The notes under the pieces: generated by a model | The model's database searches: none | Told to the model about the DNA's origin: nothing | What the model saw: the letters and a program-made list of their open reading frames with translations, nothing else | Shown here: piece after piece, positions 1 through 64,000 of the stretch | How positions within the stretch are numbered: the first letter of the stretch is position 1 | Layout: the number at the start of each line of letters is the position of its first letter | DNA from: Sulfurovum sp. AR | GTDB lineage: Bacteria > Campylobacterota > Campylobacteria > Campylobacterales > Sulfurovaceae | Length of the DNA stretch: 64,000 bases | Assembly (NCBI RefSeq): GCF_000296775.1 | Contig: NZ_AJLE01000006.1 | Coordinates: 372,001 to 436,000 of the forward strand | Direction of reading: 5' to 3' | Position numbers and translations under genes: made by a program

Positions 1-1427
1 TGTTTCCATGTCGGATGGTTTTCAAGCGGATTTCCTTCACCAGTGATCTCTACATCTTCAGGCAGAGCAATCGGAAGATTTTCTATCTTTTCAGGTACCA
101 GTCCACAAGATTTACAGTGAACAAACGGGATCGGCGCACCCCAGTAGCGCTGACGGCTTACACCCCAGTTACGTAGCTTGAAGTTAGTCGTGCCTTTACC
201 AAATCCTGCCTCTTCAAAAGTTGCGATGACCTTTGCTTTAGCCTCATAATTATTCAATCCGGTAAATGCAGCGGAATCCACCAATTCACCCTCACCGGTA
301 TATGGCAGTTCTTCCCCACCGCTGATCACTCTTTTGATCGGAAGGTCATACTTGCTTGCAAACTCATGATCTCTCTCATCGTGTGCAGGTACAGCCATAA
401 CAGCACCGCCACCGTAACTTGCAAGTACGAAGTTCGCTGTCCATACCGGGATTTCTTCTCCTGTGAGTGGATGAACTACAGTGATTCCAAGCGGATATCC
501 CTCTTTGTCTGCCTGTGCTCTTTCACGCTCACTCATATTTGCAATCGCTGTGATCTTACCTGCTGTCTCTTCATCGATTAAGTTATGCTCTACGATGTAC
601 TTCGTAATAGGGTGTTCTGCAGCAAGTGCCGAGTAACTCACACCGTAGATCGTATCAGGGCGTGTAGTAAATACTGAGTATGTGTCAAACTTGCCGTCAA
701 GCTTTGCCTTACTCTCTTCACTCAGTTCAAATTCAAACTCGAGTCCCTGAGACTTTCCGATCCAGTTGTTTTGCATAGTAAGTACCTGGTTTGGCCATTT
801 ACCCTCAAGCATTTTCAAGTCTTCAAGCAGTTCATCGGCATACTTGATGATATCGAGGTAATACCCCGGCATCTCTTTAAGTTCGACAGGGTTATCACAA
901 CGCCAACAGCATCCCTCTTCCACCTGCTCGTTCGCCAAAACCGTATGACAATCTTCACACCAGTTTACTGTCGTGGATTCACGAAAGAGCAATCCCTCTG
1001 CAAACATCTTGATGATAAACTCCTGCTCCCATTTTGTATAAAGCGGATCACAGGTAGCGAACTCACGTGTTTTAGAAAAAGAAAGGCCTAACGAGTTCAG
1101 CTCTTTTCTCATATAGTCGATGTTAGAGTAGGTCCACTCTTTTGGATGACGGCCATGCTTGATCGCAGCATTCTCTGCAGGCATACCGAATGCATCCCAG
1201 CCGATCGGGTGCAGTACATTGTAGTCTTGCTTTCTGTAGTAACGCGCGATCGAATCACCGATTGCATAGTTACGTACGTGACCCATATGCAGTCTTCCGC
1301 TAGGAAAAGGAAACATACTCAAAATATACTTTTTCTTCTGAGTTAAAGAATCTGATGGCTCAAATGCCTGCTCATCGTCCCACTGTTTTTGCCATTTGGC
1401 TTCAATCTCACTTGGATTGTAACTCAT
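1..1427 (-). CDS. leuS: Leucyl-tRNA synthetase (partial, C-terminus outside window)
   Basis: Charges tRNA-Leu with leucine in the cytoplasm. Translation from ATG at 1427 begins [13 protein letters not shown]. It shows the class I HIGH-type motif as HMGH in LHMGHVRNY, a WCEDC and CCWRC zinc-binding pair near 900-965, and ends at the window edge inside the editing (CP1) region at [11 protein letters not shown]. About 475 of the usual ~820 residues are present; the KMSKS loop and anticodon-binding domain are off the window. An in-frame ATG lies 15 nt upstream, but neither start has a strong Shine-Dalgarno site, so the start is not fully settled. The gene is divergent from dnaX across a 257-nt gap in which I see no other gene. 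Confidence 0.96.
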
Positions 1428-1684
1428 ATTTTCTCGCTTCATTGTTGTGATTATTTAATAAGGGGGATTATATCCAATATGGGGTTAGAGATGCATTGAA
1501 AGGGATAGAGATCTTATCCCCCTCTACCTTATGTCCGTGTGTCAAGAGTTACTTCCAGAATCCAAACTTATGTAAAATATTATTGTCACTTTTACTTCTG
1601 ATTTTCATCTTCATATTTGGCACTTTTATACCAATCAAAAGTAAAATTTAACTACAATAATAGCAATAAAACCAAGGAGTTTGT

Positions 1685-3532
1685 TTGTCTTTAGCCTTAG
1701 CAAGAAAATACCGTCCTGCAACCTTCGATGACCTCATCGGACAAGAATCAGTTTCACAAACACTCTCACTTGCACTTGAGGGCAAAAGACTCTCTCATGC
1801 CTACCTTTTTTCGGGACTAAGAGGAAGTGGTAAGACATCGACCGCACGTATCTTTGCTAAAGCACTACTCTGTGAAAAAGGTGCGACTTCACATCCTTGC
1901 GGTACCTGTACACATTGTATGATGGCAAGTGAAAGCAGCCATATGGATATCATCGAAATGGATGCCGCTTCCAACCGTGGTATAGATGACATTAAAGACC
2001 TTATTGAACATACCAAATACAAGCCGAGCTCCGCACGTTACAAGATCTTTATCATCGATGAAGTGCATATGCTTACCAATCAAGCCTTTAATGCCCTGCT
2101 TAAAACACTTGAAGAACCGCCTGATTTTGTGAAGTTCATTCTCGCAACGACAGATCCGCTAAAACTGCCTGCGACCATCCTTTCACGTACACAGCATTTC
2201 AGGTTCAAAAAAATCCCTCAAAATCTTGTACTCAAGCACTTGGAACATATCCTGGACCTTGAGAACATCGAGTATGAAAGAGAGGCTTTGGACATCATCG
2301 CGCGTTCTGGTGCGGGGAGTCTGAGAGATTCTCTAACGTTGATGGATCAGGCCATTGTCTACTCTAAGAATTTCGTTGATGTGAATACGGTTACAGGGAT
2401 GCTTGGTATCATTGAACCTAGTCACTTGGAGACATTGCTCTCCGACATCATGGCCAAAGACACGGCAAAAGTATTAGCCTTTATCAAAATGGCAGCAGAC
2501 TATGAAGCTGAAATGATCCTGGATGAATTGACACTCTATCTCAAAGATCTGCTACTCAATGCCAAAGGTAAGTTCCGCCCGATGATCATAGAGCGTTTCT
2601 TCAGGGTAATTGCAGAATCTAAAAGCTTACTTGCTCTTGGAAGTGATAGTGGATTTGTACTCTCCCTGGCGCTCTTTAAAATGATGGAGTCTTTAGAGAT
2701 CAAAGATATCGATACCATGATACGTGGCTTGGAACAGGAGCTCAAAGGAGTTGAAGTCTCTGAGATCATGGTGACCACTCCCTCAAGTGATTTGACTGCA
2801 TCCTCTGAGGTCATCACGATCACTGAAGAGGAGATTGACGCTACACTTCCTAAAACTGCAGCACCTAAAGCAGAACCTGTCATAGAGGAGAAAAACGATG
2901 AAGCTTCACCTGAGATTACAGAAACACCGGTCATAGACAATGAACCTACTTCTCCTATACAAGCTGCACAAGAAGAAAAAGCTCCTGCCGATATACAACC
3001 GGTAACCCACCCAGAAGTCATACAACCTTCTACACCAGCCATAAACCCACATCAAAAAACATTTGATGCCCTGGTACAAAAACTGTATGACAGAGACTAT
3101 GATCTAGGTGCCTGTTTCGAACGTAATATCTCTTTTGAGAACTTTGAAGATAATAAATTGACATGGGCTTCTATGGCAGAAGGTGAAGATAAAAAAATGC
3201 TCATTACACATTGGGGACTGATCAATATGTTCGTGAAAGATATTTTCGGTTTTGAAACGAAGATTGTAAATATCCCTAAAAAAAAAGTGAATAGTGCTCC
3301 CCTAGAGGAAGAAGCAGAGGAGCCTCAAAAAGAGGCTCCTGTACATCAGGATGCAGATTCGGCTTCCATGATAGAAGATATCGAAATGAAAAGCTCCTGT
3401 ATCGCTCCGGATGCCGGAGAGACAGAAGCAGCCAAAGAGAAAGATCCCTCCACCTTGCTGGAAGAACCTATGATCAAAGAAGCTATCGCTCTCTTTGATC
3501 CTAAAAAAGTAAGGATTAAGCGTAATACCTAA
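1685..3532 (+). CDS. dnaX: DNA polymerase III subunits gamma/tau
   Basis: Clamp-loader ATPase of the replicative polymerase. The 615-residue product has Walker A GLRGSGKT at 44-51, the zinc-module cysteines C63, C72, C75 and C78, the Walker B-like DEVH at 125-128, and an SRT version of the SRC motif near 167. A long acidic, proline-rich linker (about 370-460) leads to a C-terminal globular domain (about 460-530) and an acidic tail. Translation starts at TTG (1685), preceded by AAGGAG at 1673-1678; no ATG suits. A run of nine adenines at 3278-3286 encodes KKK just after the C-terminal domain. Slippage by either +1 or -1 there meets a stop within three codons and would give a product of about 535 residues (see findings). 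Confidence 0.97.
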   Translation: MSLALARKYRPATFDDLIGQESVSQTLSLALEGKRLSHAYLFSGLRGSGKTSTARIFAKALLCEKGATSHPCGTCTHCMMASESSHMDIIEMDAASNRGIDDIKDLIEHTKYKPSSARYKIFIIDEVHMLTNQAFNALLKTLEEPPDFVKFILATTDPLKLPATILSRTQHFRFKKIPQNLVLKHLEHILDLENIEYEREALDIIARSGAGSLRDSLTLMDQAIVYSKNFVDVNTVTGMLGIIEPSHLETLLSDIMAKDTAKVLAFIKMAADYEAEMILDELTLYLKDLLLNAKGKFRPMIIERFFRVIAESKSLLALGSDSGFVLSLALFKMMESLEIKDIDTMIRGLEQELKGVEVSEIMVTTPSSDLTASSEVITITEEEIDATLPKTAAPKAEPVIEEKNDEASPEITETPVIDNEPTSPIQAAQEEKAPADIQPVTHPEVIQPSTPAINPHQKTFDALVQKLYDRDYDLGACFERNISFENFEDNKLTWASMAEGEDKKMLITHWGLINMFVKDIFGFETKIVNIPKKKVNSAPLEEEAEEPQKEAPVHQDADSASMIEDIEMKSSCIAPDAGETEAAKEKDPSTLLEEPMIKEAIALFDPKKVRIKRNT

Positions 3533-3551
3533 AGAGAGTTCTTCTCTTTAG
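3529..3551. terminator. Shared hairpin covering both convergent stop codons
   Basis: CTAAAGAGA (3529-3537) and TCTCTTTAG (3543-3551) form a perfect 9-bp stem with loop GTTCT. The dnaX stop (3530-3532) and the stop of the leftward phosphodiesterase gene (3548-3550) both lie inside the stem. This is probably a compact two-way terminator. There is no strong T tract apart from the TTT in the stem. Confidence 0.6.
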
Positions 3552-4360
3552 ATATCCATCCATGCCTGTGTCACAATTTTAGGTTTATCATCATAGATCT
3601 TGATTTTCTCAGCCCCTATACAGCGCCCTTCATCATCGAGTTCAAACACAACCATTTGAAGGAGTGCTTTACACTCATCAGGTACATTGAAATGACCTCC
3701 AAGTCCTGTAAGTACTCTTTTAAGTGGTACTTCAGAATCCATTCCTATTACACCGTCCCGACAACCGGTCAAGCCTACATCTGTTACATAACAGCAGCCT
3801 TCATGGATCTGCAGATCATCTGTCGCAACATGGGTATGGGTTCCAAGTATTGCAGAGACATCATCTTTAAGCATATGCAGGATCACCTGTTTCTCTGAAC
3901 TTGCTTCAGCATGCATATCAAGAATGATGTGTTTAAAGCCTTGTGCTTTTAACTTCTCTACCTCTTCAACGATCATCGTAAACGGATTATCAGCCATGGG
4001 CATTGTATAATGCCCCATAAGATTTAAAATCGCTGTTTTATGTCCCAGAAGCGTTGTTTCATAAATACCTTTGCCCGGTGTAGCCTTAGGATAGTTCATA
4101 GGACGTATCAGAGGGTAACGCTCAAAGATATCAAGGATCTCTTTTTTATCGAAACTGTGGTTACCACCCGTCATCATATCGATGCCGTACCCCAGTAGTT
4201 CAATGCAGTTTTTTTCCGTTAAACCAAAACCATGACTCGCATTTTCATAGTTGGCTATCATAAAGTCTACAAAATGCTCTTGTTTGAGACGTTTTAAATG
4301 ACGTTTGATCATCAAACGCCCTGGTTTACCTACAATATCACCGATAAACCCTATTTTCAA
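3548..4360 (-). CDS. YmdB/TIGR00282-family metallophosphoesterase
   Basis: Predicted binuclear metal phosphodiesterase. Characterised family members hydrolyse 2',3'-cyclic AMP and affect RNA turnover. The 270-residue protein keeps the metal ligands of the family: D8 in GDIVGKPG, E39/N40 in NYEN, N67-H68 in GGNHSFD, H150 in LDMHAEASS, and H175/H177 in GTHTHV. No signal peptide is seen, so it should be cytoplasmic. It lies 9 nt downstream of fabH and probably ends the rpmF-plsX-fabH transcript. The substrate in this organism is unknown. Confidence 0.9.
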   Translation of the reverse strand: MKIGFIGDIVGKPGRLMIKRHLKRLKQEHFVDFMIANYENASHGFGLTEKNCIELLGYGIDMMTGGNHSFDKKEILDIFERYPLIRPMNYPKATPGKGIYETTLLGHKTAILNLMGHYTMPMADNPFTMIVEEVEKLKAQGFKHIILDMHAEASSEKQVILHMLKDDVSAILGTHTHVATDDLQIHEGCCYVTDVGLTGCRDGVIGMDSEVPLKRVLTGLGGHFNVPDECKALLQMVVFELDDEGRCIGAEKIKIYDDKPKIVTQAWMDI

Positions 4361-4369
4361 TTTTATACC

Positions 4370-5392
4370 CTATTTAGTGTTTGATTTTCCAGTAAAAGGA
4401 AGCAGTGCACTGGCCCATGTTAAGCCGCCACCGAAAGTATCGAGTAGCATAAGATCACCTGTTTGTAGTCTGCCTGATTCCCAAATATCATTCAATGCCA
4501 TAGGTATGGAAGCAGCAGAAGTATTCCCGTATTTACCTACAGTAAGAACCACCTGATCCTCTCTCATCTTCAGTGCATCCCCTACTGCTTTGATAATACG
4601 GTAATTTGCCTGATGCGGGATAAAATGCGGTATATCATTCGCATTGATATTATTTTTGGCAAGTATCTCTTTGACATCTTTTGTCAATGTTTTCACTGCC
4701 AGTTTAAAGGTTTCATTTCCCTTCATTTGCACAAAATTAAGCCCTTGATCAATCACCTCTTGGCTTGCAGGATGCACTGCACCAGGTGCAGGTGTCACCA
4801 AAAAGTCTGCATAAGATCCATCTGCACTTGCATGGATATCGATAAAAGCTTCATCTTTATTCGATGTAGCAGAGATCACTGCAGCACCTGCACCGTCACC
4901 AAACAGGATACATGTACTTCTGTCTGTATAGTCAACAACGGAAGAGAACTTTTCCGCTCCAACCACCAGGACATTTTTCTTCATTCCAGACTCTATAAAC
5001 GCTTTTGCGATCGTAAGCAGATAGACAAATCCACTGCATGCTGCAGAGATATCAAAGGCTTGAACATCTCTAATACCGATCTTGTCTGAAATAAGACATG
5101 CTGTAGAAGGCATATTGAAATAATCAGGTGTCACAGTTGCACAGAGAACCAGATCTATCTCATCTTTTGAGAGACCTGAACGCTCTATTGCCAGTTCGCA
5201 GGCTTTTGCAGCCATATCACTTGTATACTCATCTTCTGCCGCTATATGACGCTCTTTTATACCCGTACGCTTTACGATCCATTCATCTGTGGTATCTACC
5301 ATCTTTTCAAGATCTGCATTGGATAAAATCTTTTCAGGTACATAAGCACCTATAGATCTGAATGCCGCATATATGGGTTTTATTGGTGACAT
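4370..5392 (-). CDS. fabH: 3-oxoacyl-ACP synthase III (KAS III)
   Basis: Starts fatty-acid synthesis by condensing acetyl-CoA with malonyl-ACP. The 340-residue protein has the thiolase-fold Cys-His-Asn triad: C119 in ISAACSGF, H260 in IPHQAN and N290 in [12 protein letters not shown] at 5392 has AAGGA upstream. It follows plsX after a 108-nt gap containing a strong hairpin, in the usual rpmF-plsX-fabH order, so ribosomal-protein and lipid genes are co-expressed. Length and motifs are normal. Confidence 0.97.
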
Positions 5393-5474
5393 AGTTGTCC
5401 TTAACGAATAATATAAAGTCTGTTATTTTACCATAAATTTATAAGTTTTAGGGGGTGTTTTCACTTGGTGGCTG

Positions 5475-5500
5475 GTCTAAAGTACGCAGGTACCTTAGAC
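5475..5500. other. Hairpin directly after the plsX stop
   Basis: GTCTAAAGTAC (5475-5485) pairs with GTACCTTAGAC (5490-5500) as an 11-bp stem with one A/C or G-U position and a 4-nt loop. The plsX stop codon is adjacent (5501-5503). On the leftward strand no U tract follows, so it may be a partial terminator or a processing/stability hairpin between plsX and fabH. Confidence 0.5.
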
Positions 5501-6490
5501 TTATTTATTGTCAGAGAGAAGAATTTCTATGGTTTTATTGACATCCGACTCTGTATAGCGAATCGCCTGGAATATGGCATTTTTGATAGCTTTAGCGTTA
5601 GAACTACCATGAGAAATAATGGCACATCCATTAATACCCAAGAGCGGTGCTCCACCATACTCTGCATAGTCAACTTGCTTCTTCATATTGCCAAACACTT
5701 TTCTTTTCATCATCAGGGCACCGATCTTTGCCGGTAATGACTTTCGGATATGTTGTCTCATAAGCGTAAAGATAGTAGATACCACACCTTCACTGGTCTT
5801 CAGTAGGATATTACCTGTAAAACCGTCACAGACCACTACATTCACATTCCCGTTAAAGATATCTCTACCTTCGACATTCCCCACAAAACCTTTTAAACCT
5901 TGTAAGAGTTTAAAGGCTGCTTTTGTCAAAGTATTCCCCTTAGAATCTTCGGACCCATTCGATAAAAGCCCTACTTTAGGTGATGCTATACCTAAGATCT
6001 GTTGTGCATAGGCTTCACCCATCGCACCAAACTCATACAGGTTTTGAGGAGTACAGTCTGTGACTGCACCTACATCTAGTACCAATGTTTTGGTAGATAC
6101 AACACTTGGCATCAATGTGGCTAGTGCAGGCTTTGAGATATGCGGTAATCGCCCTATACGCAATGTAGCCAATGTCATGGTTGCACCACTGTGACCCGCT
6201 GAAACGACAGCAGATGCTTCTTTCTCACGTACAAGTTCTACCGCTTTATAGATAGATGACTCTTTACGCTTGAGTGCATCTGTTGCCTGATCACTCATCG
6301 ATATGACATCTGAAGCTTCAACAATTTCAACTTTGTCTGCATAATACGGGGGGAGGAAAGAGCGTATCTCTTCAGTGTTACCTACTAAAATAGGGAGGAA
6401 TTTTTCAGTTTCCAGTGCTTGAACCACACCTTCTATAATAGGCTCAGGACCAAAGTCCCCGCCCATAGCGTCAATCGCGATCTTGATCAT
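5501..6490 (-). CDS. plsX: Phosphate acyltransferase PlsX
   Basis: Makes acyl-phosphate from acyl-ACP, the first step of phospholipid synthesis in the PlsX/PlsY pathway. It is a peripheral membrane enzyme. The 329-residue protein opens [17 protein letters not shown], the PlsX signature, and contains SAGHSGATM and [11 protein letters not shown] blocks. It lies 5 nt downstream of rpmF. No irregularity is seen. Confidence 0.97.
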
Positions 6491-6495
6491 TAAGA

Positions 6496-6657
6496 TTACG
6501 CTTTAGTTTTTTTGTACTCACCAGTAGTCATATTCATGTGGTGAGGCATTCTCCATGTTCCATCTGCATCTTTCACTGGCATTGGTAATGTCAATTTGTA
6601 ATGTGTTCTTCTTTTCGCTGCTCTTGTGTGGCTCACACGTCTTTTAGGTACTGCCAT
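6496..6657 (-). CDS. rpmF: 50S ribosomal protein bL32
   Basis: A 53-residue basic protein, beginning [17 protein letters not shown] and ending GEYKKTKA, which matches bL32. The zinc-ribbon cysteines found in some bL32 proteins are absent, so this is the C-minus form. It sits between yceD (upstream) and plsX (5 nt downstream), the usual yceD-rpmF-plsX-fabH order. Confidence 0.96.
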
Positions 6658-6682
6658 TTTATATCCTTTGTTACAATTTTAT

Positions 6683-7057
6683 TTAATATTCTACTTCAAA
6701 ATCTTCATCACTATCGACACATTTGCTACAATAGTTATAAGCATTTTTAAATGTATTTATTTCGCTCTGTAGTATGTACGAAAGATCTATTTCGCCATCT
6801 AAAAACTCAATTATATCTAAATCATCTTTATCTTCGGATACTATATCGCTCAGTCTAAGTTGCAGTTCATTGTCCACGTCATAGTTATATGTGTCTCCAC
6901 ATCTATCACAGTCCAACTCGATACTGCCACTCATGTGTGCATCTAAAGTTACTTGATGATAACCGCTCTTCTTTAAAGTGCCTTCCAGCGTTATCCCCTC
7001 TGAACTCAGTTCAATGGGTTTCGCTGTAGAACCTACCTTGTCAAAAGCTATCTTCAC
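6683..7057 (-). CDS. yceD: YceD/DUF177 family protein
   Basis: DUF177 proteins are encoded before rpmF in most bacteria and are linked to 23S rRNA accumulation. This 124-residue copy carries two cysteine pairs, CDRC near 50-53 and CSKC near 110-113, suggesting a zinc site. The C-terminal half is very acidic. It lies 9 nt after ndk and 25 nt before rpmF. The family call rests on position and the CxxC/acidic pattern. Confidence 0.85.
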   Translation of the reverse strand: MKIAFDKVGSTAKPIELSSEGITLEGTLKKSGYHQVTLDAHMSGSIELDCDRCGDTYNYDVDNELQLRLSDIVSEDKDDLDIIEFLDGEIDLSYILQSEINTFKNAYNYCSKCVDSDEDFEVEY

Positions 7058-7066
7058 AGTTTAAGC

Positions 7067-7480
7067 TTAGTGAATTTCTCTCTGTGCAAAAAAGAAGTTA
7101 ATTTCATTGATTGCATTTTCAATAGAGTCACTACCGTGTACTGCATTTGCATCGATACTCTCAGCAAAGTCTGCTCTGATCGTACCAGGCTCAGCTTCAG
7201 CAGGGTTTGTAGCACCCATAAGCTCTCTGTTTTTAGCCATTGCATTTTCACCTTCAAGTACTGTGACAACCACAGGTCCTGAGATCATAAAGTCTACAAG
7301 ATCTTTAAAGAAAGGTCTTTCTGCATGAATCGCATAAAATGCTTCTGCATCTACACGAGAAAGTCTAGTTTTTTTCGTTGCTGCAATTCTAAGGCCTGCT
7401 GCTTCAAATCTTGCAAGAATCTGTCCTACAACATTTTTAGCTACTGCATCTGGTTTGATGATTGATAATGTTTGTTCCAT
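7067..7480 (-). CDS. ndk: Nucleoside diphosphate kinase
   Basis: Transfers the gamma phosphate between nucleoside triphosphates and diphosphates through a phosphohistidine. The 137-residue protein has the catalytic histidine H115 in NAVHGSDS and the N-terminal LSIIKPDAV block. Length is standard. It heads the ndk-yceD-rpmF-plsX-fabH string. Confidence 0.98.
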
Positions 7481-7606
7481 ACTTATATTCCTAAGCGATT
7501 AATTTACTTCCAAAATGAGATGTAGTGGAGAGTATTCGGCCGGAATTTTACCTAATAAAGTATTAAAATAAGTTTAAGTTTTGGGAGGGTTAAAGGGGTA
7601 ACTATT

Positions 7607-7628
7607 GAGACTACCAGAAGGTAGTCTC
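7607..7628 (-). terminator. Hairpin downstream of ferredoxin gene
   Basis: GAGACTACC and GGTAGTCTC form a perfect 9-bp stem with a 4-nt loop, 17 nt beyond the leftward ferredoxin stop. No T tract follows, so it is only a likely terminator. Confidence 0.5.
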
Positions 7629-7644
7629 TAAGAAGGACTAAAGA

Positions 7645-8007
7645 TTAGTCTTCTACAACATTTCTATGTGCTGCTCTGTCTTCTAGAGAGATATCTTCTC
7701 TCATTGGCATTTCAGCATCTGGATTTTCCATTACATAGTTTAGACCATCAATGTAGTTTTCACCATTGAAGTGATCTTTATGTTCAGCTGTGAATGGCAT
7801 ATCCCAAGTAATACAACCTTCAGTTGGACATGCTTCTGCACATGCTGGAGAATCGAAGTGATCTACACACTCAACACATTTGTCAGGGTACACATAGTAG
7901 TACTCCTCACCCGTTGGATTATCATCCTCGTCTACAATTGCTTCTACTGGACATTCGTCAATACAAGCTGCACAGTTTATACATGTATCACCAATAATTA
8001 CTGCCAT
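7645..8007 (-). CDS. 2[4Fe-4S] ferredoxin, Allochromatium-type
   Basis: Low-potential electron carrier of 120 residues. Cluster I uses C9, C12, C15 and C19-P. Cluster II uses C44, C47, C56 and C60-P with an 8-residue insert between the second and third cysteines, plus C65, which is typical of the A. vinosum-like ferredoxins. A long acidic C-terminal extension (about 70-120) follows. In Campylobacterota such ferredoxins serve 2-oxoacid oxidoreductases and the reductive TCA cycle; that link is inferred. ATG at 8007 has AAGGA upstream. Confidence 0.93.
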   Translation of the reverse strand: MAVIIGDTCINCAACIDECPVEAIVDEDDNPTGEEYYYVYPDKCVECVDHFDSPACAEACPTEGCITWDMPFTAEHKDHFNGENYIDGLNYVMENPDAEMPMREDISLEDRAAHRNVVED

Positions 8008-8129
8008 ATTTATTCCTTTTTATATAAGATAGCAAACTATAGCTAAAGATTTTTAAAAAAACATTAAACATATTAGATAATTTATTAAAATATATCAAAA
8101 ATATTCAATTTATGACACGATACTAAACA

Positions 8130-9287
8130 CTAAATATTTAAATATTTTTTGATATCTTCTACCCTATCTGTTTTCTCCCAGCTAAAACCTTCTTCTTCTC
8201 TTCCGAAGTGACCATACGCTGCTGTTCTGCGGTATATAGGTCTAAGTAGATCCAACGCATCCATAATACCTTTAGGGGTAAGATCGAAAAGTGATTCTAC
8301 ACACGCTGTGATCTTTGATTCATCCACTGTTGCGGTCCCATGTGTATCTACATAGATAGACACCGGTTTAGCCACACCGATTGCATACGCTATTTGCAGT
8401 GTGGCTTTATCACATACACCTGCAGCTACAAGGTTTTTCGCTACATATCTTGCCGCATAGGCAGCTGAACGATCCACTTTTGTAGGGTCTTTACCAGAGA
8501 AAGCACCCCCACCATGAGGGCAAGAACCCCCATAGGTATCTACAATGATCTTTCTACCTGTAAGTCCGGCATCCCCTTGAGGACCACCGATCACAAAACG
8601 TCCCGTAGGGTTGATGTGATAGGTAATATCATCAGAGATCAACTCTGCGGGTATAACGGCTTTGATCACTTCTTCAAGTACCGCTTTTTGTACCTGTTCA
8701 AGCGTCACTTCCGGATGATGCTGTGTAGATACAACGATCGTATCTATCGCAACAGGTTTGCCATCTACATACTTCACCGAAACCTGCGCTTTTCCATCTG
8801 GACGCAAAAACGGGACAGTACCATTTTTACGGACCTCAGCCAGTTTAGCTGTGATCTTATGTGCCAGTGAGATAGGCAAAGGCATAAGCTCCTTAGTCTC
8901 ATTACAAGCATATCCGAACATCAGTCCCTGATCCCCCGCACCGATCTCACCTGAAGCTTGATCCACACCTTGATTAATATCCGGGCTCTGTTCTCCTATG
9001 CCATTAAGTACTCCCGCAGACCTATAGTCAAAACCATAACTTGCATCTGTGTACCCTATCTCTCTTACAACCTCTCTTGCAATCTCTTGCATCGGTGCAT
9101 ACGCTGTTGTTTTTAGTTCTCCTGCAATAACACAAAAACCATTACTCAATAACGTCTCACAAGCCACTCTCGCCTGTGGATCTTTTTCGATGATATAATC
9201 AAGTATAGCATCTGAGATCTGATCAGCCATTTTATCCGGATGACCCTCGGTTACCGATTCACTTGTAAAAATGTATTCGTTAGCCAT
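8130..9287 (-). CDS. metK: S-adenosylmethionine synthetase
   Basis: Makes SAM from methionine and ATP. The 385-residue protein shows GHPDK at 15-19, the GAGDQG motif in [12 protein letters not shown], and the P-loop-like [16 protein letters not shown] block. AAGGA precedes ATG at 9287. A 205-nt gap with strong hairpins separates it from dxs upstream (see separate entry). Confidence 0.98.
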
Positions 9288-9492
9288 TTTTTTCCTTTAT
9301 TTAGTTTCTCATTGAAGTATGGCAAAGCCATGCTTCAATTTCCCAGAGAATATACCCTTTGGAGTACCTTTCACTGAAGTTTCACCATTTGGTTCAGAGA
9401 ATTTTGAAATATTTGTTCACTGTCACTGAACTTGATACAATACCTCAAAAGGTACTGTATCAAATACAGTTCCGATGCAGAAGAAACCTCTT
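9288..9492 (-). promoter_or_regulatory. Structured dxs-metK intergenic region with competing hairpins
   Basis: Three stems are visible. GAAGTATGGC-AAA-GCCATGCTTC lies near 9314-9336. A 13-bp stem pairs TTGATACAATACC with GGTACTGTATCAA (about 9430-9461). A 7-bp stem ACTGTAT-CAA-ATACAGT shares its first arm with the 13-bp stem, so these two cannot form together. None has a U tract after it in the leftward direction. No known SAM-riboswitch signature is recognised. Confidence 0.45.
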
Positions 9493-11298
9493 CTACACGA
9501 TTCTTTCTGCCAATTGTTCCGGCAATATCCCCAAGGACTCTTCTACCAACTTAGTATTACCATGTGTAATAAATGCATCAAGATACTCGAATGTTGTCAA
9601 GGCTACATCTTGTACCTTGTGTTGGCTTAAAAGTTCCAAGATCGCTGAACCTACACCACCCTGTGCTGCAGAATCAGAAAACACAAACCATTTTTTGTAC
9701 TGAGTACTCAATCGTAAAAGCATCTCCTCATCCAACGGCTTTACAAAACGAAGATCCAATATAGCAGGGTTTACTTCAACCAATTCAGCCACCTTTTGAG
9801 CACGTCCGACACCATTACCATACCCGATAAAGAGTATCACTTCACCCTCTTTTAGCAACACAGACTTTCCTAACTCATAGGCTGGACTCTCTGTGTCTTC
9901 TGCCAAAAATGCCCCTCTAGGGTATCTAAAAGCACAAGGATGGTCATACTCTTTGGCAAATCTCATACAATGTTTCATCGTTGTTTCATTGTAGGGTGCC
10001 AGCAGTGTCATATTGGGTATGCCTCTTAAATAAGAAATATCAAAAGCACCCTGATGTGTCTCTCCATCTTCTCCTACAATACCTGCTCTGTCCAGCGCAA
10101 AAGCGACACCTATATCCATCAGTGCTATATCGTGGATGACCTGGTCATATCCACGTTGTAAAAATGTGGAATAGATCGTACAAAATGGTTTAAACCCTTC
10201 TTTTGCCAATGGACCCATAGAAGTCACAGCATGTTGCTCTGCTATCGCAACGTCCCAAAAACGTTCAGGGTATTTTTTAATGGCCGCACTTAAACCTGTA
10301 CCACTTGGCATCGCAGCTGTCACACCTACCACTTTGTCATCTTCATCTGCAAGTTCTACCAAGGTGTCTGCAAAAATAGCAGTTGCTGCCTTAGCCGCCC
10401 CTGCTTTTTTAGGTGCTTCACCTGTTTTAAGATCAAAAGCACTGACCCCGTGCCAATGCTCTTTTGTACCCTCGGCTATCTCATACCCTTTTCCTTTGGT
10501 GGTCTGTGCATGGATAAGCACCGGTTTACCCAGTGCTTTAGCTACTTCCATCGTCTCTATAAGAGATTCAATGTCATGTCCGTCTACGGGTCCAATGTAT
10601 TCAATACCCATCTCTTCAAATATAATACCCGGCGTGATAAGCTTAAAAGACTCTTCAAACCTCTTTGCCATATAGGTCGCACCCTCAGGCAGATGATCAA
10701 GGACCTTTTCTACCCTGCCTTTGAATTTCTGGTAAAATGAACCGGCCATTGTTTGAGAAAGCAGTTTACTGATAGCACCGATTGGTTTGGCGATACTCAT
10801 TTCATTGTCATTCAGAATGATCACTACAGGGTATTTCCTGTCACCCAGTTCGTTCAGGGCCTCATACACCATCCCTGCACTCATACTTCCATCACCAATG
10901 AAGGCAACAGGTATTCTATCCTCACCTTTCAGTGCTATGGCCTTGGCTGCACCTACTGCCAGTGAAATAGAGGTCGAACTATGCCCTGCCACATAATAAT
11001 CATACTTGGACTCTTTAGGTTTGGTGTATCCGCAAATACCGCCAAACTGCCGTAAAGAATCAAACCTGTCCCATCTGTCTGTCAAGAGCTTATGCGCATA
11101 TGCCTGATGGCTGACATCAAAGATAAAAGGGTCCTTCTCTACATCAAACACTTTATGCATAGCCACGATCAGATCTGTTGCACCCATAGTAGAACTCAAG
11201 TGTCCCCCATTTTTACTTACCGTATCCAATATCTTTTGTCTGATATCTTCTGCTAAAGTATTGAGTTCATCTATCGAGTGTGCTTTTATATCTATCAT
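9493..11298 (-). CDS. dxs: 1-deoxy-D-xylulose-5-phosphate synthase
   Basis: First enzyme of the non-mevalonate isoprenoid pathway, thiamine-diphosphate dependent. The 601-residue protein has the ThDP motif GDGSMSAGMVYEALN, the transketolase-like AGIVGEDGETHQGAFD block, and HGVSAFD. Its length is slightly below the usual ~620, mainly a shorter N-terminus. It begins 4 nt after the preceding 70-residue ORF, so it is probably co-transcribed with hisC. Confidence 0.97.
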   Translation of the reverse strand: MIDIKAHSIDELNTLAEDIRQKILDTVSKNGGHLSSTMGATDLIVAMHKVFDVEKDPFIFDVSHQAYAHKLLTDRWDRFDSLRQFGGICGYTKPKESKYDYYVAGHSSTSISLAVGAAKAIALKGEDRIPVAFIGDGSMSAGMVYEALNELGDRKYPVVIILNDNEMSIAKPIGAISKLLSQTMAGSFYQKFKGRVEKVLDHLPEGATYMAKRFEESFKLITPGIIFEEMGIEYIGPVDGHDIESLIETMEVAKALGKPVLIHAQTTKGKGYEIAEGTKEHWHGVSAFDLKTGEAPKKAGAAKAATAIFADTLVELADEDDKVVGVTAAMPSGTGLSAAIKKYPERFWDVAIAEQHAVTSMGPLAKEGFKPFCTIYSTFLQRGYDQVIHDIALMDIGVAFALDRAGIVGEDGETHQGAFDISYLRGIPNMTLLAPYNETTMKHCMRFAKEYDHPCAFRYPRGAFLAEDTESPAYELGKSVLLKEGEVILFIGYGNGVGRAQKVAELVEVNPAILDLRFVKPLDEEMLLRLSTQYKKWFVFSDSAAQGGVGSAILELLSQHKVQDVALTTFEYLDAFITHGNTKLVEESLGILPEQLAERIV

Positions 11299-11302
11299 CT
11301 TT

Positions 11303-11515
11303 TTATTTCCCTAGTAAATAGGCATTGAGCAATTTTTTTGTGAAAACGATCTGTGTATCATCATACACCAAACCTAATTCATCTGCTAAATGTTTCAGTT
11401 CTTTTTTTGTTATTTTGTTCATCATACTGTGCTGGACTCTATATTGGATAAAATCATCTAAAATAAAAGGTTTCACCTCTACATCATCTGCTTTCACTAC
11501 CTCCACTTTTTTCAA
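11303..11515 (-). CDS. Conserved small hypothetical protein
   Basis: A 70-residue protein with no recognised domain. It is charged, has no membrane segment or signal peptide, and is predicted to be largely helical in its second half (KKELKHLADELGL). It overlaps the hisC stop by 4 nt and ends 4 nt before dxs, so tight coupling to both supports it as a real gene. Function unknown. Confidence 0.75.
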   Translation of the reverse strand: MKKVEVVKADDVEVKPFILDDFIQYRVQHSMMNKITKKELKHLADELGLVYDDTQIVFTKKLLNAYLLGK

Positions 11516-12606
11516 GCTATCACTTCTAAAAAATGTTTAAAGAACACATCATTTTGTTTGGCTGTTCCTATCGTGATCCTCATGGCATTCAATCCATAAG
11601 AAGCAAGATTACGGATGATGACACCACGTTTAAGCAGAGCATCTGCTATCTTTGTAGCATCCATGGTTTCATCAAACATATAGGTGATAAAGTTCGTATA
11701 ACTCTCTATATACTCAAATCCCTGCTCCTCTGCAAACGCCTCATACCGCTTGATCTGCTCCTGATGCAAAGCTATGGACTCTTCCACAAAACTGTTATCC
11801 TTGCATGCTTCTATAGCTACGGCCAAAGAGAGTGTAGAGATGTTGAATGGTGGTCTCATTTTATGGAGTTCTTTGATGAGTTCAGCCTGTGCGATACCGT
11901 ATCCTACACGCATACCGCCCAAACCATGAGCTTTTGAAAATGTACCCAGATAGATGACATTCTCATACTTCAGCAGGTCATTTGGCGTAATTGCATATTG
12001 TGGATCTTTGGCTGCAGCATACTCCATATAAGCACCATCTACAACGACCAACGTATCCGAATCTACTGAATCAATGATCTTCAGAACCTCTTCTTTACTT
12101 GTTGCATCACCTGTAGGATTGTTCGGTGTACAGAGGTAAATGATCTTTGGTCTATGCATACGGTAGGCTTCCATGAACTCATCATACTTATGCGTATAGC
12201 TTGCCGTCCGAAGGATCTTTGCACCCATCTGTTTTGCATAGATCTCATACATGGCAAAGGTCACTGCAGACATTAGTACAGAAGCATTTTCATCCAAGAG
12301 TGCACGGGAAATAAACTCTATCACCTGGTCAGAACCTGCACCGATAATGATATTGTCATCCTGAACATTAAATTTGGCGCTCAATGCGGCTTTAAGTTCG
12401 AACATACTGTCATCCGGGTAAAGGTGTGCAATATCAGCATTGGACCTGATCACTTTTGAAATAGCCGGGTTTGTACCTATCGGATTTTCATTTGATGCAA
12501 GTTTCACCACATCTTTAGCAGCAATACCAAATTCACGTACCACAAGCTCTATCGGTTTACCCGCTTCATACGTTTGTATATTCTCTAATACTTTGTTAAA
12601 TTTCAT
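11512..12606 (-). CDS. hisC: Histidinol-phosphate / aromatic aminotransferase
   Basis: PLP-dependent fold I aminotransferase of 364 residues. The Schiff-base lysine lies in LGTFSKAHGLGG, and ASNENPIGT and PNNPTGD are the expected substrate and cofactor blocks. It sits directly after pheA, so it may also transaminate phenylpyruvate or other aromatic keto acids, as several HisC enzymes do. Which activity dominates cannot be read from sequence. Confidence 0.93.
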   Translation of the reverse strand: MKFNKVLENIQTYEAGKPIELVVREFGIAAKDVVKLASNENPIGTNPAISKVIRSNADIAHLYPDDSMFELKAALSAKFNVQDDNIIIGAGSDQVIEFISRALLDENASVLMSAVTFAMYEIYAKQMGAKILRTASYTHKYDEFMEAYRMHRPKIIYLCTPNNPTGDATSKEEVLKIIDSVDSDTLVVVDGAYMEYAAAKDPQYAITPNDLLKYENVIYLGTFSKAHGLGGMRVGYGIAQAELIKELHKMRPPFNISTLSLAVAIEACKDNSFVEESIALHQEQIKRYEAFAEEQGFEYIESYTNFITYMFDETMDATKIADALLKRGVIIRNLASYGLNAMRITIGTAKQNDVFFKHFLEVIA

Positions 12607-12640
12607 ACTGATTTTTCTCCCTCACTGCTTATTTCTTCTT

Positions 12641-13699
12641 TTAAATATCGTCTATTTCTTTGACATAAGAACCTAATATTTTGATCTCACCTTTATGCTT
12701 TTCCAAAATAGGTTTGATATGTGTATCATTTTGGTGTCCATGAAACTCTATAAAAAAGATCGACTCCCCCTCTACGATATGCGATTTGATCTTTGTCAAA
12801 TTCACATGTGCTTCTTCAAAATCATTGAGAAAATTCACTAAAGATCCCGGTTTATTGGAAAGTCTTACCAATAAAGAGGTTTTATCATTTCCTGATGATG
12901 CATTTTCGAAGTCAGAGATAATGAAAAATCGTGTTCTATTGTTCGTATCATCTTCTACGTTATTGAAACGTATCGGTAGGTTATTCAACTTTGCTGCCAC
13001 TGCAGGACAGAGTGCTGCTGCGGTTTCATCTTTCAAGGCAAGTTTTGCTGCTTTGACGGTAGATTCCACAGGAATATGTTCTATTTCATCCAGTCCCAGG
13101 TCCTGTAAAAACTTACGGCACTGTCCAAAAGCGATATCTTTAGAATAGATCTTTGTGATCTTTGTAATATCATCACTGACGGTAGCGAAGGCCATATGTA
13201 CATCCAGACACACTTCAGCGATAATTTTTAGGTCATACTCATCCAGACAGTTGATCGTATCACTTACAATTCCGTTAGAAGAGTTTTCTATCGGAATCAC
13301 ACCAAATTTGGCTGTGCCTTTTTTTACTTCACGAAAAACGCCTGGTATAGAGCTGATAGGCAAGTATGCACTCATGGCTCCAAACTTGCTTTCAGCTGCC
13401 TGATGCGTAAAACTGGCTTCTGGACCTAAATATGCTACACCTTCAGGAAGCTCAAGATTTCTGGCTACAGCAAACATCTCCAAAAAGAGTGCATCGATCG
13501 CAGCATCTGTCAGTTTACCTTTATTTTGACTTTTCAGACGATTCAGAATGGCTTGTTCACGTTCAGGACGGTAGATAGGAGCCCCTGTAGTATTTTTCAC
13601 TTCGCCTACTTGATGCACCAACTCCATACGTTCATTATAAAGTTTTAGCAATGCATCATCGATATTGTCTATCTTATCTCTCAGCTCATCTAAAGTCAT
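12641..13699 (-). CDS. pheA: Bifunctional chorismate mutase / prephenate dehydratase (P-protein)
   Basis: Converts chorismate to phenylpyruvate for phenylalanine synthesis. Domains in order: an AroQ chorismate mutase helix bundle (about 1-85, MTLDELRDKIDNIDDALLKL), prephenate dehydratase (about 90-270, starting YLGPEASFTHQAA), and a C-terminal ACT domain with SKPGSLVNFL and ESIFFIEF, the usual phenylalanine-sensing site. The frame is open to a TTG at 13741, but ATG 13699 has AGGA 7 nt upstream and matches the family N-terminus, so I use it (352 residues). It starts 22 nt after lysA. Confidence 0.95.
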   Translation of the reverse strand: MTLDELRDKIDNIDDALLKLYNERMELVHQVGEVKNTTGAPIYRPEREQAILNRLKSQNKGKLTDAAIDALFLEMFAVARNLELPEGVAYLGPEASFTHQAAESKFGAMSAYLPISSIPGVFREVKKGTAKFGVIPIENSSNGIVSDTINCLDEYDLKIIAEVCLDVHMAFATVSDDITKITKIYSKDIAFGQCRKFLQDLGLDEIEHIPVESTVKAAKLALKDETAAALCPAVAAKLNNLPIRFNNVEDDTNNRTRFFIISDFENASSGNDKTSLLVRLSNKPGSLVNFLNDFEEAHVNLTKIKSHIVEGESIFFIEFHGHQNDTHIKPILEKHKGEIKILGSYVKEIDDI

Positions 13700-13721
13700 A
13701 TCCTCATCCTGCCTTTTTGCT

Positions 13722-14933
13722 TTACTTTTCCAAATACTCAAGCTCTAAACGTACCTGATCTTCATACGTTTCACGCTGACGTATGAGTCTGTCTTTTCCA
13801 CCTTGCAGTGCTACTTCTGCAGCTTTTGCACGTGTATTATAGTTACTTGCCATCGTAAAGCCATAGGCACCAGCAGAGTGAACCACGATAAGGTCATTAT
13901 GTTCCAGCGGTGGAAGAGGTACATTTTTACCGAAGAAATCTCCACTCTCACATACCGGTCCTACCACATCGGCAGGTGTCTTTTCCCCCTCTTTGAGTAC
14001 CGCTTCAATCTTATGATAGGCATTATAGAGGCTTGGACGTATAAGGTCATTCATCGCACCATCAACAATGACAAAACGTTTCCCGTCATTGACTTTTTCA
14101 TAAAGTACCTTGGTAAAGAATGCTCCTGCATTGGCTACCATGTAACGCCCTGGTTCACAAAGTAGTGTCACATCAAGTCCTTTGGTCGCCTCAAATATCG
14201 CCTGTGTATACACCTCAGCAGGGATCGTGACTTCATCATCATAGACTACACCGATACCCCCGCCCACATCAAAGAACTTAATATCGATCTTGATCGCCTT
14301 GAGTGAACGTACCAGGTCTGCTACGATCATACATGACTCACGTATAGGTTCGATCTTTGTAAGCTGCGAGCCAATGTGGAAATGTATCCCCACAGGATTT
14401 AAAAACTCAGACTTATTGGCATAGATATACATACGTTTTGCCATATCTATCTCTACACCGAATTTGTTCTCATGCAACCCTGTTGAAATATACGGGTGTG
14501 TCTGCGGGTCGATATTAGGATTGACACGGATAGAGATACGGGCTTCTTTACCCAGCTCTTTAGCCACCATCTCTACACGTTTCATCTCCGCTTCACTCTC
14601 TAGGTTGAGAAGTAAAATATCCTGTTCCAGTGCTTCACGTATCTCATCATCACGTTTCCCCACACCGGAGAAAATGATCTTGTATTTATCCACACCTGCG
14701 GTCAGGGCACGTTTGACCTCACCGATACTCACACAGTCAGCACCGGCACCAAGCTTTGCCAAATGTGCAATCACAGAGAGATTTGAATTTGCTTTTACTG
14801 CATAATTGATAAGTGATTTTTTACCTGCAAACGCATCTTTCAGTGTGGTATATCGATTTTCAATATAATCAAAATCATACATATACAAAGGCGTACCATA
14901 TTTGTCTGCCAATGCTTTATAATCAATATTCAT
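13722..14933 (-). CDS. lysA: Diaminopimelate decarboxylase
   Basis: Last step of lysine synthesis: decarboxylates meso-diaminopimelate. The 403-residue PLP enzyme carries the Schiff-base lysine in NYAVKANSN and the C-terminal cysteine motif CESGDFFGK. HIGSQ and EPGRYMV are the expected phosphate and substrate sites. It heads the lysA-pheA-hisC-dxs run, a set of amino-acid genes close enough to share a transcript. Confidence 0.97.
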   Translation of the reverse strand: MNIDYKALADKYGTPLYMYDFDYIENRYTTLKDAFAGKKSLINYAVKANSNLSVIAHLAKLGAGADCVSIGEVKRALTAGVDKYKIIFSGVGKRDDEIREALEQDILLLNLESEAEMKRVEMVAKELGKEARISIRVNPNIDPQTHPYISTGLHENKFGVEIDMAKRMYIYANKSEFLNPVGIHFHIGSQLTKIEPIRESCMIVADLVRSLKAIKIDIKFFDVGGGIGVVYDDEVTIPAEVYTQAIFEATKGLDVTLLCEPGRYMVANAGAFFTKVLYEKVNDGKRFVIVDGAMNDLIRPSLYNAYHKIEAVLKEGEKTPADVVGPVCESGDFFGKNVPLPPLEHNDLIVVHSAGAYGFTMASNYNTRAKAAEVALQGGKDRLIRQRETYEDQVRLELEYLEK

Positions 14934-15027
14934 TTATACTATCCTATATGCTCAATACCTTGAGTCTATTTTAGGGTGATTTTATCTAAAAGTTGATTAA
15001 AAGGTACATTTAACGTACTGCCGGGGA

Positions 15028-16110
15028 TTAGACAAGGCTTCTTTCATTTGTAAAATAGATATACATAGCATAGGCCCATAACATCATTACAGGCAATATC
15101 GCTGTCAATTCAGGTAGTAAGACACCGTTTGCACCCATTTGACTCAAACCAAACAATATCCCCCAAATTCCAAATGTTACCCCCAAAGAGAGTGCTATCA
15201 CTCCACCCATATTCATCATTCTGGCATGAAACGGAAGTTTGAAAAATAAAATGAGTAACAGGGCCAGTGAAAAAAGTGGTACGATCACTTTATCGTACAA
15301 TGATGCTCGGATCTTATCCGAACTTAGATTTTGTTTATATAACAACTCCCAAGTCATAAAGGCATCCCGTATATTCAATGCTTTCCCCTCATACAGTGAC
15401 TCTATAATCTTAGGTTTATAGCCCTCTAATGTTTCTATACGCTCTTTATGTTCTACGGTATATCTTTTCAATTCGCCGTTTTCATAGATATGTGTTTTCA
15501 GCGTCGCATCATGTGCCGTCCATATTGCACCATCAAATGTTGCTAAAGGTGCATTGATCGTATACTGTACCTGATACCCTTCGACTTTAAAGATCGTAAT
15601 ATCTTCTATCTTTTTTTCTATAGGATCAAGTTTGGTGATATAGACGAAGGTATCGTTGTATTTGAAAAAAAGGTCATTCACATCATAGGTACCCAATCTG
15701 TTTTCTAAAAGGAATTCTGCTTTGTCTTTTGCATAAGAAAACTCTGTCGTATGTAAGATTAAAAAAATCATATAGGTCAAAGAGCTTACTGTGAACAATG
15801 GTAAAAAAAGTCTTTTTTTATCATATCCAAAGGCATGAAACGCACCCATAGTATTATTTTTAACCAGTGAGAGCTTCGTCATAATCAGTGCGAAAACGAT
15901 GGCCAAAGGGTAAAGTAATCCCAATGCTTCCTGCCACATGTAAAAAATATAGAGAATTTTATAGTTTGAAGCAACATCAAGTTTCTGTAGATGTTGAAAA
16001 TAATCAATCGCAGCAAAAGCAAAAGAGAGTCCAAACATTATCGACAATAGATTTTTACTATAGAGTTTGGCTAAATATCCAAAGTGTAATGAAGGATTCA
16101 ACAGACTCAT
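15028..16110 (-). CDS. LptF/LptG (YjgP/YjgQ) family LPS-export permease
   Basis: A 360-residue inner-membrane protein with about three hydrophobic segments before and three after a large periplasmic loop (about 130-260), the layout of LptF/LptG permeases that move lipopolysaccharide with LptB and LptC. Only one such gene is in the window, so F or G cannot be assigned. Its ATG overlaps the pth stop by 4 nt, implying coupled translation. Confidence 0.85.
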   Translation of the reverse strand: MSLLNPSLHFGYLAKLYSKNLLSIMFGLSFAFAAIDYFQHLQKLDVASNYKILYIFYMWQEALGLLYPLAIVFALIMTKLSLVKNNTMGAFHAFGYDKKRLFLPLFTVSSLTYMIFLILHTTEFSYAKDKAEFLLENRLGTYDVNDLFFKYNDTFVYITKLDPIEKKIEDITIFKVEGYQVQYTINAPLATFDGAIWTAHDATLKTHIYENGELKRYTVEHKERIETLEGYKPKIIESLYEGKALNIRDAFMTWELLYKQNLSSDKIRASLYDKVIVPLFSLALLLILFFKLPFHARMMNMGGVIALSLGVTFGIWGILFGLSQMGANGVLLPELTAILPVMMLWAYAMYIYFTNERSLV

Positions 16111-16679
16111 ACACTTAAGCCTTCTATAGACTTCAAACTGTACTTTGACTTCACTTCATTGAGTTCCTCTTGAGATAACACTTTACAAGCTTTTGCAACA
16201 TGTGTTATCAAACGCTCTAACATGAGATTTTCTTCTTGGGAAAAGTCATTCAGTACATAATCTGCCACCTGTGACTTGTGTTCGGGCTTACCCACACCTA
16301 CCCTCACACGCAAATACTCTTTTGTAATATGTGCATCAAGTGATCTGAGTCCATTATGCCCACCATGGCCTCCACCTCTTTTAAAACGTACCGCACCAAA
16401 AGGGAGATCAATATCATCATGGATCACAATAATATCTTCAAGTTCCACTTTGAAAAAATGTTTGACAGGCTCTACAGAGCTTCCTGAAAGATTCATAAAT
16501 GTGGTAGGTTTTAAAAAAAGTGAATTGGCCGCGCGATAAAGCTTGCCCTGAAAAGAATTTTTGGAAATATCTCTGGCATGAAAGTCATTGACAAGCTTGT
16601 CAATGACTTTAAAACCTATATTATGTCGTGTGTTTTCGTATTGTGATCCTGGATTACCTAGACCTACGAAAAGTATCAC
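16107..16679 (-). CDS. pth: Peptidyl-tRNA hydrolase
   Basis: Releases peptides from stalled peptidyl-tRNA. The 190-residue protein has the GLGNPG loop at 6-11, catalytic H19 in NTRHNIGF, and the DIDLPFG and GGHNGLRS blocks. The start codon is GTG at 16679; an overlapping ATG just upstream is in another frame. It lies 21 nt after rplY, the common rplY-pth pair. Confidence 0.97.
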   Translation of the reverse strand: MILFVGLGNPGSQYENTRHNIGFKVIDKLVNDFHARDISKNSFQGKLYRAANSLFLKPTTFMNLSGSSVEPVKHFFKVELEDIIVIHDDIDLPFGAVRFKRGGGHGGHNGLRSLDAHITKEYLRVRVGVGKPEHKSQVADYVLNDFSQEENLMLERLITHVAKACKVLSQEELNEVKSKYSLKSIEGLSV

Positions 16680-16700
16680 AACTGTGCTTTCATGCTACGA

Positions 16701-17237
16701 TTATTTAGCTTTGATCACACCACAGATAGCAACATCTGGTCTGTCCATCATTTTACAGTTTGCTGGTACTTCAACATCTCTGATAAGGATAGAGTCATCT
16801 CTGTTCAATGGTGTAACATCAAGATCAAATTTCGCTGGCATATCTTCGATTGTACCTCTTACTTTTAATCTTCTTTTAGACATAACAAGTACACCTTTGT
16901 TCTTAAGTCCAACTGGTGTTCCGTGAGTCACAACCGGTACAAGGAAGTTTGTCACTTGACCTGGTACTGCTACTCTTAAGTCTACGTGAGTCACATCGCC
17001 ATTTACTGGGTGTAGTTGATACTCTTGAATAAATACATTGATCTCTTTATCGCCAACTTTCACTGGGAATGCAAGTGTCTCTTTATTTCTTACAGTTCTT
17101 GCAAATTCACCACGTTTAAATGCAGCGTTGATATTTTCAACACCATTTGCATAAATGTTCGCGATTAGATAACCATCTCTTTTAAGCTGCTTTGCATTAC
17201 GCTTACCGATACTCTCTCTAACGATACCTTCTAACAT
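16701..17237 (-). CDS. rplY: 50S ribosomal protein bL25 (CTC-type)
   Basis: Binds 5S rRNA. At 178 residues it has the bL25 N-terminal domain plus the C-terminal beta domain of the longer general-stress CTC form. The frame opens at 17255, but ATG 17237 has AAAGGA 6 nt upstream and gives the family start MLEGIVRES. It forms a pair with pth. Confidence 0.95.
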   Translation of the reverse strand: MLEGIVRESIGKRNAKQLKRDGYLIANIYANGVENINAAFKRGEFARTVRNKETLAFPVKVGDKEINVFIQEYQLHPVNGDVTHVDLRVAVPGQVTNFLVPVVTHGTPVGLKNKGVLVMSKRRLKVRGTIEDMPAKFDLDVTPLNRDDSILIRDVEVPANCKMMDRPDVAICGVIKAK

Positions 17238-17328
17238 ATTTGTCCTTTGATACATGTGTATAATTTTTTACCCCATCAATTGCTTCATAGAGTAAAATAG
17301 ACGCGAATTATACCCAATTTGTATTAAA

Positions 17329-18468
17329 CTATGCTTCATCCTCTTTAAATCCAAAGACATCCACCTCTTTTTCATGAGCATGTTCATCCACGATCGCACC
17401 TTTTCCGACACCCTGCATTTTAAGTTTCATATCTGATGGATTTGTTGCATATTCAAGTGCAATCTCTTCTGTGATCTCACCTCTACGGAAAATATCCAAA
17501 AGTGCCTGGTCAAAGGTCTGTGTACCGTAGATCTCTTTCCCTTCAAAAAGAGCATCAGGGATCTCTGCATCTCGGTTCTCCGCTATGAGTTGCTCGATCC
17601 TAGCTGTTTTTTTAAGGACTTCAATCCCCGCAACCCTTCCTCCACGCTTTGTAGGAATAAGTCTTTGTGAAATCACACCCTCAAGTACCGAAGCCAAAGA
17701 CATACGGATGCGGTTCTGTTCTTCATTCCCGAACATACCGACAATTCTATCTATCGTCTCTTTTGCATCCAGTGTGTGCAGCGTTGAAAAAACAAGGTGT
17801 CCGGTGTTGGCTGCATGCAGTGCGATATCGATCGTCTCCAAATCCCTCATCTCCCCGACAAGTATAATATCCGGGTCTTCCCTCAGTGCAGCTCTCAGTG
17901 CATCGGAAAAGGAGTGCGCATCCGGACCAATACCTCTTTGGTTGATCAAGCATCCTCTGTCTTTGTGTACGAACTCTATCGGGTCTTCAACCGTGATGAT
18001 ATGTTTTTTTGATTCTCTGTTGATCTTGTCCAAGATCGCTGCCAAAGTCGTTGACTTACCAGAACCTGTCACACCGGTTACAAGTACAAGACCTCTTTGT
18101 ATCTCTGCAAATGTTTTGATCACCGGTGGTAAATTCAGTTCATCCAGTGTCAATATCTTCACCGGAATAATACGGAAAACCGCGCTCAAACCATCCATTT
18201 GATAAAAGAAGTTCACACGAAATCTATTTTCATCTCCCATTACATAAGAAAAATCCAGGTTTCTATCTGTTTGTAGTTTCTCATATTGATCTACAGTCGT
18301 GATCTCTTGAGCCAACTTATCCATCATCTCTGCACTAAGTTCATCTTTGCCCAATACTTTGAGTACACCATGTACACGTACTCTGACTTGTGAACCTGAC
18401 TTAAGGTGAAGGTCACTCCCATTATGACTGATCATTGTTCTAAGATAGAGCTTGAGTTTTTCTTCCAT
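17329..18468 (-). CDS. pilT: Type IV pilus retraction ATPase PilT
   Basis: Hexameric ATPase that depolymerises type IV pili to drive twitching or DNA uptake. The 379-residue protein has Walker A GVTGSGKST at 132-140, the Asp box and Walker B (ILVGEMRD), and a His box (FSTLHT). The C-terminus extends about 30 residues beyond a typical PilT, with an acidic histidine-rich tail. No pilus structural genes are in this window. The comEC gene at the far end would fit a pilus-based DNA uptake route. Confidence 0.94.
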   Translation of the reverse strand: MEEKLKLYLRTMISHNGSDLHLKSGSQVRVRVHGVLKVLGKDELSAEMMDKLAQEITTVDQYEKLQTDRNLDFSYVMGDENRFRVNFFYQMDGLSAVFRIIPVKILTLDELNLPPVIKTFAEIQRGLVLVTGVTGSGKSTTLAAILDKINRESKKHIITVEDPIEFVHKDRGCLINQRGIGPDAHSFSDALRAALREDPDIILVGEMRDLETIDIALHAANTGHLVFSTLHTLDAKETIDRIVGMFGNEEQNRIRMSLASVLEGVISQRLIPTKRGGRVAGIEVLKKTARIEQLIAENRDAEIPDALFEGKEIYGTQTFDQALLDIFRRGEITEEIALEYATNPSDMKLKMQGVGKGAIVDEHAHEKEVDVFGFKEDEA

Positions 18469-18490
18469 GCTGGTCCCTTTAGCCTGTGAT

Positions 18491-19486
18491 TTATTTTAAA
18501 GTGTCAAGCATCTCTTGGAATGCTTTTTCAAATGCTTCAAGTCCCTCTTTTAAGAGTTGACTATATACTTTATCCATATCAAACCCGTTATCAGCCAGTT
18601 TTGTGAAATAGCCCTTGATCTCACTCTCTTCCAAAGGGAATTGAGGTGCCGGTGCTTTTTTGGCTATGAAGGCTTCTATTGTTGCAAGAGGTGCTGTATT
18701 GACAGAGTGTGGTGCAAGCAATTCTCTCATATAGTAATCTGCCGGGAGGTCATCACCTTTCACACCTGTACTGGCAAAAAGTGTACGTACACTAGGCGTA
18801 TGGTTTGCTTCAATAAGATTATAGATCTTTGCAGCATTGTAAATACCTGTTTTTGAAACATCGATCCCCTCTTTTTCCAAATCAGCATCCAGCAATCTGT
18901 CAAAACGGCTTACAAAAACAGAGATCACGGCTTCTGCTCTCAATCCGCCATCTTTTTCAAAACAATCCAAGCCTTTTTTCATCGCCTTCAAAGCTTTTTT
19001 GGTCTGTTTTGGGGAGAAGATAAGTGTGGCATTCACAGAGATACCTGTACTTAGAAGTTGGGTCATAGCATCATATCCTGCTTCTGTGGCAGGTACTTTT
19101 ACCATCACATTAGGCTCACCGATAGCCTCAAAGAGTCTTTTACCTTCGGCAACCGTCCCTTCTGTATCGTTTGAAAGGAAAGGGTCGACCTCTATAGAGA
19201 TATACCCATCATTTCCTTCATCATACTGAGGTCTTAATGCCTGTGCAGCAGTACGGATATCTTCTATCGCCAGTGCTTCATACTTCTCTTTTGGGCTTTT
19301 TCCTGTAAGAGAAGCCAACTGCTCTTTATAGGCAGGAGAAGTGGTAATCGCCGAAGCAAAAATAGACGGATTACTCGTAGCACCATTAATGATACCTTTT
19401 TCAATCAATGCAGAAAAATCATTTTTAAGGAAATCTCTTTCTACAAAATCTAACCATAAAGAGAATCCTATATCTCTATTTACCAT
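18491..19486 (-). CDS. tal: Transaldolase
   Basis: Transfers a dihydroxyacetone unit in the non-oxidative pentose phosphate pathway. The 331-residue protein has the catalytic lysine in VMVKVPATEAG and the GATSNPSIF motif of the TAL family. The frame is open to 19579, but ATG 19486 follows GGGAG and gives the family N-terminus MVNRDIGFSLWLD. The first 11 nt overlap the end of aat. Confidence 0.95.
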   Translation of the reverse strand: MVNRDIGFSLWLDFVERDFLKNDFSALIEKGIINGATSNPSIFASAITTSPAYKEQLASLTGKSPKEKYEALAIEDIRTAAQALRPQYDEGNDGYISIEVDPFLSNDTEGTVAEGKRLFEAIGEPNVMVKVPATEAGYDAMTQLLSTGISVNATLIFSPKQTKKALKAMKKGLDCFEKDGGLRAEAVISVFVSRFDRLLDADLEKEGIDVSKTGIYNAAKIYNLIEANHTPSVRTLFASTGVKGDDLPADYYMRELLAPHSVNTAPLATIEAFIAKKAPAPQFPLEESEIKGYFTKLADNGFDMDKVYSQLLKEGLEAFEKAFQEMLDTLK

Positions 19487-20213
19487 CTTTGTACTCCCAG
19501 ATAAAATGCTGCCATGAACCAAAATCTGTAGGTTTTTTAAGCGTCTCTTCCAGTGCATCAAGAAAGATATCTCTCTCAACCACCTCAGCCCCCAAGCCCA
19601 TCATATGATCTGTTTTCATTTGACAATCTATAAAATCATAGCCTCTACTGCCTAAAACATCACTTAGTGCTTTAAATGCCACCTTGGAGGCATCAGGAAC
19701 CAAAGAGAACATTGACTCACCAAAAAATGCTTTCCCCAGAGCAATGCCGTAAAGTCCACCTACCAGTTTTCCCTCTTTATAGACTTCCACACTATGTGCA
19801 AAACCCTCTTCATGCAGGCGTATATAGGCTTCTTCTATCTCACTGACAATCCAAGTGCTTTCTTGCCCTTCTCTATAGACTGTTGCACATTGTTTGATGA
19901 CTTCCGAAAATCTTTTGTCAAAAGTGACCGTGAATTTTCCAGATCGCAACACCCTTCTAAATGATTTACGTACCTTAAAATTTTCAGGATAAAGAAGAAG
20001 ACGTGGGTTGGGTGACCACCAGAGTATCGGATCCCCTTGACTGTACCAGGGGAATATCCCTTTTTTGTATGCTGCTATCAATCGATCAGAAGAGAGATCT
20101 CCTCCGTAGGCAAGAAGACCTTCATCAGAAGCTAAACGTGGATCGGGAAATGCAGTAGAATCCTTACTCAACGGAGGGATCAAATAGTCATCTTCCTCAA
20201 ACACAGACGCCAA
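19476..20213 (-). CDS. aat: Leucyl/phenylalanyl-tRNA-protein transferase
   Basis: Adds Leu or Phe to N-terminal Lys or Arg of proteins, creating primary N-degrons read by ClpS-ClpA. The 245-residue protein has the family blocks FPDPRLASDEGLLAYGGDL and GIFPWYSQGDPILWWSPNPR. It lies just downstream of clpS-clpA, so one locus holds the transferase, adaptor and unfoldase. Confidence 0.96.
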   Translation of the reverse strand: MASVFEEDDYLIPPLSKDSTAFPDPRLASDEGLLAYGGDLSSDRLIAAYKKGIFPWYSQGDPILWWSPNPRLLLYPENFKVRKSFRRVLRSGKFTVTFDKRFSEVIKQCATVYREGQESTWIVSEIEEAYIRLHEEGFAHSVEVYKEGKLVGGLYGIALGKAFFGESMFSLVPDASKVAFKALSDVLGSRGYDFIDCQMKTDHMMGLGAEVVERDIFLDALEETLKKPTDFGSWQHFIWEYKDGK

Positions 20214-20248
20214 CTATTTATCCCTTCCTCTTGGTAAGTCTATTTAAC

Positions 20249-22438
20249 TTATTTACTATCAAATGAAAAATCTAATTTCTCATTCTTGTAGGTTACTTTA
20301 ACTGAACCACCTTTTTTAAGTTTCCCAAAAAGGATCTCATCGGTGAGTGCTTCTTTGACCTTGGCATCTATCACACGTGCTATGTGTCTAGCACCATAAC
20401 GTTCATCGTACCCCTCTTTGGCCAAATACTCTTTGGCTTTTTTACCTAAGGTCACTTTGACATCTTTAGGTTTAAGTAGCAGGTTGAGTTTATCTAACTC
20501 TTTCTCGACGATAGTGACAAGGGCATCCAATCCTAATGGATTGAACTCTATGGTAGCACTCAGACGGTTTCTAAATTCAGGAGAGAAAAACGCTGCCAGT
20601 GCTTTGTCTGTTTTGATCGACGTATCTTTATTGAATCCCATAACATTGGCTTCTTTAGTACCGATGTTCGAGGTCATAATGAGTATCACATTTTTAAAAT
20701 CAGAGACCACACCATTGTTATCTGTCAACTTCGCACCATCCATCACCTGAAGTAGAATATTCATGATATCAGGGTGTGCTTTTTCAATCTCATCAAGCAA
20801 TAAAACCGTATGCGGGTGTTTTTTGATCATCTCGGTCAACAATCCTCCCTGCTCATACCCTACATATCCTGGAGGTGCACCAACCAAACGGCTGATACTA
20901 TGTGCCTCCATGTATTCACTCATATCCAATCTCTCAAAATGTACATGCATCGTTTTTGCAAGCTGTGTTGCAAGTTCTGTCTTACCGACTCCTGTAGGAC
21001 CTACGAACAGAAAGCTTCCTATAGGTCTATTGGGTGCATTAAGTCCTGCATAGGAACGTTTGATCGCTGTTGTCAATGCAGTGATCGCTTCATCTTGTCC
21101 GATGATATGAGAAGCCAAATCTTTCTGAAGTGATTTAAGTTTCTTCGTATCATCCGTGCCTATCACCGTTGAAGGAAGTTTCATGATCTTCGCGACACTC
21201 TCCTCAATATCTTTAGGTTTGACTGTGACACCTTCTTCTCCTCTAAGCATAAAGTGCGCACCCACCTCATCGATGATATCCATCGCTTTGTCAGGCAGGA
21301 ACCTGTCATGCAGATACTTTACAGAAAGGTCGATAGCTGATTGTAGTGCCTCATCCGTGAATGTGATCTTATGGTAATCCTCATATTTATGTTTGATACC
21401 CTGCAAGATCGTCATTGTATCTTCAAGACTTGGCTCTTCCACATCCACTTTTGCAAACCTACGACTGAGTGCCTTGTCTTTGTCAAAAAAGTTTCTAAAC
21501 TCTGCATAGGTCGTTGCACCAATACACTTCAGGTCACCACGTGCAAGTGCAGGTTTCAGTAAATTGGATGCATCCATGCTTCCGCCGCTTGTTGCACCTG
21601 CTCCTACCATCGTATGGATCTCATCGATAAATAAAATGGCATCTTTCTCTACAGTAAGTTCCTTGATGATACCTTTGAGACGTTTTTCAAAATCACCTCT
21701 GTATTTCGTACCTGCAACCAAAGAACCCATATCTAGAGCAAACACTTTTGAGTTTTTAAGAATCTCCGGCACATCTCCTTCAGAGATCTTCAGCGCCAAA
21801 CCTTCAGCAATAGCCGTTTTACCTACGCCTGGTTCACCCACAAGCAGAGGGTTGTTCTTCTTACGTCTACAGAGCGTTTGCATCACACGTTCTATCTCGT
21901 CTACGCGACCTACCACCGGGTCTATTTTGCCTGTTTTGGCCAATGCTACAAGCTCTACGGTAAACTGTTCTAAAAGAGTCTCTCCCTCTTTCTTCTCTCC
22001 TGTACCATCTTTGACTTTATCATAACGATGTGAGATCACCTCAAGGATATCTACACGGGCTATACCCTCTTTTTTCATCAGGTACACCGCATAGGAGTGT
22101 TCCTGCATGAAGATCGCTGCTATCATATCACCTATACTGGCCTCTGTCCTACCTGCACTGTGGATATGTGTCATCATATCATTGATAGCACGTGAGAGCG
22201 CTACAGTCTCAAATGGTTCTACCGCTTCTTTCAGCGAAGGGATGGTCTTTGCAATATGCTCGGTGATACCTGTCTCCAATCTCTTAAGATCTGCATCAAG
22301 TATAGAGAGTATCTCTTGACCCGCTGGACTTTTTACTATCGACAAGAATACATGCTCTACGGTTAAATATTCATGTCTGTTCTCTTTAGCATATCCTACC
22401 GCTGCCTTAAATACATCATTCAATGCAATACTAATCAT
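20249..22438 (-). CDS. clpA: ATP-dependent Clp unfoldase ClpA
   Basis: Unfolds substrates and feeds them to ClpP. The 729-residue protein has an N-domain of Clp repeats (about 1-140) and two AAA+ modules, with Walker A GEPGVGKT and GPTGVGKT, and lacks the long ClpB coiled coil. The ORF opens at 22480, but ATG 22438 gives the family start MISIALNDVF and lies 1 nt after the clpS stop. ClpP is not in the window. Confidence 0.96.
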   Translation of the reverse strand: MISIALNDVFKAAVGYAKENRHEYLTVEHVFLSIVKSPAGQEILSILDADLKRLETGITEHIAKTIPSLKEAVEPFETVALSRAINDMMTHIHSAGRTEASIGDMIAAIFMQEHSYAVYLMKKEGIARVDILEVISHRYDKVKDGTGEKKEGETLLEQFTVELVALAKTGKIDPVVGRVDEIERVMQTLCRRKKNNPLLVGEPGVGKTAIAEGLALKISEGDVPEILKNSKVFALDMGSLVAGTKYRGDFEKRLKGIIKELTVEKDAILFIDEIHTMVGAGATSGGSMDASNLLKPALARGDLKCIGATTYAEFRNFFDKDKALSRRFAKVDVEEPSLEDTMTILQGIKHKYEDYHKITFTDEALQSAIDLSVKYLHDRFLPDKAMDIIDEVGAHFMLRGEEGVTVKPKDIEESVAKIMKLPSTVIGTDDTKKLKSLQKDLASHIIGQDEAITALTTAIKRSYAGLNAPNRPIGSFLFVGPTGVGKTELATQLAKTMHVHFERLDMSEYMEAHSISRLVGAPPGYVGYEQGGLLTEMIKKHPHTVLLLDEIEKAHPDIMNILLQVMDGAKLTDNNGVVSDFKNVILIMTSNIGTKEANVMGFNKDTSIKTDKALAAFFSPEFRNRLSATIEFNPLGLDALVTIVEKELDKLNLLLKPKDVKVTLGKKAKEYLAKEGYDERYGARHIARVIDAKVKEALTDEILFGKLKKGGSVKVTYKNEKLDFSFDSK

Positions 22439-22439
22439 A

Positions 22440-22739
22440 TTAACTATCCTCTTCAATGGTTGCGAGTAATGGAAACTCATTTTCTTTGGCCTTTTGCTTG
22501 ACCTGCTGTGCTTTAGTTTGTGCTATCTCAAAGCTGTATACACCACATATAGCTTTATCTTTTTCATGTATCTGCAACATGATCTGTTCTGCTTGTGTAT
22601 GTGTCTTATGGAAGATCCCCATCAGGACTTCCACAACAAAATCCATACTCGTATAATCATCATTGTGCAGTAACACTTTGAACATTTGTGGTTCGTGTAA
22701 CTCTAAATCTAGCTCTAACTCTTCTTCAAACTTTGGCAT
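22440..22739 (-). CDS. clpS: ClpS adaptor for N-degron substrates
   Basis: Binds proteins with N-terminal Leu, Phe, Tyr or Trp and hands them to ClpA. The 99-residue protein has the family core VLLHNDDYTSMDFVVEVL and the cluster KTHTQAEQIMLQIHEKD with the N-degron pocket residues. It lies 1 nt before clpA and is divergent from bioD. Confidence 0.96.
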   Translation of the reverse strand: MPKFEEELELDLELHEPQMFKVLLHNDDYTSMDFVVEVLMGIFHKTHTQAEQIMLQIHEKDKAICGVYSFEIAQTKAQQVKQKAKENEFPLLATIEEDS

Positions 22740-22795
22740 CTTATGTTAAAATCCTCATAAATTATTCTATACTATTATACAAAAAAAATGGAGAA

Positions 22796-23434
22796 ATGCA
22801 AGTGCAATCACTTTTCATCACCGCCACAGGCACGAATATTGGCAAAACACATACCACCGTCAAACTCATTGAAGCGTTTGCTGATAAAGGGTTTTGTGTG
22901 GGTGTATTTAAACCTATTGAAACAGGTGTAGATACCTTTCCCCATGATGCCAGTTTACTCTTAAAAGTTTGCCAAAAGGTAAACAAGAATTTCAAAGATC
23001 TTATGCCCGAAGATATTACAGCCTACACTTTCCCTCTTCCCGCAGCACCATTTTGTGCGGATACAGAACAGATCATCGATCTAAACAGGATCATGGAGAA
23101 GTATCATGAACTAAGCCAGCTTTGTGACATACTTTTAGTAGAAGGTGCCGGTGGTCTTATGGTACCTGTGACAAAAGAGTACATGATGATAAACCTGGCT
23201 AAAGAGCTTAATGCAAAAGTTCTTCTGGTGACCCCGAGCAAACTTGGATGCATCAATGATACACTGCTCTCTATGAGTGCGCTTCGATCTTATGATTTGG
23301 AGTTTGATTGGTGTGTGAATATTTTTGAAGACAAAGAGAGTTTTTCTGAAGTCACGCAACCTTTTTATGATGCAGTCTTCCCTGAATGGTGGAGTGTTGA
23401 AGAGGGTTTACAAAGATTTATTAGCACCTATTAG
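22796..23434 (+). CDS. bioD: Dethiobiotin synthetase
   Basis: Closes the ureido ring of dethiobiotin in biotin synthesis. The 212-residue P-loop protein has GTNIGKTHTT near the start, KPIETG, and EGAGGLMVP. The open frame extends to 22688, but ATG 22796 with GGAG upstream gives the family N-terminus; the earlier stretch lies antisense to clpS. No other bio genes are nearby. Confidence 0.95.
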   Translation: MQVQSLFITATGTNIGKTHTTVKLIEAFADKGFCVGVFKPIETGVDTFPHDASLLLKVCQKVNKNFKDLMPEDITAYTFPLPAAPFCADTEQIIDLNRIMEKYHELSQLCDILLVEGAGGLMVPVTKEYMMINLAKELNAKVLLVTPSKLGCINDTLLSMSALRSYDLEFDWCVNIFEDKESFSEVTQPFYDAVFPEWWSVEEGLQRFISTY

Positions 23435-23468
23435 TTATAATTACAAAATTTCATCCACAAGGCTCACT

Positions 23469-24347
23469 ATGCAACATTTGGTAGATACCACCACCCTATC
23501 TGACACACAAATACAACAACTGCTTCATGACGCCAAAACCTTTAAAAAACAACGTCCGCCTCAACTGCTTAACGACAAACTACTCATTACCCTTTTTTTT
23601 GAAGCATCGACACGTACACGCAGTTCTTTTGAAGTTGCAGCCAAAAGACTGGGTGCTGCTGTTGTACACCTTGATCCAGGTAAAAGTTCTACCAAAAAAG
23701 GAGAGTCACTCGAAGACACTTTTGCAAACCTTTGTGCAATGGAACCAGATGGGGTGATCATCCGTCACTCTGAAAATGATGCACCGGGGATCTTGGCTGA
23801 TATGCAGATGACTTCTGTCATCAATGCCGGCGCAGGTAACTATGCACATCCCACTCAAGCACTCCTTGACCTCTTTACTATGGTTGAACATTTTAATGGT
23901 GATATTGAGGGTAAGACCATTGCTATTGTAGGGGACATCGTAAGTTCACGTGTGGCAAGTTCCGGTATCCGTCTGTTTACGCGTATGGGAATGAAAGTCA
24001 TTTTGATTGCCCCCAAACCTTTTATGCCCAAGAGCGACCTGCATCAATATGAAACACTTGAAGATGTCATAGACAAAGTGGATGTCATTATGTCTCTTCG
24101 AGCGCAACTGGAACGTCATGCTTCTCCTATCTTTGATGATTATCAGGAATATGCACAACACTACTGTATCAACCACGATCGTTTAGGAGATAGAGATATC
24201 CTGGTACTTCATCCCGGTCCGGTCATGAGAAACATAGATATCTCTGATGCAATGCTCGAAGATGAACGATGTAAAGTACTTGAACAGGTTAAAAATGGTG
24301 TCTATATGCGTATGGCTATTTTGAAACTTCTTTTATTGGATTCGTAA
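23469..24347 (+). CDS. pyrB: Aspartate carbamoyltransferase catalytic subunit
   Basis: Commits aspartate to pyrimidine synthesis. The 292-residue protein has the carbamoyl-phosphate loop FEASTRTRSSFE, HPTQALLDL, and HPGPVMRN. ATG 23469 is chosen over the open frame from 23325, which overlaps bioD, because it gives the family start. No pyrI is adjacent, as expected for class C-type enzymes. Confidence 0.96.
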   Translation: MQHLVDTTTLSDTQIQQLLHDAKTFKKQRPPQLLNDKLLITLFFEASTRTRSSFEVAAKRLGAAVVHLDPGKSSTKKGESLEDTFANLCAMEPDGVIIRHSENDAPGILADMQMTSVINAGAGNYAHPTQALLDLFTMVEHFNGDIEGKTIAIVGDIVSSRVASSGIRLFTRMGMKVILIAPKPFMPKSDLHQYETLEDVIDKVDVIMSLRAQLERHASPIFDDYQEYAQHYCINHDRLGDRDILVLHPGPVMRNIDISDAMLEDERCKVLEQVKNGVYMRMAILKLLLLDS

Positions 24348-24383
24348 GAGATACCTAATTTTTTATTTTCTAGATTTTGTATT

Positions 24384-24475
24384 TACTTTTTTAGAAAAAG
24401 TAAGCAAAAATCGTCATGGCTCTCGAATCGCTTCGCTTTCAAGGGCGTTCGCCATGACCTTATTTAATTATAGCG
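24384..24475. repeat. Dispersed intergenic repeat, copy A
   Basis: Matches copy B at 39829-39899 in inverted orientation. Both start with the palindrome TACTTTTTTAGAAAAAGTA, then an AAAATCGT stretch, then CTCGAATCG, one variable base, TTCGCTTT. Read in one frame both copies would give YFFRKS..KS...SNRFAF. It lies between pyrB and pabB. The palindrome could terminate transcription in both directions. Confidence 0.7.
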
Positions 24476-24487
24476 AGGGAGCTCTTT

Positions 24488-25462
24488 ATGACATGGCTTA
24501 ATAAAGACAATGGTTTTAATCACATTAACACTCTTGCTAAACAACGTACCCCTTTTCTTTTTATCATCTCATTTGACGGTGAGAAGATCTTTGCCAAACC
24601 CCTTGATGCATTGGATGATGATATCTTCTATAAACTGGAAGATTGGCGTAACTACCCTGTACAGAAACGTACCGAAACATTCACGTTCTCCAGATCTCCT
24701 GTGGATTTCATCACGTACAAAAAAGCCCTTGATACCGTACTCGAAGAGATACGTTCAGGCAACACCTATCTGCTTAACCTGACATTCAGAACACCTATAG
24801 AGAGCTCTTTCACCCTTAAGGAGATATTCACCTATGCCAGAGCTAAGTTTAAACTCTATTTTAAAGATGAATTTATCTGCTTTTCTCCGGAACGTTTTGT
24901 AGAGATAGAAGAGAATACCATAGCCACCTATCCTATGAAGGGAACCATAGATGCCCATCTGCCAAATGCAAAAGAAACCATTTTGTCCGATACCAAAGAG
25001 ATGGCAGAACATGTGATGATCGTCGATCTTATGCGTAATGACCTGGGTATCATCGGTTCAGACGTCAAAGTAGAGAAGTTCCGATATGTCGAAAAGATCA
25101 AAGCAGGGGAAAAAGAACTCCTGCAGGTCAGTTCCAAGATCACAGCAGTGCTTCCTGATAACTGGAGAGATCACTTAGGTACGCTTCTCAGCCAGTTACT
25201 TCCCGCAGGTTCCATCTCAGGGACACCTAAAAAGAGTACGGTCAATATCATCAATCATGTAGAGAATTTTGAGAGAGGATTCTATACAGGTGTCTTTGGT
25301 GTTTTTGATGGGACATCCTTACGGTCTGGCGTAATGATACGTTTCATTGAAAAAGAAAATGACAAGCTTTTCTACAAAAGCGGTGGAGGGATCACTATAG
25401 ATTCTGATGCCAAAAGTGAATATGACGAACTGATAGATAAGATCTATTTGCCCTTAGAGTAA
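24488..25462 (+). CDS. pabB: Aminodeoxychorismate synthase component I
   Basis: Makes 4-amino-4-deoxychorismate for folate. The 324-residue protein is a single chorismate-binding domain with YLLNLTFRTP, the VDLMRNDLG block, and LLPAGSISGTPKK. It lacks the N-terminal segment of longer PabB and TrpE proteins, as in other short PabB homologues. No glutamine amidotransferase (PabA) or lyase (PabC) lies next to it. Confidence 0.9.
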   Translation: MTWLNKDNGFNHINTLAKQRTPFLFIISFDGEKIFAKPLDALDDDIFYKLEDWRNYPVQKRTETFTFSRSPVDFITYKKALDTVLEEIRSGNTYLLNLTFRTPIESSFTLKEIFTYARAKFKLYFKDEFICFSPERFVEIEENTIATYPMKGTIDAHLPNAKETILSDTKEMAEHVMIVDLMRNDLGIIGSDVKVEKFRYVEKIKAGEKELLQVSSKITAVLPDNWRDHLGTLLSQLLPAGSISGTPKKSTVNIINHVENFERGFYTGVFGVFDGTSLRSGVMIRFIEKENDKLFYKSGGGITIDSDAKSEYDELIDKIYLPLE

Positions 25463-25564
25463 AAGAAAATACAACTCTATGCTACTCACTTAAACGTTTC
25501 AACGTTGTTGCAATTTTTCCCAAAATTTTGTACACTGTTTTCTAAAATTGTTGAAAGGTGTATC

Positions 25565-25792
25565 ATGTCTAAAGTTTTTTCAAACATTCTTTTCTCGCTT
25601 TTTTTACTGCTTCAAAATAGTGCCATAGCAGACGAAAATGAAACCAATGGTACCCAAACAGAGGTCATCCAAGAAAAGCAAAAAGTACAAGAGCCTAAAA
25701 AAGAACTTTCCGAAGCACAAAAAGAAGCTATCGCTGCAGAAGAGGCCGAGTTGCGTGAAGCAGGAATGGAACCTGAGCCTCTACCCGAATAA
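25565..25792 (+). CDS. Small secreted acidic protein, function unknown
   Basis: A 75-residue protein from ATG 25565 (AAAGG upstream; the ORF opens at 25505). Residues 1-22 form a signal peptide ending near SAIADEN. The mature part is highly charged, Glu/Lys/Gln-rich, probably a helix or disordered, and ends in an EPEPLPE tail. No family is recognised. It is convergent with the next gene, 2 nt apart. Confidence 0.65.
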   Translation: MSKVFSNILFSLFLLLQNSAIADENETNGTQTEVIQEKQKVQEPKKELSEAQKEAIAAEEAELREAGMEPEPLPE

Positions 25793-25794
25793 AA

Positions 25795-26319
25795 TTAAGG
25801 ACATCCCCTTGTGGGTCTGTGTATCCATACATAGTCCGGGTCATCCTCTACTTTGGAGAAATAGAGTTCTCCTGACTCTCTCCACGGATCTATGATGATC
25901 CCCTCTTTGATTTTTCCGCCTTTGTCTACCACCACCAGGGCATTATGTTCAAAAAAGTATTCTCCCACATTTGCACCTACTAAATGAAACTCAAAAGCAG
26001 GATAATGCTTCTTGGACAAATAGAGATACAAAGCATCACTCCAATGATAACAAAGTCCTTTTTCTCGTACACCCACAGTCACTAAAAAATTGTGAAACTG
26101 GGGAGGATAGGTCATTTTAAACTCCTCTGTCAATTGTCCTGTTTTATGAAAAATATCTTTGGAAAGCTGTATCGCTTCATTTTGGGGAATCGTGCTGTCC
26201 ATTGACTGAAAAAGCAGTGCAAGTTCTCTGATCTTGGACTGCGGTACCGAAGGTGCATTAACCATACACCCTACCAACAGAAAAGAGAGGAGGATTAATT
26301 TAAAAGAGTATCTTTGCAT
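25795..26319 (-). CDS. Lipoprotein with a Cys-His-Asp pattern, function unknown
   Basis: A 174-residue protein with a lipoprotein signal ending LVGC (C18 lipidated). The mature part contains GLCYHWSD (C90), EHNALVVV (H125) and IIDPWRES (D144), in the order and spacing of a papain/transglutaminase-like Cys-His-Asp site. This is a structural guess from the motif order, not a recognised family. It overlaps the start of the cell envelope by its signal and the rhomboid gene by 20 nt. Confidence 0.6.
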   Translation of the reverse strand: MQRYSFKLILLSFLLVGCMVNAPSVPQSKIRELALLFQSMDSTIPQNEAIQLSKDIFHKTGQLTEEFKMTYPPQFHNFLVTVGVREKGLCYHWSDALYLYLSKKHYPAFEFHLVGANVGEYFFEHNALVVVDKGGKIKEGIIIDPWRESGELYFSKVEDDPDYVWIHRPTRGCP

Positions 26320-26989
26320 AGTGATCAGGAAGATAGGAAATAATAGCTAAGATGAGCAGTACCATGGCACTACTATACCCCCAGATCCATTTCGGATCCT
26401 TCGAAAGTACAAAACCACCTATAAATCCTACGATCAGTCCTCCGATATGTGCACTCACATCTATGGAAGGGATAGAAAATCCTATCACAAGGTTGATCGC
26501 GATGATAATACTAAAGTCTTTCATAAATGCTTTGGTATGTGAAGCTATCTTTTCTCTATGTGCCAGAAAAAACCCTGCCAGTGCACCAAAAACACCAAAG
26601 ATCGCACCAGATGCACCCACACCTACAGAGACGGGATGGATATAAAGAGAGACAAGTCCACCAATGATCCCAGAGAAGAAGTAAATACTTAGGTAGGACT
26701 TTGTATCAAAATACATCTCTGCACCACGGCCTACAAGATACAAAGAGAACATATTCATCAGAAGATGGGTCATACCGCCATGCAGGAACATGGCAGTCAA
26801 CAGCCTCCACCACTCACCTTTAAGCACAGTCAATGGACCGAACAATGCACCCATATCTACAAGCACCTGCATATCCATATCACTCAGACTCTGGCTTAAT
26901 AGTGCAGAGAAAAGATAGACTACGCTACTGGATGCCAGCAGTATATAGGTAAGTCTGTAACGTTGGATATCACCCTTCATAGATAGCAT
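26300..26989 (-). CDS. Rhomboid family intramembrane serine protease
   Basis: A 229-residue polytopic membrane protein with the catalytic dyad S127 in GASGAIFG and H181 in SAHIGGL, plus the N-terminal HGGMTHLLMNM segment. Six hydrophobic segments and a seventh C-terminal one are visible. ATG 26989 overlaps the upstream gene by 20 nt; ATG 26980 is an equally possible start since neither has a clear ribosome site. It is followed by the lipoprotein gene. Substrates are unknown. Confidence 0.93.
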   Translation of the reverse strand: MLSMKGDIQRYRLTYILLASSSVVYLFSALLSQSLSDMDMQVLVDMGALFGPLTVLKGEWWRLLTAMFLHGGMTHLLMNMFSLYLVGRGAEMYFDTKSYLSIYFFSGIIGGLVSLYIHPVSVGVGASGAIFGVFGALAGFFLAHREKIASHTKAFMKDFSIIIAINLVIGFSIPSIDVSAHIGGLIVGFIGGFVLSKDPKWIWGYSSAMVLLILAIISYLPDHYAKILF

Positions 26990-27356
26990 CTGCGAAGATC
27001 ACGCCATCCACACCACCTCTGGCAATCTTGCTGATCTCTTTTTCACTATGAATGAGCACAAGAATACGGGTATCAAAAAGATACTCATTCGCTATAGGCT
27101 GGATCATCAATGCATCATCTTCTTCGCAGATGATATATTTTGCCCCTAAAGCATTCGCAAACAGTGCATCTTCCAAATTATTGGCTACGACTGCAAAAGG
27201 TACATTGTTTTCTTGACAATGTACAGCATAGGTATGAGAGTCAACTAAAGGTTCCAGTAAAATGATATCATCAGCCTGACTCTTCTCAATACCTTTGATA
27301 GAAAAAACTTTAAAAAAACGATTACTTTTTATCCATGGGTGTCCAATAATGATCAT
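26970..27356 (-). CDS. Conserved hypothetical protein
   Basis: A 128-residue soluble protein. Alternating short beta strands and helices (ILLEPL, YAVHC, PFAVVANN, AKYIICEEDDAL, ILVLIHSE, GVDGVIFADAIY) resemble half a TIM barrel, but I recognise no family or active site. It is embedded between the rhomboid and zinc-ribbon genes on the same strand, which supports that it is real. Confidence 0.7.
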   Translation of the reverse strand: MIIIGHPWIKSNRFFKVFSIKGIEKSQADDIILLEPLVDSHTYAVHCQENNVPFAVVANNLEDALFANALGAKYIICEEDDALMIQPIANEYLFDTRILVLIHSEKEISKIARGGVDGVIFADAIYEG

Positions 27357-27374
27357 GTGTATTCCTTTATAGTT

Positions 27375-27587
27375 TTATGGTGTACATTCTGGAGAACAGT
27401 AATACTTACCGCCTACAATGATACTCTCTTTCACTGTCACATAGGTATGACATTTAGCACATTCCACAAGTGTATCATCATCCAACTTTTTCTCATGTGG
27501 GCTTTTCCCAAATGTCGGAAGTTTTCCGCCGAAAAACTTATAGATAAGCACAGCGGCAATAGCAAAAATAAGTAGTTTTAAGATCAT
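27375..27587 (-). CDS. Small membrane-anchored zinc-ribbon protein
   Basis: A 70-residue protein with one N-terminal membrane segment (residues 3-17) and a C-terminal zinc ribbon, C43-x2-C46 and CSPEC with cysteines at 64 and 68. It resembles PP0621-type proteins. It overlaps the rsmG stop by 4 nt, so it is translated with rsmG. Function unknown. Confidence 0.75.
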
Positions 27588-28174
27588 TCTTCAGTCTTTA
27601 TATAGAGGTAATTTCGTTGATTTTTTTGTACTATATCATATCTTAGCTGATGTTGTACATCTTCTATCTCATCAAATACACGTGACCCTTTGTAAAAGAG
27701 ATACTCAGTGTGTGCATCACTAACCTTAGAGGTCAGATCTAAAAGCAGTTTTGTGTTTGTCACAGCGCGTGAACTGATGAGATCAAACGCATCATGCTCC
27801 ACGGTTTCAACCCTCTTTGCTTCTACAGTGACATTGGGAAGTTCCAAGTCTATAGCTGCATACTTTAAAAAAGAGACACGCTTCTTAAGAGGCTCGGCAA
27901 GCACTACCTTGGTATCGGGCTGTGCTATCGCAAGTACAAGTCCAGGAAATCCTGCACCAGTGCCTACATCTAACAGTGTTTTTGGGTTTTTTATAAAAGT
28001 CAAAGGGTACAGCGAATCCACGATATTGACATAAATAGCCTCTATGGTTTTAGCCCCCGTAAGGTTGTGGATCTGGTTCCATTCATGCAAAAGTAAAGCA
28101 AAACGCTCCAGCTTTACGATGATCTCACTTGACAGTAGGATCCCTTCTTTATCTAAGTGTTGCGACAGATTCAA
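27584..28174 (-). CDS. rsmG: 16S rRNA (guanine527-N7) methyltransferase RsmG
   Basis: Methylates G527 of 16S rRNA using SAM. The 196-residue protein has motif [18 protein letters not shown] and a catalytic-region block SSRAVTN. Its start overlaps the stop of the PqqD-like gene by 4 nt. In C. jejuni, to my recollection, rsmG (gidB) lies next to ribA. Here about 7.4 kb separates them, filled by the lasso island. Confidence 0.96.
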
Positions 28175-28449
28175 TTCTCTTTTACCTCTACCAACCCACT
28201 CTCAACCAACTTGTCTACAAAATCAGAAAGATCTTTCTTCAATACCTCTTCTTCCACAGCATACTGTTCTAACAGTGCATTAAACACCTCTTGCAACGTT
28301 CCATACTCCTGCATTGCCTGCCAAATAGCCGTACCTACTTCATCCAACCCGAAGTAGTTTTCACTCTCCATATCCAAAAGTACCATTTCACCATCGACTT
28401 TTTGTGCGAAAACCGTCTCTACAAATATCACTGTTTGATTGAGGTTCAT
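28171..28449 (-). CDS. PqqD-like peptide-recognition protein (lasso B1/RRE)
   Basis: A 92-residue PqqD-fold protein. These RiPP recognition elements bind leader peptides and present them to processing enzymes. The family pattern [20 protein letters not shown] lies at 23-42, followed by helices ([31 protein letters not shown]). It is the only B1-type gene in the window, and B2, C, K, D and A lie 2-7 kb away, so it very probably serves them. It is encoded apart from the operon and overlaps rsmG by 4 nt. Its promoter must lie in 28450-28690, and it is divergent from the riboswitches. Confidence 0.88.
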
Positions 28450-28689
28450 GTTATTTCTCTTATTTTTGATAAATTATAGCATTTATTTGAGTATAGGAGT
28501 ATAAGTGTACTTACACAGATAGGTTAAAATTTGGCTTTTTGTATTGAACTTTCCACATTTAGATGATTTCTCATAAAAAATAATGCTAAATTCATGTATA
28601 TCATAAATATAATTTAAGATTTTAAGAGTCATTTAATCGGAAATATACAATAATTTGTAATGTTTATATAAAACTAGCTCTTTTTAAAT

Positions 28690-28769
28690 ATTATTTTGTT
28701 GTGCCAAACTTGTTGTGAAGCAAGGACGGAAAGCCATGGGTCTTACACTGTAAAGATCGCCAGGTTGCC
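28690..28769 (+). ncRNA. Cyclic-di-GMP-I riboswitch (GEMM), tandem copy 1
   Basis: Matches the GEMM-I aptamer: CCAAAC, a 6-bp stem CTTGTT/AGCAAG capped by the GNRA tetraloop GTGA, then GACGGAAAGCC, a second hairpin GGGTCTT...AAGATCGCC, and the closing GGTTGCC. Compared with Vibrio Vc2, position 20 is G, the base that reads c-di-GMP. The 21-46 pair is C-G in place of Vc2 G-C, a compensatory change. The 80 nt are identical to copy 2, 148 nt downstream. No clear terminator lies between the copies. Confidence 0.93.
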
Positions 28770-28837
28770 AAATACTCATCTATGTATTCCCTCTTACTTC
28801 TCCATTAGTTTATCTATCAAATTTTATTTAATTCAAA

Positions 28838-28917
28838 ATTATTTTGTTGTGCCAAACTTGTTGTGAAGCAAGGACGGAAAGCCATGGGTCTTACACTGTA
28901 AAGATCGCCAGGTTGCC
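28838..28917 (+). ncRNA. Cyclic-di-GMP-I riboswitch (GEMM), tandem copy 2
   Basis: Exact 80-nt duplicate of copy 1, with all aptamer features. The AT-rich closing helix uses different flanks: ATTATTT upstream against AAATAAAT downstream. About 180 nt of leader lie between it and the subtilase ATG at 29099. A weak stem GAAAGT-N13-ACTTTC with TTT after it (28975-29003) could be part of the expression platform. The on/off direction cannot be read with confidence. Confidence 0.93.
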
Positions 28918-29098
28918 TAAATAAATTATATTATTTTTAACAGAACATAAAATATGATTATTGTTTTTTGGGAGAAAGTTATACATTTTTAGACTTTCTT
29001 TACATTCATTTGTTATGATCCCCCGCCAAATCAAATAGAAATGATAGTAAAACTATAATTTGATGTTGAAAATAATTTATTATTATAGGAGATATAAT

Positions 29099-30238
29099 AT
29101 GCGAAAAAATAAATTCTTTAACCTTTATGCCATCCTTTTGTCTATATTGACTTTTACCTCGGCAATGTTTGCATCACCTGCAGAAACACCACGTAAAATC
29201 ATCGTTTTCCAAAAAAGTTTCTCGAATAAAGCTGCGCAAGTAGACTTAATAAAAAAAACCGGTGCGATACCCATCAAACCGCTGAAGATCATCAACGGTA
29301 TGGCAGTCTATCTTCCTGAGCAGGCACAAAGTGCACTTGAAGAGCATTTAGGTGCTGAGATCGTACGTATCGATGAAGATATCATAGTGCATGGAACTGC
29401 TCCGGGTGGAGGAGAACAACCACTGCAAGAGCTTCCGTGGGGCATTGACAGGATCGAAGCAGATATCGCCTGGGGAGACTCCAACGGTACTATGGTCAAT
29501 GTTGCCATTCTCGATACCGGAGCTAATCTCGATCACTTGGACCTGATCGACAATATCAAAGGAAACTATAATGCCATCAGTTCAAGAAAAAGCGCTGCAG
29601 ACGATCATGGCCACGGGACACATGTCACAGGTATCATCGGGGCAGTGAATAACACGATAGGTGTTGTCGGTGTAGGGCCGCAGATAAACCTCTACCCTGT
29701 CAAAGTTCTGGACCGTAAAAATGAAGGAGCACTCTCTGATATTCTTGATGGAATGCAGTGGTGTATCGACAACAATATGCAGGTAGTCAATATGAGTTTT
29801 GGTGCTCTCTACTCAAACCAGTCATTACAGGATGCAGTTATCGCACTCCATAATGCCGGTATCGTTCAGGTTGCAGCTGCTGGAAATACGGGCGGTGCCA
29901 TTCTCTACCCAGCCAAATATCCTGAAACTATCGCTGTATCGTCTGTCGACTCTGCTGATCTGTTGGCTGCAAGTTCAGCCAGAGGAGCAGAGATCGATCT
30001 GGCGGCTCCTGGTGTAGGAATCAATTCTACCGCTATTGATGGATTATATACAACCATGAGCGGGACCAGTATGGCATCACCTCATGTCACAGGAGCAGCC
30101 GCACTGGTACTCTCAGTACATGGAGCACTTACACCAAATGAAGTCAAAGCTAAACTGAAAAACAGTGCGGAAGATTTGGGTTTATTATCAAATGAACAAG
30201 GAGCCGGACTCGTTCGAGCTGATCTAGCAATCTATTAG
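29099..30238 (+). CDS. Secreted S8 subtilisin-like protease with I9-type propeptide
   Basis: Exported serine protease of 379 residues. ATG 29099 follows AGGAGA at 29087-29092; the frame is open to a TTG at 29060 without support. Residues 1-25 are a signal peptide, about 32-98 an inhibitor-I9-like propeptide, and 115-379 the catalytic domain. Catalytic residues are D139 (AILDTGAN), H172 (GHGTHV), oxyanion N263 (AAGNTGG) and S324 (SGTSMASPH). It stands under two tandem c-di-GMP riboswitches and converges on the lasso operon. Possible roles include trimming the exported peptide, attacking competitors' proteins or matrix turnover; none is shown by sequence. Confidence 0.95.
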   Translation: MRKNKFFNLYAILLSILTFTSAMFASPAETPRKIIVFQKSFSNKAAQVDLIKKTGAIPIKPLKIINGMAVYLPEQAQSALEEHLGAEIVRIDEDIIVHGTAPGGGEQPLQELPWGIDRIEADIAWGDSNGTMVNVAILDTGANLDHLDLIDNIKGNYNAISSRKSAADDHGHGTHVTGIIGAVNNTIGVVGVGPQINLYPVKVLDRKNEGALSDILDGMQWCIDNNMQVVNMSFGALYSNQSLQDAVIALHNAGIVQVAAAGNTGGAILYPAKYPETIAVSSVDSADLLAASSARGAEIDLAAPGVGINSTAIDGLYTTMSGTSMASPHVTGAAALVLSVHGALTPNEVKAKLKNSAEDLGLLSNEQGAGLVRADLAIY

Positions 30239-30253
30239 GATACACAAAGTACA

Positions 30254-30283
30254 CAGGGAAAGAAAAAACTTCCCTGCTTTTTT
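30254..30283 (+). terminator. Rho-independent terminator after subtilase gene
   Basis: CAGGGAA (30254-30260) pairs with TTCCCTG (30270-30276) around a 9-nt A-rich loop, followed by CTTTTTT. It is orientated for the rightward subtilase transcript and lies 16 nt before the end of the convergent precursor gene. Confidence 0.85.
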
Positions 30284-30299
30284 AGGCTCTATGAAGTTA

Positions 30300-30476
30300 C
30301 TAAGGAGTAACTGTACCAGCACCACCAAACCCGGTATCTTGCCCCTTATTATAATGTGTGCTACTTGTACCATCGGCACCTGCTGTCGATTTATTATATT
30401 GGGTTTTAGTTCCAATTTTCCCTAAATTTTTTATTTCCGGTTTATTATATTTTTTTATACTAAAGTTTTTTTTCAT
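30300..30476 (-). CDS. Lasso peptide precursor (A)
   Basis: A 58-residue precursor. ATG 30476 has GAGGG 5 nt upstream; an earlier in-frame ATG at 30488 has no ribosome site. The leader carries the YxxPx(I/L) recognition motif, Y10-N-K-P13-E-I15, then L18-G19. From G19 the usual G-x5-T-x spacing reaches T25-Q26, so a core could start at Y27 with D35 at ring position 9. A second site has T37-S38 before S39, with D47 at ring position 9. The C-terminal part is Gly/Thr-rich (GFGGAGTVTP). It overlaps the cyclase gene by 17 nt and is last in its operon. No homologue is recognised. Confidence 0.82.
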   Translation of the reverse strand: MKKNFSIKKYNKPEIKNLGKIGTKTQYNKSTAGADGTSSTHYNKGQDTGFGGAGTVTP

Positions 30477-32316
30477 CCTTACCCTCATTTCTATTTATTT
30501 CTAACCAATTTTCCAAATTACAGAGAGTCCATAAATTAAGAAGATTTTCTGTTAGCATATTGCCAGAAAAATATTCCCTTGTCAAATGCGCTGAAGTCTC
30601 TTCCTTTAGGAGTTCCAAATTAATTAAATTCTGGTGAGATATATTTGAATCGGTAAATATTTGTTTCATTTGTAATTCTATCCCAGGAACTAAACTGGTT
30701 TTATTATTTCTATACAAAACACTATCTGGTACAATACCATCCATGGCCAATTTTAGTATATTTTTATATATTCCGCAATGATGAAGATACTCGGGAGGTA
30801 AACTGATAATGAATTCAACTAGCTTCGTATCAAAAAAGGGATAACGAACTTCAATCCCATCATTGCTATAGTTTTGTAATGCATTAAAATCAATCCAATA
30901 AGAGAAGTGCGGTGAGAGAAAATCTAATCCAAATAATTTTATGTACTTATTATCAACTTCTTTATCAAGTTCGATCTCTTTCATATACAAAGTATTTTTA
31001 AAGAATAGTTTTGATTGTACATGATTAATGGTATTATGAATACTCTCTTTCAAACGATCAACAAAAAATAATGAAAAGATAAACTTAATGAAAATAGACT
31101 TTGACTGCGCTCGTCTTCCAATACATCTTATTGTTTTAAAAAGTTGCACAAACTTTAAATCTTTCAAATGCTGTAACATAAATGAATCATCTCCTCCAAG
31201 TACCTCATCTGCTCCCATTCCAGTGATGACCACCCTAGTTCCACGTTTAGAAAGTATCCTATTCTTCATCACAAATTCAATGAAATTACCTCTCTGAGGG
31301 ATATTCGGAAACTTTGCGTAAAAATTTGACAGATTATACTTTGTAAAGTCTATTTCATTGATATCAAACTTGAGAATATCTGATTTGAACTTTTTTTCTA
31401 ATTGTTGAATATAGTATGTCTCATCACTTGCTAGACCTTTATGTTGCATAGTATGCGCTGTAAATCGCTGTGTCATACCCATTGATATAGCTACAGAATA
31501 TATTGACGAAGAATCCAATCCTCCACTGAGTTCAACTGATAGAGGGTGTGATGATCTCAAAGAAGATTTAACTGCATTATGAAATAAGGTAGAAAATTCT
31601 TTTGCAGCCTCTTCTAATGATATGGTGCTATTGGTTTGAATCTTTTCTGGATACCAATATCTTTCCATTTTAAATTGATTTTTTGATATTGTCATCCAAT
31701 TAGATGAGGGGAGCCGTTTTATCTCTTCAAAAAAACTTTCACTTCGATCCAATGCCATAAACTTGATATACTTTTTAACAGATTGTATATCTAAAACTCT
31801 ATTGAGAAATCCTGATGCAAAAATTGGCTCAATAGAAGTGGCAAATATTAATATTTCTTTATTGTAATAGTAATAAAGTTGTCGAACTCCAAATCTATCT
31901 CTAGATACGAAAAGTTTTTTTTCTTTATTATTCCAAATTGCAAATGCAAAATCACCATTCAAATAGCTTGGACAATGCTTCCCCCACTTTTGATAGGACC
32001 ATAAAATCAAATCTGCGTCAGTGATTTTATCAAAATTGGTTGCTTTTCTGCCTAATTTTTCAATTAATTCAGAACGATTATCCAAGCGTATATCTGCAGC
32101 CAATACTAGATTCTCATCTTCCGATATTAAAGGTTGTTTTTCATATAATGATTCAGGCGTTGTACATAACATTTTATGGCCTAACCCTATACTACCATCA
32201 ATCCAAATACCTTCTGTATCACTCCCCTGTATTTTCATCGTATCAAGCATTCTTTGAATTGTTTCTTTATTTACCGGTTTATCGTCAAACCTGATAATCC
32301 CACAGATACCACTCAT
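30460..32316 (-). CDS. Lasso cyclase, asparagine synthetase-like (C)
   Basis: Lasso C proteins adenylate the side chain of the ring Asp/Glu and close the isopeptide bond to the core N-terminus. The 618-residue protein has an N-terminal Ntn-glutaminase-like domain (1-190) and a synthetase domain with the PPi loop SGGLDSS at 264-270 and GMGADEVLGGDD near 365-376. The N-terminus is MSGICGI: where AsnB has the nucleophile Cys2, this has Ser2, as in lasso cyclases that need no ammonia. The coding sequence is visibly more AT-rich than neighbouring housekeeping genes. Its ATG overlaps the kinase stop by 4 nt. Confidence 0.92.
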   Translation of the reverse strand: MSGICGIIRFDDKPVNKETIQRMLDTMKIQGSDTEGIWIDGSIGLGHKMLCTTPESLYEKQPLISEDENLVLAADIRLDNRSELIEKLGRKATNFDKITDADLILWSYQKWGKHCPSYLNGDFAFAIWNNKEKKLFVSRDRFGVRQLYYYYNKEILIFATSIEPIFASGFLNRVLDIQSVKKYIKFMALDRSESFFEEIKRLPSSNWMTISKNQFKMERYWYPEKIQTNSTISLEEAAKEFSTLFHNAVKSSLRSSHPLSVELSGGLDSSSIYSVAISMGMTQRFTAHTMQHKGLASDETYYIQQLEKKFKSDILKFDINEIDFTKYNLSNFYAKFPNIPQRGNFIEFVMKNRILSKRGTRVVITGMGADEVLGGDDSFMLQHLKDLKFVQLFKTIRCIGRRAQSKSIFIKFIFSLFFVDRLKESIHNTINHVQSKLFFKNTLYMKEIELDKEVDNKYIKLFGLDFLSPHFSYWIDFNALQNYSNDGIEVRYPFFDTKLVEFIISLPPEYLHHCGIYKNILKLAMDGIVPDSVLYRNNKTSLVPGIELQMKQIFTDSNISHQNLINLELLKEETSAHLTREYFSGNMLTENLLNLWTLCNLENWLEINRNEGKDEKKL

Positions 32317-33197
32317 GATAAACCTTTGCTATGCTGACAGATACTATCATGCACTTCACTAAGACGTTCCATATCCCAAGGTATCTGAACACGAAAAACC
32401 TTTATAGTGTTAAGCATTTGAGAAAGATGCTTCAGTCGTTTTGGCTTTAGAAAAGAGAATAAATAAATATTATTTGCTAAAAGGTTGTCAAACTTTTCAA
32501 ACCCTCTAATTTCTTCAAATGATACTTCATTACTTTCATCCACACCTTCCAATACATAAAAAACATGAATAGGTTTAAAGTCAGTTATGAAATTGTCAAC
32601 ATGGTAACCTAAATCTTCAGCTTTCCTGTATGGACGATGATAAGGAAATGAACCCACAGCCATAAATTTACCATCCTTTATAAAAGTCGGAACCTTATCA
32701 TCAGAAACAAGTGTATGTCCCTGCTTGATAAAGTAATCCGTCATGGTTGATTTACCACCCATGGAAGGCGCAATGAATAGTATAGGTTTTCCTTCTACTT
32801 CGACTGCACCTGCATGAAGAAAATCGTATTGCTCCTCCAAGGTAAGATAAAGCGGTAACATCAGGTGAATAAACCAAAAACTCAACAGATTAGAATCACC
32901 TTCTTTATCTAGTTCATAGTAAATCGTCCTCTCTCCTCCAAGCCAATAAAAACGAACTACATCAGCAACTTCATAACAAAATGGCTGCCTTGCTTCATTC
33001 CTCTCAAATTCACGATCACTATAGAAATATACATTACGCCCATGAGCCCAATAAGCCGGAAAACCGCAGATAATAAATGTTTTGAATTTATCTGGTACTC
33101 TTGAAGAGAGTTCTACTTCATATCGTGAAGTTGTTTCATGCGATAGATCCAGAGGGAAGTCAATGTCGCTTTTAATCCGTGTACCATATACTATCAT
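32313..33197 (-). CDS. HPr kinase/phosphorylase-like protein of lasso cluster (K)
   Basis: A 294-residue protein with an HPr-kinase C-terminal-type fold: LHAGAVEVEGKPI, P-loop APSMGGKST at 143-151, then LVSDDKVP. No HPr is encoded nearby. In paeninodin-type lasso clusters such kinases phosphorylate the precursor C-terminal Ser. Here the precursor ends in TVTP, so the target, if any, must be a Thr or an internal Ser. ATG 33197 overlaps the B2 stop as ATGA; the frame is open to a TTG at 33209. Confidence 0.88.
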   Translation of the reverse strand: MIVYGTRIKSDIDFPLDLSHETTSRYEVELSSRVPDKFKTFIICGFPAYWAHGRNVYFYSDREFERNEARQPFCYEVADVVRFYWLGGERTIYYELDKEGDSNLLSFWFIHLMLPLYLTLEEQYDFLHAGAVEVEGKPILFIAPSMGGKSTMTDYFIKQGHTLVSDDKVPTFIKDGKFMAVGSFPYHRPYRKAEDLGYHVDNFITDFKPIHVFYVLEGVDESNEVSFEEIRGFEKFDNLLANNIYLFSFLKPKRLKHLSQMLNTIKVFRVQIPWDMERLSEVHDSICQHSKGLS

Positions 33198-33652
33198 TCG
33201 TTTCCCCAACCAAACGTCGAAATCACCGTAAACTCTTCATATCCTTTAACCCCTGTAAGTATCATATCGCCACACTGGGACCAGGCATGTGCTTTCATCT
33301 TCTCTTCAACATTTTTATCTTTTGCTACCCCAAGATAAAAAACCCCTGGAATACCGCGTTTTTGCAGCATTTTCTGTGCAGTAAGTGACTGTACCAGACA
33401 TGCACTCTCCCAGGGAGTATGTTCAGCTGCTCTGGTGACTGCATGCCCTACTAAAGTTGCAGTCTGCATCTCATCACCCGTCAATGGGATTACCTCACCT
33501 TTGCTTTTTTGATGCTCCAAAGAACGAGTTAACCGCTTAAAAGAGAGAGTCAAAATCGCTGCACGCATGATGCCAAGCATGATATAGGCTTCCAAGAAAA
33601 GTTTCTTCTCTCTACTAGACAATTTAATAAATTTTTGTATTTTTCTCAGCAT
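33194..33652 (-). CDS. Lasso leader peptidase, transglutaminase-like (B2)
   Basis: Cuts the leader from the precursor after B1 has bound it. The 152-residue protein shows the family catalytic cysteine C85 in ESACLVQSLTAQ and histidine H122 in AHAWSQCGD; D129 may complete the triad. The N-terminal helices (1-80) match B2 proteins. It lacks its own B1 domain, so the separate PqqD-like protein is needed. Its start overlaps the exporter gene by 29 nt. Confidence 0.92.
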   Translation of the reverse strand: MLRKIQKFIKLSSREKKLFLEAYIMLGIMRAAILTLSFKRLTRSLEHQKSKGEVIPLTGDEMQTATLVGHAVTRAAEHTPWESACLVQSLTAQKMLQKRGIPGVFYLGVAKDKNVEEKMKAHAWSQCGDMILTGVKGYEEFTVISTFGWGNE

Positions 33653-35408
33653 AAAAATCTTCCTGTATCAGTCCTCTTTTCCGAAGTTCACCATAACTTC
33701 CCTCTGCCTTTACACGCCCATCATCAATGAAATAGATACGATCTGCCTGTTTGATCGTTGTCGTCCTGTGTGCTATGATGATTGTGGTACGGTCTTTAAG
33801 AAATGTCTCTAGTGTTTCATAGAGATGATACTCTGTTTCGTTATCTAAGGCAGATGTGGATTCATCAAATATAACGATCTTTGGATCTGAGAGTATCAAC
33901 CTGGCTATGGCGAGCCGTTGACGCTGTCCTCCAGAGAGACGGATACCGTTTTTACCGATATGTGTTTCCAGACCATTTTCTAACTTAGAGACAAACTCTT
34001 CAAGCTGTGCCGCTTTCAGTGCTTCATAGATCTCAGTCTCGCTTTTTTCTTTGAAAAGAGTGAGATTCATACGAATAGTATCGTTGAAAAAGAGTGCTTC
34101 TTGTAACATGAGTGCCGTATTCTCGCGTACGATGGGTAAGCCTATCTGTTCTATGGGGATACCTCCATACAGTATCTCCCCGGCATGTGAAGGGTAAAAC
34201 CCTACCGTGATCTGGGCAATGGTGGTTTTACCACTTCCGCTAGGACCAATAAGTGCGATCTTTTGCCCTTCTTTTGCTTTTAAACTTATATTGTGCAGTA
34301 CCTCTTTACCATTATCATAGGCAAAAGATATCTCTTTTAACTCCACAGAAGTCGTTTTTTTATCTTCAAATGGGTTACACTCATGTGGATAATGTGGTTC
34401 ATGGGAAAGAGTAAGTAATGTATTGATACGTTCAAGTGCCGGTTTGATAGTTTGATAGGAGATGACCAATCCCATCAATTGCTGCATAGGAGAAACAAGA
34501 GTAGAAAGGTAAAAAAGAAAAGCTATCATCATTCCAACGGTTAAGTCTGAATATGCCACTGCAGCGATGCCCAGTACTCGAAAGATATCCACTACCATAT
34601 TGGTCAAAAGTGTAGATGAAGTTTGTGCAACAGAAGCTTTGTACCCATAGTCAAGTGATGCCGACTCGATCTCTTTTGCACGTCCCTGAAGAATACCAAA
34701 GAAACTTCGTTCCTGGTTGCTCACACGTACCTGTATAAAAAGTTCAAGTGTTTCATTCAGGAGTTCATGATACATTTCATAGGCTTTATATTGACGTCGA
34801 AGCAGTTCTCCTGTCTTACGTCCCAAAAGTTTAGAAAAAGCTAAGAAAAAAGGATTGAGTAAAAACACCAATAATGCCAAGACCCAATTCATCCAAAGCA
34901 TGATCACAGCGATACCCAGCAGCATGAGAGAAGCACTTAAAAGTGTGGTAACTATCTGTCCGGCAAAACCACTGATACTCTCTACATCCTGCACACTCTT
35001 TGAAGCGATGTTCCCTGACTTCAGTGACTCATATTCTGAAAGTGAGATACGTTCTAAATGATGTAAGATTCGATGTCGTAGTAGATAACTTATCTTTTGT
35101 GTGATTTTAGTTGCGTAGAAAGTTTTTTTGTTATTCAAAAAAAATGCTAGAAATCTCAATGTGAGTATCACTGCGAGTATCACAGAGATATACAACCAAA
35201 CTTCAGAATTCCCAAAGATACTGGAAATGAATTCTGTCATCTTCCCTGGATGCCCGAGCAGGACCTCGTCTATCAAAAGAGGCATAAGCATTGGGATAGG
35301 AAGCAAAAGCAACGTTGCACCTATCCCCAACAGGTTGGTACGCCAAAAATCTCTCTCTTGTGCCTTTATCTGATCATGGAGTGTCTTAAATGTATACTTG
35401 CCTGTCAT
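33624..35408 (-). CDS. Lasso peptide ABC exporter (D)
   Basis: A 594-residue half-transporter with six membrane segments (about 25-320) and a nucleotide-binding domain: Walker A GPSGSGKT at 388-395, signature LSGGQRQR at 491-498, Walker B IVIFDE at 511-516. It lacks the C39 peptidase domain of bacteriocin exporters, consistent with B1/B2 removing the leader. It is the first gene of the D-B2-K-C-A operon and starts about 33 nt after the third riboswitch. Confidence 0.93.
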   Translation of the reverse strand: MTGKYTFKTLHDQIKAQERDFWRTNLLGIGATLLLLPIPMLMPLLIDEVLLGHPGKMTEFISSIFGNSEVWLYISVILAVILTLRFLAFFLNNKKTFYATKITQKISYLLRHRILHHLERISLSEYESLKSGNIASKSVQDVESISGFAGQIVTTLLSASLMLLGIAVIMLWMNWVLALLVFLLNPFFLAFSKLLGRKTGELLRRQYKAYEMYHELLNETLELFIQVRVSNQERSFFGILQGRAKEIESASLDYGYKASVAQTSSTLLTNMVVDIFRVLGIAAVAYSDLTVGMMIAFLFYLSTLVSPMQQLMGLVISYQTIKPALERINTLLTLSHEPHYPHECNPFEDKKTTSVELKEISFAYDNGKEVLHNISLKAKEGQKIALIGPSGSGKTTIAQITVGFYPSHAGEILYGGIPIEQIGLPIVRENTALMLQEALFFNDTIRMNLTLFKEKSETEIYEALKAAQLEEFVSKLENGLETHIGKNGIRLSGGQRQRLAIARLILSDPKIVIFDESTSALDNETEYHLYETLETFLKDRTTIIIAHRTTTIKQADRIYFIDDGRVKAEGSYGELRKRGLIQEDFYAEKNTKIY

Positions 35409-35440
35409 CTTAACCTATTGTTTTGTTCCGTACATTAAGT

Positions 35441-35530
35441 TAGGTAACCTGGCAATCTTCTCTGTTACTATCAAATGATAGTATGAAAGACCCATGGCTT
35501 TCTGACCCTGCCTCACAACAGGTGTAGCAT
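35441..35530 (-). ncRNA. Cyclic-di-GMP-I riboswitch (GEMM) of the lasso operon
   Basis: On the leftward strand: a 6-bp stem CCTGTT/GGCAGG capped by GTGA, then GTCAGAAAGCCATGGGTCTT, a longer P3 arm than the tandem copies, GATTGCCAGG and the closing GGTTACC. Relative to Vibrio Vc2, G20 is kept, pair 21-46 is C-G and pair 22-45 is U-A, both compensatory. It ends about 33 nt before the exporter ATG (35408). ACCTA at its 3' edge is complementary to TAGGT in the ribosome-binding region at 35413-35417. Confidence 0.92.
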
Positions 35531-35550
35531 TTATCTTATCAATTTTTATG

Positions 35551-35556
35551 AGTATA
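35551..35556 (-). promoter_or_regulatory. Probable -10 box of the lasso operon
   Basis: Leftward TATACT about 20 nt before the aptamer, within the inverted repeat ATATCAT-AAAT-ATGATAT. The -35 is weak, as is common in Campylobacterota. A 15-nt stretch here also occurs at 28596-28610 before the tandem riboswitches. Confidence 0.45.
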
Positions 35557-35586
35557 TCATAAATATGATATTTTTTTACAATGACG

Positions 35587-36168
35587 TTAAAGCAGATGTC
35601 CCATCTGGTCTTTTTTCACTTGAAGATACCCCTCGTTGTGAGGATTAGGCGCGATTTGGATAGGTAGGCGTTCTACGATCTCAATGTCTCCCAGGCTCTC
35701 TATCTTTTTAGGATTATTGGTCAGCAGTTTGAGTTTTTTAATACCAAAATGATTTAAAATGAACTCAACCACTTCATAAGTACGTTCATCTGCCTTAAAT
35801 CCTAATTGATGGTTTGCTTCTACAGTGTTAAAGCCTGCATCCTGGAGAGCATAGGCATTCACTTTATTGAGCAATCCTATATTCCGTCCTTCTTGACGAT
35901 GGTAAATGATCATTCCACCCTCTTTTGCAATAAGTTCCAGTGCATATTGCAATTGCTCGCCACAGTCACACTTCACTGAGCCAAGTGCATCACCGGTCAG
36001 ACATTCAGAATGTACACGCACGATCGGTTCATCCGATAAGTTATCTGTAAAAATGGCCAAATGCTCTTTACCTTCACCGTTTTTTGTCATCTCTTTGAAG
36101 GCTTGTATCTTAAAGGTGCCATATTTGGTTGGTAACGTAGCGATTTGTGATATATCTATAGTAATCAT
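35587..36168 (-). CDS. ribA: GTP cyclohydrolase II
   Basis: First step of riboflavin synthesis. The 193-residue protein has the zinc ligands in SECLTGD and KCDCG, and YHRQEGRNIGL. ATG 36168 gives the family start MITIDISQIATLPTKYG; the longer frame from 36246 runs into AT-rich promoter sequence. It is a stand-alone RibA without a RibB domain, divergent from hemB. Confidence 0.95.
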   Translation of the reverse strand: MITIDISQIATLPTKYGTFKIQAFKEMTKNGEGKEHLAIFTDNLSDEPIVRVHSECLTGDALGSVKCDCGEQLQYALELIAKEGGMIIYHRQEGRNIGLLNKVNAYALQDAGFNTVEANHQLGFKADERTYEVVEFILNHFGIKKLKLLTNNPKKIESLGDIEIVERLPIQIAPNPHNEGYLQVKKDQMGHLL

Positions 36169-36340
36169 GATGAGATTATACTTTAAGAATGGACAATTAA
36201 TAATTAATAATCCATAATTAGTGTAAAATACATATTTAATTATCATGCAAAAAGAATAAAACCCTTTTTTGCTACGCTAACGCTGTGTTTCTACAGTAAC
36301 AAGCTCACATGATCAGTCACTACAACAATCAAGGAATAAT

Positions 36341-37312
36341 ATGTTCGCACGTTTTAGAAGAAAAAGAATTAATCCCGTCCTAAGAGACCTCCTTCAAGAG
36401 ACACACCTCAATGTCAATGATTTCATCTACCCGCTTTTTGCAAAAAGCGGTACAGGCATTAAAGAAGAGGTAGGTTCTATGCCTGGTGTATTCCAAATGA
36501 GCATCGATGAGATCGTTAAAGAGTGCGGTGAACTCAAAAAACTTGGTATCTACGCTATCATCCTGTTTGGTATCCCAGACACCAAGGACTCTGTAGGATC
36601 AGATGCCCTGTGTGAACATGGAATCATCGCACAAACGGTACGTGAGGTCAAAGCTGCACACCCTGATATGTTTGTGGTTACGGATCTCTGTTTCTGCGAA
36701 TATACTGACCATGGCCACTGCGGTGTACTTGACCCTGTACTCCATACGGTTGACAATGACATTACACTTGACAACCTGGCTGCACAAGCTGTAGTGCATG
36801 CTAAAGCAGGTGTCGATATGATCGCACCTTCAGGTATGATGGACGGGATGATCACTGCCATACGTAACGGATTGGATGAAGCAGGATTTGTAAACCTTCC
36901 TGTCATGTCTTACTCCACCAAATTCGCTTCGGCCTATTATGGACCTTTCCGTGATGTAGCTGAATCGAGCCCAAGTTTTGGGGACCGAAGATCGTACCAA
37001 ATGAATCCGGCGAATAGAAATGAAGCCATTCAGGAGAGTATAGAAGATGAAAAAGAGGGTGCGGACATTCTGATGGTCAAACCTGCACTTGCCTATCTTG
37101 ATGTGGTAAGAGATGTCAAGAATAATACGTCACTACCTCTGGCTGTTTACAATGTTTCTGGTGAATACTCTATGCTCAAAATGGCAGCAAAAGCAGGTGT
37201 GATAGACTATGAGAAAGTGATGATGGAAACACTCCTTTCATTTAAACGTGCGGGTGCGGATATCATCATCACCTATCATGCAAAAGAAGCAGCAATCCTT
37301 TTAAACAAATAA
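36341..37312 (+). CDS. hemB: Delta-aminolevulinic acid dehydratase
   Basis: Joins two aminolevulinate molecules into porphobilinogen for haem. The 323-residue protein has the zinc cysteines in LCFCEYTDHGHCG and the two active-site lysines in SYSTKFAS and MVKPALAY. AAGGA lies before ATG 36341. The ribA / hemB-argF-hemN order is, to my recollection, shared with Campylobacter. Confidence 0.97.
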   Translation: MFARFRRKRINPVLRDLLQETHLNVNDFIYPLFAKSGTGIKEEVGSMPGVFQMSIDEIVKECGELKKLGIYAIILFGIPDTKDSVGSDALCEHGIIAQTVREVKAAHPDMFVVTDLCFCEYTDHGHCGVLDPVLHTVDNDITLDNLAAQAVVHAKAGVDMIAPSGMMDGMITAIRNGLDEAGFVNLPVMSYSTKFASAYYGPFRDVAESSPSFGDRRSYQMNPANRNEAIQESIEDEKEGADILMVKPALAYLDVVRDVKNNTSLPLAVYNVSGEYSMLKMAAKAGVIDYEKVMMETLLSFKRAGADIIITYHAKEAAILLNK

Positions 37313-37323
37313 CCCATTTATCC

Positions 37324-37348
37324 CCTGCACATACCTAAAAAGTGCAGG
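37324..37348 (+). terminator. Hairpin after hemB
   Basis: CCTGCAC (37324-37330) pairs with GTGCAGG (37342-37348) over an 11-nt A-rich loop, 11 nt beyond the hemB stop. Only a mixed CT stretch follows, so termination efficiency is uncertain. Confidence 0.55.
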
Positions 37349-37358
37349 CTTCTACAAC

Positions 37359-37436
37359 TTTCAACCCTTTTATGGTAAAATGATTTCTTTTAAATTTTCA
37401 ACCCTTTACTTATCTATAATTTATGCAAGGTTGAAA
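37359..37436 (+). promoter_or_regulatory. Three TTTCAACC sites around the argF promoter
   Basis: TTTCAACC occurs at 37359-37366 and 37396-37403, and inverted as GGTTGAAA at 37429-37436. The last two flank a TATAAT -10 box at 37415-37420. GAGGAT at 37442 is the argF ribosome site. The layout looks like an operator; the regulator is unknown. Confidence 0.6.
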
Positions 37437-37453
37437 GATATGAGGATGTAGTG

Positions 37454-38389
37454 ATGAGACACTTTTTGACACTCAAAGATTTTACAAAAGATGAGATCTT
37501 GGAGATGATAACATTAGCACAGAAGATAAAAGCACAGACAAAACAACGCAAGTATGTACATTACATGGAACATCAAACGCTTGCGATGATCTTTGAAAAG
37601 AGTTCTACCCGTACGCGTGTGAGCTTTGAAACAGGTATCTACCAGCTTGGTGGTGTGGGACTGTTCCTCTCTTCCAATGACATACAGTTAGGGCGCGGCG
37701 AACCGATGAGAGATACGGCCCGTGTGATCAGCCGCATGGTCGATATGGTAATGATCCGTACCTTTGAACAGTCAAAACTTGAAGAGTTCGCGAGTTACTC
37801 TAAAGTGCCTGTGATTAATGGGTTGACAGACTCTTACCACCCTGTGCAACTCATGACGGATTATCTCACAATGATCGAACATGGTAAAGACAAGAATCCT
37901 GTGGTAGCTTATGTCGGTGATGGGAATAACATGACACACTCCTGGCTGATGCTTGCAGCAAAACTTGGTTTTGAACTAAGAGTGGCTACACCTAAAGGGT
38001 ATGAGTGTGATGAAACGATCGTCCAAGAGGCGCTCGAGATAGCCAAAGAGAGCGGTGCGAAGATCACTTTTGGTAACGATCCTAAAGAGGCAGTCAAGGA
38101 TTGTGATGTCGTCACTACAGATACTTGGGTCTCTATGGGACAAGAAGATGAAAAAGAAAAACGTATCCGTGTATTCAATGGATATATGGTAGATGAAGCA
38201 ATGATGTCATTGGCTAAACCTGATGCCATCTTCTTACACTGTTTACCTGCATACAGAGGCTACGAAGTGAGTGAAGAGACCTTTGAAAAACACGAAGAGG
38301 TCATCTTTAGTGAAGCAGAGAACAGATTACATGCACAAAAAGGTATTATGGTGTGGCTGGATGCACATCGTAATGACAAAAATGACTAA
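37454..38389 (+). CDS. argF: Ornithine carbamoyltransferase
   Basis: Makes citrulline from ornithine and carbamoyl phosphate in arginine synthesis. The 311-residue protein has [20 protein letters not shown] and the ornithine-binding [12 protein letters not shown] codon directly precedes ATG 37454; the ATG has the better distance from GAGGAT. Its stop abuts the hemN ATG with no gap. Confidence 0.97.
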
Positions 38390-39757
38390 ATGAGTACTAT
38401 AGATTTCGAAAAGTTTAGTAAATACTCCAAGCCTGGTCCGAGATATACCTCTTACCCTACAGCCTTGGAGTTCAATGAGAACTTTACCTATGATCAGTAT
38501 ATTCACTACCTGGAAAATGCAAAGGAGAAACTCTCCTTGTATGTACATCTACCCTTCTGTAGATCCGCATGTTATTTTTGTGGATGTAATGTTGTGTTCA
38601 CTTCCAAAGAGAAAAAACTCTCTACGTACATTGAGTACCTGAAAAAAGAAGTAGATCTTTTGGCTCAGCATATCGATACCTCCCGTGAAGTGATACAATT
38701 TCACTTTGGTGGAGGTACACCGACGTACTACAAAGCCTTTGAACTCGATGAGATCGTGACCTATATCAAATCAAAATTTCCCAACTGGAGTCAAGAGGCT
38801 GAGATCAGCTGCGAGATAGACCCCCGTTTTTTTAACGAAGATCAAATGAAAGTCTTTCAGAAACATGGCTTTAACCGTATCAGCTTTGGTGTACAGGACC
38901 TGGATGAGAAAGTGCAAAAAGAGATCCATCGTATACAACCTTTGGAACTCACGCAAAAAGCAGTAGAGCTTGCCAGAAAGTATGGTATAAAATCTATCAA
39001 TACAGACTTCATCTATGGATTACCTTACCAGACTCTGGAAACTTTCAAAAAGACCCTTGAACTCTCCACACAGCTCAATCCAGATAGAGTGGCAGTCTTT
39101 AACTATGCTCATGTACCTTGGCTGATGAAAACACAGCGCAAGTTTGATGAAACAACACTGCCGACACCGGACGTAAAATTACAGATCTTCCAATACACTA
39201 TTGACTTTTTTGAAAGTAATGGATATAAAATGGTAGGTATGGACCATTTTGCCAAACCTGAAGATGAACTTTTTGGGGCTATCGAAAAAGGTGAACTTCA
39301 TCGAAACTTCCAAGGCTATACGACAAAAGGCGGCGCGAACCTAGTGGGTATCGGTCTTACCAGTATTGGTGAAGGTGAACGTTATTATGCGCAGAACACT
39401 AAAGATATGAAAGTCTATGAGGCTGCACTAGATGCAGGAAAACTGCCCTTTGAGCGAGGGGTAAAACTAAGTGATGACGACTACCTTCGTAAAGCAGTGA
39501 TCATGGAGCTCATGGCTAACTTTTCCATAGATATGAAAAGGGTGGAAAATGAGCATCACATAGACTTTAAAACATACTTTGCCGATGCCTTGGAAGCCTT
39601 GCAAGAGTTTGTAGAAGCTGACCTAGTCACTATAACTGAGGATAAGATCACCGTAAGTACTACGGGTACACTGCTTATACGAAATATAGCGATGCCATTT
39701 GATGCCTATATGAAAAAGTATGCCCAAAGCAAGAAAAGTTTTTCAAAAACGGTATAA
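38390..39757 (+). CDS. hemN: Oxygen-independent coproporphyrinogen III dehydrogenase
   Basis: Radical-SAM enzyme for anaerobic haem synthesis. The 455-residue protein has the HemN-type cluster motif CRSACYFCGC (CX3CX2CXC), HFGGGTPTYY, and the C-terminal HemN domain. It begins directly after the argF stop, so it relies on the argF transcript. Confidence 0.96.
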   Translation: MSTIDFEKFSKYSKPGPRYTSYPTALEFNENFTYDQYIHYLENAKEKLSLYVHLPFCRSACYFCGCNVVFTSKEKKLSTYIEYLKKEVDLLAQHIDTSREVIQFHFGGGTPTYYKAFELDEIVTYIKSKFPNWSQEAEISCEIDPRFFNEDQMKVFQKHGFNRISFGVQDLDEKVQKEIHRIQPLELTQKAVELARKYGIKSINTDFIYGLPYQTLETFKKTLELSTQLNPDRVAVFNYAHVPWLMKTQRKFDETTLPTPDVKLQIFQYTIDFFESNGYKMVGMDHFAKPEDELFGAIEKGELHRNFQGYTTKGGANLVGIGLTSIGEGERYYAQNTKDMKVYEAALDAGKLPFERGVKLSDDDYLRKAVIMELMANFSIDMKRVENEHHIDFKTYFADALEALQEFVEADLVTITEDKITVSTTGTLLIRNIAMPFDAYMKKYAQSKKSFSKTV

Positions 39758-39828
39758 TACCCCATAAATAATGTCGACCTGACACCTTGCACCCCACTTT
39801 CGCTTTAGCGACGGAGGGGTATCGGCAT

Positions 39829-39899
39829 TTAGTGCCAGAAAAGCGAAACGATTCGAGAAGGTCAACGATTTTTTCCTACTTTTTCTAAAAAAGTAGATA
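39829..39899. repeat. Dispersed intergenic repeat, copy B
   Basis: Inverted relative to copy A at 24384-24475. On the leftward strand it carries the palindrome CTACTTTTTTAGAAAAAGTAG, then AAAAATCGT, then CTCGAATCG, one base, TTCGCTTTT. The adjoining 39775-39828 holds further hairpin-prone sequence not shared with copy A. It lies between hemN and the GlcF-like gene. Confidence 0.7.
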
Positions 39900-39923
39900 A
39901 CAAAACCTTGAACAAGAGGAATT

Positions 39924-41228
39924 ATGAGTAAACAATTAGAAGAGATTTTCAACTTTACCGATACCAGTGAAGCCTGTATCAAATGCGGTAAATGTATCCC
40001 CGTATGTACCATTCACCAGGTCAACCCGGATGAGACGACTTCTCCACGTGGGTTCATTGACCTTTTAGGTGCCTATCAGCAAGGGCATTTGGAATTAGAT
40101 AAAAATGCAAAAGATATCTTTGAAAGCTGCTTTTTATGTACCAACTGTGTCGATGTTTGTCCTAACTCATTGCCTACGGATATGATCATTGAAGAAGTAC
40201 GTGCAGATATTGCTGACAAATTTGGTATTGCATGGTTCAAACGCGGATTTTTCTACCTGCTCCGCCACCGTAAGATCATGGATCTTGTCATGAAACTTGG
40301 ATTCATGTTCAAAACCTGTGCCTTATCTGTGGATGAAAAAGGCAGAGGGCTTAGAGCAAGGTTTTCTCTTCCAATGGTAAAAAAGGGAAGACTGCTTCCA
40401 TCCATGGCAAAGACAAGCTTTTTAAATAGCCATCCTGAAGAAATACCAGCACCCGTGCAAGAGGAGAAAAACCCTCGTGTGGCCATCTTCATCGGATGTC
40501 TTGCCAATTATAACTATACTGATATCGGCGAAAGTTTGGTAGAGATACTCAAACAATTGAACATCGATGTATTCATCCCTAAAAAACAGCTCTGTTGTGG
40601 TGCACCTGCCTACTTCACGGGAGATGTTGATTCTGTAGAGTATATGACCAAAAAGAATATCGAATACTTTGAGAGTTTTATGGTTGAATGTGATGCCATG
40701 TTGATCCCTGAAGCAACCTGTTCAGCCATGGTAAAACATGATTGGCAGGTCTTCTTTGAAAATCATGATATGCCTGAATGGAAAGAACGTGCACAAAAAG
40801 TGGCTGAAAATATCCATATGGCCACTGCATGGCTCTATAACAATACCGATCTGGTCAAGCTACTGGAAGAAAAAGGTAAAAAGTTTGATGATGTCGTCAC
40901 GTACCATGACCCATGCCATGCAAGGAAAGTACAAGGTATCTGGCAAGAACCGCGTAATCTACTTGCGCAAAACTATCCGATGAAAGAGATGAGTGATCCA
41001 AACCGCTGTTGTGGATTTGGCGGGGTCACTATGCAAACGGAGAAATTCCATCTTGCAGAGGCTGCTGGAAAACCAAAAGCAGCCATGATCAATGATACAA
41101 AAGCCAAATATGTGAGTGCAGAGTGTAGTGCTTGTCGTGTACAGCTCAGTGAAGCGATGAACAATGCCGATGTAGAGACGATCTTTAAAAATCCTTTAGA
41201 GCTTATAGCAGAGGCTCTTAAGGATTGA
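39924..41228 (+). CDS. GlcF/GlpC-like Fe-S oxidoreductase subunit
   Basis: A 434-residue protein with two [4Fe-4S] ferredoxin motifs (C18, C21, C24, C28-T and CFLCTNCVDVCP) and two CCG domains (CCGAPAY; CHARK...CCGFGG). Such proteins pass electrons from FAD-linked hydroxyacid oxidases to quinone. A GlcD-like FAD subunit is encoded at 60755-62143, and the two may work together although about 19 kb apart. The true substrate, glycolate, lactate or other, is not determined by sequence. Confidence 0.88.
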   Translation: MSKQLEEIFNFTDTSEACIKCGKCIPVCTIHQVNPDETTSPRGFIDLLGAYQQGHLELDKNAKDIFESCFLCTNCVDVCPNSLPTDMIIEEVRADIADKFGIAWFKRGFFYLLRHRKIMDLVMKLGFMFKTCALSVDEKGRGLRARFSLPMVKKGRLLPSMAKTSFLNSHPEEIPAPVQEEKNPRVAIFIGCLANYNYTDIGESLVEILKQLNIDVFIPKKQLCCGAPAYFTGDVDSVEYMTKKNIEYFESFMVECDAMLIPEATCSAMVKHDWQVFFENHDMPEWKERAQKVAENIHMATAWLYNNTDLVKLLEEKGKKFDDVVTYHDPCHARKVQGIWQEPRNLLAQNYPMKEMSDPNRCCGFGGVTMQTEKFHLAEAAGKPKAAMINDTKAKYVSAECSACRVQLSEAMNNADVETIFKNPLELIAEALKD

Positions 41229-41277
41229 ACCCTCTGAAAAACCCATTATGAGTGCGTAGGCTGTTAAGAGGGTTCAA
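41225..41277. terminator. Long inverted repeat between convergent genes
   Basis: TTGAACCCTCT (41225-41235) and AGAGGGTTCAA (41267-41277) form an 11-bp perfect stem with a 31-nt loop. It spans the stop codon region of the GlcF-like gene and ends 1 nt before the histidine kinase stop. Confidence 0.55.
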
Positions 41278-42522
41278 TTAACCAAAACGGCAGGCATCTC
41301 CTGCCTTGATCACAAAGATATTGTATCCATCAACATACTTATAGTCCAATCCACACCCTAATTTTTCCAAGATATTATGCACAATATAGAGTCCCAGACC
41401 AAAGCCTGAACTTCTTTTTTCTTCTTGGGAAAAAGGCTCTACATAATAAGAGAGCGGGTGCTGCAGCTTCTCACCTTTAGAGCTTATCTCTAAACCGTCC
41501 CCTACGGTTTTGAGTGTCACATGTTTGTCTTTACTGTATTTTATGCCATTGTCCAATAGATTTTTAATGGCTAAAGCAAGGAGTTTGATATCTGTGGCTA
41601 AAGCAACATTTTTCACATCTACCGTCACATTATCTTTCGCCATCATCAAAAGTTCTTGACTTCTACGTATTACTTCATCAAGCATCACATACTCAAAAGT
41701 AGGTTCGAAGCTTTGCGTGGTTACTCTCTCTATCTCTGCAAGCTCTGAGATCAGTTCATTCATCCGTTCAAAGGCACGTACAAGTATCTTCTTACTTGCT
41801 TCATCTTCCATCATTTCAACTACGATGCGCCCTTTGGTAATAGGTGTTTTAAGCTCATGCATCACATTACGCATAAAAAGGTTTTTAGAGGTACTTAGAG
41901 CATTGATATGCACAATAGCATCATCAAAACTTTTTGCGATCTTACCTATCTCATCATCATAGAGATAGGTGATCCGTGTCTGCATATCACCCTGGGCAAA
42001 TCTTTGTATCTGTTTATGTAATTTTTTTAAAGGATAGAGCTTTCTTAAAACCGCCAGATAGAGTATAAGAAGCACCGCAATAAGAAACACACCCAAAGCC
42101 ACAGCGATCTCGAAATAATAATTCTCTGCCCTGTCATCTTCCAACAAAAGATTATGCTGCATGCGTTGTACATAGATATAATGCTCATCTTCTATTCTGA
42201 ATACCCTTACTTGTCCAAGTGAGGAACCTCCGGTAAACACTGTTTCACCCTCTGTCTCTATCTGTTTTTTGATCTTTGTGGCCTTCTTCTCAGAGAGTGG
42301 CTTTACACGTAGGTCTTTATAAAGTGCATCCAAGTCTTCTTTTCCCGGATTGAGCTGTAGTTTTGAGAGAAAGGTAATAGAGATAAGTTGATAACGTTTA
42401 TACTCTTCGATCTTATGCCGGTCTTTATCCCAGGAGAGAAAAAGTAAAAATGTGGCGATCAAAATTAAAATTGCTACAGAGAAGAGAATATGTATAAAGG
42501 TTGTTACAGATAAATTTCTCAT
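41278..42522 (-). CDS. Sensor histidine kinase, ArsS-like
   Basis: A 414-residue membrane sensor. Membrane segments at about 8-30 and 140-163 flank a periplasmic domain, followed by HAMP, a dimerisation helix with the phosphorylated His in RNVMHELKTPITKG, and an ATP-binding domain with NLLDNGIKYS and GFGLGLYIV. It overlaps the regulator stop by 4 nt. Similarity to H. pylori acid sensor ArsS is suggested by layout and by hemB nearby, but the signal here is unknown. Confidence 0.9.
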   Translation of the reverse strand: MRNLSVTTFIHILFSVAILILIATFLLFLSWDKDRHKIEEYKRYQLISITFLSKLQLNPGKEDLDALYKDLRVKPLSEKKATKIKKQIETEGETVFTGGSSLGQVRVFRIEDEHYIYVQRMQHNLLLEDDRAENYYFEIAVALGVFLIAVLLILYLAVLRKLYPLKKLHKQIQRFAQGDMQTRITYLYDDEIGKIAKSFDDAIVHINALSTSKNLFMRNVMHELKTPITKGRIVVEMMEDEASKKILVRAFERMNELISELAEIERVTTQSFEPTFEYVMLDEVIRRSQELLMMAKDNVTVDVKNVALATDIKLLALAIKNLLDNGIKYSKDKHVTLKTVGDGLEISSKGEKLQHPLSYYVEPFSQEEKRSSGFGLGLYIVHNILEKLGCGLDYKYVDGYNIFVIKAGDACRFG

Positions 42523-43199
42523 ACTCTGTCAGTTAAAAGGTATCCTACACCACGGATCGGTTTAATGTAGATGTTGTCAGGATCGATCTTTGCGATCTTC
42601 TGTCTTATTCGTGAAATGATCACATCAATATTTTTAATAGAACTTTCATCATCAATATGTTCACTTTCATATAAAAGCTGCTCTCTTGAGACAGAACCAT
42701 TTTTATGCTGCAGGAGCATCCCTAAGATATCATACTCTGCAGCAGTGAGTTCCAAGGACTTACCTTTGAACCTGATCTCTCTGGCATTAGGATCAGCAAC
42801 AAAAAGTGCCTCTCTTTCCTGCACTTTCTCATCCACACTGTGTGTACGTCTCAAGATCGTTTTGATACGTGTCACCAGTTCTCTAGGATCATAGGGTTTT
42901 GGCATATAGTCATCTGCCCCGCGTTCCATACCGATCACTTTATCGGTGATATCATCTCTCGCCGAAGAGATAATAATCGGGATGTTACTTAGTTCACGTA
43001 TTTTAGGGATCACTTCCAACCCATCCATACCCGGCAAGGTCAGGTCCAAAATGATCAGGTCAAATTCATGCTGGGTTAAAAGTGACAGTCCTATATAAGG
43101 GTCTTCAGCACCTATGACTTCCATATCATATTTTGTAAGATAGTTTGTTAAGATGAGTGCTAATTCCGGATCATCTTCTATAATAAGTATTTTTATAAT
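42519..43199 (-). CDS. OmpR-family response regulator with a non-canonical ATT start
   Basis: A receiver domain with acidic pocket ILIIEDD at 4-10, phosphorylated D52 in LIILDLTLPG and K in MPKPYD, followed by a winged-helix domain ending GVGYLLTDRV. The first ATG in frame, at 43124, would cut off the conserved first beta strand and acidic pocket. Upstream codons read TAG AAG GAA GAC ATC ATT ATA AAA ATA, so no ATG, GTG or TTG is available. ATT at 43199 stands exactly where Met is expected and has AAGGAAG 5 nt upstream. The length from there is 226 residues. Confidence 0.85.
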   Translation of the reverse strand: MIKILIIEDDPELALILTNYLTKYDMEVIGAEDPYIGLSLLTQHEFDLIILDLTLPGMDGLEVIPKIRELSNIPIIISSARDDITDKVIGMERGADDYMPKPYDPRELVTRIKTILRRTHSVDEKVQEREALFVADPNAREIRFKGKSLELTAAEYDILGMLLQHKNGSVSREQLLYESEHIDDESSIKNIDVIISRIRQKIAKIDPDNIYIKPIRGVGYLLTDRV

Positions 43200-43218
43200 G
43201 ATGTCTTCCTTCTATAAC

Positions 43219-44262
43219 TTAAGTGATGAGTTTACTTTGTTCTTTATGATTATAATCTATATATACTTTAGTAATCGCTATCAAAAATGATGTAATCGCC
43301 GGCCCCAATATCATCCCCCAAAAGCCGTAGGTGCTCATCCCTGCAATAATAGAGAAAAAGATAACGATCTCATTGATCTCAATCGTACTTTTTAGAAGAT
43401 TCTCTTTAATCACTTTGATAATCACAGGTTTAATGAATGTATCGGCAATAATCGAAATAACCACAATAGAATACCCCGCAATAAAAATAGCCGTGTTTGC
43501 ATCCATATTTGACCAAGAGTACAGTGTCACGGGTATCCAGACTACCGCCCCTCCGATGACAGGTATCAACGAAGCAAAACCATAAATAACCCCAAAAAGC
43601 AACCCGTTAAACCCAAAGTAGCTCATCATGATCCCAAAGAGAAAACCTTCAAAAATGGCTGTCACGATAATAGAATAAAAAACCACTTCCATCGTAGAGG
43701 AAACCTCATGTATCATCTTGGCACTTTTCATCCTGCTCACAGGCATCAGTGCACGGATCAGATCAAAAAAGCCTTCCCCATAGAAATTAAATATGAAATA
43801 AAAAATAAGTACAAGAATCATGTTCTTCACAAATCCTAGACCGGCACTACCAGCTGTGGTCATGTAAGATGTTGACTCTTGGATATACCCGGCGATCCTT
43901 TCATCACTCAAACCTATCTGACTCCACTCCTTGAGATAAGGTATCTTTTGTGTAAAGGTTTGAACGACCGAGGTAACCTCATTAATGGTTTCAACATCAA
44001 GTTTGGCGATATACCCTACCCCTGTGGTGGCCATATACACAATAGGCGCAAAAAGTATCAATATCAAAAGCAAAGAGGTAAAAATAGCACTCAACTTTCT
44101 GGAATTAAAATACTTGATCAACTTTTTTGTCAAGTTATATGTTGCCATCGTAAGTAACATCGCCACCAAGATCGAGAGTAAAAATGGTTTGTAGATGCTA
44201 TAAGCACCCATCAGTGAAAGCACAAAAAGTATGGTGATCGTGATACTTTTATTCGTTATCAA
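43219..44262 (-). CDS. AI-2E (PerM/YdiK) family membrane transporter
   Basis: A 347-residue polytopic protein with about eight hydrophobic segments, opening with two adjacent ones, then the extended soluble loop typical of AI-2E transporters (about 80-130), and the FGxxxGxIYGF- and PVIGG-containing core. Family members export AI-2 or act as sodium/proton antiporters; the substrate here is unknown. The start overlaps the end of ruvB by 14 nt. Confidence 0.9.
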
Positions 44263-45262
44263 AAAGTCCGTCCTTCACTCCGCCAAGCTTAAAATGTTCA
44301 TAACTCTTTTGTGTAGCGATACGTCCGCGTGCGGTTCTCTCTATATATCCATTGGCTATCAGGTAAGGTTCCAAAACATCTTCGATGGTACCTTCATCTT
44401 CACTCAGTGCTGCACCTATGGTACTGAGTCCCATCGGTTTGTTTTTCGCAGAGACTAGCAATTCCAAAAGTTGTATATCCTGTTCATCAAATCCTAAATT
44501 ATTGACACCCAGTTCATCTAAAGCATATTGGGCTCTTTGCAATGTCACCTCTTCTTCATTGGCCACTTCGGAGAAGTCTCTTACGCGTTTAAGCAAACGA
44601 AGTGCGATACGCGGTGTGCCTCTGCTTCTACGTGCTATCTCCGTTGCCGCATGTATTTGAGCCGGCTTGTCCAATTTCTGGGCAGCTTGTGCAACAATCT
44701 GTGCTAATTCACCAGGGGTATAAAACTGCATACGGAAATGCATGCCAAAACGCTCTCTAAGAGGATTAGAAAGCATCCCTGCCCTTGTCGTTGCCCCGAT
44801 CAGTGTAAAGCGTGGCAGGTCTATCTTTACTGTTTGTGCAGCAGGTCCAGAACCTATGATGATATCCAAACGGAAATCTTCCATAGCCGGGTAGAGTATC
44901 TCTTCTATAGCCGGAGACATACGATGGATCTCATCGATAAACAGGATATCGCCCTCTTCGATATTGGTAAGCAGCGCAGCCAAATCTCCCGCTTTTTCAA
45001 TCATCGGTGCAGCGGTCGTTTTAATATTGGCTCCCATCTCTGTAGAGATAATATTTGCAATGGTCGTTTTTCCCAGACCTGGAGGTCCAAAAAAGAGAAT
45101 GTGGTCTAATGCCTCTTCTCTTTTTTTACTTGCTTCTATAAAGACTTTCAGATTCTTTTTGATCTTCTCTTGACCGATATACTCATCCCATGAACTGGGA
45201 CGAAGTGTCGCTTCATAAGATACCTCTTCATCAAAACGTTCTATTTCAACCATACGTTCCAT
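44249..45262 (-). CDS. ruvB: Holliday junction helicase RuvB
   Basis: AAA+ motor for branch migration with RuvA. The 337-residue protein has Walker [10 protein letters not shown], Walker [10 protein letters not shown], and the TTRAG sensor motif, with a C-terminal winged helix. It lies 3 nt after the BON lipoprotein gene. RuvA and RuvC are not in the window. Confidence 0.97.
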
Positions 45263-45265
45263 CTA

Positions 45266-45559
45266 TTACTCTACCACCAATCGATTGACTACTATGCCTG
45301 AACCTTCAACGGAACGCGCTACCGAACCTGCCAAAAATTTCTGCTTTTGCGTATGAACGGTACCCCATAAAATGTTTTTACCGTTTTGTGTATCCACTTT
45401 AATATCCATATCACGTAATGCCTGCGTTGTGAACAGTTTATCTTGTATATCAGAAGCAGAACCTGCCTTGGCTACCGAACGGTATACCGATCTGTTGTCA
45501 CTGCAGCCATGTAAACATAATCCTGTAACCATCCCCATCGCAAGCAAACCTTTAGTCAT
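45266..45559 (-). CDS. BON-domain lipoprotein
   Basis: A 97-residue protein with a signal ending CLHGC, an imperfect lipobox with the lipidated Cys at about 19. The rest fits one BON domain: DIQDKLFTTQALRDMDIKV, GKNILWGTV, VARSVEGSGIVVNRLVV. BON proteins such as OsmY and DolP act at the outer membrane. It lies 11 nt after panB and 3 nt before ruvB. Confidence 0.78.
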   Translation of the reverse strand: MTKGLLAMGMVTGLCLHGCSDNRSVYRSVAKAGSASDIQDKLFTTQALRDMDIKVDTQNGKNILWGTVHTQKQKFLAGSVARSVEGSGIVVNRLVVE

Positions 45560-45570
45560 TTTCCACTGTC

Positions 45571-46383
45571 TTAATAGGTATATTCATCACTAGGAAATTC
45601 TCTGGCTTTGACTTCATTGCGATAGGCCTCAAGCCCTTCACGTACCTGTTTTGCCCCATCAAAATACTGCTTGACAAACTTCGGTTTAAAGGCTTCAAAG
45701 AATCCAAACATATCACTCCAGACAAGCACCTGCCCATCAGTAGCATTCCCTGCCCCTATACCGATGGTCGGGACAGAGACCGCTTCAGTAATCGCTTTAG
45801 CTGCTTCTGCTTTCACCCCTTCCACTACGATGGCAAATGCACCGGCTGCTTCGATTGCCTTGGCATCTTCAATCAGTTTATCAATATCAGCCTGGTCTTT
45901 TCCACGTATTTTATAGCCACCCTCACTGCGTATGAACTGTGGCATGAGTCCTATGTGTCCAAGTACAGCAATGGAGTTTTGTGTCAATGCCTCAATGATA
46001 TGCGCTCTCTCTTTACCGCCCTCTATCTTGACCGCTTGTGCGTTGGTCTCCTGATACACTCTTGTTGCATTTTTGACTGCAACTTCAGGTGACGTATACG
46101 TACCAAAAGGCATATCCATGACGATCACAGGTAACGTTGCGCCATTACATACGGCTTGTGTATGGTAGATCATCTGATCCATGGTTGCAGACAGTGTATC
46201 TTCTTTTCCCAGAAAACTCATATTAAGACTGTCGCCGACAAGTATCATCTCTACTTCACCATCAAAAATCTGTGCAAACAATGCATCATACGCTGTCACC
46301 ATAGTAATAGGTTCAACGCCTTTCATCTTTCCAATGGCCGGTAAAGTGACTTTTTTGTCTATTTTTGGGGTATGAATACTCAT
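45571..46383 (-). CDS. panB: 3-methyl-2-oxobutanoate hydroxymethyltransferase
   Basis: First committed step of pantothenate synthesis, using methylene-THF. The 270-residue barrel has the metal-binding VGDSLNM, KIEGG and GIGAGNATDGQVLV blocks. GGAAG precedes ATG 46383. It heads the panB-BON-ruvB string and is divergent from trpA. Confidence 0.96.
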   Translation of the reverse strand: MSIHTPKIDKKVTLPAIGKMKGVEPITMVTAYDALFAQIFDGEVEMILVGDSLNMSFLGKEDTLSATMDQMIYHTQAVCNGATLPVIVMDMPFGTYTSPEVAVKNATRVYQETNAQAVKIEGGKERAHIIEALTQNSIAVLGHIGLMPQFIRSEGGYKIRGKDQADIDKLIEDAKAIEAAGAFAIVVEGVKAEAAKAITEAVSVPTIGIGAGNATDGQVLVWSDMFGFFEAFKPKFVKQYFDGAKQVREGLEAYRNEVKAREFPSDEYTY

Positions 46384-46506
46384 AGTCTTCCTACATAATT
46401 AAGTATTTCCTACACGTTCTTGCTTTACTTAGAGCGCTTCGGTTTAGACACTCAAGAGAATAAACTCTCCTTCTTATCTCATTTGTCTCATTTTATCTAA
46501 AAAATG

Positions 46507-46512
46507 TATAAT
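46507..46512 (+). promoter_or_regulatory. Probable -10 box of trpA
   Basis: TATAAT lies 40 nt before the TTG start of trpA. It overlaps the upstream in-frame ATG at 46504, which argues against that ATG being the start. Confidence 0.6.
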
Positions 46513-46551
46513 AACAAAAATATATTACATATTGTCATAAAAGAGTTCACA

Positions 46552-47292
46552 TTGAAAAATTTAGTTGCCTATATTACCACCGGTTTTCCTTCATTGGAAT
46601 TTACTGTAGATGCCGCTTTGGCTTTGGCAGAAGCAGGTGTAGATACCCTTGAACTGGGCATGCCTTTTTCAGACCCTGTAGCCGATGGTCCTGTCATTGA
46701 AAAAGCCAACCTGAAAGCCTTGGAAAACGGTTTTAAACTTGACCATCTGTTTGAAGTGTCTGCGAAGATAACGCCCCATATAGATACATTATGGATGGGA
46801 TACTTCAACCCTTTTTACCACAAAGGACTAGAGACTTTCATCACTGAAGCAAACAAAGCCGGTGTGAACGGTTTCATCATTCCAGACCTTCCTTTAGAAG
46901 AAGCAAAACCTTATAAACCGGCCATAGAAGCCGCAGGTTTGACCCTGATAGATTTCATTGCGCCTACAGACTCCAAAGCACGGATAGAGCAGATTGTGAC
47001 GGATGCAAAAAAATTCATCTACCTAGTGGCATATGCAGGTATTACAGGTTCTGGACAGAGTGAAGATCTGCAGCCGATCATCACAGATATCAAAGCATTT
47101 ACAGATACACCGGTCTATGTAGGATTCGGAGTAGATGAAAACACTGCCAAAGATAAAGCCAAAGGTGTAGATGGGGTGATCGTTGGTTCTGCTTTTGTCA
47201 AAGTGCTTTTAGATGAACATTTGAGTGATAGCCAAAAGATTACAAAGATCTCTGCTATTGCAAAAGAGATCAAAGAAAAAATAAACAGCTAA
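46552..47292 (+). CDS. trpA: Tryptophan synthase alpha subunit
   Basis: Releases indole from indole-glycerol phosphate. The barrel has the catalytic Glu in LELGMPFSDPVADGP and Asp in PDLPLEEA, and the phosphate-binding GVDGVIVGSAFV. The open frame begins at ATG 46504, but that lies in the -10 box. TTG 46552, with AAAGAG upstream, gives MKNLVAYITTGFP, the family N-terminus (246 residues). TrpB is not adjacent. Confidence 0.92.
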   Translation: MKNLVAYITTGFPSLEFTVDAALALAEAGVDTLELGMPFSDPVADGPVIEKANLKALENGFKLDHLFEVSAKITPHIDTLWMGYFNPFYHKGLETFITEANKAGVNGFIIPDLPLEEAKPYKPAIEAAGLTLIDFIAPTDSKARIEQIVTDAKKFIYLVAYAGITGSGQSEDLQPIITDIKAFTDTPVYVGFGVDENTAKDKAKGVDGVIVGSAFVKVLLDEHLSDSQKITKISAIAKEIKEKINS

Positions 47293-47304
47293 AAGGAGCA
47301 TATG

Positions 47305-47406
47305 ATGGATCCAGGTATAAAAATTGGTATTATTCTGTTAGTTGCATCGATTATTATCGTGGGTGGCGGATATTACTATATGACCAAAAAGCTCCCCAAA
47401 GAGTAA
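47305..47406 (+). CDS. 33-residue single-pass membrane protein
   Basis: Starts at the second of two adjacent ATGs (47302, 47305); AGGAG lies 6 nt before the latter. One hydrophobic segment (about 7-23, rich in Ile/Gly) is followed by YYYMTKKLPKE, so the C-terminus should be cytoplasmic by the positive-inside rule. It lies 12 nt after trpA. Too short for family recognition, but the ribosome site, membrane helix and spacing support it. Confidence 0.7.
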   Translation: MDPGIKIGIILLVASIIIVGGGYYYMTKKLPKE

Positions 47407-47477
47407 TTATTCAACCATAAAAGTGTATTAAATAATTTCGAGTATAATACTCTGAATTACAGAAAGGGTTATACTCT

Positions 47478-48290
47478 ATGGAACATTTTATCTGGAACGT
47501 CAATCCCAATATCTTAGAATTAGGTCCTTTACAGCTTCGTTGGTACGGTCTGCTCTTTGTGGGTTCATTTTTTCTTGGACTGATGATCCTCACCAAGATC
47601 TATAAACGCGAAGGCAAAGATCCTGCTGTTCTTGATTCCATGCTGATTTATGTCATGGTAGGTGCAGTACTGGGTTCGCGTTTGGTACACTGTTTCTTCT
47701 ATGAACCGGAGTTTTATCTCTCCCATCCCCTCGAGATACTTAAAGTATGGAAAGGCGGGCTTGCGAGCCATGGTGGACTTGCAGGTGTACTGATCGCACT
47801 TTATCTGTTTGCAAAACGCTATCACACATCCTATATGTGGCTACTTTCACGTGTTTCCATACCTGGTGCACTGACTGCGGCCTTTGTGCGTTTTGGTAAT
47901 CTTTTCAATTCAGAGATACTGGGACTCCCGAGTGACAAACCCTGGGCTATCATCTTTGCACGTGTCGATATGGTCCCTAGACACCCCGTGCAACTCTATG
48001 AAGCATTTTCCTATATTATTATTTTCCTCCTATTGATTGTCATCTATCGTAAAGTGACGCCTGCTTTTGCAACCAAGATACTTCCTGCTGTCTTTTTAAT
48101 TACCGTCTTTACTGCGCGTTTCTTTTTGGAATATACCAAAACCAGGCAGGCAGCCTATACGACAGATCTTCCTTTTACAACAGGTCAGATGTTAAGTATA
48201 CCTTATATAATATTGGGTATCTTATGGATGATATGGGCATTTAAAAGTGTATCGAAGGATCAAAAATATGACAAAGCCTCTCATAGCTAA
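47478..48290 (+). CDS. lgt: Prolipoprotein diacylglyceryl transferase
   Basis: Transfers diacylglycerol to the lipobox Cys of prolipoproteins. The 270-residue polytopic protein has GGLASHGGL, the Lgt signature RFGNLFNSEILG, and HPVQLYEA. AAAGGG precedes ATG 47478. Its 3' end overlaps the next gene by 23 nt. It would modify the lipoproteins at 25795 and 45266. Confidence 0.96.
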   Translation: MEHFIWNVNPNILELGPLQLRWYGLLFVGSFFLGLMILTKIYKREGKDPAVLDSMLIYVMVGAVLGSRLVHCFFYEPEFYLSHPLEILKVWKGGLASHGGLAGVLIALYLFAKRYHTSYMWLLSRVSIPGALTAAFVRFGNLFNSEILGLPSDKPWAIIFARVDMVPRHPVQLYEAFSYIIIFLLLIVIYRKVTPAFATKILPAVFLITVFTARFFLEYTKTRQAAYTTDLPFTTGQMLSIPYIILGILWMIWAFKSVSKDQKYDKASHS

Positions 48291-51200
48291 ATATGCACTC
48301 GGTATTGACATCGGTTCAACAACCGTAAAATACGTCGTGTGCGATGAACATTTTAATATACTCCAAAAAGCCTATACCCCCCACGATACCAAACAAGCCC
48401 CGACACTTTTAAGACTCCTTCAAGAACTCTCCCTTGCACACCCTGATATCTATAACCACATAGACAAAGTCTACATCACCGGTTCGGGAGCCACCCGTAT
48501 AGCACCCACGATCAATGCACGTTTTGTACAAGAGGTGAATGCTGTTGTCCTGGCCGTTGAACATCTCCATCCTGATGTAAGGGCTGTTGTCGAACTAGGC
48601 GGACAGGATGCGAAGATCATGCATTTTAAAGTCAGTGAGGATGGTAAGAAGTCCGTACTTAGCTCTATGAATGACAAATGTGCCTCAGGTACGGGTGCAA
48701 CGATCGAGAAATGTACGATGAAAGTAGGCATGGAAAGCGATGAGGTTCAGAAACTTTCTTTTGAAACAGACAAACTTCACCATGTTGCAGCCAAGTGCGG
48801 GGTCTTTGCCGAAACAGACATCGTAAACCTTGTCAAAACCTCTGTTCCTTCGCATGAGATCATGAACTCACTTGCTGATGCCATCGTGATGCAAAATCTC
48901 ACTGTCCTGACACGTGGGAATACCCTGATGCCTAAAGTCCTGCTTCTTGGAGGTCCCAACACTTACCTGCCATTTTTACAGGAGTGTTGGCGTATGCGTA
49001 TCAGTGAACTATGGGATGAGCGTGGTGTACAGTATGACAAAGAGAAGATCAATGAACTCATCATCGTACCTGACAATGCCCAGTATTATGCTGCGTTAGG
49101 GGCCGTGATCTTTGGTGAAGGCGAAGCGAACCATGACAAACCTTTTACAGGTCTTATACAGCTTAAAACCCTGGTCGACACAGGAGGAGTGACACAAAAT
49201 GAGAATGATGATACCCCTCTGGTTTCCAGCCCTGAAGAGTTACAAGCCTTTCAAGAAGAGTACACGATCAAAACGTTCACCCCTCCTCTACTCACAGAAA
49301 AAACCACCTGTTTCTTGGGTATAGACGGAGGTTCCACCTCTTCCAAAGCAGTCTTGTGTGATGCACAAGGAGAACTGCTATTGAAGGTCTATCAACTCTC
49401 CAAAGGGAACCCCATAGAAGATACCCTGGAGTTACTACAGAAAATACAGGTACAAGACCCACATCACTTCTATGACATCCAGGGCTTAGGTGTAACAGGT
49501 TACGCCGCGGATGTACTCGGCGGTGCACTCAATGCAGACGCGAATATCATCGAAACCATCGCACATATGAAAAGTGCACAAAAAGCCTTCGGAGAAGATA
49601 TCAATGTCATCTGTGATATCGGAGGGCAGGATATCAAAGTGCTTTTCATGGAAAACGGCATGATGAAAAATTTCCGTCTTTCCAACCAATGTTCTGCAGG
49701 TAATGGTACCCTGCTTCAAAGTATGGCAAAACAGTTTGGTGTCCCTGTAGAAAACTACGCAGACACCGCCTTTACAGCCAAAAAAGCGCCACTCTTTAAC
49801 TATGGTTGTGCGGTGTTCCTGGACACTGACAGGGTCAACTTTCAAAAAGAGGGCTACAGCAAAGAAGAACTCTTTGCAGGCATTGCCAAAGTCTTGCCTA
49901 AAAATGTCTGGCAGTATGTCGTACAGGCACCCAACCTCGCTGCTTTTGGAGACCATTTTGTGCTGCAAGGTGGTACCCAGTACAATCAAGCTGCCCTTAA
50001 AGCCCAAGTAGACTATATCAAAGAGAAAGTACCGCATGCCAGAGTAGATGTACACCCTCATCCCGGAGAAGCCGGTGCCTATGGTGCAGCACTAGAAGCC
50101 AAAGATATGGTCGAGCAACGAGGGTATGCGACCTTTGTCGGTATGGAAGAAGCATTACAGATGACCTACACCTCCAGAACCGATGAGAGCACACGTTGTC
50201 ACTTTTGCAGTATCAACTGTTCACGTACCTTTATAGACACACAAACCCCTTCATCTGACACTGTACGTTACATCGCAGGATTCTCATGTGAAGAGGGTAC
50301 CGTGGAGTCCCATGAAGCACTCAAACTACTCAAAGAGGGGAGAAAAGCATTACAGAAAAACACCCCTAACCTTGTCAAAAAAGAGTCCATGTCACTCTTT
50401 GCACCTACCTATGACCTGGAGACAAAACCTACAACTGCAACTCAAGTCAAAGAGCAACAGGTCAAAGTGACACTGGGTGGCTGGGGACCGACATTAAGAA
50501 AAGAGGTCACCAGAAACTTTTTGGAAAGTAGCCAAGAGAGTAAAACTTACAGAAAGAATCTGCAGATAGCCATACCCAAAGTGCTGAACGTTTACTCTTT
50601 GGCCCCTTTTTTACGTACCTATCTCGAAGCACTTGACCTTAGTCCTATGAACATACAGTTTTCAGGTTTTTCCAATGAAGACATGTTCCTGGAAGGGGCA
50701 AAATACGGCTCCGTAGATTCTTGCTACCCGGCAAAAGTGGCCCAATCTCATGTCTATTCACTGATGTACTCTAAAAAGTTTTCCAAAAAACACTTTGATC
50801 ATCTCTGGTTCCCTGCGGTCACCCATCTTCCCGGCTATCTCAAACATACGATGGGCCAAACATCCTGTCCTATCATCTCAGGTACACCAAAAGTAGTCTA
50901 CTCTGCCTTCACCAAAGAGAAAAACCTCTTTGAAGAAAAAGGCATTGATTACGTAGAAGATGCACTCAATTTTGACAACCATGACTTACTGAAAAAACAG
51001 CTTTTTCATACCTGGGGAGATAAACTCCGTATCACTGAAGATGAGAATAACTGGGCAGTAGAGCAGGCATGGAAAGCGTTGGATCAAAATGATGCGAAGA
51101 TCATGCAGGAGGGACGCAGTATCTTAGATGAAGCTGTTGCTAATGACGAGATCGTGATCTTACTGCTAGGACGTCCTTACCATTCAGACCCGGGACTGAA

Positions 51201-51669
51201 CCATGAAGTCTTGGACGAATTCCAATCCTTAGGGTTTAAAACACTCTCCATGCGTGCCATTCCCAAAGATGAAGATTATCTGATGCAGTACTTCCAAGAG
51301 GATGTCGACTTTGGTTATGTTGAATCCCCTTATGACATACGCGATGTATGGGCAGAGAACTTTTCAACCAATTCTGCACAAAAGGTCTGGGCAGCCAAAT
51401 TTGCAGCACGGCATCCTAATGTTGCCGTACTTGACCTTTCCAGTTTCAAATGCGGTCATGATGCACCGACCTACGCGATCATTGATAAAATATTAGGGGC
51501 AAGCCGTACACCACACTTGACCCTACATGATATCGATGCCAACAAACCCGGCGGATCCATAAAAATACGTGTGAAGACCTTTGCCTATACACTGGAACAA
51601 TATCAAAAACGACTTACCCATCCACAACAGACAACGCACAATCCAACACAAGAGGAGATAAGAGTATGA
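48268..51669 (+). CDS. Acyl-CoA dehydratase activase, double BadF/HgdC ATPase
   Basis: A 1133-residue protein with two tandem BadF/BadG/HgdC ATPase domains. Domain 1 has GIDIGSTTVK, GGQDAK, and cluster cysteines C138 (CASGTGAT) and C177 (KCGVF). Domain 2 has GIDGGSTSSK, GGQDIK, NQCSAGNGT and YGCAVF. A CxxC pair (CHFCSINC) and a DUF2229-like region follow. HgdC-type proteins use ATP to push one electron into 2-hydroxyacyl-CoA dehydratases; the substrate here is unknown. ATG 48268 has GAAGGA upstream. It overlaps the next gene by 4 nt. Confidence 0.9.
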   Translation: MTKPLIAKYALGIDIGSTTVKYVVCDEHFNILQKAYTPHDTKQAPTLLRLLQELSLAHPDIYNHIDKVYITGSGATRIAPTINARFVQEVNAVVLAVEHLHPDVRAVVELGGQDAKIMHFKVSEDGKKSVLSSMNDKCASGTGATIEKCTMKVGMESDEVQKLSFETDKLHHVAAKCGVFAETDIVNLVKTSVPSHEIMNSLADAIVMQNLTVLTRGNTLMPKVLLLGGPNTYLPFLQECWRMRISELWDERGVQYDKEKINELIIVPDNAQYYAALGAVIFGEGEANHDKPFTGLIQLKTLVDTGGVTQNENDDTPLVSSPEELQAFQEEYTIKTFTPPLLTEKTTCFLGIDGGSTSSKAVLCDAQGELLLKVYQLSKGNPIEDTLELLQKIQVQDPHHFYDIQGLGVTGYAADVLGGALNADANIIETIAHMKSAQKAFGEDINVICDIGGQDIKVLFMENGMMKNFRLSNQCSAGNGTLLQSMAKQFGVPVENYADTAFTAKKAPLFNYGCAVFLDTDRVNFQKEGYSKEELFAGIAKVLPKNVWQYVVQAPNLAAFGDHFVLQGGTQYNQAALKAQVDYIKEKVPHARVDVHPHPGEAGAYGAALEAKDMVEQRGYATFVGMEEALQMTYTSRTDESTRCHFCSINCSRTFIDTQTPSSDTVRYIAGFSCEEGTVESHEALKLLKEGRKALQKNTPNLVKKESMSLFAPTYDLETKPTTATQVKEQQVKVTLGGWGPTLRKEVTRNFLESSQESKTYRKNLQIAIPKVLNVYSLAPFLRTYLEALDLSPMNIQFSGFSNEDMFLEGAKYGSVDSCYPAKVAQSHVYSLMYSKKFSKKHFDHLWFPAVTHLPGYLKHTMGQTSCPIISGTPKVVYSAFTKEKNLFEEKGIDYVEDALNFDNHDLLKKQLFHTWGDKLRITEDENNWAVEQAWKALDQNDAKIMQEGRSILDEAVANDEIVILLLGRPYHSDPGLNHEVLDEFQSLGFKTLSMRAIPKDEDYLMQYFQEDVDFGYVESPYDIRDVWAENFSTNSAQKVWAAKFAARHPNVAVLDLSSFKCGHDAPTYAIIDKILGASRTPHLTLHDIDANKPGGSIKIRVKTFAYTLEQYQKRLTHPQQTTHNPTQEEIRV

Positions 51670-53186
51670 GTGAAGTATGCAGTAACATGAGACCTCCCCA
51701 AAGTAATGGTGATCTGTCGTTCATCAATACAACCCAGACACAATGGAGAGATGTACCACAAGAAACTATCAAGTATGCACCCAAAAAGGAAACTATTCTG
51801 CTTTCGGGTGGATTGACCATTTTGCAGGATAAGCTCATACAGTCTGCCCTGCAGTCACTGGGGGAGAATTATATCTCTATCCCCAACCCCGATTTTGAAT
51901 CTTTTCAAAAAGGGAAAGCTTTTGGAAACAGAGGCCAGTGCAACCCTACCTATTTCACTGTCGGGAACCTTGTCAAATACTTACAAAAACTTCGTGATGA
52001 GAAGGGTCTGAGCAGTGAAGAGATTGTACGAAAATATGTCTACATCACTGCAGGTGGTTGTGGGCCTTGCCGTTTTGGCATGTATATTACCGAATACAAA
52101 AAAGCCTTGAGGGATGCAGGTTTTGATGGTCTCAGGATCACATCTTTTGACCACGACAAAGGCATTTTTCAGGGAGATGAGATCGATGATGGAATTTTGA
52201 ACTTCACCCCTCACTTTTTTATCACCCTCACCAAGGCGGTGATCATCGGTGATATCATGAATATACTTGGCTACAAGATGCGTCCTTATGAAGTAGAAGT
52301 TGGCAGTGTCGATGCAGCCATGAAACAGTGTGAAGATCTTGTCTCTGAAGCATTCTTAGAAAAAAAGAGTTTGGTAAAAACATTATGGAAATGCCGAAGG
52401 GTCTTGGAAGAGGTAAAACTCGACCGATTGCAGCCCAAAGCCAAGGTCATGGTCATGGGTGAATTTTGGGCGGCTATGACGGAAGGTGATGGAAACTACA
52501 ACCTGCATCGATTTTTAGAATCCGAGGGTGCAGAGTGTATACCTCAGCCTATCATCAACCGTTTGCTTTTAAATCTTTGGGAAGCAGAACGTGCTGTACA
52601 CAAAAGGGAAAATCTACAGGTTGAAGATGGCAACAAAATAGACTTCTCTTCTGTGAAAACACGGGTGCTTATCAAGCTGGGCAAGGCAGCGATCAAAACC
52701 CATTTCTCCCTCTATGCAAAAGCCATAGGTCTCCATGATTATGAGATACCTGACATGGATAAACTTGCCCGTTTGGGACAAGAGTACTATACACTTGACT
52801 GTGACGGGGGTGAAGGACATTTGGAAGTAGCACACCTCATCGAAAGTGTCAAAGAGAACATTTCACACCTTGTCATCTCCGTCAAACCTTTTGGATGTAT
52901 GCCCTCTTCCTCAGTCTCTGACGGGGTGCAGTCACTGGTCACAAGCCGTTTCCCTGAAGCCAATTTCCTTGCCATCGAAACATCAGGAGAAGGCGCAGCG
53001 AACTTTTACTCACGTGTACAGATGGCTCTGTTCAAAGCAAAACAATCGGCAAAAGAGGAGTTTGAAAATTTAACACTGCCAGAGGAGATACCGGATAGAA
53101 TACATAACTATCTCTATCAGCCTAAAAGTGAAAAAGCAGGTACTGCTTCACAATTAGTCGCAAGTCTAGAAGAGAGAAGGCTTTAA
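51666..53186 (+). CDS. 2-hydroxyacyl-CoA dehydratase-like partner protein (HgdB/C-associated)
   Basis: A 506-residue protein similar to the C-terminal half of large fused activase proteins, with conserved cysteines in GQCNPTYFT, GGCGPCRFG, and FGCMPSSSV that may hold an Fe-S cluster. In many bacteria this and the preceding gene are one ORF of about 1400 residues or more; here they are separate with a 4-nt ATGA overlap and a GGAG ribosome site. No HgdA, CoA transferase or other fermentation gene is nearby. Function is open. Confidence 0.85.
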   Translation: MSEVCSNMRPPQSNGDLSFINTTQTQWRDVPQETIKYAPKKETILLSGGLTILQDKLIQSALQSLGENYISIPNPDFESFQKGKAFGNRGQCNPTYFTVGNLVKYLQKLRDEKGLSSEEIVRKYVYITAGGCGPCRFGMYITEYKKALRDAGFDGLRITSFDHDKGIFQGDEIDDGILNFTPHFFITLTKAVIIGDIMNILGYKMRPYEVEVGSVDAAMKQCEDLVSEAFLEKKSLVKTLWKCRRVLEEVKLDRLQPKAKVMVMGEFWAAMTEGDGNYNLHRFLESEGAECIPQPIINRLLLNLWEAERAVHKRENLQVEDGNKIDFSSVKTRVLIKLGKAAIKTHFSLYAKAIGLHDYEIPDMDKLARLGQEYYTLDCDGGEGHLEVAHLIESVKENISHLVISVKPFGCMPSSSVSDGVQSLVTSRFPEANFLAIETSGEGAANFYSRVQMALFKAKQSAKEEFENLTLPEEIPDRIHNYLYQPKSEKAGTASQLVASLEERRL

Positions 53187-54511
53187 CTCTCTTCTGTCTT
53201 ATGGATAATTTCAGCCAGTTCTTCTTCTTGCTCTTCATCAATATCCAGTTCTTCAACTTCTCCTGCCTTTGTATCAGTAAACACTGACATCTCCAGCTCT
53301 TTTTCACTCTTAGCCACGACACAGGTCACGACAGCATCCCCTGTTACATTGACAGAAGTACGTATCATGTCAAGCAGTCTGTCAACACCCAAGATGAGTC
53401 CTATGCCTTCTACAGGAAGTCCTACCTGCACAAAGACCATAGAGAGCATGATTAGCCCTACACCGGGTACACCTGCTGTTCCTATGGAAGCCAGTACAGA
53501 CATGAGTATCACTGTCAGATAACCGCTTAATCCCAGTTCAACGCCATACATATTTGCTATAAAGACCGTAGCCACTCCCTGCATAATGGCCGTACCGTCC
53601 ATATTGATCGTGGCCCCAAAAGGTACCGTGAATGAAGCCACTGAGTTATCCACCCCCATACGCTTTGTCACAGATCTTAGTGTGACCGGTATCGTCGCAT
53701 TGGAACTTGCCGTAGAAAAAGCAAATACCTGAGCATCGCGTATCTTTTGTAAAAACATTTTGGGACTCAGCCCGGAAAAAAGTTTGAGCAGGATCATCAG
53801 CGTGCCAAAAAGATGCAGGAGCAATGCAGCCACAAGCACCAGTACATACCCGGCCAAGCTGATAAGAAGATCCAAACCGAGTTCAGAAATCGCTTTGGCA
53901 AGCAATGCAAACACAGCGACAGGTGCTACAGACATAATGATATTGACCATATGCATCATCGCTTCATTAAGTACTTCTACCCCCTCTGCAATGTTTTGTG
54001 CTTTTTTCCCTACCATTAAAAGTGAGATAGCAAACAAAATAGAAAAAAATATGATCTGCAACATATTTCCAGAAGAAAATGCATGAATGATATTGTCAGG
54101 GATAATGTTGATCAGTACTTCTGAAAGAGGTGGGGCATCCTTGGCTGTAAAAGTCGTTGCAGTTGTACCATTCGCACCAGAACCAGGGGCCACGATCATC
54201 GCCAAGCCTATGGCAGTAGCGATCGCGATAGCCGTCGTGAACATATAAAGTCCAAATGACTTTACCCCTACACTTCCCAACTTTCGCACATCTCCTATAC
54301 CCAGTACACCCGAGATAAGTGAAAAGAAGACCAAAGGGACCACAAGCATCTTCAGCGCGGTAATGAACATCTTTCCTATGATGTAAAAAACTCCTCCTAC
54401 AACATACTCCTGCACAAAGCTGCCTTCAGTGTTCCAGCCACCAACATTGATCACCAGCCCTACAATGATCCCCAAGAGCATCGCCCATAATACTTTTTGT
54501 GTGAGTGTCAT
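53183..54511 (-). CDS. Dicarboxylate/amino acid:cation symporter (DAACS)
   Basis: A 442-residue transporter of the GltP/DctA family with eight or more membrane segments, the SNATIPVTL serine-rich motif (re-entrant loop 1) and NMDGTAIMQG in TM7. Substrates are C4-dicarboxylates or glutamate/aspartate; sequence does not decide. The C-terminus carries a 40-residue acidic tail (EEVEELDIDEEQEEEL). It overlaps the previous gene end-to-end by 4 nt. Confidence 0.92.
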   Translation of the reverse strand: MTLTQKVLWAMLLGIIVGLVINVGGWNTEGSFVQEYVVGGVFYIIGKMFITALKMLVVPLVFFSLISGVLGIGDVRKLGSVGVKSFGLYMFTTAIAIATAIGLAMIVAPGSGANGTTATTFTAKDAPPLSEVLINIIPDNIIHAFSSGNMLQIIFFSILFAISLLMVGKKAQNIAEGVEVLNEAMMHMVNIIMSVAPVAVFALLAKAISELGLDLLISLAGYVLVLVAALLLHLFGTLMILLKLFSGLSPKMFLQKIRDAQVFAFSTASSNATIPVTLRSVTKRMGVDNSVASFTVPFGATINMDGTAIMQGVATVFIANMYGVELGLSGYLTVILMSVLASIGTAGVPGVGLIMLSMVFVQVGLPVEGIGLILGVDRLLDMIRTSVNVTGDAVVTCVVAKSEKELEMSVFTDTKAGEVEELDIDEEQEEELAEIIHKTEES

Positions 54512-54669
54512 ATATGTTGTTCCTCTTCCCTTATATTACCCAGATCCTAGATACCTATTTATCTATCTTTAAACCATATTTTATTTGTTTGTCTATCCGA
54601 AAAACCTACGTGTAATGGAGTCGATCAGGATTGCTGCATTATAACAAAAAACGTTATTTTCTCACCCTA

Positions 54670-54698
54670 TTGACAAATTAACTTAAAAGTGTTACACT
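54670..54698 (+). promoter_or_regulatory. Sigma-70 promoter of ssrA
   Basis: TTGACA (54670-54675) and TACACT (54693-54698) with a 17-nt spacer, the best -35/-10 pair in the window. Transcription would start about 13 nt before the mature tmRNA end. Confidence 0.85.
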
Positions 54699-54717
54699 CC
54701 GCCATCTTTACAGATAT

Positions 54718-55092
54718 GGGGATGACTTGGTTTCGACTGGAGTAGTCGGGGCTATGTGCATGTCGGACTGGGCAATTCCGTTACGCGGCCCACACGCGAA
54801 TAAACGCAAACAATACAGATTATCGTCCAGCTTACGCAGTAGCGTAAGTCATTAACCCCGCTAACGCGGAGGACTGCTTCGCCGGTGAGTGTCATCTTAA
54901 CCGGATTTTGAAGTATCACATCTGATGACTATGCTCCCTGGAAGCTATGCCAGGGTGTGAGAATTTTAGCTCGTCTTGTAAAGTTTTGAGTGTAGTACAA
55001 AGCAGGATTAAAATTAACAACACTGACTAAGCATGTAGAGTCATGGTTCTATCTATTTTAGGACAGGGGTTCAATTCCCCTCATCTCCACCA
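54718..55092 (+). ncRNA. ssrA: tmRNA
   Basis: Rescues stalled ribosomes. The ends form the acceptor stem GGGGATG (54718-54724) / CATCTCC (55082-55088), followed by A and an encoded CCA. The T-arm GGTTCAATTCC lies near 55067. The tag frame runs from GCA at 54806 to TAA at 54845-54847 and encodes ANNTDYRPAYAVA, close to Campylobacterota tags that begin ANN. It is a one-piece tmRNA of 375 nt. Confidence 0.97.
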
Positions 55093-55103
55093 ATTCACAA
55101 AAT

Positions 55104-56108
55104 TTAAATCACTTCTTTTGGTATACCAGCAGATAATGCCGTTGTCACTTCATAAGAAATCGTCCCAAACCGTTTTGCAGCCGTTTGTGCATCATTCATC
55201 ACACACACTTCTTCTTTTTCTGACTCAAGAGAAATAGAGTCCATAGAAACACGCCCTAGTACAGGTAAGCCTTCACTTGTTATATAAGGTTGAGCACTAT
55301 TTCCTCTAGACCATCCATCCCCATAGCCTAGATCATAGGTAGAGACCATCATATCATGTGAAGCGATGAAATCACCTCCGTATCCTATGCGTTCTCCTGC
55401 CTTTAATACTTTGCGTGATATCTTTTTGGCATGCAGTGACATTACAGGACGCAGTACTACTTCATCAAAAAGGTCTGGCAGTTCATTGTATCCGTACACA
55501 CCTATACCTACGCGTACTAGATCTTCATCGAAACTTTTAGTTCGAAGAATGGCTGCTGTATTATGTGAATGTACTCTTACATTCGTAAAACCAGCTTCTT
55601 TTACTCTTGCTTTCACTCTCTCAAACTGTTTTTGCTGCCAAAAGAATTCAGAACTCAGTTCATCAGCGCTGCGGTAATGCGTCATCACACCTGTAAGATC
55701 CAACCCTTGTTCTTTGATCAAATTAAATGCTTCATCCAGCTCATCCAGAGCTATCCCGTTTCGGTGCATTCCTGTATCTACTTTGAGTTCAACCTTTGCA
55801 CCTTTTTGGGCTTTTCTGATATCTTCTAACGTATTGATCGTAAAAGAATAGACCTCATCTTTAATAATACTGTCACCAAGTATCAATACTGTTTCAAATA
55901 AGGATCTGATCACTGCCGCTTCTGATGTTTTTCGTACCACTGCATGTCTGATACCGAACTCTGATGCCAGTTTTCCCATCAGTTCCAGTCCGTGACCATA
56001 TGCATTGTCTTTAAGGACAATTGCGATCTTCTCAACTGAGCCAGTTTTTAGTGCAATTTGGTTAAGATTATGATAGAAATTTTGTTTATTTATTTTAATA
56101 AATGCCAT
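55104..56108 (-). CDS. alr: Alanine racemase
   Basis: Supplies D-alanine for peptidoglycan. The 334-residue PLP enzyme has the Schiff-base lysine K33 in [10 protein letters not shown] and the catalytic-Tyr block GERIGYGG. It is shorter than the usual 360-380 residues, mostly in loops. It lies 11 nt from the end of ssrA in convergent orientation, and is divergent from aguA. Confidence 0.95.
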
Positions 56109-56148
56109 GACGAGATTATACCAAAATAGATAATAAAAAGAGGTCCAA

Positions 56149-57162
56149 ATGATTACTATGCCAGCAGAATGGGAAAAACAGCGTGCCGTACTCTTGTCTT
56201 TCCCTCATGAAGAGACAGATTGGCATAATCCCGATAATGCAGCAGAATTGGAAGCAAGTCTTTCGCCGTTTATACGTATCGCTCAGGCTATCGCTTATGG
56301 AGAAGCGGTTTACATCATCTGTAAAGAGAAAGAAAAAATTTCAAATATGTTCTGTTCCACACGTAACATGACTTTCATAGAGATACCAACGAACGATACA
56401 TGGATACGTGACTACGGATACATCAGTATAAAAGAAAATGATGAAGTGAAGCTACTTGACTTCACCTTTGATGGCTGGGGAGGGAAATTTGAAGCCTCTC
56501 TTGACAATGCTGTCAACACTGCTTTACATCAAAAAGGATACCTTGGGACCACACCTCTCGAACAGATTGACTTTGTCCTTGAGGGAGGATCGATAGAAAG
56601 CGATGGTGAAGGAACCATTCTCACTACCTCTACATGCCTTTGTAACCCGAATAGAAACGGTGGGATAAGCAAAAAAGAGATAGAAGAGAAACTTCGTACC
56701 TACCTGGGTGCACAAAGAGTTCTATGGCTGGACCATGGGTATCTTTCAGGTGATGATACAGACAGTCATATAGATACCTTGGCAAGGTTTGTCAACAAAA
56801 CGACCATCATGTATGTCAAGTGTGAAGATACAAAAGATGAACACTATGAAGCACTACAAAAAATGGAAGCACAACTGAAAAACTTTACCACAGCAGAGGG
56901 GAAACCCTATACATTGATCCCACTCCCCATGTGTGAAGCAAAATATAATAATGAAAATGAAAGACTGCCTGCAACCTATGCCAACTTTCTCATTACCAAC
57001 GATGCACTGATCTACCCTACCTACGATGATAAAAATGACACTAAGGTGGGAGAGATATTTAAAGAAGTATTTCCTGACAGGGAAATCATCCCTGTGAATT
57101 GTTTAAAACTGATAGAACAAGGCGGAAGTCTGCACTGCTCTACGATGCAGATAGTATATTAA
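56149..57162 (+). CDS. aguA: Agmatine deiminase
   Basis: Converts agmatine to N-carbamoylputrescine. The 337-residue PAD-fold protein opens [17 protein letters not shown], contains WIRDYG and [10 protein letters not shown], and ends with the nucleophile C330 in [10 protein letters not shown]. It is 11 nt before aguB, so both steps from agmatine to putrescine are co-expressed. Arginine decarboxylase is outside the window. Confidence 0.95.
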
Positions 57163-57173
57163 AAAGGATTTTT

Positions 57174-58046
57174 ATGAAAACAGCACTGATCCAACAAGCT
57201 TACCATGGCAGTAAAGAACAAACCCTCCAAGTCACTTTAGAGAAGATAAAAGAAGCTGCACAAAAAGGTGCAGAGCTTGTTGTCTTACAGGAGCTTCACC
57301 AGACAGAGTATTTCTGTCAAAGTGAAGATACCAAATTTTTTGATTATGCCGCTCATTTTGAATCTGATGTAGCATTTTGGGGCACTGTTGCAAAAGAGAA
57401 CCATGTCGTTCTGGTCACTTCACTTTTTGAAAAACGTGCAGCAGGCCTCTACCATAACACAGCCGTCATCTTCGAAAAAGATGGTTCTGTTGCAGGGAAA
57501 TACCGCAAAATGCACATCCCTGATGACCCCGGCTTTTATGAAAAGTTTTACTTTACCCCGGGAGATCTTGGGTTTGAACCGATACAAACTTCAGTAGGGA
57601 AATTAGGTGTACTGGTCTGCTGGGACCAATGGTACCCGGAAGCTGCGCGAGCCATGACACTCAAAGGGGCAGAAATACTTATCTATCCTACTGCTATTGG
57701 CTGGTTTGAAGCAGACAGTGAAGAAGAAAAAGCAAGGCAACTAGACAGCTGGATCACCATACAGCGTTCTCATGCCATCGCGAATGGATTGCCGGTAATA
57801 AGCTGCAACCGTGTAGGCTTTGAAGCGGACAGTGCCGGTGTGATGGCCGGTACGCGTTTTTGGGGCAACTCTTTTGTATGTGGTGCACAAGGAGAGATGC
57901 TGGTACAAGCGGATGACAAGAGTGAAACCATACTCTATTCAGAGATCGAACATTCACGCACCAAAGAGGTACGTGATATCTGGCCATTTTTACGTGACAG
58001 ACGTATAGAGGAGTATAGTTGTTTACTCAAAAGGTATTGCGACTAA
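57174..58046 (+). CDS. aguB: N-carbamoylputrescine amidohydrolase
   Basis: Hydrolyses N-carbamoylputrescine to putrescine. The 290-residue nitrilase-fold protein has the Glu-Lys-Cys triad E40 (VLQELHQ), K112 (YRKMHIPDD) and C149 (VCWDQWYPEAAR). AAAGGA precedes ATG 57174; the longer frame from 57099 overlaps aguA. Normal length. Confidence 0.95.
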   Translation: MKTALIQQAYHGSKEQTLQVTLEKIKEAAQKGAELVVLQELHQTEYFCQSEDTKFFDYAAHFESDVAFWGTVAKENHVVLVTSLFEKRAAGLYHNTAVIFEKDGSVAGKYRKMHIPDDPGFYEKFYFTPGDLGFEPIQTSVGKLGVLVCWDQWYPEAARAMTLKGAEILIYPTAIGWFEADSEEEKARQLDSWITIQRSHAIANGLPVISCNRVGFEADSAGVMAGTRFWGNSFVCGAQGEMLVQADDKSETILYSEIEHSRTKEVRDIWPFLRDRRIEEYSCLLKRYCD

Positions 58047-58082
58047 CATTTTTGCTGTTGTGGCATATGAGTCAACAGAACT

Positions 58083-58646
58083 TTAATTTCGCTCAAACCA
58101 CCACATAAATGCAAACATGAGGCCTGGTGTTTTGGCGATGTTTTCATCATAGATCAGTTTCTTTGCATCATCTACAGGCAGGTAGACAACCTCTATCTGT
58201 TCATGATCCACACCACCGCCTTCACTCACTTTCATACGCTCTTCGACTTCGGCAAAATAAAGTGTCTGTTTACTCCCTGCAAAGCCAACCGAAGTATGAA
58301 AAGAAGTGATCTTTTCGATGTTTGAAAGGGGAACATCATAGCCGCACTCCTCTTCGACTTCCTCTTTTACAATTTCTACTAAAGAAAGTTCTTTATCTAC
58401 GATACCTGCACACAGTTCTACAGTCATACCATTTTCATTATTCAAGTACACGGCTGGACGAAACTGTTTGACCAAAACAAATGATCGCTTTTCTTTATGA
58501 TATAGAAGAATGGCAACACTATCATGTGCTTCAACGATCTCCCATGATTTTTGAATACCCTCTTGTTCATAAGTGGCAAAGGATGTTGTTATGAATTGGG
58601 CATTGACCAAAGGCTGAAGTTTAAAGTGCTTGATCCGTTTTCCCAT
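58083..58646 (-). CDS. Nudix hydrolase, ADP-ribose/UDP-sugar pyrophosphatase-like
   Basis: A 187-residue protein. The Nudix box is seen as GIVDKE-x7-KEEVEEECGY, one residue shorter than GX5EX7REUXEEXGU between G and E and with K for R. The AGIVDKE and QFRPAVYLN context resembles NUDT14-type nucleoside-diphosphate-sugar hydrolases. ATG 58646 is preferred to a GTG at 58655. It overlaps the next gene by 26 nt. Substrate unknown. Confidence 0.85.
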   Translation of the reverse strand: MGKRIKHFKLQPLVNAQFITTSFATYEQEGIQKSWEIVEAHDSVAILLYHKEKRSFVLVKQFRPAVYLNNENGMTVELCAGIVDKELSLVEIVKEEVEEECGYDVPLSNIEKITSFHTSVGFAGSKQTLYFAEVEERMKVSEGGGVDHEQIEVVYLPVDDAKKLIYDENIAKTPGLMFAFMWWFERN

Positions 58647-59916
58647 CTTCCACACCTATGCTCATTTGTTCATATCCCTCCCAAATAAAAGGGGTACTTT
58701 TTTCTTTAAGATATGCCAAAAGCTTTTCTTCATTCTCTTTTGCATTCTTGATCACGACTTTTTTGTATTTTGTTTTAGTCACATCTTTATATTCAGTAAT
58801 TTTCTTTAAAACGGTATCTTTGATCGACGTCTTACGCAGTACTCGCATCGGGTCTATCCATCTTCCGTTTTTCTTTAGCCCAAAATGTAAATGAGGGCCC
58901 GTACTTCGTCCTGTACTACCAACATACCCTATGATCTGACCTTTCTTCACGTGCTCTCCTCTTTTGACACGTATCCGACTCTGATGCGCATAGAGTGATT
59001 CATATCCTCCAGAATGCTTGATCTTCACCACTTTACCATATCCTCTCATACGGCCGGAAAAACTAACCTTTCCTGAATTTACTGCAAGAAGCGGTGTACC
59101 TCTTCTTGCACCAAAATCTGTACCATGATGTGGGCGATATCGTTTTAATATAGGGTGATATCTTCTATGACTGAAGGAAGAAGTGATACGAACATGACGT
59201 AAAGGCATACCAAAACGGGAAGAGGTACTTTTTACAGGGACTCTACGGGTATAGGTTACTTTTTCTTTACCTGTTACGGTATAGGCTTGAGACTTTTTAG
59301 TACTTTTATAGCCGTAGCCATCTTCATCTGCATAGATAAACTGCCGTTTCTTTCTAGATTCAAGCAGAGCGATTTTAACATAAGGCATAGTGTGTGGTTG
59401 GCCCATTCTCGTTTTTTGTGAATAGATAAATGAAACTTTATCACCCTTTTGAAATTTTTTTGTGTTGACCGTACCTTTAAAAAGTTGTCCTATTTTATCT
59501 GCCAATGAAGGATGATACAAGGCATTCGTAACATCTGTATACAGATTTGTTTCTATGGTAACCGTAGCACCGTATTCTTTTTCTTTATACTCTATTGGGA
59601 TAATGTCGAAGCTATATACATCACTGTTGTGCTCTTTAGCCAACCTTATCTGCATCTCCTCTCCTATCGGGATCAATGCCTGTTCAAGTGTACCATTATG
59701 ATCTTTCAATTCATAAAAAAGTTGATCCCCCTCTATTTCAGAGAGAAACTGGATATCTGCTTTTGAAATATCACTAAGTATCTCTTTAGAGATCTCTTTA
59801 GAGTCTAAATATTCTGAAAATGTTTTCCCTTTTTCCCAATGTCCAAGTGTCACTTTCGCACCAAATAAGGAACTTGATATCAAGATCCATACCACTATTT
59901 TTTTAAGACTTCCCAT
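58621..59916 (-). CDS. M23 metallopeptidase, Csd3/Pgp3-like cell-shape factor
   Basis: A 431-residue exported peptidoglycan hydrolase. Residues 1-20 form a signal peptide; an N-terminal inhibitory/LysM-like region (about 25-230) precedes the LytM domain with H263 and D267 (HHGTD) and H342-x-H344 (HLHF). The overall layout matches Campylobacterota Csd3/Pgp3, which trims peptide crosslinks and sets helical or curved shape. A C-terminal lysine-rich region of about 70 residues follows. Confidence 0.88.
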   Translation of the reverse strand: MGSLKKIVVWILISSSLFGAKVTLGHWEKGKTFSEYLDSKEISKEILSDISKADIQFLSEIEGDQLFYELKDHNGTLEQALIPIGEEMQIRLAKEHNSDVYSFDIIPIEYKEKEYGATVTIETNLYTDVTNALYHPSLADKIGQLFKGTVNTKKFQKGDKVSFIYSQKTRMGQPHTMPYVKIALLESRKKRQFIYADEDGYGYKSTKKSQAYTVTGKEKVTYTRRVPVKSTSSRFGMPLRHVRITSSFSHRRYHPILKRYRPHHGTDFGARRGTPLLAVNSGKVSFSGRMRGYGKVVKIKHSGGYESLYAHQSRIRVKRGEHVKKGQIIGYVGSTGRSTGPHLHFGLKKNGRWIDPMRVLRKTSIKDTVLKKITEYKDVTKTKYKKVVIKNAKENEEKLLAYLKEKSTPFIWEGYEQMSIGVEDGKTDQAL

Positions 59917-60058
59917 TCGCTACCGTTATCCCTACTGCTTAGTTGGATATTATTATAACTTAAGTAGGTTAATCTACCTGCTACACTACAAACATCAATA
60001 AACTTTTACTATATTGTTTGTATAATCAATACGATTATTTAACACTTAAAGGACCGCT

Positions 60059-60742
60059 ATGCGCAAAATAGCTCTTATCACTCTACTCTCTTTACCACTT
60101 TTTGCAGGTTTTTTTCCTCAAACAGTGTACACTTCTGTCAAATCTGTCAAAGGAGATACCATTACACTCAATAAAAAATTTCCTGTCGATGGTATGAGTG
60201 GTGTTGTAATACATAATTACGGCAATGACCTGACAGCAATCACAAGTCGTATTGCCCAAACTTCATCGGGTGAATCCGTAGCATTGGTCAGTAAAGATAT
60301 CCTCCATCATGATGAGCTTCCTACTATCAAAACACCTATTTCAGTGAAAGACAAGGTCATCGGCGGATACCTTTATGATAATGTGCTTCTTTTAGCACCG
60401 GATGCAGATACCTATGCAAAAATCACCTCTGCACATCATAAAAAATGGATACATCCGGATCTTTTTGCCATGTATCTTTCTGCTGAAGGGGAAGAGCAAC
60501 CAACAAGAGAAAACCTTGCGCGTTTTGCAAAAAAATATCAAGTAGGTCTGGTCTATATCGTACGTAAGAACTCTGCTGTACTTTTAGACCCTATCTCTGC
60601 AAAAATCGTCTCTGAACAGTCCATGACAGATCTTCCTGCTAAAGGGTCATTTCCCTTTTATATGCGTTTGAAATCACTTAATTCAGGATGGTTCGGCAGT
60701 GACGTCGAGGGCAACTATTACAATACAATGAAATCTTTATAA
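60059..60742 (+). CDS. PgbA N-terminal domain protein
   Basis: A 227-residue exported protein with a signal peptide ending near LFAGFFPQ. The stretch KSVKGDTITLNK and GMSGVVIHNYG matches the N-terminal domain of the Helicobacter plasminogen-binding proteins PgbA/PgbB, which many non-pathogenic Campylobacterota also carry. The Lys-rich C-terminal tail of PgbA is missing, so plasminogen binding is not implied. It lies 12 nt before the GlcD-like gene. Confidence 0.8.
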   Translation: MRKIALITLLSLPLFAGFFPQTVYTSVKSVKGDTITLNKKFPVDGMSGVVIHNYGNDLTAITSRIAQTSSGESVALVSKDILHHDELPTIKTPISVKDKVIGGYLYDNVLLLAPDADTYAKITSAHHKKWIHPDLFAMYLSAEGEEQPTRENLARFAKKYQVGLVYIVRKNSAVLLDPISAKIVSEQSMTDLPAKGSFPFYMRLKSLNSGWFGSDVEGNYYNTMKSL

Positions 60743-60754
60743 TGGAAGTCAATC

Positions 60755-62143
60755 ATGTTAGATAAAAAACACATCAAATATTTTGAAACACTTGTCGGGA
60801 AAGAGAATGTCTACAGCGACAAAGCACACCTTATCGCATATTCTTATGATGCTACACGTACACGCTATGAACCTGAAGCCGTTATCTTTCCAAGAGATGA
60901 AGCGGATGTAAGTGCCATTCTCAAATACTGTAACGAACACCAGATCGTCATTACGCCAAGAGGTGCGGGTTCAGGATTTACGGGTGGTGCACTTCCATCT
61001 CAAGGTGGTATCACTTTGGGCATGGAAAAGCATATGAACAAGATCCTAGAGATCGATATGGAAAACATGGTAGCCGTCGTACAGCCGGGGGTCATCAATA
61101 TGGACCTGCAAAAAGCAGTTGAAGAAGTAGGACTTTTTTATCCGCCTGATCCTGCCAGTGAACAGTACTCTACGCTCGGAGGGAACGTCAGTGAAAATGC
61201 AGGGGGGATGCGTGCAGCAAAATACGGTCTTACCAAAGACTATGTGATGGCCCTTCGTGCCGTACGTCCGAACGGTGACATCATCCGTGCAGGGAAACGT
61301 ACCATCAAAGATGTGGCCGGTTATAACATCGCGGGTATTCTTATCGCGAGTGAAGGCACATTGGCTGTGATTACAGAGATCACACTGAAGCTCATCCCTA
61401 AACCTAAATTCACCAAAGCCTATATGGGTATCTTCCCTTCGGTGGATGATGCGATGAATGCAGTGTTCAAATCACTTGCAGCAGGTGCGAACCCTGTAGC
61501 TATGGAGTTTATGGATGACCTGGTGGTCCAGGCACTCAAAGAAAAACTGGGCATCAACCTGCCAGAAGATGCAGGTGCACTGCTCATCGGTGATGTAGAT
61601 GGAAATGTGATCGAAGAGGTAGAGTTTCAGTTAGAGACCTTGGAAAAATCATTTAAAGAGAATGGTGCCCAGGAGTTCATCATTGCACATGACGCCCAAA
61701 AGAGGGATGAACTTTGGTATGCGAGACGTAATGCTTCCCCATCCATCACGATCTTTGGAAGCAAAAAACTCAATGAAGATATCTCTGTACCAAGAAGTAT
61801 GCTGCCTGAAGCACTGGAACGTATCTACGCCGTAGGGAACAAATATGGATTTAAAGTGCCATGTTTTGGACACGCAGGGGATGGTAATATCCACGTCAAC
61901 GTGATGGTAGATGGTTCGGATGAGCAACAGCTTCATGATGGACACCAGGCCATAGAAGAGATCTTTGAACTCGTCGTAGAGATGGGAGGAACTCTGAGTG
62001 GGGAACATGGTATAGGGACAAGTAAAGCACCGTTCATGAACATAGCATTTAATGAGGTAGAGCTTGATCTTTTCAAAAGTATTAAACAGGCGTTTGACCC
62101 GAATAACATACTCAATCCCGGGAAAATGGGATTACCTAACTGA
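60755..62143 (+). CDS. GlcD-like FAD-linked hydroxyacid oxidase
   Basis: A 462-residue protein with the PP-loop FAD-binding domain (PRGAGSGFTGGALPSQGGI near 69-88, PPDPASEQYSTLGGN) and the GlcD C-terminal cap with CFGHAGDGNIHVN and GEHGIGTSKAPF. It oxidises 2-hydroxyacids such as glycolate or D-lactate. The Fe-S partner is probably the GlcF-like protein at 39924-41228. Confidence 0.92.
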   Translation: MLDKKHIKYFETLVGKENVYSDKAHLIAYSYDATRTRYEPEAVIFPRDEADVSAILKYCNEHQIVITPRGAGSGFTGGALPSQGGITLGMEKHMNKILEIDMENMVAVVQPGVINMDLQKAVEEVGLFYPPDPASEQYSTLGGNVSENAGGMRAAKYGLTKDYVMALRAVRPNGDIIRAGKRTIKDVAGYNIAGILIASEGTLAVITEITLKLIPKPKFTKAYMGIFPSVDDAMNAVFKSLAAGANPVAMEFMDDLVVQALKEKLGINLPEDAGALLIGDVDGNVIEEVEFQLETLEKSFKENGAQEFIIAHDAQKRDELWYARRNASPSITIFGSKKLNEDISVPRSMLPEALERIYAVGNKYGFKVPCFGHAGDGNIHVNVMVDGSDEQQLHDGHQAIEEIFELVVEMGGTLSGEHGIGTSKAPFMNIAFNEVELDLFKSIKQAFDPNNILNPGKMGLPN

Positions 62144-62206
62144 TAATTCACCCTTTTTGACATAACCTCTCCAGGTATGTCACTTTAGATTGAATATATA
62201 TATATT

Positions 62207-62223
62207 CCCGTGTTTTCCACGGG
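62207..62223 (+). other. Hairpin in the yihY leader
   Basis: CCCGTG (62207-62212) and CACGGG (62218-62223) form a 6-bp GC-rich stem with loop TTTTC, 6 nt before the ribosome site GGAGG. It may be a terminator for glcD or a leader element. Confidence 0.4.
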
Positions 62224-62239
62224 AGTTATGGAGGAATCA

Positions 62240-63079
62240 ATGAATATGCAAATCCATCCTCAATTCAAAAAAATCCTCAAAACCTATTACATCTTTTTAC
62301 GTGATTTCCTCGGTGATCTTTTTGATAGCAGATTGGGACACTATGCCTCCAGTTTGAGTTGGAGTACTCTTTTCTCTATCATTCCTTTCCTTGTGATCAT
62401 ACTGGCTATTTTTACTACCATGCCTCTGTTTCATACGATGTACGTGAAAGTAGAAAAACTTATTTTCGCCAACCTTCTGCCTACGGATTCCAAAGTCATT
62501 ATGGAATACCTTAATACCTTTGTAGAAAACTCAGACAAATTGGGCTATATAGGGGCATTTTATGTGATATTTGCGGCAATCATGTTCTTCAAGGACTATG
62601 ATTATATCGTGAATGACATCTTTTCAACACCTAAACGAACGATCTGGCAGGCACTAAAAACCTATCTTTTGCTGATCATCACCATACCAACGATGATGGC
62701 TGCCTCTTTTTACCTCTCCGCTGAGATACAAGTATATCTTGATAAAAGCAGCATCACCCGCATCATACACCTCTATGAAATTATTCCCTATTTCATCGTA
62801 TGGATGATGTTCTACATCGCCTACCAACTCTCTCCCCATACCAGAATAGAGATCTCCGCTGCTCTTACAAGTTCTTTTATCGCCTCTCTTGTTTGGTATC
62901 TTTCCAAAAGTGCTTTCGTCTTCTATGTGGTACACAATAAGACCTATGCAAGTATCTATGGGAGTATCAGTATCGTACTTTTTTTCTTTTTATGGATCTA
63001 CATCTCATGGGCTATCTTTATCCATGGGCTTAAATTTTGCGCACTACTGAACAAAAATGAAGAGATAGAACATATATGA
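62240..63079 (+). CDS. YihY/Rbn family inner-membrane protein
   Basis: A 279-residue protein with six hydrophobic segments. The family pattern is visible as HYASSLSWSTLFSIIPFL, IGAFYVIFAAIMFF, and FFFLWIYISWAIFIHG. Once called ribonuclease BN, the family is now of unknown function. ATG 62240 is preferred over the longer frame because GGAGG lies 7 nt upstream. Confidence 0.88.
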   Translation: MNMQIHPQFKKILKTYYIFLRDFLGDLFDSRLGHYASSLSWSTLFSIIPFLVIILAIFTTMPLFHTMYVKVEKLIFANLLPTDSKVIMEYLNTFVENSDKLGYIGAFYVIFAAIMFFKDYDYIVNDIFSTPKRTIWQALKTYLLLIITIPTMMAASFYLSAEIQVYLDKSSITRIIHLYEIIPYFIVWMMFYIAYQLSPHTRIEISAALTSSFIASLVWYLSKSAFVFYVVHNKTYASIYGSISIVLFFFLWIYISWAIFIHGLKFCALLNKNEEIEHI

Positions 63080-63084
63080 GCCCC

Positions 63085-63172
63085 CCTCAATCAATGACAA
63101 ACGATTGTCATTTATAGGTTCGGAACCGAAATGGTGGAGCAATGCAACCTCTCCTGTAGGACACCACAATAT
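63085..63172. other. Structured intergenic element, unexplained
   Basis: Between convergent yihY and comEC. Three hairpins: AATGACAA-ACGA-TTGTCATT (63093-63112, 8 bp), GGTT-CGG-AACC (63117-63127), and TGGTG...CACCA (63132-63136 / 63162-63166) with GGAG/CTCC inside. The leftward strand contains CAGGAGAGG and CGGTTCCGAACC, which recall 5S rRNA pieces, but the flanking helix is absent. No known RNA family is recognised. Confidence 0.5.
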
Positions 63173-64000
63173 TCATACTAAAAAAATATAATGGGCATAG
63201 AGTACTGCCATCCCGGCCACTGACCAAAAAAGTTTTTTACTCCATATAGCCCCAATAGATATGCTTATATACCCAAATAGTACCCAGAGAGGTAAAAGTG
63301 ACTCTGTACTGATTTTTGGCAGTGCAAACAATGCTAACAAGCCCGTATCCAAAAGACTACCAAAACCCAGTAGATGTAAGAGCATCACAAAAGGATAGAA
63401 AGGAATGAACAGCAGTGAAAGCCAAGGTGATAAAAGTTGATATCCACTCGTCACAGGGAAAACAGTATGTACAATAGGTATCATCAAAACAAAGATACCT
63501 AAAGGTATTAACACTAAAGTGATCATCCATGTATGCAACCCTTTACTATACTGTAGCAATAAAAAGATATAAAATACTCCTGCTACAGAGAGTCCGAAAC
63601 TAAGAGAAACCAGCAGAGAAGGGAAGAGTGCCACAAGTATCAGAATGATCGTCGTTAAAAAAGTAAAACTCAGTAGTTCCATACCCAACAAAAGTACCAT
63701 CCATCCGACCAGTACCATGGCATAAGACCGCAGAAGAGAAGGTGGAAAATCGACAAACCATAAGTAAACACCTAAAAGTAGCATAGCTACGATCCCTACA
63801 TCAAACAATGCATGGCGGTAAGGAAAAAAGTGTTGCTGCAGTGGTCTATAGAGTAACAAAAGCAAACCATAGACCAATCCCCACAATATCCCCAGATGGA
63901 ACCCGCTCAAGGCAACAAGATGGCTGACACCGAGCATACTGATCTTTTCTCTTAACTCTTTCTCCAGAAAAGTCGCAAAAAAGATCGCATTGTAAAATGA
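63173..64000 (-). CDS. comEC: ComEC/Rec2 competence protein (partial, N-terminus outside window)
   Basis: Inner-membrane channel for single-stranded DNA uptake. The visible 276 residues include the competence-domain signature LGVSHLVALSGFHLGIL (just inside the right edge of the window), preceded by FYNAIFFATFLEKELREKISM, which stays open to the edge, and about seven membrane segments. It ends after TM segments with no beta-lactamase-like domain, so this is the short ComEC form. Confidence 0.93.
   Translation of the reverse strand, partial: SFYNAIFFATFLEKELREKISMLGVSHLVALSGFHLGILWGLVYGLLLLLYRPLQQHFFPYRHALFDVGIVAMLLLGVYLWFVDFPPSLLRSYAMVLVGWMVLLLGMELLSFTFLTTIILILVALFPSLLVSLSFGLSVAGVFYIFLLLQYSKGLHTWMITLVLIPLGIFVLMIPIVHTVFPVTSGYQLLSPWLSLLFIPFYPFVMLLHLLGFGSLLDTGLLALFALPKISTESLLPLWVLFGYISISIGAIWSKKLFWSVAGMAVLYAHYIFLV

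Follow-up and report, generated by a model that had tools for sequence, protein, structure and literature searches.

Two identical c-di-GMP-I riboswitch aptamers in tandem ahead of a subtilase gene in Sulfurovum sp. AR, a predicted pair of ON switches in series

The window analyzed here is a stretch of 64,000 nucleotides from Sulfurovum sp. AR. It contains a subtilase gene (S8 peptidase; 29099..30238, + strand; PF00082, E 2.9e-55), the presumed regulated gene, whose 379 aa product has an N-terminal hydrophobic segment. Two 80-nt blocks lie upstream on the same strand, copy 1 at 28690..28769 and copy 2 at 28838..28917, and the ATG at 29099 is 181 nt 3' of the copy 2 block. Base-by-base comparison within the 64-kb window showed that all 80 nt are the same. 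The bases flanking the block mismatch on both sides (28689 T vs 28837 A; 28770 A vs 28918 T), and the 68-nt spacer (28770-28837) and the outer flanks are dissimilar. A direct-repeat search recovered the same pair with a start-to-start distance of 148. The first-pass annotation, which had described identical 80-nt blocks with unlike spacer and flanks, was exact on this point.

The blocks were classified using cmscan. RF01051, which has a curated cut-off of 35 bits, matched at 28693-28772 (+; 61.5 bits, E 1.4e-9) and at 28841-28920 (+; 60.5 bits, E 2.3e-9), and these E values place the aptamer matches beyond chance. Judged by their sequence, both copies in the subtilase leader are c-di-GMP-I riboswitch aptamers, and ligand binding is predicted. 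A GUGA tetraloop, G20 and A47 were found in copy 1 and in copy 2. G20 and A47, numbered after the Vc2 structure, are the ligand-contact bases. 107/111 readable aptamers of the set have G20, both window copies among them. Variants selective for cGAMP (GEMM-Ib) are recognized by an A at position 20; cGAMP sensing was discarded because this position is G in both copies. The variant family RF03167 (c-di-GMP-I-GGC) aligned at 57.2 and 56.2 bits, below its own cut-off of 59. Two aptamers of the same class lie within one 5' leader, the arrangement of a tandem riboswitch, and both are presumably carried on one transcript. The RF01051 scores and the PF00082 match bear out the earlier claim of two c-di-GMP aptamers in series upstream of a subtilase.

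A candidate promoter for the leader, TTAAGA-18-TACAAT, was found at 28622..28651 (+) as a consensus match only. The sequence around it shares 97-98% identity with two related genomes, G076 and G036, and TATAAT-like boxes occur at a similar distance ahead of the first copy of the paralogous DUF4382 modules described below. Identity to G036 is mostly 93-98% across the leader (28580-28939), 57-64% across 28940-29059 and 65-92% across much of the gene. Because the leader is better conserved than the downstream stretch and the gene, the two-aptamer leader is taken to be under selection. A 13-nt inverted repeat (28920-28932 / 29069-29081) was considered as a long-range platform and rejected, as its 5' arm is altered in G036 with no compensating change.

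A promoter-like sequence, TAGACT-18-TATGAT, lies 3' of both aptamers at 28990..29019 (+). This consensus match has an extended -10, and TATGAT is retained in G036 amid poorly conserved sequence. It is a possible bypass promoter, in which case the aptamers would govern a short leader RNA only and the subtilase would be expressed from the second promoter. We felt that this arrangement was very improbable. Promoter consensus matches in this stretch are near the chance level (9 observed vs 5.7 expected), the strongly conserved leader on the same strand resembles a riboswitch-bearing 5' UTR, and elsewhere in the genome aptamers stand directly ahead of genes.

A third c-di-GMP-I aptamer of the window, outside the tandem pair, lies at 35440..35538 (-; RF01051, 51.1 bits), 31 nt before the ATG of an ABC exporter gene. 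The same gene is preceded likewise in G076, G036 and G021. A lasso-peptide-like cluster surrounds the subtilase (28171-28449, 30300-30488, 30460-35408 and 35440-35538, all on the - strand), with PqqD, a 62-aa ORF, an Asn-synthetase-like cyclase, an HPrK-like kinase, a B2 protein (NF033537, 101 bits, cut-off 33) and the ABC exporter. The 62-aa ORF contains YNKPEIKNLGKIGTKT, which we take to fit the lasso leader motif YxxPxLxxxGxxxxxT. A tmRNA gene was found at 54718-55092 (+; 143.8 bits).

The genome, G000 (2.13 Mb, 11 contigs), contains 21 RF01051 aptamers. At least one is present in 72/78 genomes of the genus, and 45/248 genomes in an order-level sample have them. Genes behind the aptamers include those for three small PAS proteins, DUF4382 and other lipoproteins, an L,D-transpeptidase, a NIT-HisKA kinase, a GGDEF-EAL protein, a WecG-type glycosyltransferase and threonine synthase. 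The ligand is likely made, since 14 GGDEF domains are encoded in the genome. With 21 places, the c-di-GMP-I regulon is unusually large for a 2.1 Mb genome. The aptamer before the GGDEF-EAL gene (C5:83614-83713) may form part of a feedback loop. Aptamers were found 77-90 nt ahead of small PAS-only genes at G000:C6:248074, C6:167296 and C11:265025 and in orthologues. Some of them are followed by a hairpin and then a tract rich in C and poor in G, CUACACUUCUUACACUACACACUAC, where Rho might load. A weak match (48 bits) at G000:C11:57837-57911, with AAGUU replacing AAACU and a conserved hairpin, has four orthologues, and in the five genomes it lies 248 nt before the threonine synthase gene.

Orthologous subtilases were identified in G076 (92% aa identity) and G036 (86%), each behind two aptamers with spacings of 150 and 148, respectively. 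Copy number among relatives, which the first-pass annotation had proposed to compare, is therefore two in both. The nearest subtilase relative in G021 (65%) is in two pieces with no adjoining aptamer, and a close subtilase was not found in G028 or G029. Over the Rfam-bounded matches the G000 mates have 1 mismatch, at the base directly behind the 80-nt block, against 6 in G036 and 13 in G076, so among the orthologous subtilase pairs the 80-nt identity is specific to G000. An assembly duplication, raised earlier as a caveat, is refuted, as the pair recurs at the same place with sequence differences in G036, whose assembly is one contig of 2.19 Mb, and in G076. The same pairs, at the same position and spacing, argue against the earlier reading of a recent duplication in this lineage.

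Within the subtilase aptamers nearly all changes are private to a single copy of a single genome. The sole shared state is a loop base, which occurs in different copies (G076 copy 2 and G036 copy 1), and the G000 pair has no private changes. Since nearly all differences are private, the ancestral copies were probably identical or almost so. The simplest reading of these patterns is that the common ancestor of G000, G076 and G036 had two copies resembling those of G000. Gene conversion inside the G000 lineage is unneeded because G000 has no private changes. The 80-nt identity would then be an old state, and concerted evolution or strong constraint before the three genomes split would explain identical aptamers between unlike flanks.

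In G076 copy 1, changes at A48, C52 and P2 break conserved bases or pairs, and the score is 46 bits vs 60. This copy looks to be decaying, although the draft state of the G076 assembly calls for caution, and its apparent decay implies that two working copies are not required everywhere. Decay was also seen elsewhere: DUF4382 copy 1 of G029 is cut to 62 nt, and one copy 2 of G028 is degenerate. Such cases are expected if a single working aptamer is enough and the other, a mere passenger, is gradually disappearing. Redundancy of this kind seems improbable at the subtilase, as both copies and the spacer are highly conserved between G000 and G036, and tandem pairs with 137-158 nt spacing recur across several genomes.

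A second tandem was found ahead of a DUF4382 lipoprotein gene (G000:C9:83429-83664). Here copy 1 is preceded by TTTTAAATATTATTTGTTGTGCC and copy 2 by TATTTAATTCAAACTTATTTTGTTGTGCC, which are near-identical to the flanks of subtilase copies 1 and 2. The shared flanks imply homology of one continuous unit made up of the 5' flank, aptamer 1, the end of the spacer and aptamer 2. By this evidence, copying between the subtilase and DUF4382 loci involved the complete two-aptamer module. The DUF4382 pairs of G000, G036 and G076 have 2 to 5 copy-specific sites and zero concerted sites, and by this measure their mates are old and separately evolving. The subtilase pairs lack all of the copy-specific sites seen in the DUF4382 pairs. 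The G077 pair, compared with the other DUF4382 pairs, has 5 to 9 concerted sites and no more than 1 that is copy-specific; G028 is mixed. The site pattern of G077 appears to be the mark of concerted evolution, a process that is compatible with the data at the subtilase. Some of the states are common to other G077 aptamers, so a third donor copy or lineage-wide drift is possible. An independent pair in G045 also has identical cores and unlike flanks. No relevant paper on gene conversion acting between riboswitches in tandem came up in a literature search.

Another tandem, L080 (G000:C8:28447-28526 and 28663-28745, plus orthologues; spacing 216-221), lies before a gene for an fn3/phosphatase-like lipoprotein. 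L080 copy 1 is 98-100% identical over five genomes and ends GUUGCA, not GUUGCC. Copies 1 and 2 have 25-36 differing positions and a TATAAT-like box in between. The hairpin directly 3' of copy 2 varies in sequence with its pairing kept (CUUUGUUGCAUACAACAAAG, CUUUGUAACAUACAAAG, CUUUGUAUCAUUACAAAG) and has no U run after it. Copy-2 orthologues with this hairpin are at G036:C1:1418461 and G076:C7:59983 and in G028, G029 and G057. The kept pairing marks it as a conserved platform, apparently not the usual terminator.

Expression platforms were evaluated by comparing the downstream pairing of the last bases of the aptamer (P1 3' strand) with that in dinucleotide shuffles. A consensus scan found no strong intrinsic terminators at the tandem; it misses the copy-1 hairpin because this is weak and A/U-rich. 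The putative copy-1 platform (28771..28803, +), identified from shuffles, homologues and predicted fold, is a hairpin, AAUAC-8-GUAUU (28771-28788), and then a pyrimidine-rich tract, CCCUCUUACUUCUCC. The hairpin shares 28771-28774 with the P1 3' strand, and its tail, CCCUCUUACUUC, has no U run. Hairpin plus tail gave a p of about 0.02 in 100 shuffles, and homologous hairpins were found in G076 and in the DUF4382 modules. The hairpin energy is -1.6 kcal/mol here, -2.9 in G076 and -0.7 in G036. The first-pass annotation saw no clear terminator after copy 1 and called the read-out unclear; the consensus scan agrees, but a weak hairpin that competes with P1 does follow.

The candidate copy-2 platform, AAAUAA-6-UUAUUU then UU (28919..28938, +), comes from the predicted fold and is uncertain. 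Its AAAUAA arm overlaps the P1 3' strand, and in G036 the arms are retained and the loop is altered. This weak A/U hairpin was no better than shuffles in both shuffle tests, and its modeled role is uncertain. Each copy folded alone was predicted to form P2, P3 and the hairpin, with P1 absent. Ligand binding would hold P1 and remove the hairpin, which predicts an ON switch.

P1-competing hairpins are enriched in G000 (11/21 aptamers at p<=0.1; KS 3e-4). G028, G029, G076, G077 and G036 show the same shift against shuffles, orthologous loci among these genomes not being independent, and the aptamers of G021 showed no shift in this P1 3'-strand pairing test. When a U-rich or pyrimidine tail was added to the hairpin test, copy-1 platforms had p<=0.05 in 8/13 tandem pairs, including the unrelated pairs of G045 and G008. 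Homologous and independent pairs repeat the copy-1 design, mostly with stronger hairpins. Copy-2 platforms mostly failed the hairpin-plus-tail test.

Since the copy-2 platform lacks a terminator, the two copies might have different read-outs, with copy 1 gating transcription and copy 2 acting through translation, RNA stability or Rho access. Only ~48-52 nt separate DUF4382 copy 2 from its gene, CUUUUGUGC is the pairing partner of the aptamer's P1 3' strand, and the copy-2 platforms at this locus have no terminator. Subtilase copy 2, however, is distant from the ribosome-binding site at 181 nt before the ATG and does carry an A/U hairpin that leads into a short run of U, and G045 copy 2 passes the hairpin-plus-tail test. 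Two read-outs are possible but on balance unlikely at the subtilase.

The reading that we favor, with a probability of roughly 0.6, is that a tandem c-di-GMP-I riboswitch, working as two ON switches in series, controls the secreted subtilase. A single transcript would begin 5' of copy 1 and cross both aptamers. With no c-di-GMP, the P1 3' strand of copy 1 would pair downstream, giving the hairpin and pyrimidine/U-rich tract, and transcription would tend to stop. With c-di-GMP bound, P1 would be held, the hairpin would be blocked, and polymerase would continue to copy 2. Copy 2 would then apply the same check through a platform that is weaker and less certain. Full expression would need both aptamers bound (ON-ON in series), with less leak and a steeper response. 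The model is built on the aptamers, their G20 and A47, the tandem kept in three genomes, the homology of the modules and the overlap of P1 with the hairpin; we infer the promoter, the termination and the ON sign. The weak copy-1 hairpin, its missing U run, the copy-2 hairpin that is no better than shuffles, the DUF4382 copy 2 that has no terminator, the apparent decay of G076 copy 1 and the downstream promoter-like site count against switches in series.

A broader picture, which we hold to be doubtful, is that of a c-di-GMP-I cassette spreading in a Campylobacterales genus (up to 21 per 2 Mb genome). It would include the copied two-aptamer module, gene-converted mates, and different read-outs for copies 1 and 2 that form a two-stage gate for one ligand. 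The results suggest that c-di-GMP riboswitches govern a large regulon in Campylobacterales. They would link c-di-GMP to a secreted protease adjoining a lasso-peptide-like operon with its own c-di-GMP aptamer. The identical, diverged and half-decayed forms in relatives are ready material for learning what a second copy buys.

Tandems of this class are known. One survey counted 347 c-di-GMP-I doublets and 12 triplets, the doublets outnumbering every other same-class tandem (PMC9481103). Another, which highlights Thermodesulfobacteriota and Deinococcota, reports that tandem arrangements are enriched in the family (PMC12452182). The pair shares class and doublet layout with the doublets in these surveys, and a pseudo-cooperative response would be expected. 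No mention of Sulfurovum or Campylobacter was found in either survey, and a literature search found no report naming c-di-GMP riboswitches together with Sulfurovum. In the mapped 5' UTRs of C. jejuni, the only metabolite-sensing riboswitch described is one for TPP (PMC3847290). The pair is a further example of a known tandem type, in a group for which no report was found. A steeper response is the published expectation when each aptamer has its own platform (PMC4759541, PMC9481103), and a digital response, the standard reading, would apply here by analogy.

The triple-tandem c-di-GMP-I riboswitch Bc3-5 of Bacillus thuringiensis was tested as more stringent and digital (PMC4759541). Without ligand its RNA folds into a terminator; once ligand is bound, C92-side, P1 and P3 bases are no longer free to join that structure (PMC4759541). 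As in Bc3-5, complete c-di-GMP-I aptamers are serial in the 5' UTR with surface or secreted products downstream, and the layout in which ligand holds P1 and blocks a terminator is predicted here (PMC4759541). Bc3-5 has three similar units with real terminators, in Bacillota, and has been tested; the Campylobacterales tandem has two identical units with weak A/U hairpins and is known from sequence. The glycine riboswitch also has two same-class aptamers in series, but these share one platform, whereas the aptamers described here are 68 nt apart with a hairpin behind each.

Follow-up and report, generated by a model that had tools for sequence, protein, structure and literature searches.

A predicted single-core lasso peptide precursor, its putative precursor-cyclase cassette, and neighboring c-di-GMP-I aptamers in Sulfurovum sp. 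AR

Does a lasso peptide precursor that displays the sequence pattern of a core twice give rise to one ring or to two, and, if to one, at which position? This question is raised by a small gene on the minus strand of the window, the stretch of 64,000 nucleotides of the Sulfurovum sp. AR genome that was analyzed here. The gene (30300 to 30476) encodes a 58-residue protein, MKKNFSIKKYNKPEIKNLGKIGTKTQYNKSTAGADGTSSTHYNKGQDTGFGGAGTVTP, with the coding part at 30303-30476 and the stop codon at 30302-30300. Its ATG start (30476-30474) is preceded by GAGGGTAAGG and is overlapped by the end of the cyclase gene. A sequence-only reading had noticed two candidate cores, each with Thr at -2 and Asp at position 9, and a partial T-x-YNK repeat. 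In the minus-strand translation, both patterns (T25-Q26 before Y27..D35, and T37-S38 before S39..D47) are present exactly as described, and the repeat is found at residues 25-29 and 40-44. D35 and D47 are the only acidic residues past the leader, so the choice of ring really lies between those two.

The same reading had called the protein a lasso precursor, an assignment supported by the adjacent cyclase, B1, B2, kinase, and exporter genes. The asparagine-synthetase-like lasso cyclase C (30460 to 32316, minus strand) has an SGGLDSS motif and no catalytic Cys after Met1. It matched PF00733 and GATase_7 above cut-off and scored 395 bits against NF033535 (cut-off, 525), and thus does not belong to that subfamily. 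The HPr-kinase-like protein (32313 to 33209, minus strand), a predicted precursor kinase, carries His, GGKS, and DD residues resembling those shown to matter in BsfK (PMC10368454). Its match to Hpr_kinase_C was weak (22.6 bits, below the cut-off of 33.3), with the P-loop and DD present, and it is 61-75% identical to the kinases of other lasso clusters. The B2 leader peptidase (33194 to 33652, minus strand) is transglutaminase-like and scored 101 bits against NF033537, which has a curated cut-off of 33. An ABC exporter gene follows at 33624 to 35408 (minus strand). The B1 RRE protein (28171 to 28449, minus strand) belongs to the PqqD family (PF05402, above cut-off); lasso_PqqD models were its best NCBIfam matches, below their own cut-offs. 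Between B1 and the precursor lies the gene of an S8 (subtilisin-like) peptidase (29099 to 30238, plus strand; PF00082) with an apparent signal peptide and intact Asp-His-Ser motifs, whose start was placed at an ATG behind GGAG. By this gene content, which is read directly from the sequence, the predicted cluster is of the kinase-associated, split-B lasso type.

Leader register and the start of the core

With the B2 model, 29 of 175 genomes of the family and 8 of 397 drawn from the phylum proved to contain lasso clusters, and reading such clusters yielded 28 other precursors. In every one of the 28, the -2 residue follows the leader Tyr/Trp by 13, 14, or 15 residues; two of them, with spacing 14, were realigned by eye. 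All have an acidic residue at core position 7, 8, 9, or 10, and the -2 residue is Thr in 27, the exception being Ile in L071. In the window precursor, T25 sits 15 residues after Y10, and T37 would sit at 27. With T25 at -2, Y10 falls at -17, P13 at -14, and I15 at -12, and the lasso features YxxPx[LI], Thr at -2, and Asp/Glu at core position 7-9 are represented by Y10, P13, I15, T25, and D35. When eight relatives with a spacing of 15, those of the two closest cyclases among them, are aligned with the window precursor, Y10, P13, and T25 prove to be invariant. A leader position matrix derived from the relatives, with the window excluded, scored the precursor ORF at 16.0, and the runner-up among the ORFs in 16 kb of the window reached 5.8; chance does not account for the leader motif. 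In a study of one kinase lasso cluster, YxxPxL spans -17 to -12 (PMC10368454), which makes Y27 residue 1. The leader register thus supports one long core starting at Y27, an option that the sequence-only reading had left among several.

The closest cyclases are those of G356 (37% identity) and G041 (36%); no homologue above 37% was found, with none close in viral contigs and none above 60% among plasmids. The precursors beside these two cyclases, YYKAPVLSRLGDMQGLT-K-A... in G356 (cut by the contig end) and YARPTLIEIGKIIKKT-Q-GQSGSALDGNG in G041, both have a spacing of 15. Searches for direct homologues of the window precursor returned none at useful scores in its genus and none on plasmids.

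Some features count against the Y27 model, among them the Pro at the end of a precursor whose kinase resembles those that mostly accompany Ser-ended precursors. The first core residue of the other 28 precursors is Gly in 17, Ser in 4, Asn in 2, Ala in 2, and Thr, Asp, and Lys in 1 each, and Tyr in none; moreover, the 32-residue core exceeds 27 of the other 28 in length. The true core might instead be S39-P58, with a ring between S39 and D47 and an unusually long leader. T37 at -2, Ser1, and Asp9 fit the general rule for such a core, and the statement that Ser is the commoner first residue holds in the collected set (Ser in 4 of 28, Tyr in 0 of 28), but the leader register outweighs it. The spacing from the RRE motif would be 27, compared with 13-15 in the 28 relatives and 15 in the precursors of the nearest cyclases, and no second RRE-binding motif stands at the right distance: no Y/W-x-x-P is found at -17 to -15 before S39. 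Shuffling alone produces a T(-2)...D/E(7-9) pattern in 35% of tails and 59% of cores, so that the S39/D47 pattern is of almost no evidential value and needs no explanation. We regard a core at S39 as very improbable.

A second alternative is that the precursor holds two tandem ring-forming cores, perhaps through a partial duplication of T-x-YNK. It is favored by the TxYNK repeat (residues 25-29 and 40-44) and by the presence of two T..D patterns; the four-of-five TxYNK match reaches an uncorrected p of about 0.04 against shuffles and may be the remnant of a small duplication or chance. However, the amino group for a second ring would have to be freed by cleavage after S38, T37 is off register (27 versus 13-15) with no second recognition motif, and just 12 residues would be left for the first product. 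None of the 28 relatives has an arrangement that was judged to be two-core, and the two-product clusters L021 and L049 each carry a pair of separate precursors and a pair of cyclases. That one precursor yields two rings, as the sequence-only reading had also entertained, is thus extremely improbable.

We conclude that 30303-30476 (minus strand) is very probably a single-core lasso precursor with leader 1-26, core Y27-P58, and ring Y27-D35. B1 would bind the leader via Y10-x-x-P13-x-I15, and the adjacent kinase probably phosphorylates the precursor before the leader is removed. B2 would then cut after Q26, and the cyclase would link the Y27 amino group with the D35 side chain. The 23-residue tail, including D47, would thread the resulting ring of 9 residues. 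The ABC protein would export the product, for which the predicted mass (Y27-P58) is 3128.41 Da.

Several of the collected precursors deserve mention in their own right. Those at L016 11619-11813 and L062 6776-6940 have their sole near-ring acidic residue at core position 10 (GGVSPTSTLD and NQNTITTVTD), which points to a ring of 10 residues or to cleavage at a shifted site. L064 7161-7379 (minus strand) has a predicted core of 46 residues, rich in Asn, Ser, Gly, and Arg and longer than the known products cited here. The L071 precursor (9222-9389, plus strand; IIKKDASDID) resembles the bsf type of PMC10368454 in having Ile instead of Thr at -2. At L019 11502-12095 (plus strand), the cyclase frame runs stop-free into precursor sequence, a possible cyclase-precursor fusion or lost stop codon.

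Precursor, cyclase, and kinase in a shared backbone

The window was compared with the corresponding locus of G076, a genome listed under the same species. Nucleotide identity of 92-93% stops at 30238, the S8 stop codon, and resumes at 32324, the end of the kinase gene. The block between these boundaries (30239 to 32323), holding the precursor and the cyclase, has no continuous DNA counterpart in G076, where just a short 72% cyclase match was found. The corresponding interval of G076 (L049 2435-6563) holds two precursors and two cyclases in 4.1 kb, compared with one of each in the 2.1 kb of the window. The same block boundaries were seen in G036, with flanks that are 84-89% identical. Conserved flanks around differing precursors and cyclases indicate that these two genes move together while the rest stays. 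They form an exchangeable cassette, and the genes for B1, the S8 peptidase, the kinase, B2, and the exporter make up the conserved backbone around it.

The kinase bears on how well a swapped-in precursor would suit its neighbors. Beside kinases that are at least 60% identical to that of the window, precursors end in Ser in 9 of 11 other cases; beside those less than 50% identical, in none of 9. The association between kinase class and C-terminal Ser is suggestive (Fisher p of 0.001 to 0.012, according to how borderline loci are counted), the loci being related and not independent. The window precursor ends in TVTP. Its last residue is Pro, so any phosphorylation site would lie elsewhere, and cassette exchange fits this departure from the Ser-ended substrates usual for the kinase. 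It might also be that the incoming precursor is no working substrate of the resident kinase, B1, and B2, leaving a non-productive hybrid cluster. Such an outcome would agree with Tyr1 and with the missing C-terminal Ser, both unlike most precursors beside this kinase type. All frames are intact, however, precursor and cyclase overlap as an undisturbed pair, and the leader residues that would contact B1 are canonical, and we therefore consider a dead hybrid quite improbable.

A further group of small proteins was noticed in passing. L016 5522-5764, L022 807-1004, L054 12238-12450, and L069 4039-4305 encode proteins with a twin-arginine-like RRxFLKKAxY segment and YxxPxLxxLG, three of the four with a GPxGPP-like end. 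They precede HPr-kinase-like genes in L016, L022, and L054 and are possibly another kinase-modified peptide system.

c-di-GMP-I aptamers and the S8 peptidase

Three c-di-GMP-I aptamers (RF01051) were first seen as a repeat in the same-species comparison. Two form a tandem pair upstream of the S8 gene (28693 to 28772 and 28841 to 28920, plus strand; 61.5 and 60.5 bits), and the third lies in the 5' leader of the exporter-B2-kinase-cyclase-precursor operon (35440 to 35538, minus strand; 51.1 bits). All pass the gathering threshold of 35 bits, each reads in the direction of its gene, and all three are retained in G076 and G036. The position that we take to be G20 of Vc2 is G in each of them, which favors c-di-GMP over cGAMP.

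Aptamers of the c-di-GMP-I or GGC subtype stand at the clusters of 11 of the 24 lasso-positive genomes of the genus, 20 aptamers in total. Several stand directly before the exporter (L018 and L061) or the precursor (L062 and L055), and others before secreted-protein genes at the head of the cluster (L016, L054, and L069). In a total of about 50 Mb, the 24 genomes carry about 195 aptamers of this kind. At that density, the roughly 330 kb examined should contain about 1.3; the 20 observed are a count inflated by common ancestry and by tandem copies.

An alternative pairing is predicted in the exporter leader, between the aptamer's 3' strand and the ribosome-binding site. By eye, this pairing is kept with changed bases in several loci (ACCUA/UAGGU in the window, GCCUA/UAGGC in L021, GUUGCC/GGCAAC in L061, and GCUAUAU/AUAUAGU in L062). 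Such pairing suggests a predicted ON switch in which ligand binding would free the site. The 441-nt leader of the S8 gene folds no better than shuffles (z of 0.12), and no switching mechanism is proposed there. Because the exporter operon and the peptidase gene both carry c-di-GMP-I riboswitches, lasso production is probably raised when c-di-GMP binds the predicted aptamers. No paper joining lasso peptide, c-di-GMP, and riboswitch was found in the open literature (subscription journals lay mostly outside the search), and papers with lasso peptide and c-di-GMP have titles and abstracts in which no link between the two is apparent. The novelty of this connection is accordingly provisional.

Close relatives of the S8 peptidase occur in 4 of 399 genomes of the order, all lasso-positive, and two more in G076 and G036. 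L019 and L020, which come from a different family of the order, conserve the S8 slot between B1 and the precursor. A scan of a collection of genome contigs with the S8 peptidase gave six subtilases, and no lasso genes lie near any of them. The S8 peptidase of G021 occupies two frames (L076 236-1301, minus strand) in a lasso cluster truncated at a contig end; it may be a broken gene or an assembly error.

These data bear on a refinement of the single-core model that does not exclude that model: the Y27-D35 lasso would be made first, and the secreted S8 peptidase would then trim its long tail after export near F50-G51-G52-A53. Five clusters, drawn from two families of the order, have the S8 gene next to the precursor. 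Like the exporter gene, the S8 gene is linked to a riboswitch, and, among the 399 genomes, it is of a type confined to lasso-positive ones. The precursors of L019 and L020 end in VFGGASG and VFGGAAAS after H-Y, resembling HY..FGGA in the window. On the other hand, both of these FGGA-bearing clusters belong to one genus, FGGA is absent from the S8 clusters of G076 and G036, and the peptidase could equally serve immunity, signaling, or an unrelated purpose. As a general S8 recognition signal, FGGA was rejected: it is confined to the window and two same-genus clusters and is missing in the other two S8 clusters, and a recognition role stays speculation. Tail trimming by this peptidase is, in our estimate, unlikely.

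For the precursor itself, the most likely answer is the ordinary one, a single core placed by the usual leader rule; its Tyr1 is rare and its tail is long. Its setting, with cassette exchange and riboswitches, matters more. Tentatively, the locus can be pictured as a c-di-GMP-gated lasso factory, with a fixed riboswitch-bearing backbone (RRE, leader peptidase, kinase, exporter, and secreted subtilase) and interchangeable precursor-cyclase cassettes; strains of one species would make different lassos under the same lifestyle signal, and the subtilase would finish or clear the product outside the cytoplasm. This picture as a whole is possible rather than probable. Its parts suggest that lasso peptides in this group are switched by a second messenger associated with a biofilm or attached lifestyle, that a secreted protease is under the same c-di-GMP control as the lasso operon, and that product identity is changed by swapping precursor and cyclase alone. 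Such loci are a natural test of how readily sets of B1, B2, kinase, and exporter accept cyclase-precursor pairs of foreign origin, a question of practical interest in lasso engineering.

Comparison with known lasso systems and riboswitches

The aptamers resemble the c-di-GMP-I (GEMM-I) riboswitch RF01051 in sequence and structure; those of the window stand at a lasso peptide operon. In total length, the predicted product is similar to pandonodin and other long-tailed lassos. Pandonodin has 33 residues (JACS 2026 review, PMC13352647), which places a core of 32 residues within the known range; unlike pandonodin, the window core has no Cys and thus no disulfide.

The cluster is alike in its split B1/B2, cyclase, HPr-kinase-like protein, and ABC exporter to two systems, the paeninodin/ThcoK type, with phosphorylation of a C-terminal Ser, and bsf of Bradymonas sediminis, in which BsfK acts on core Ser3 (PMC10368454). 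The YxxPx[LI] leader and Thr at -2 are shared as well, except that bsf has Ile at -2. By comparison with the paeninodin type, an HPr-kinase-like gene is present in the operon but the C-terminal Ser is absent. The window differs from both types in its Tyr1, its 32-residue core without a C-terminal Ser, its S8 neighbor, and its predicted riboswitch control.
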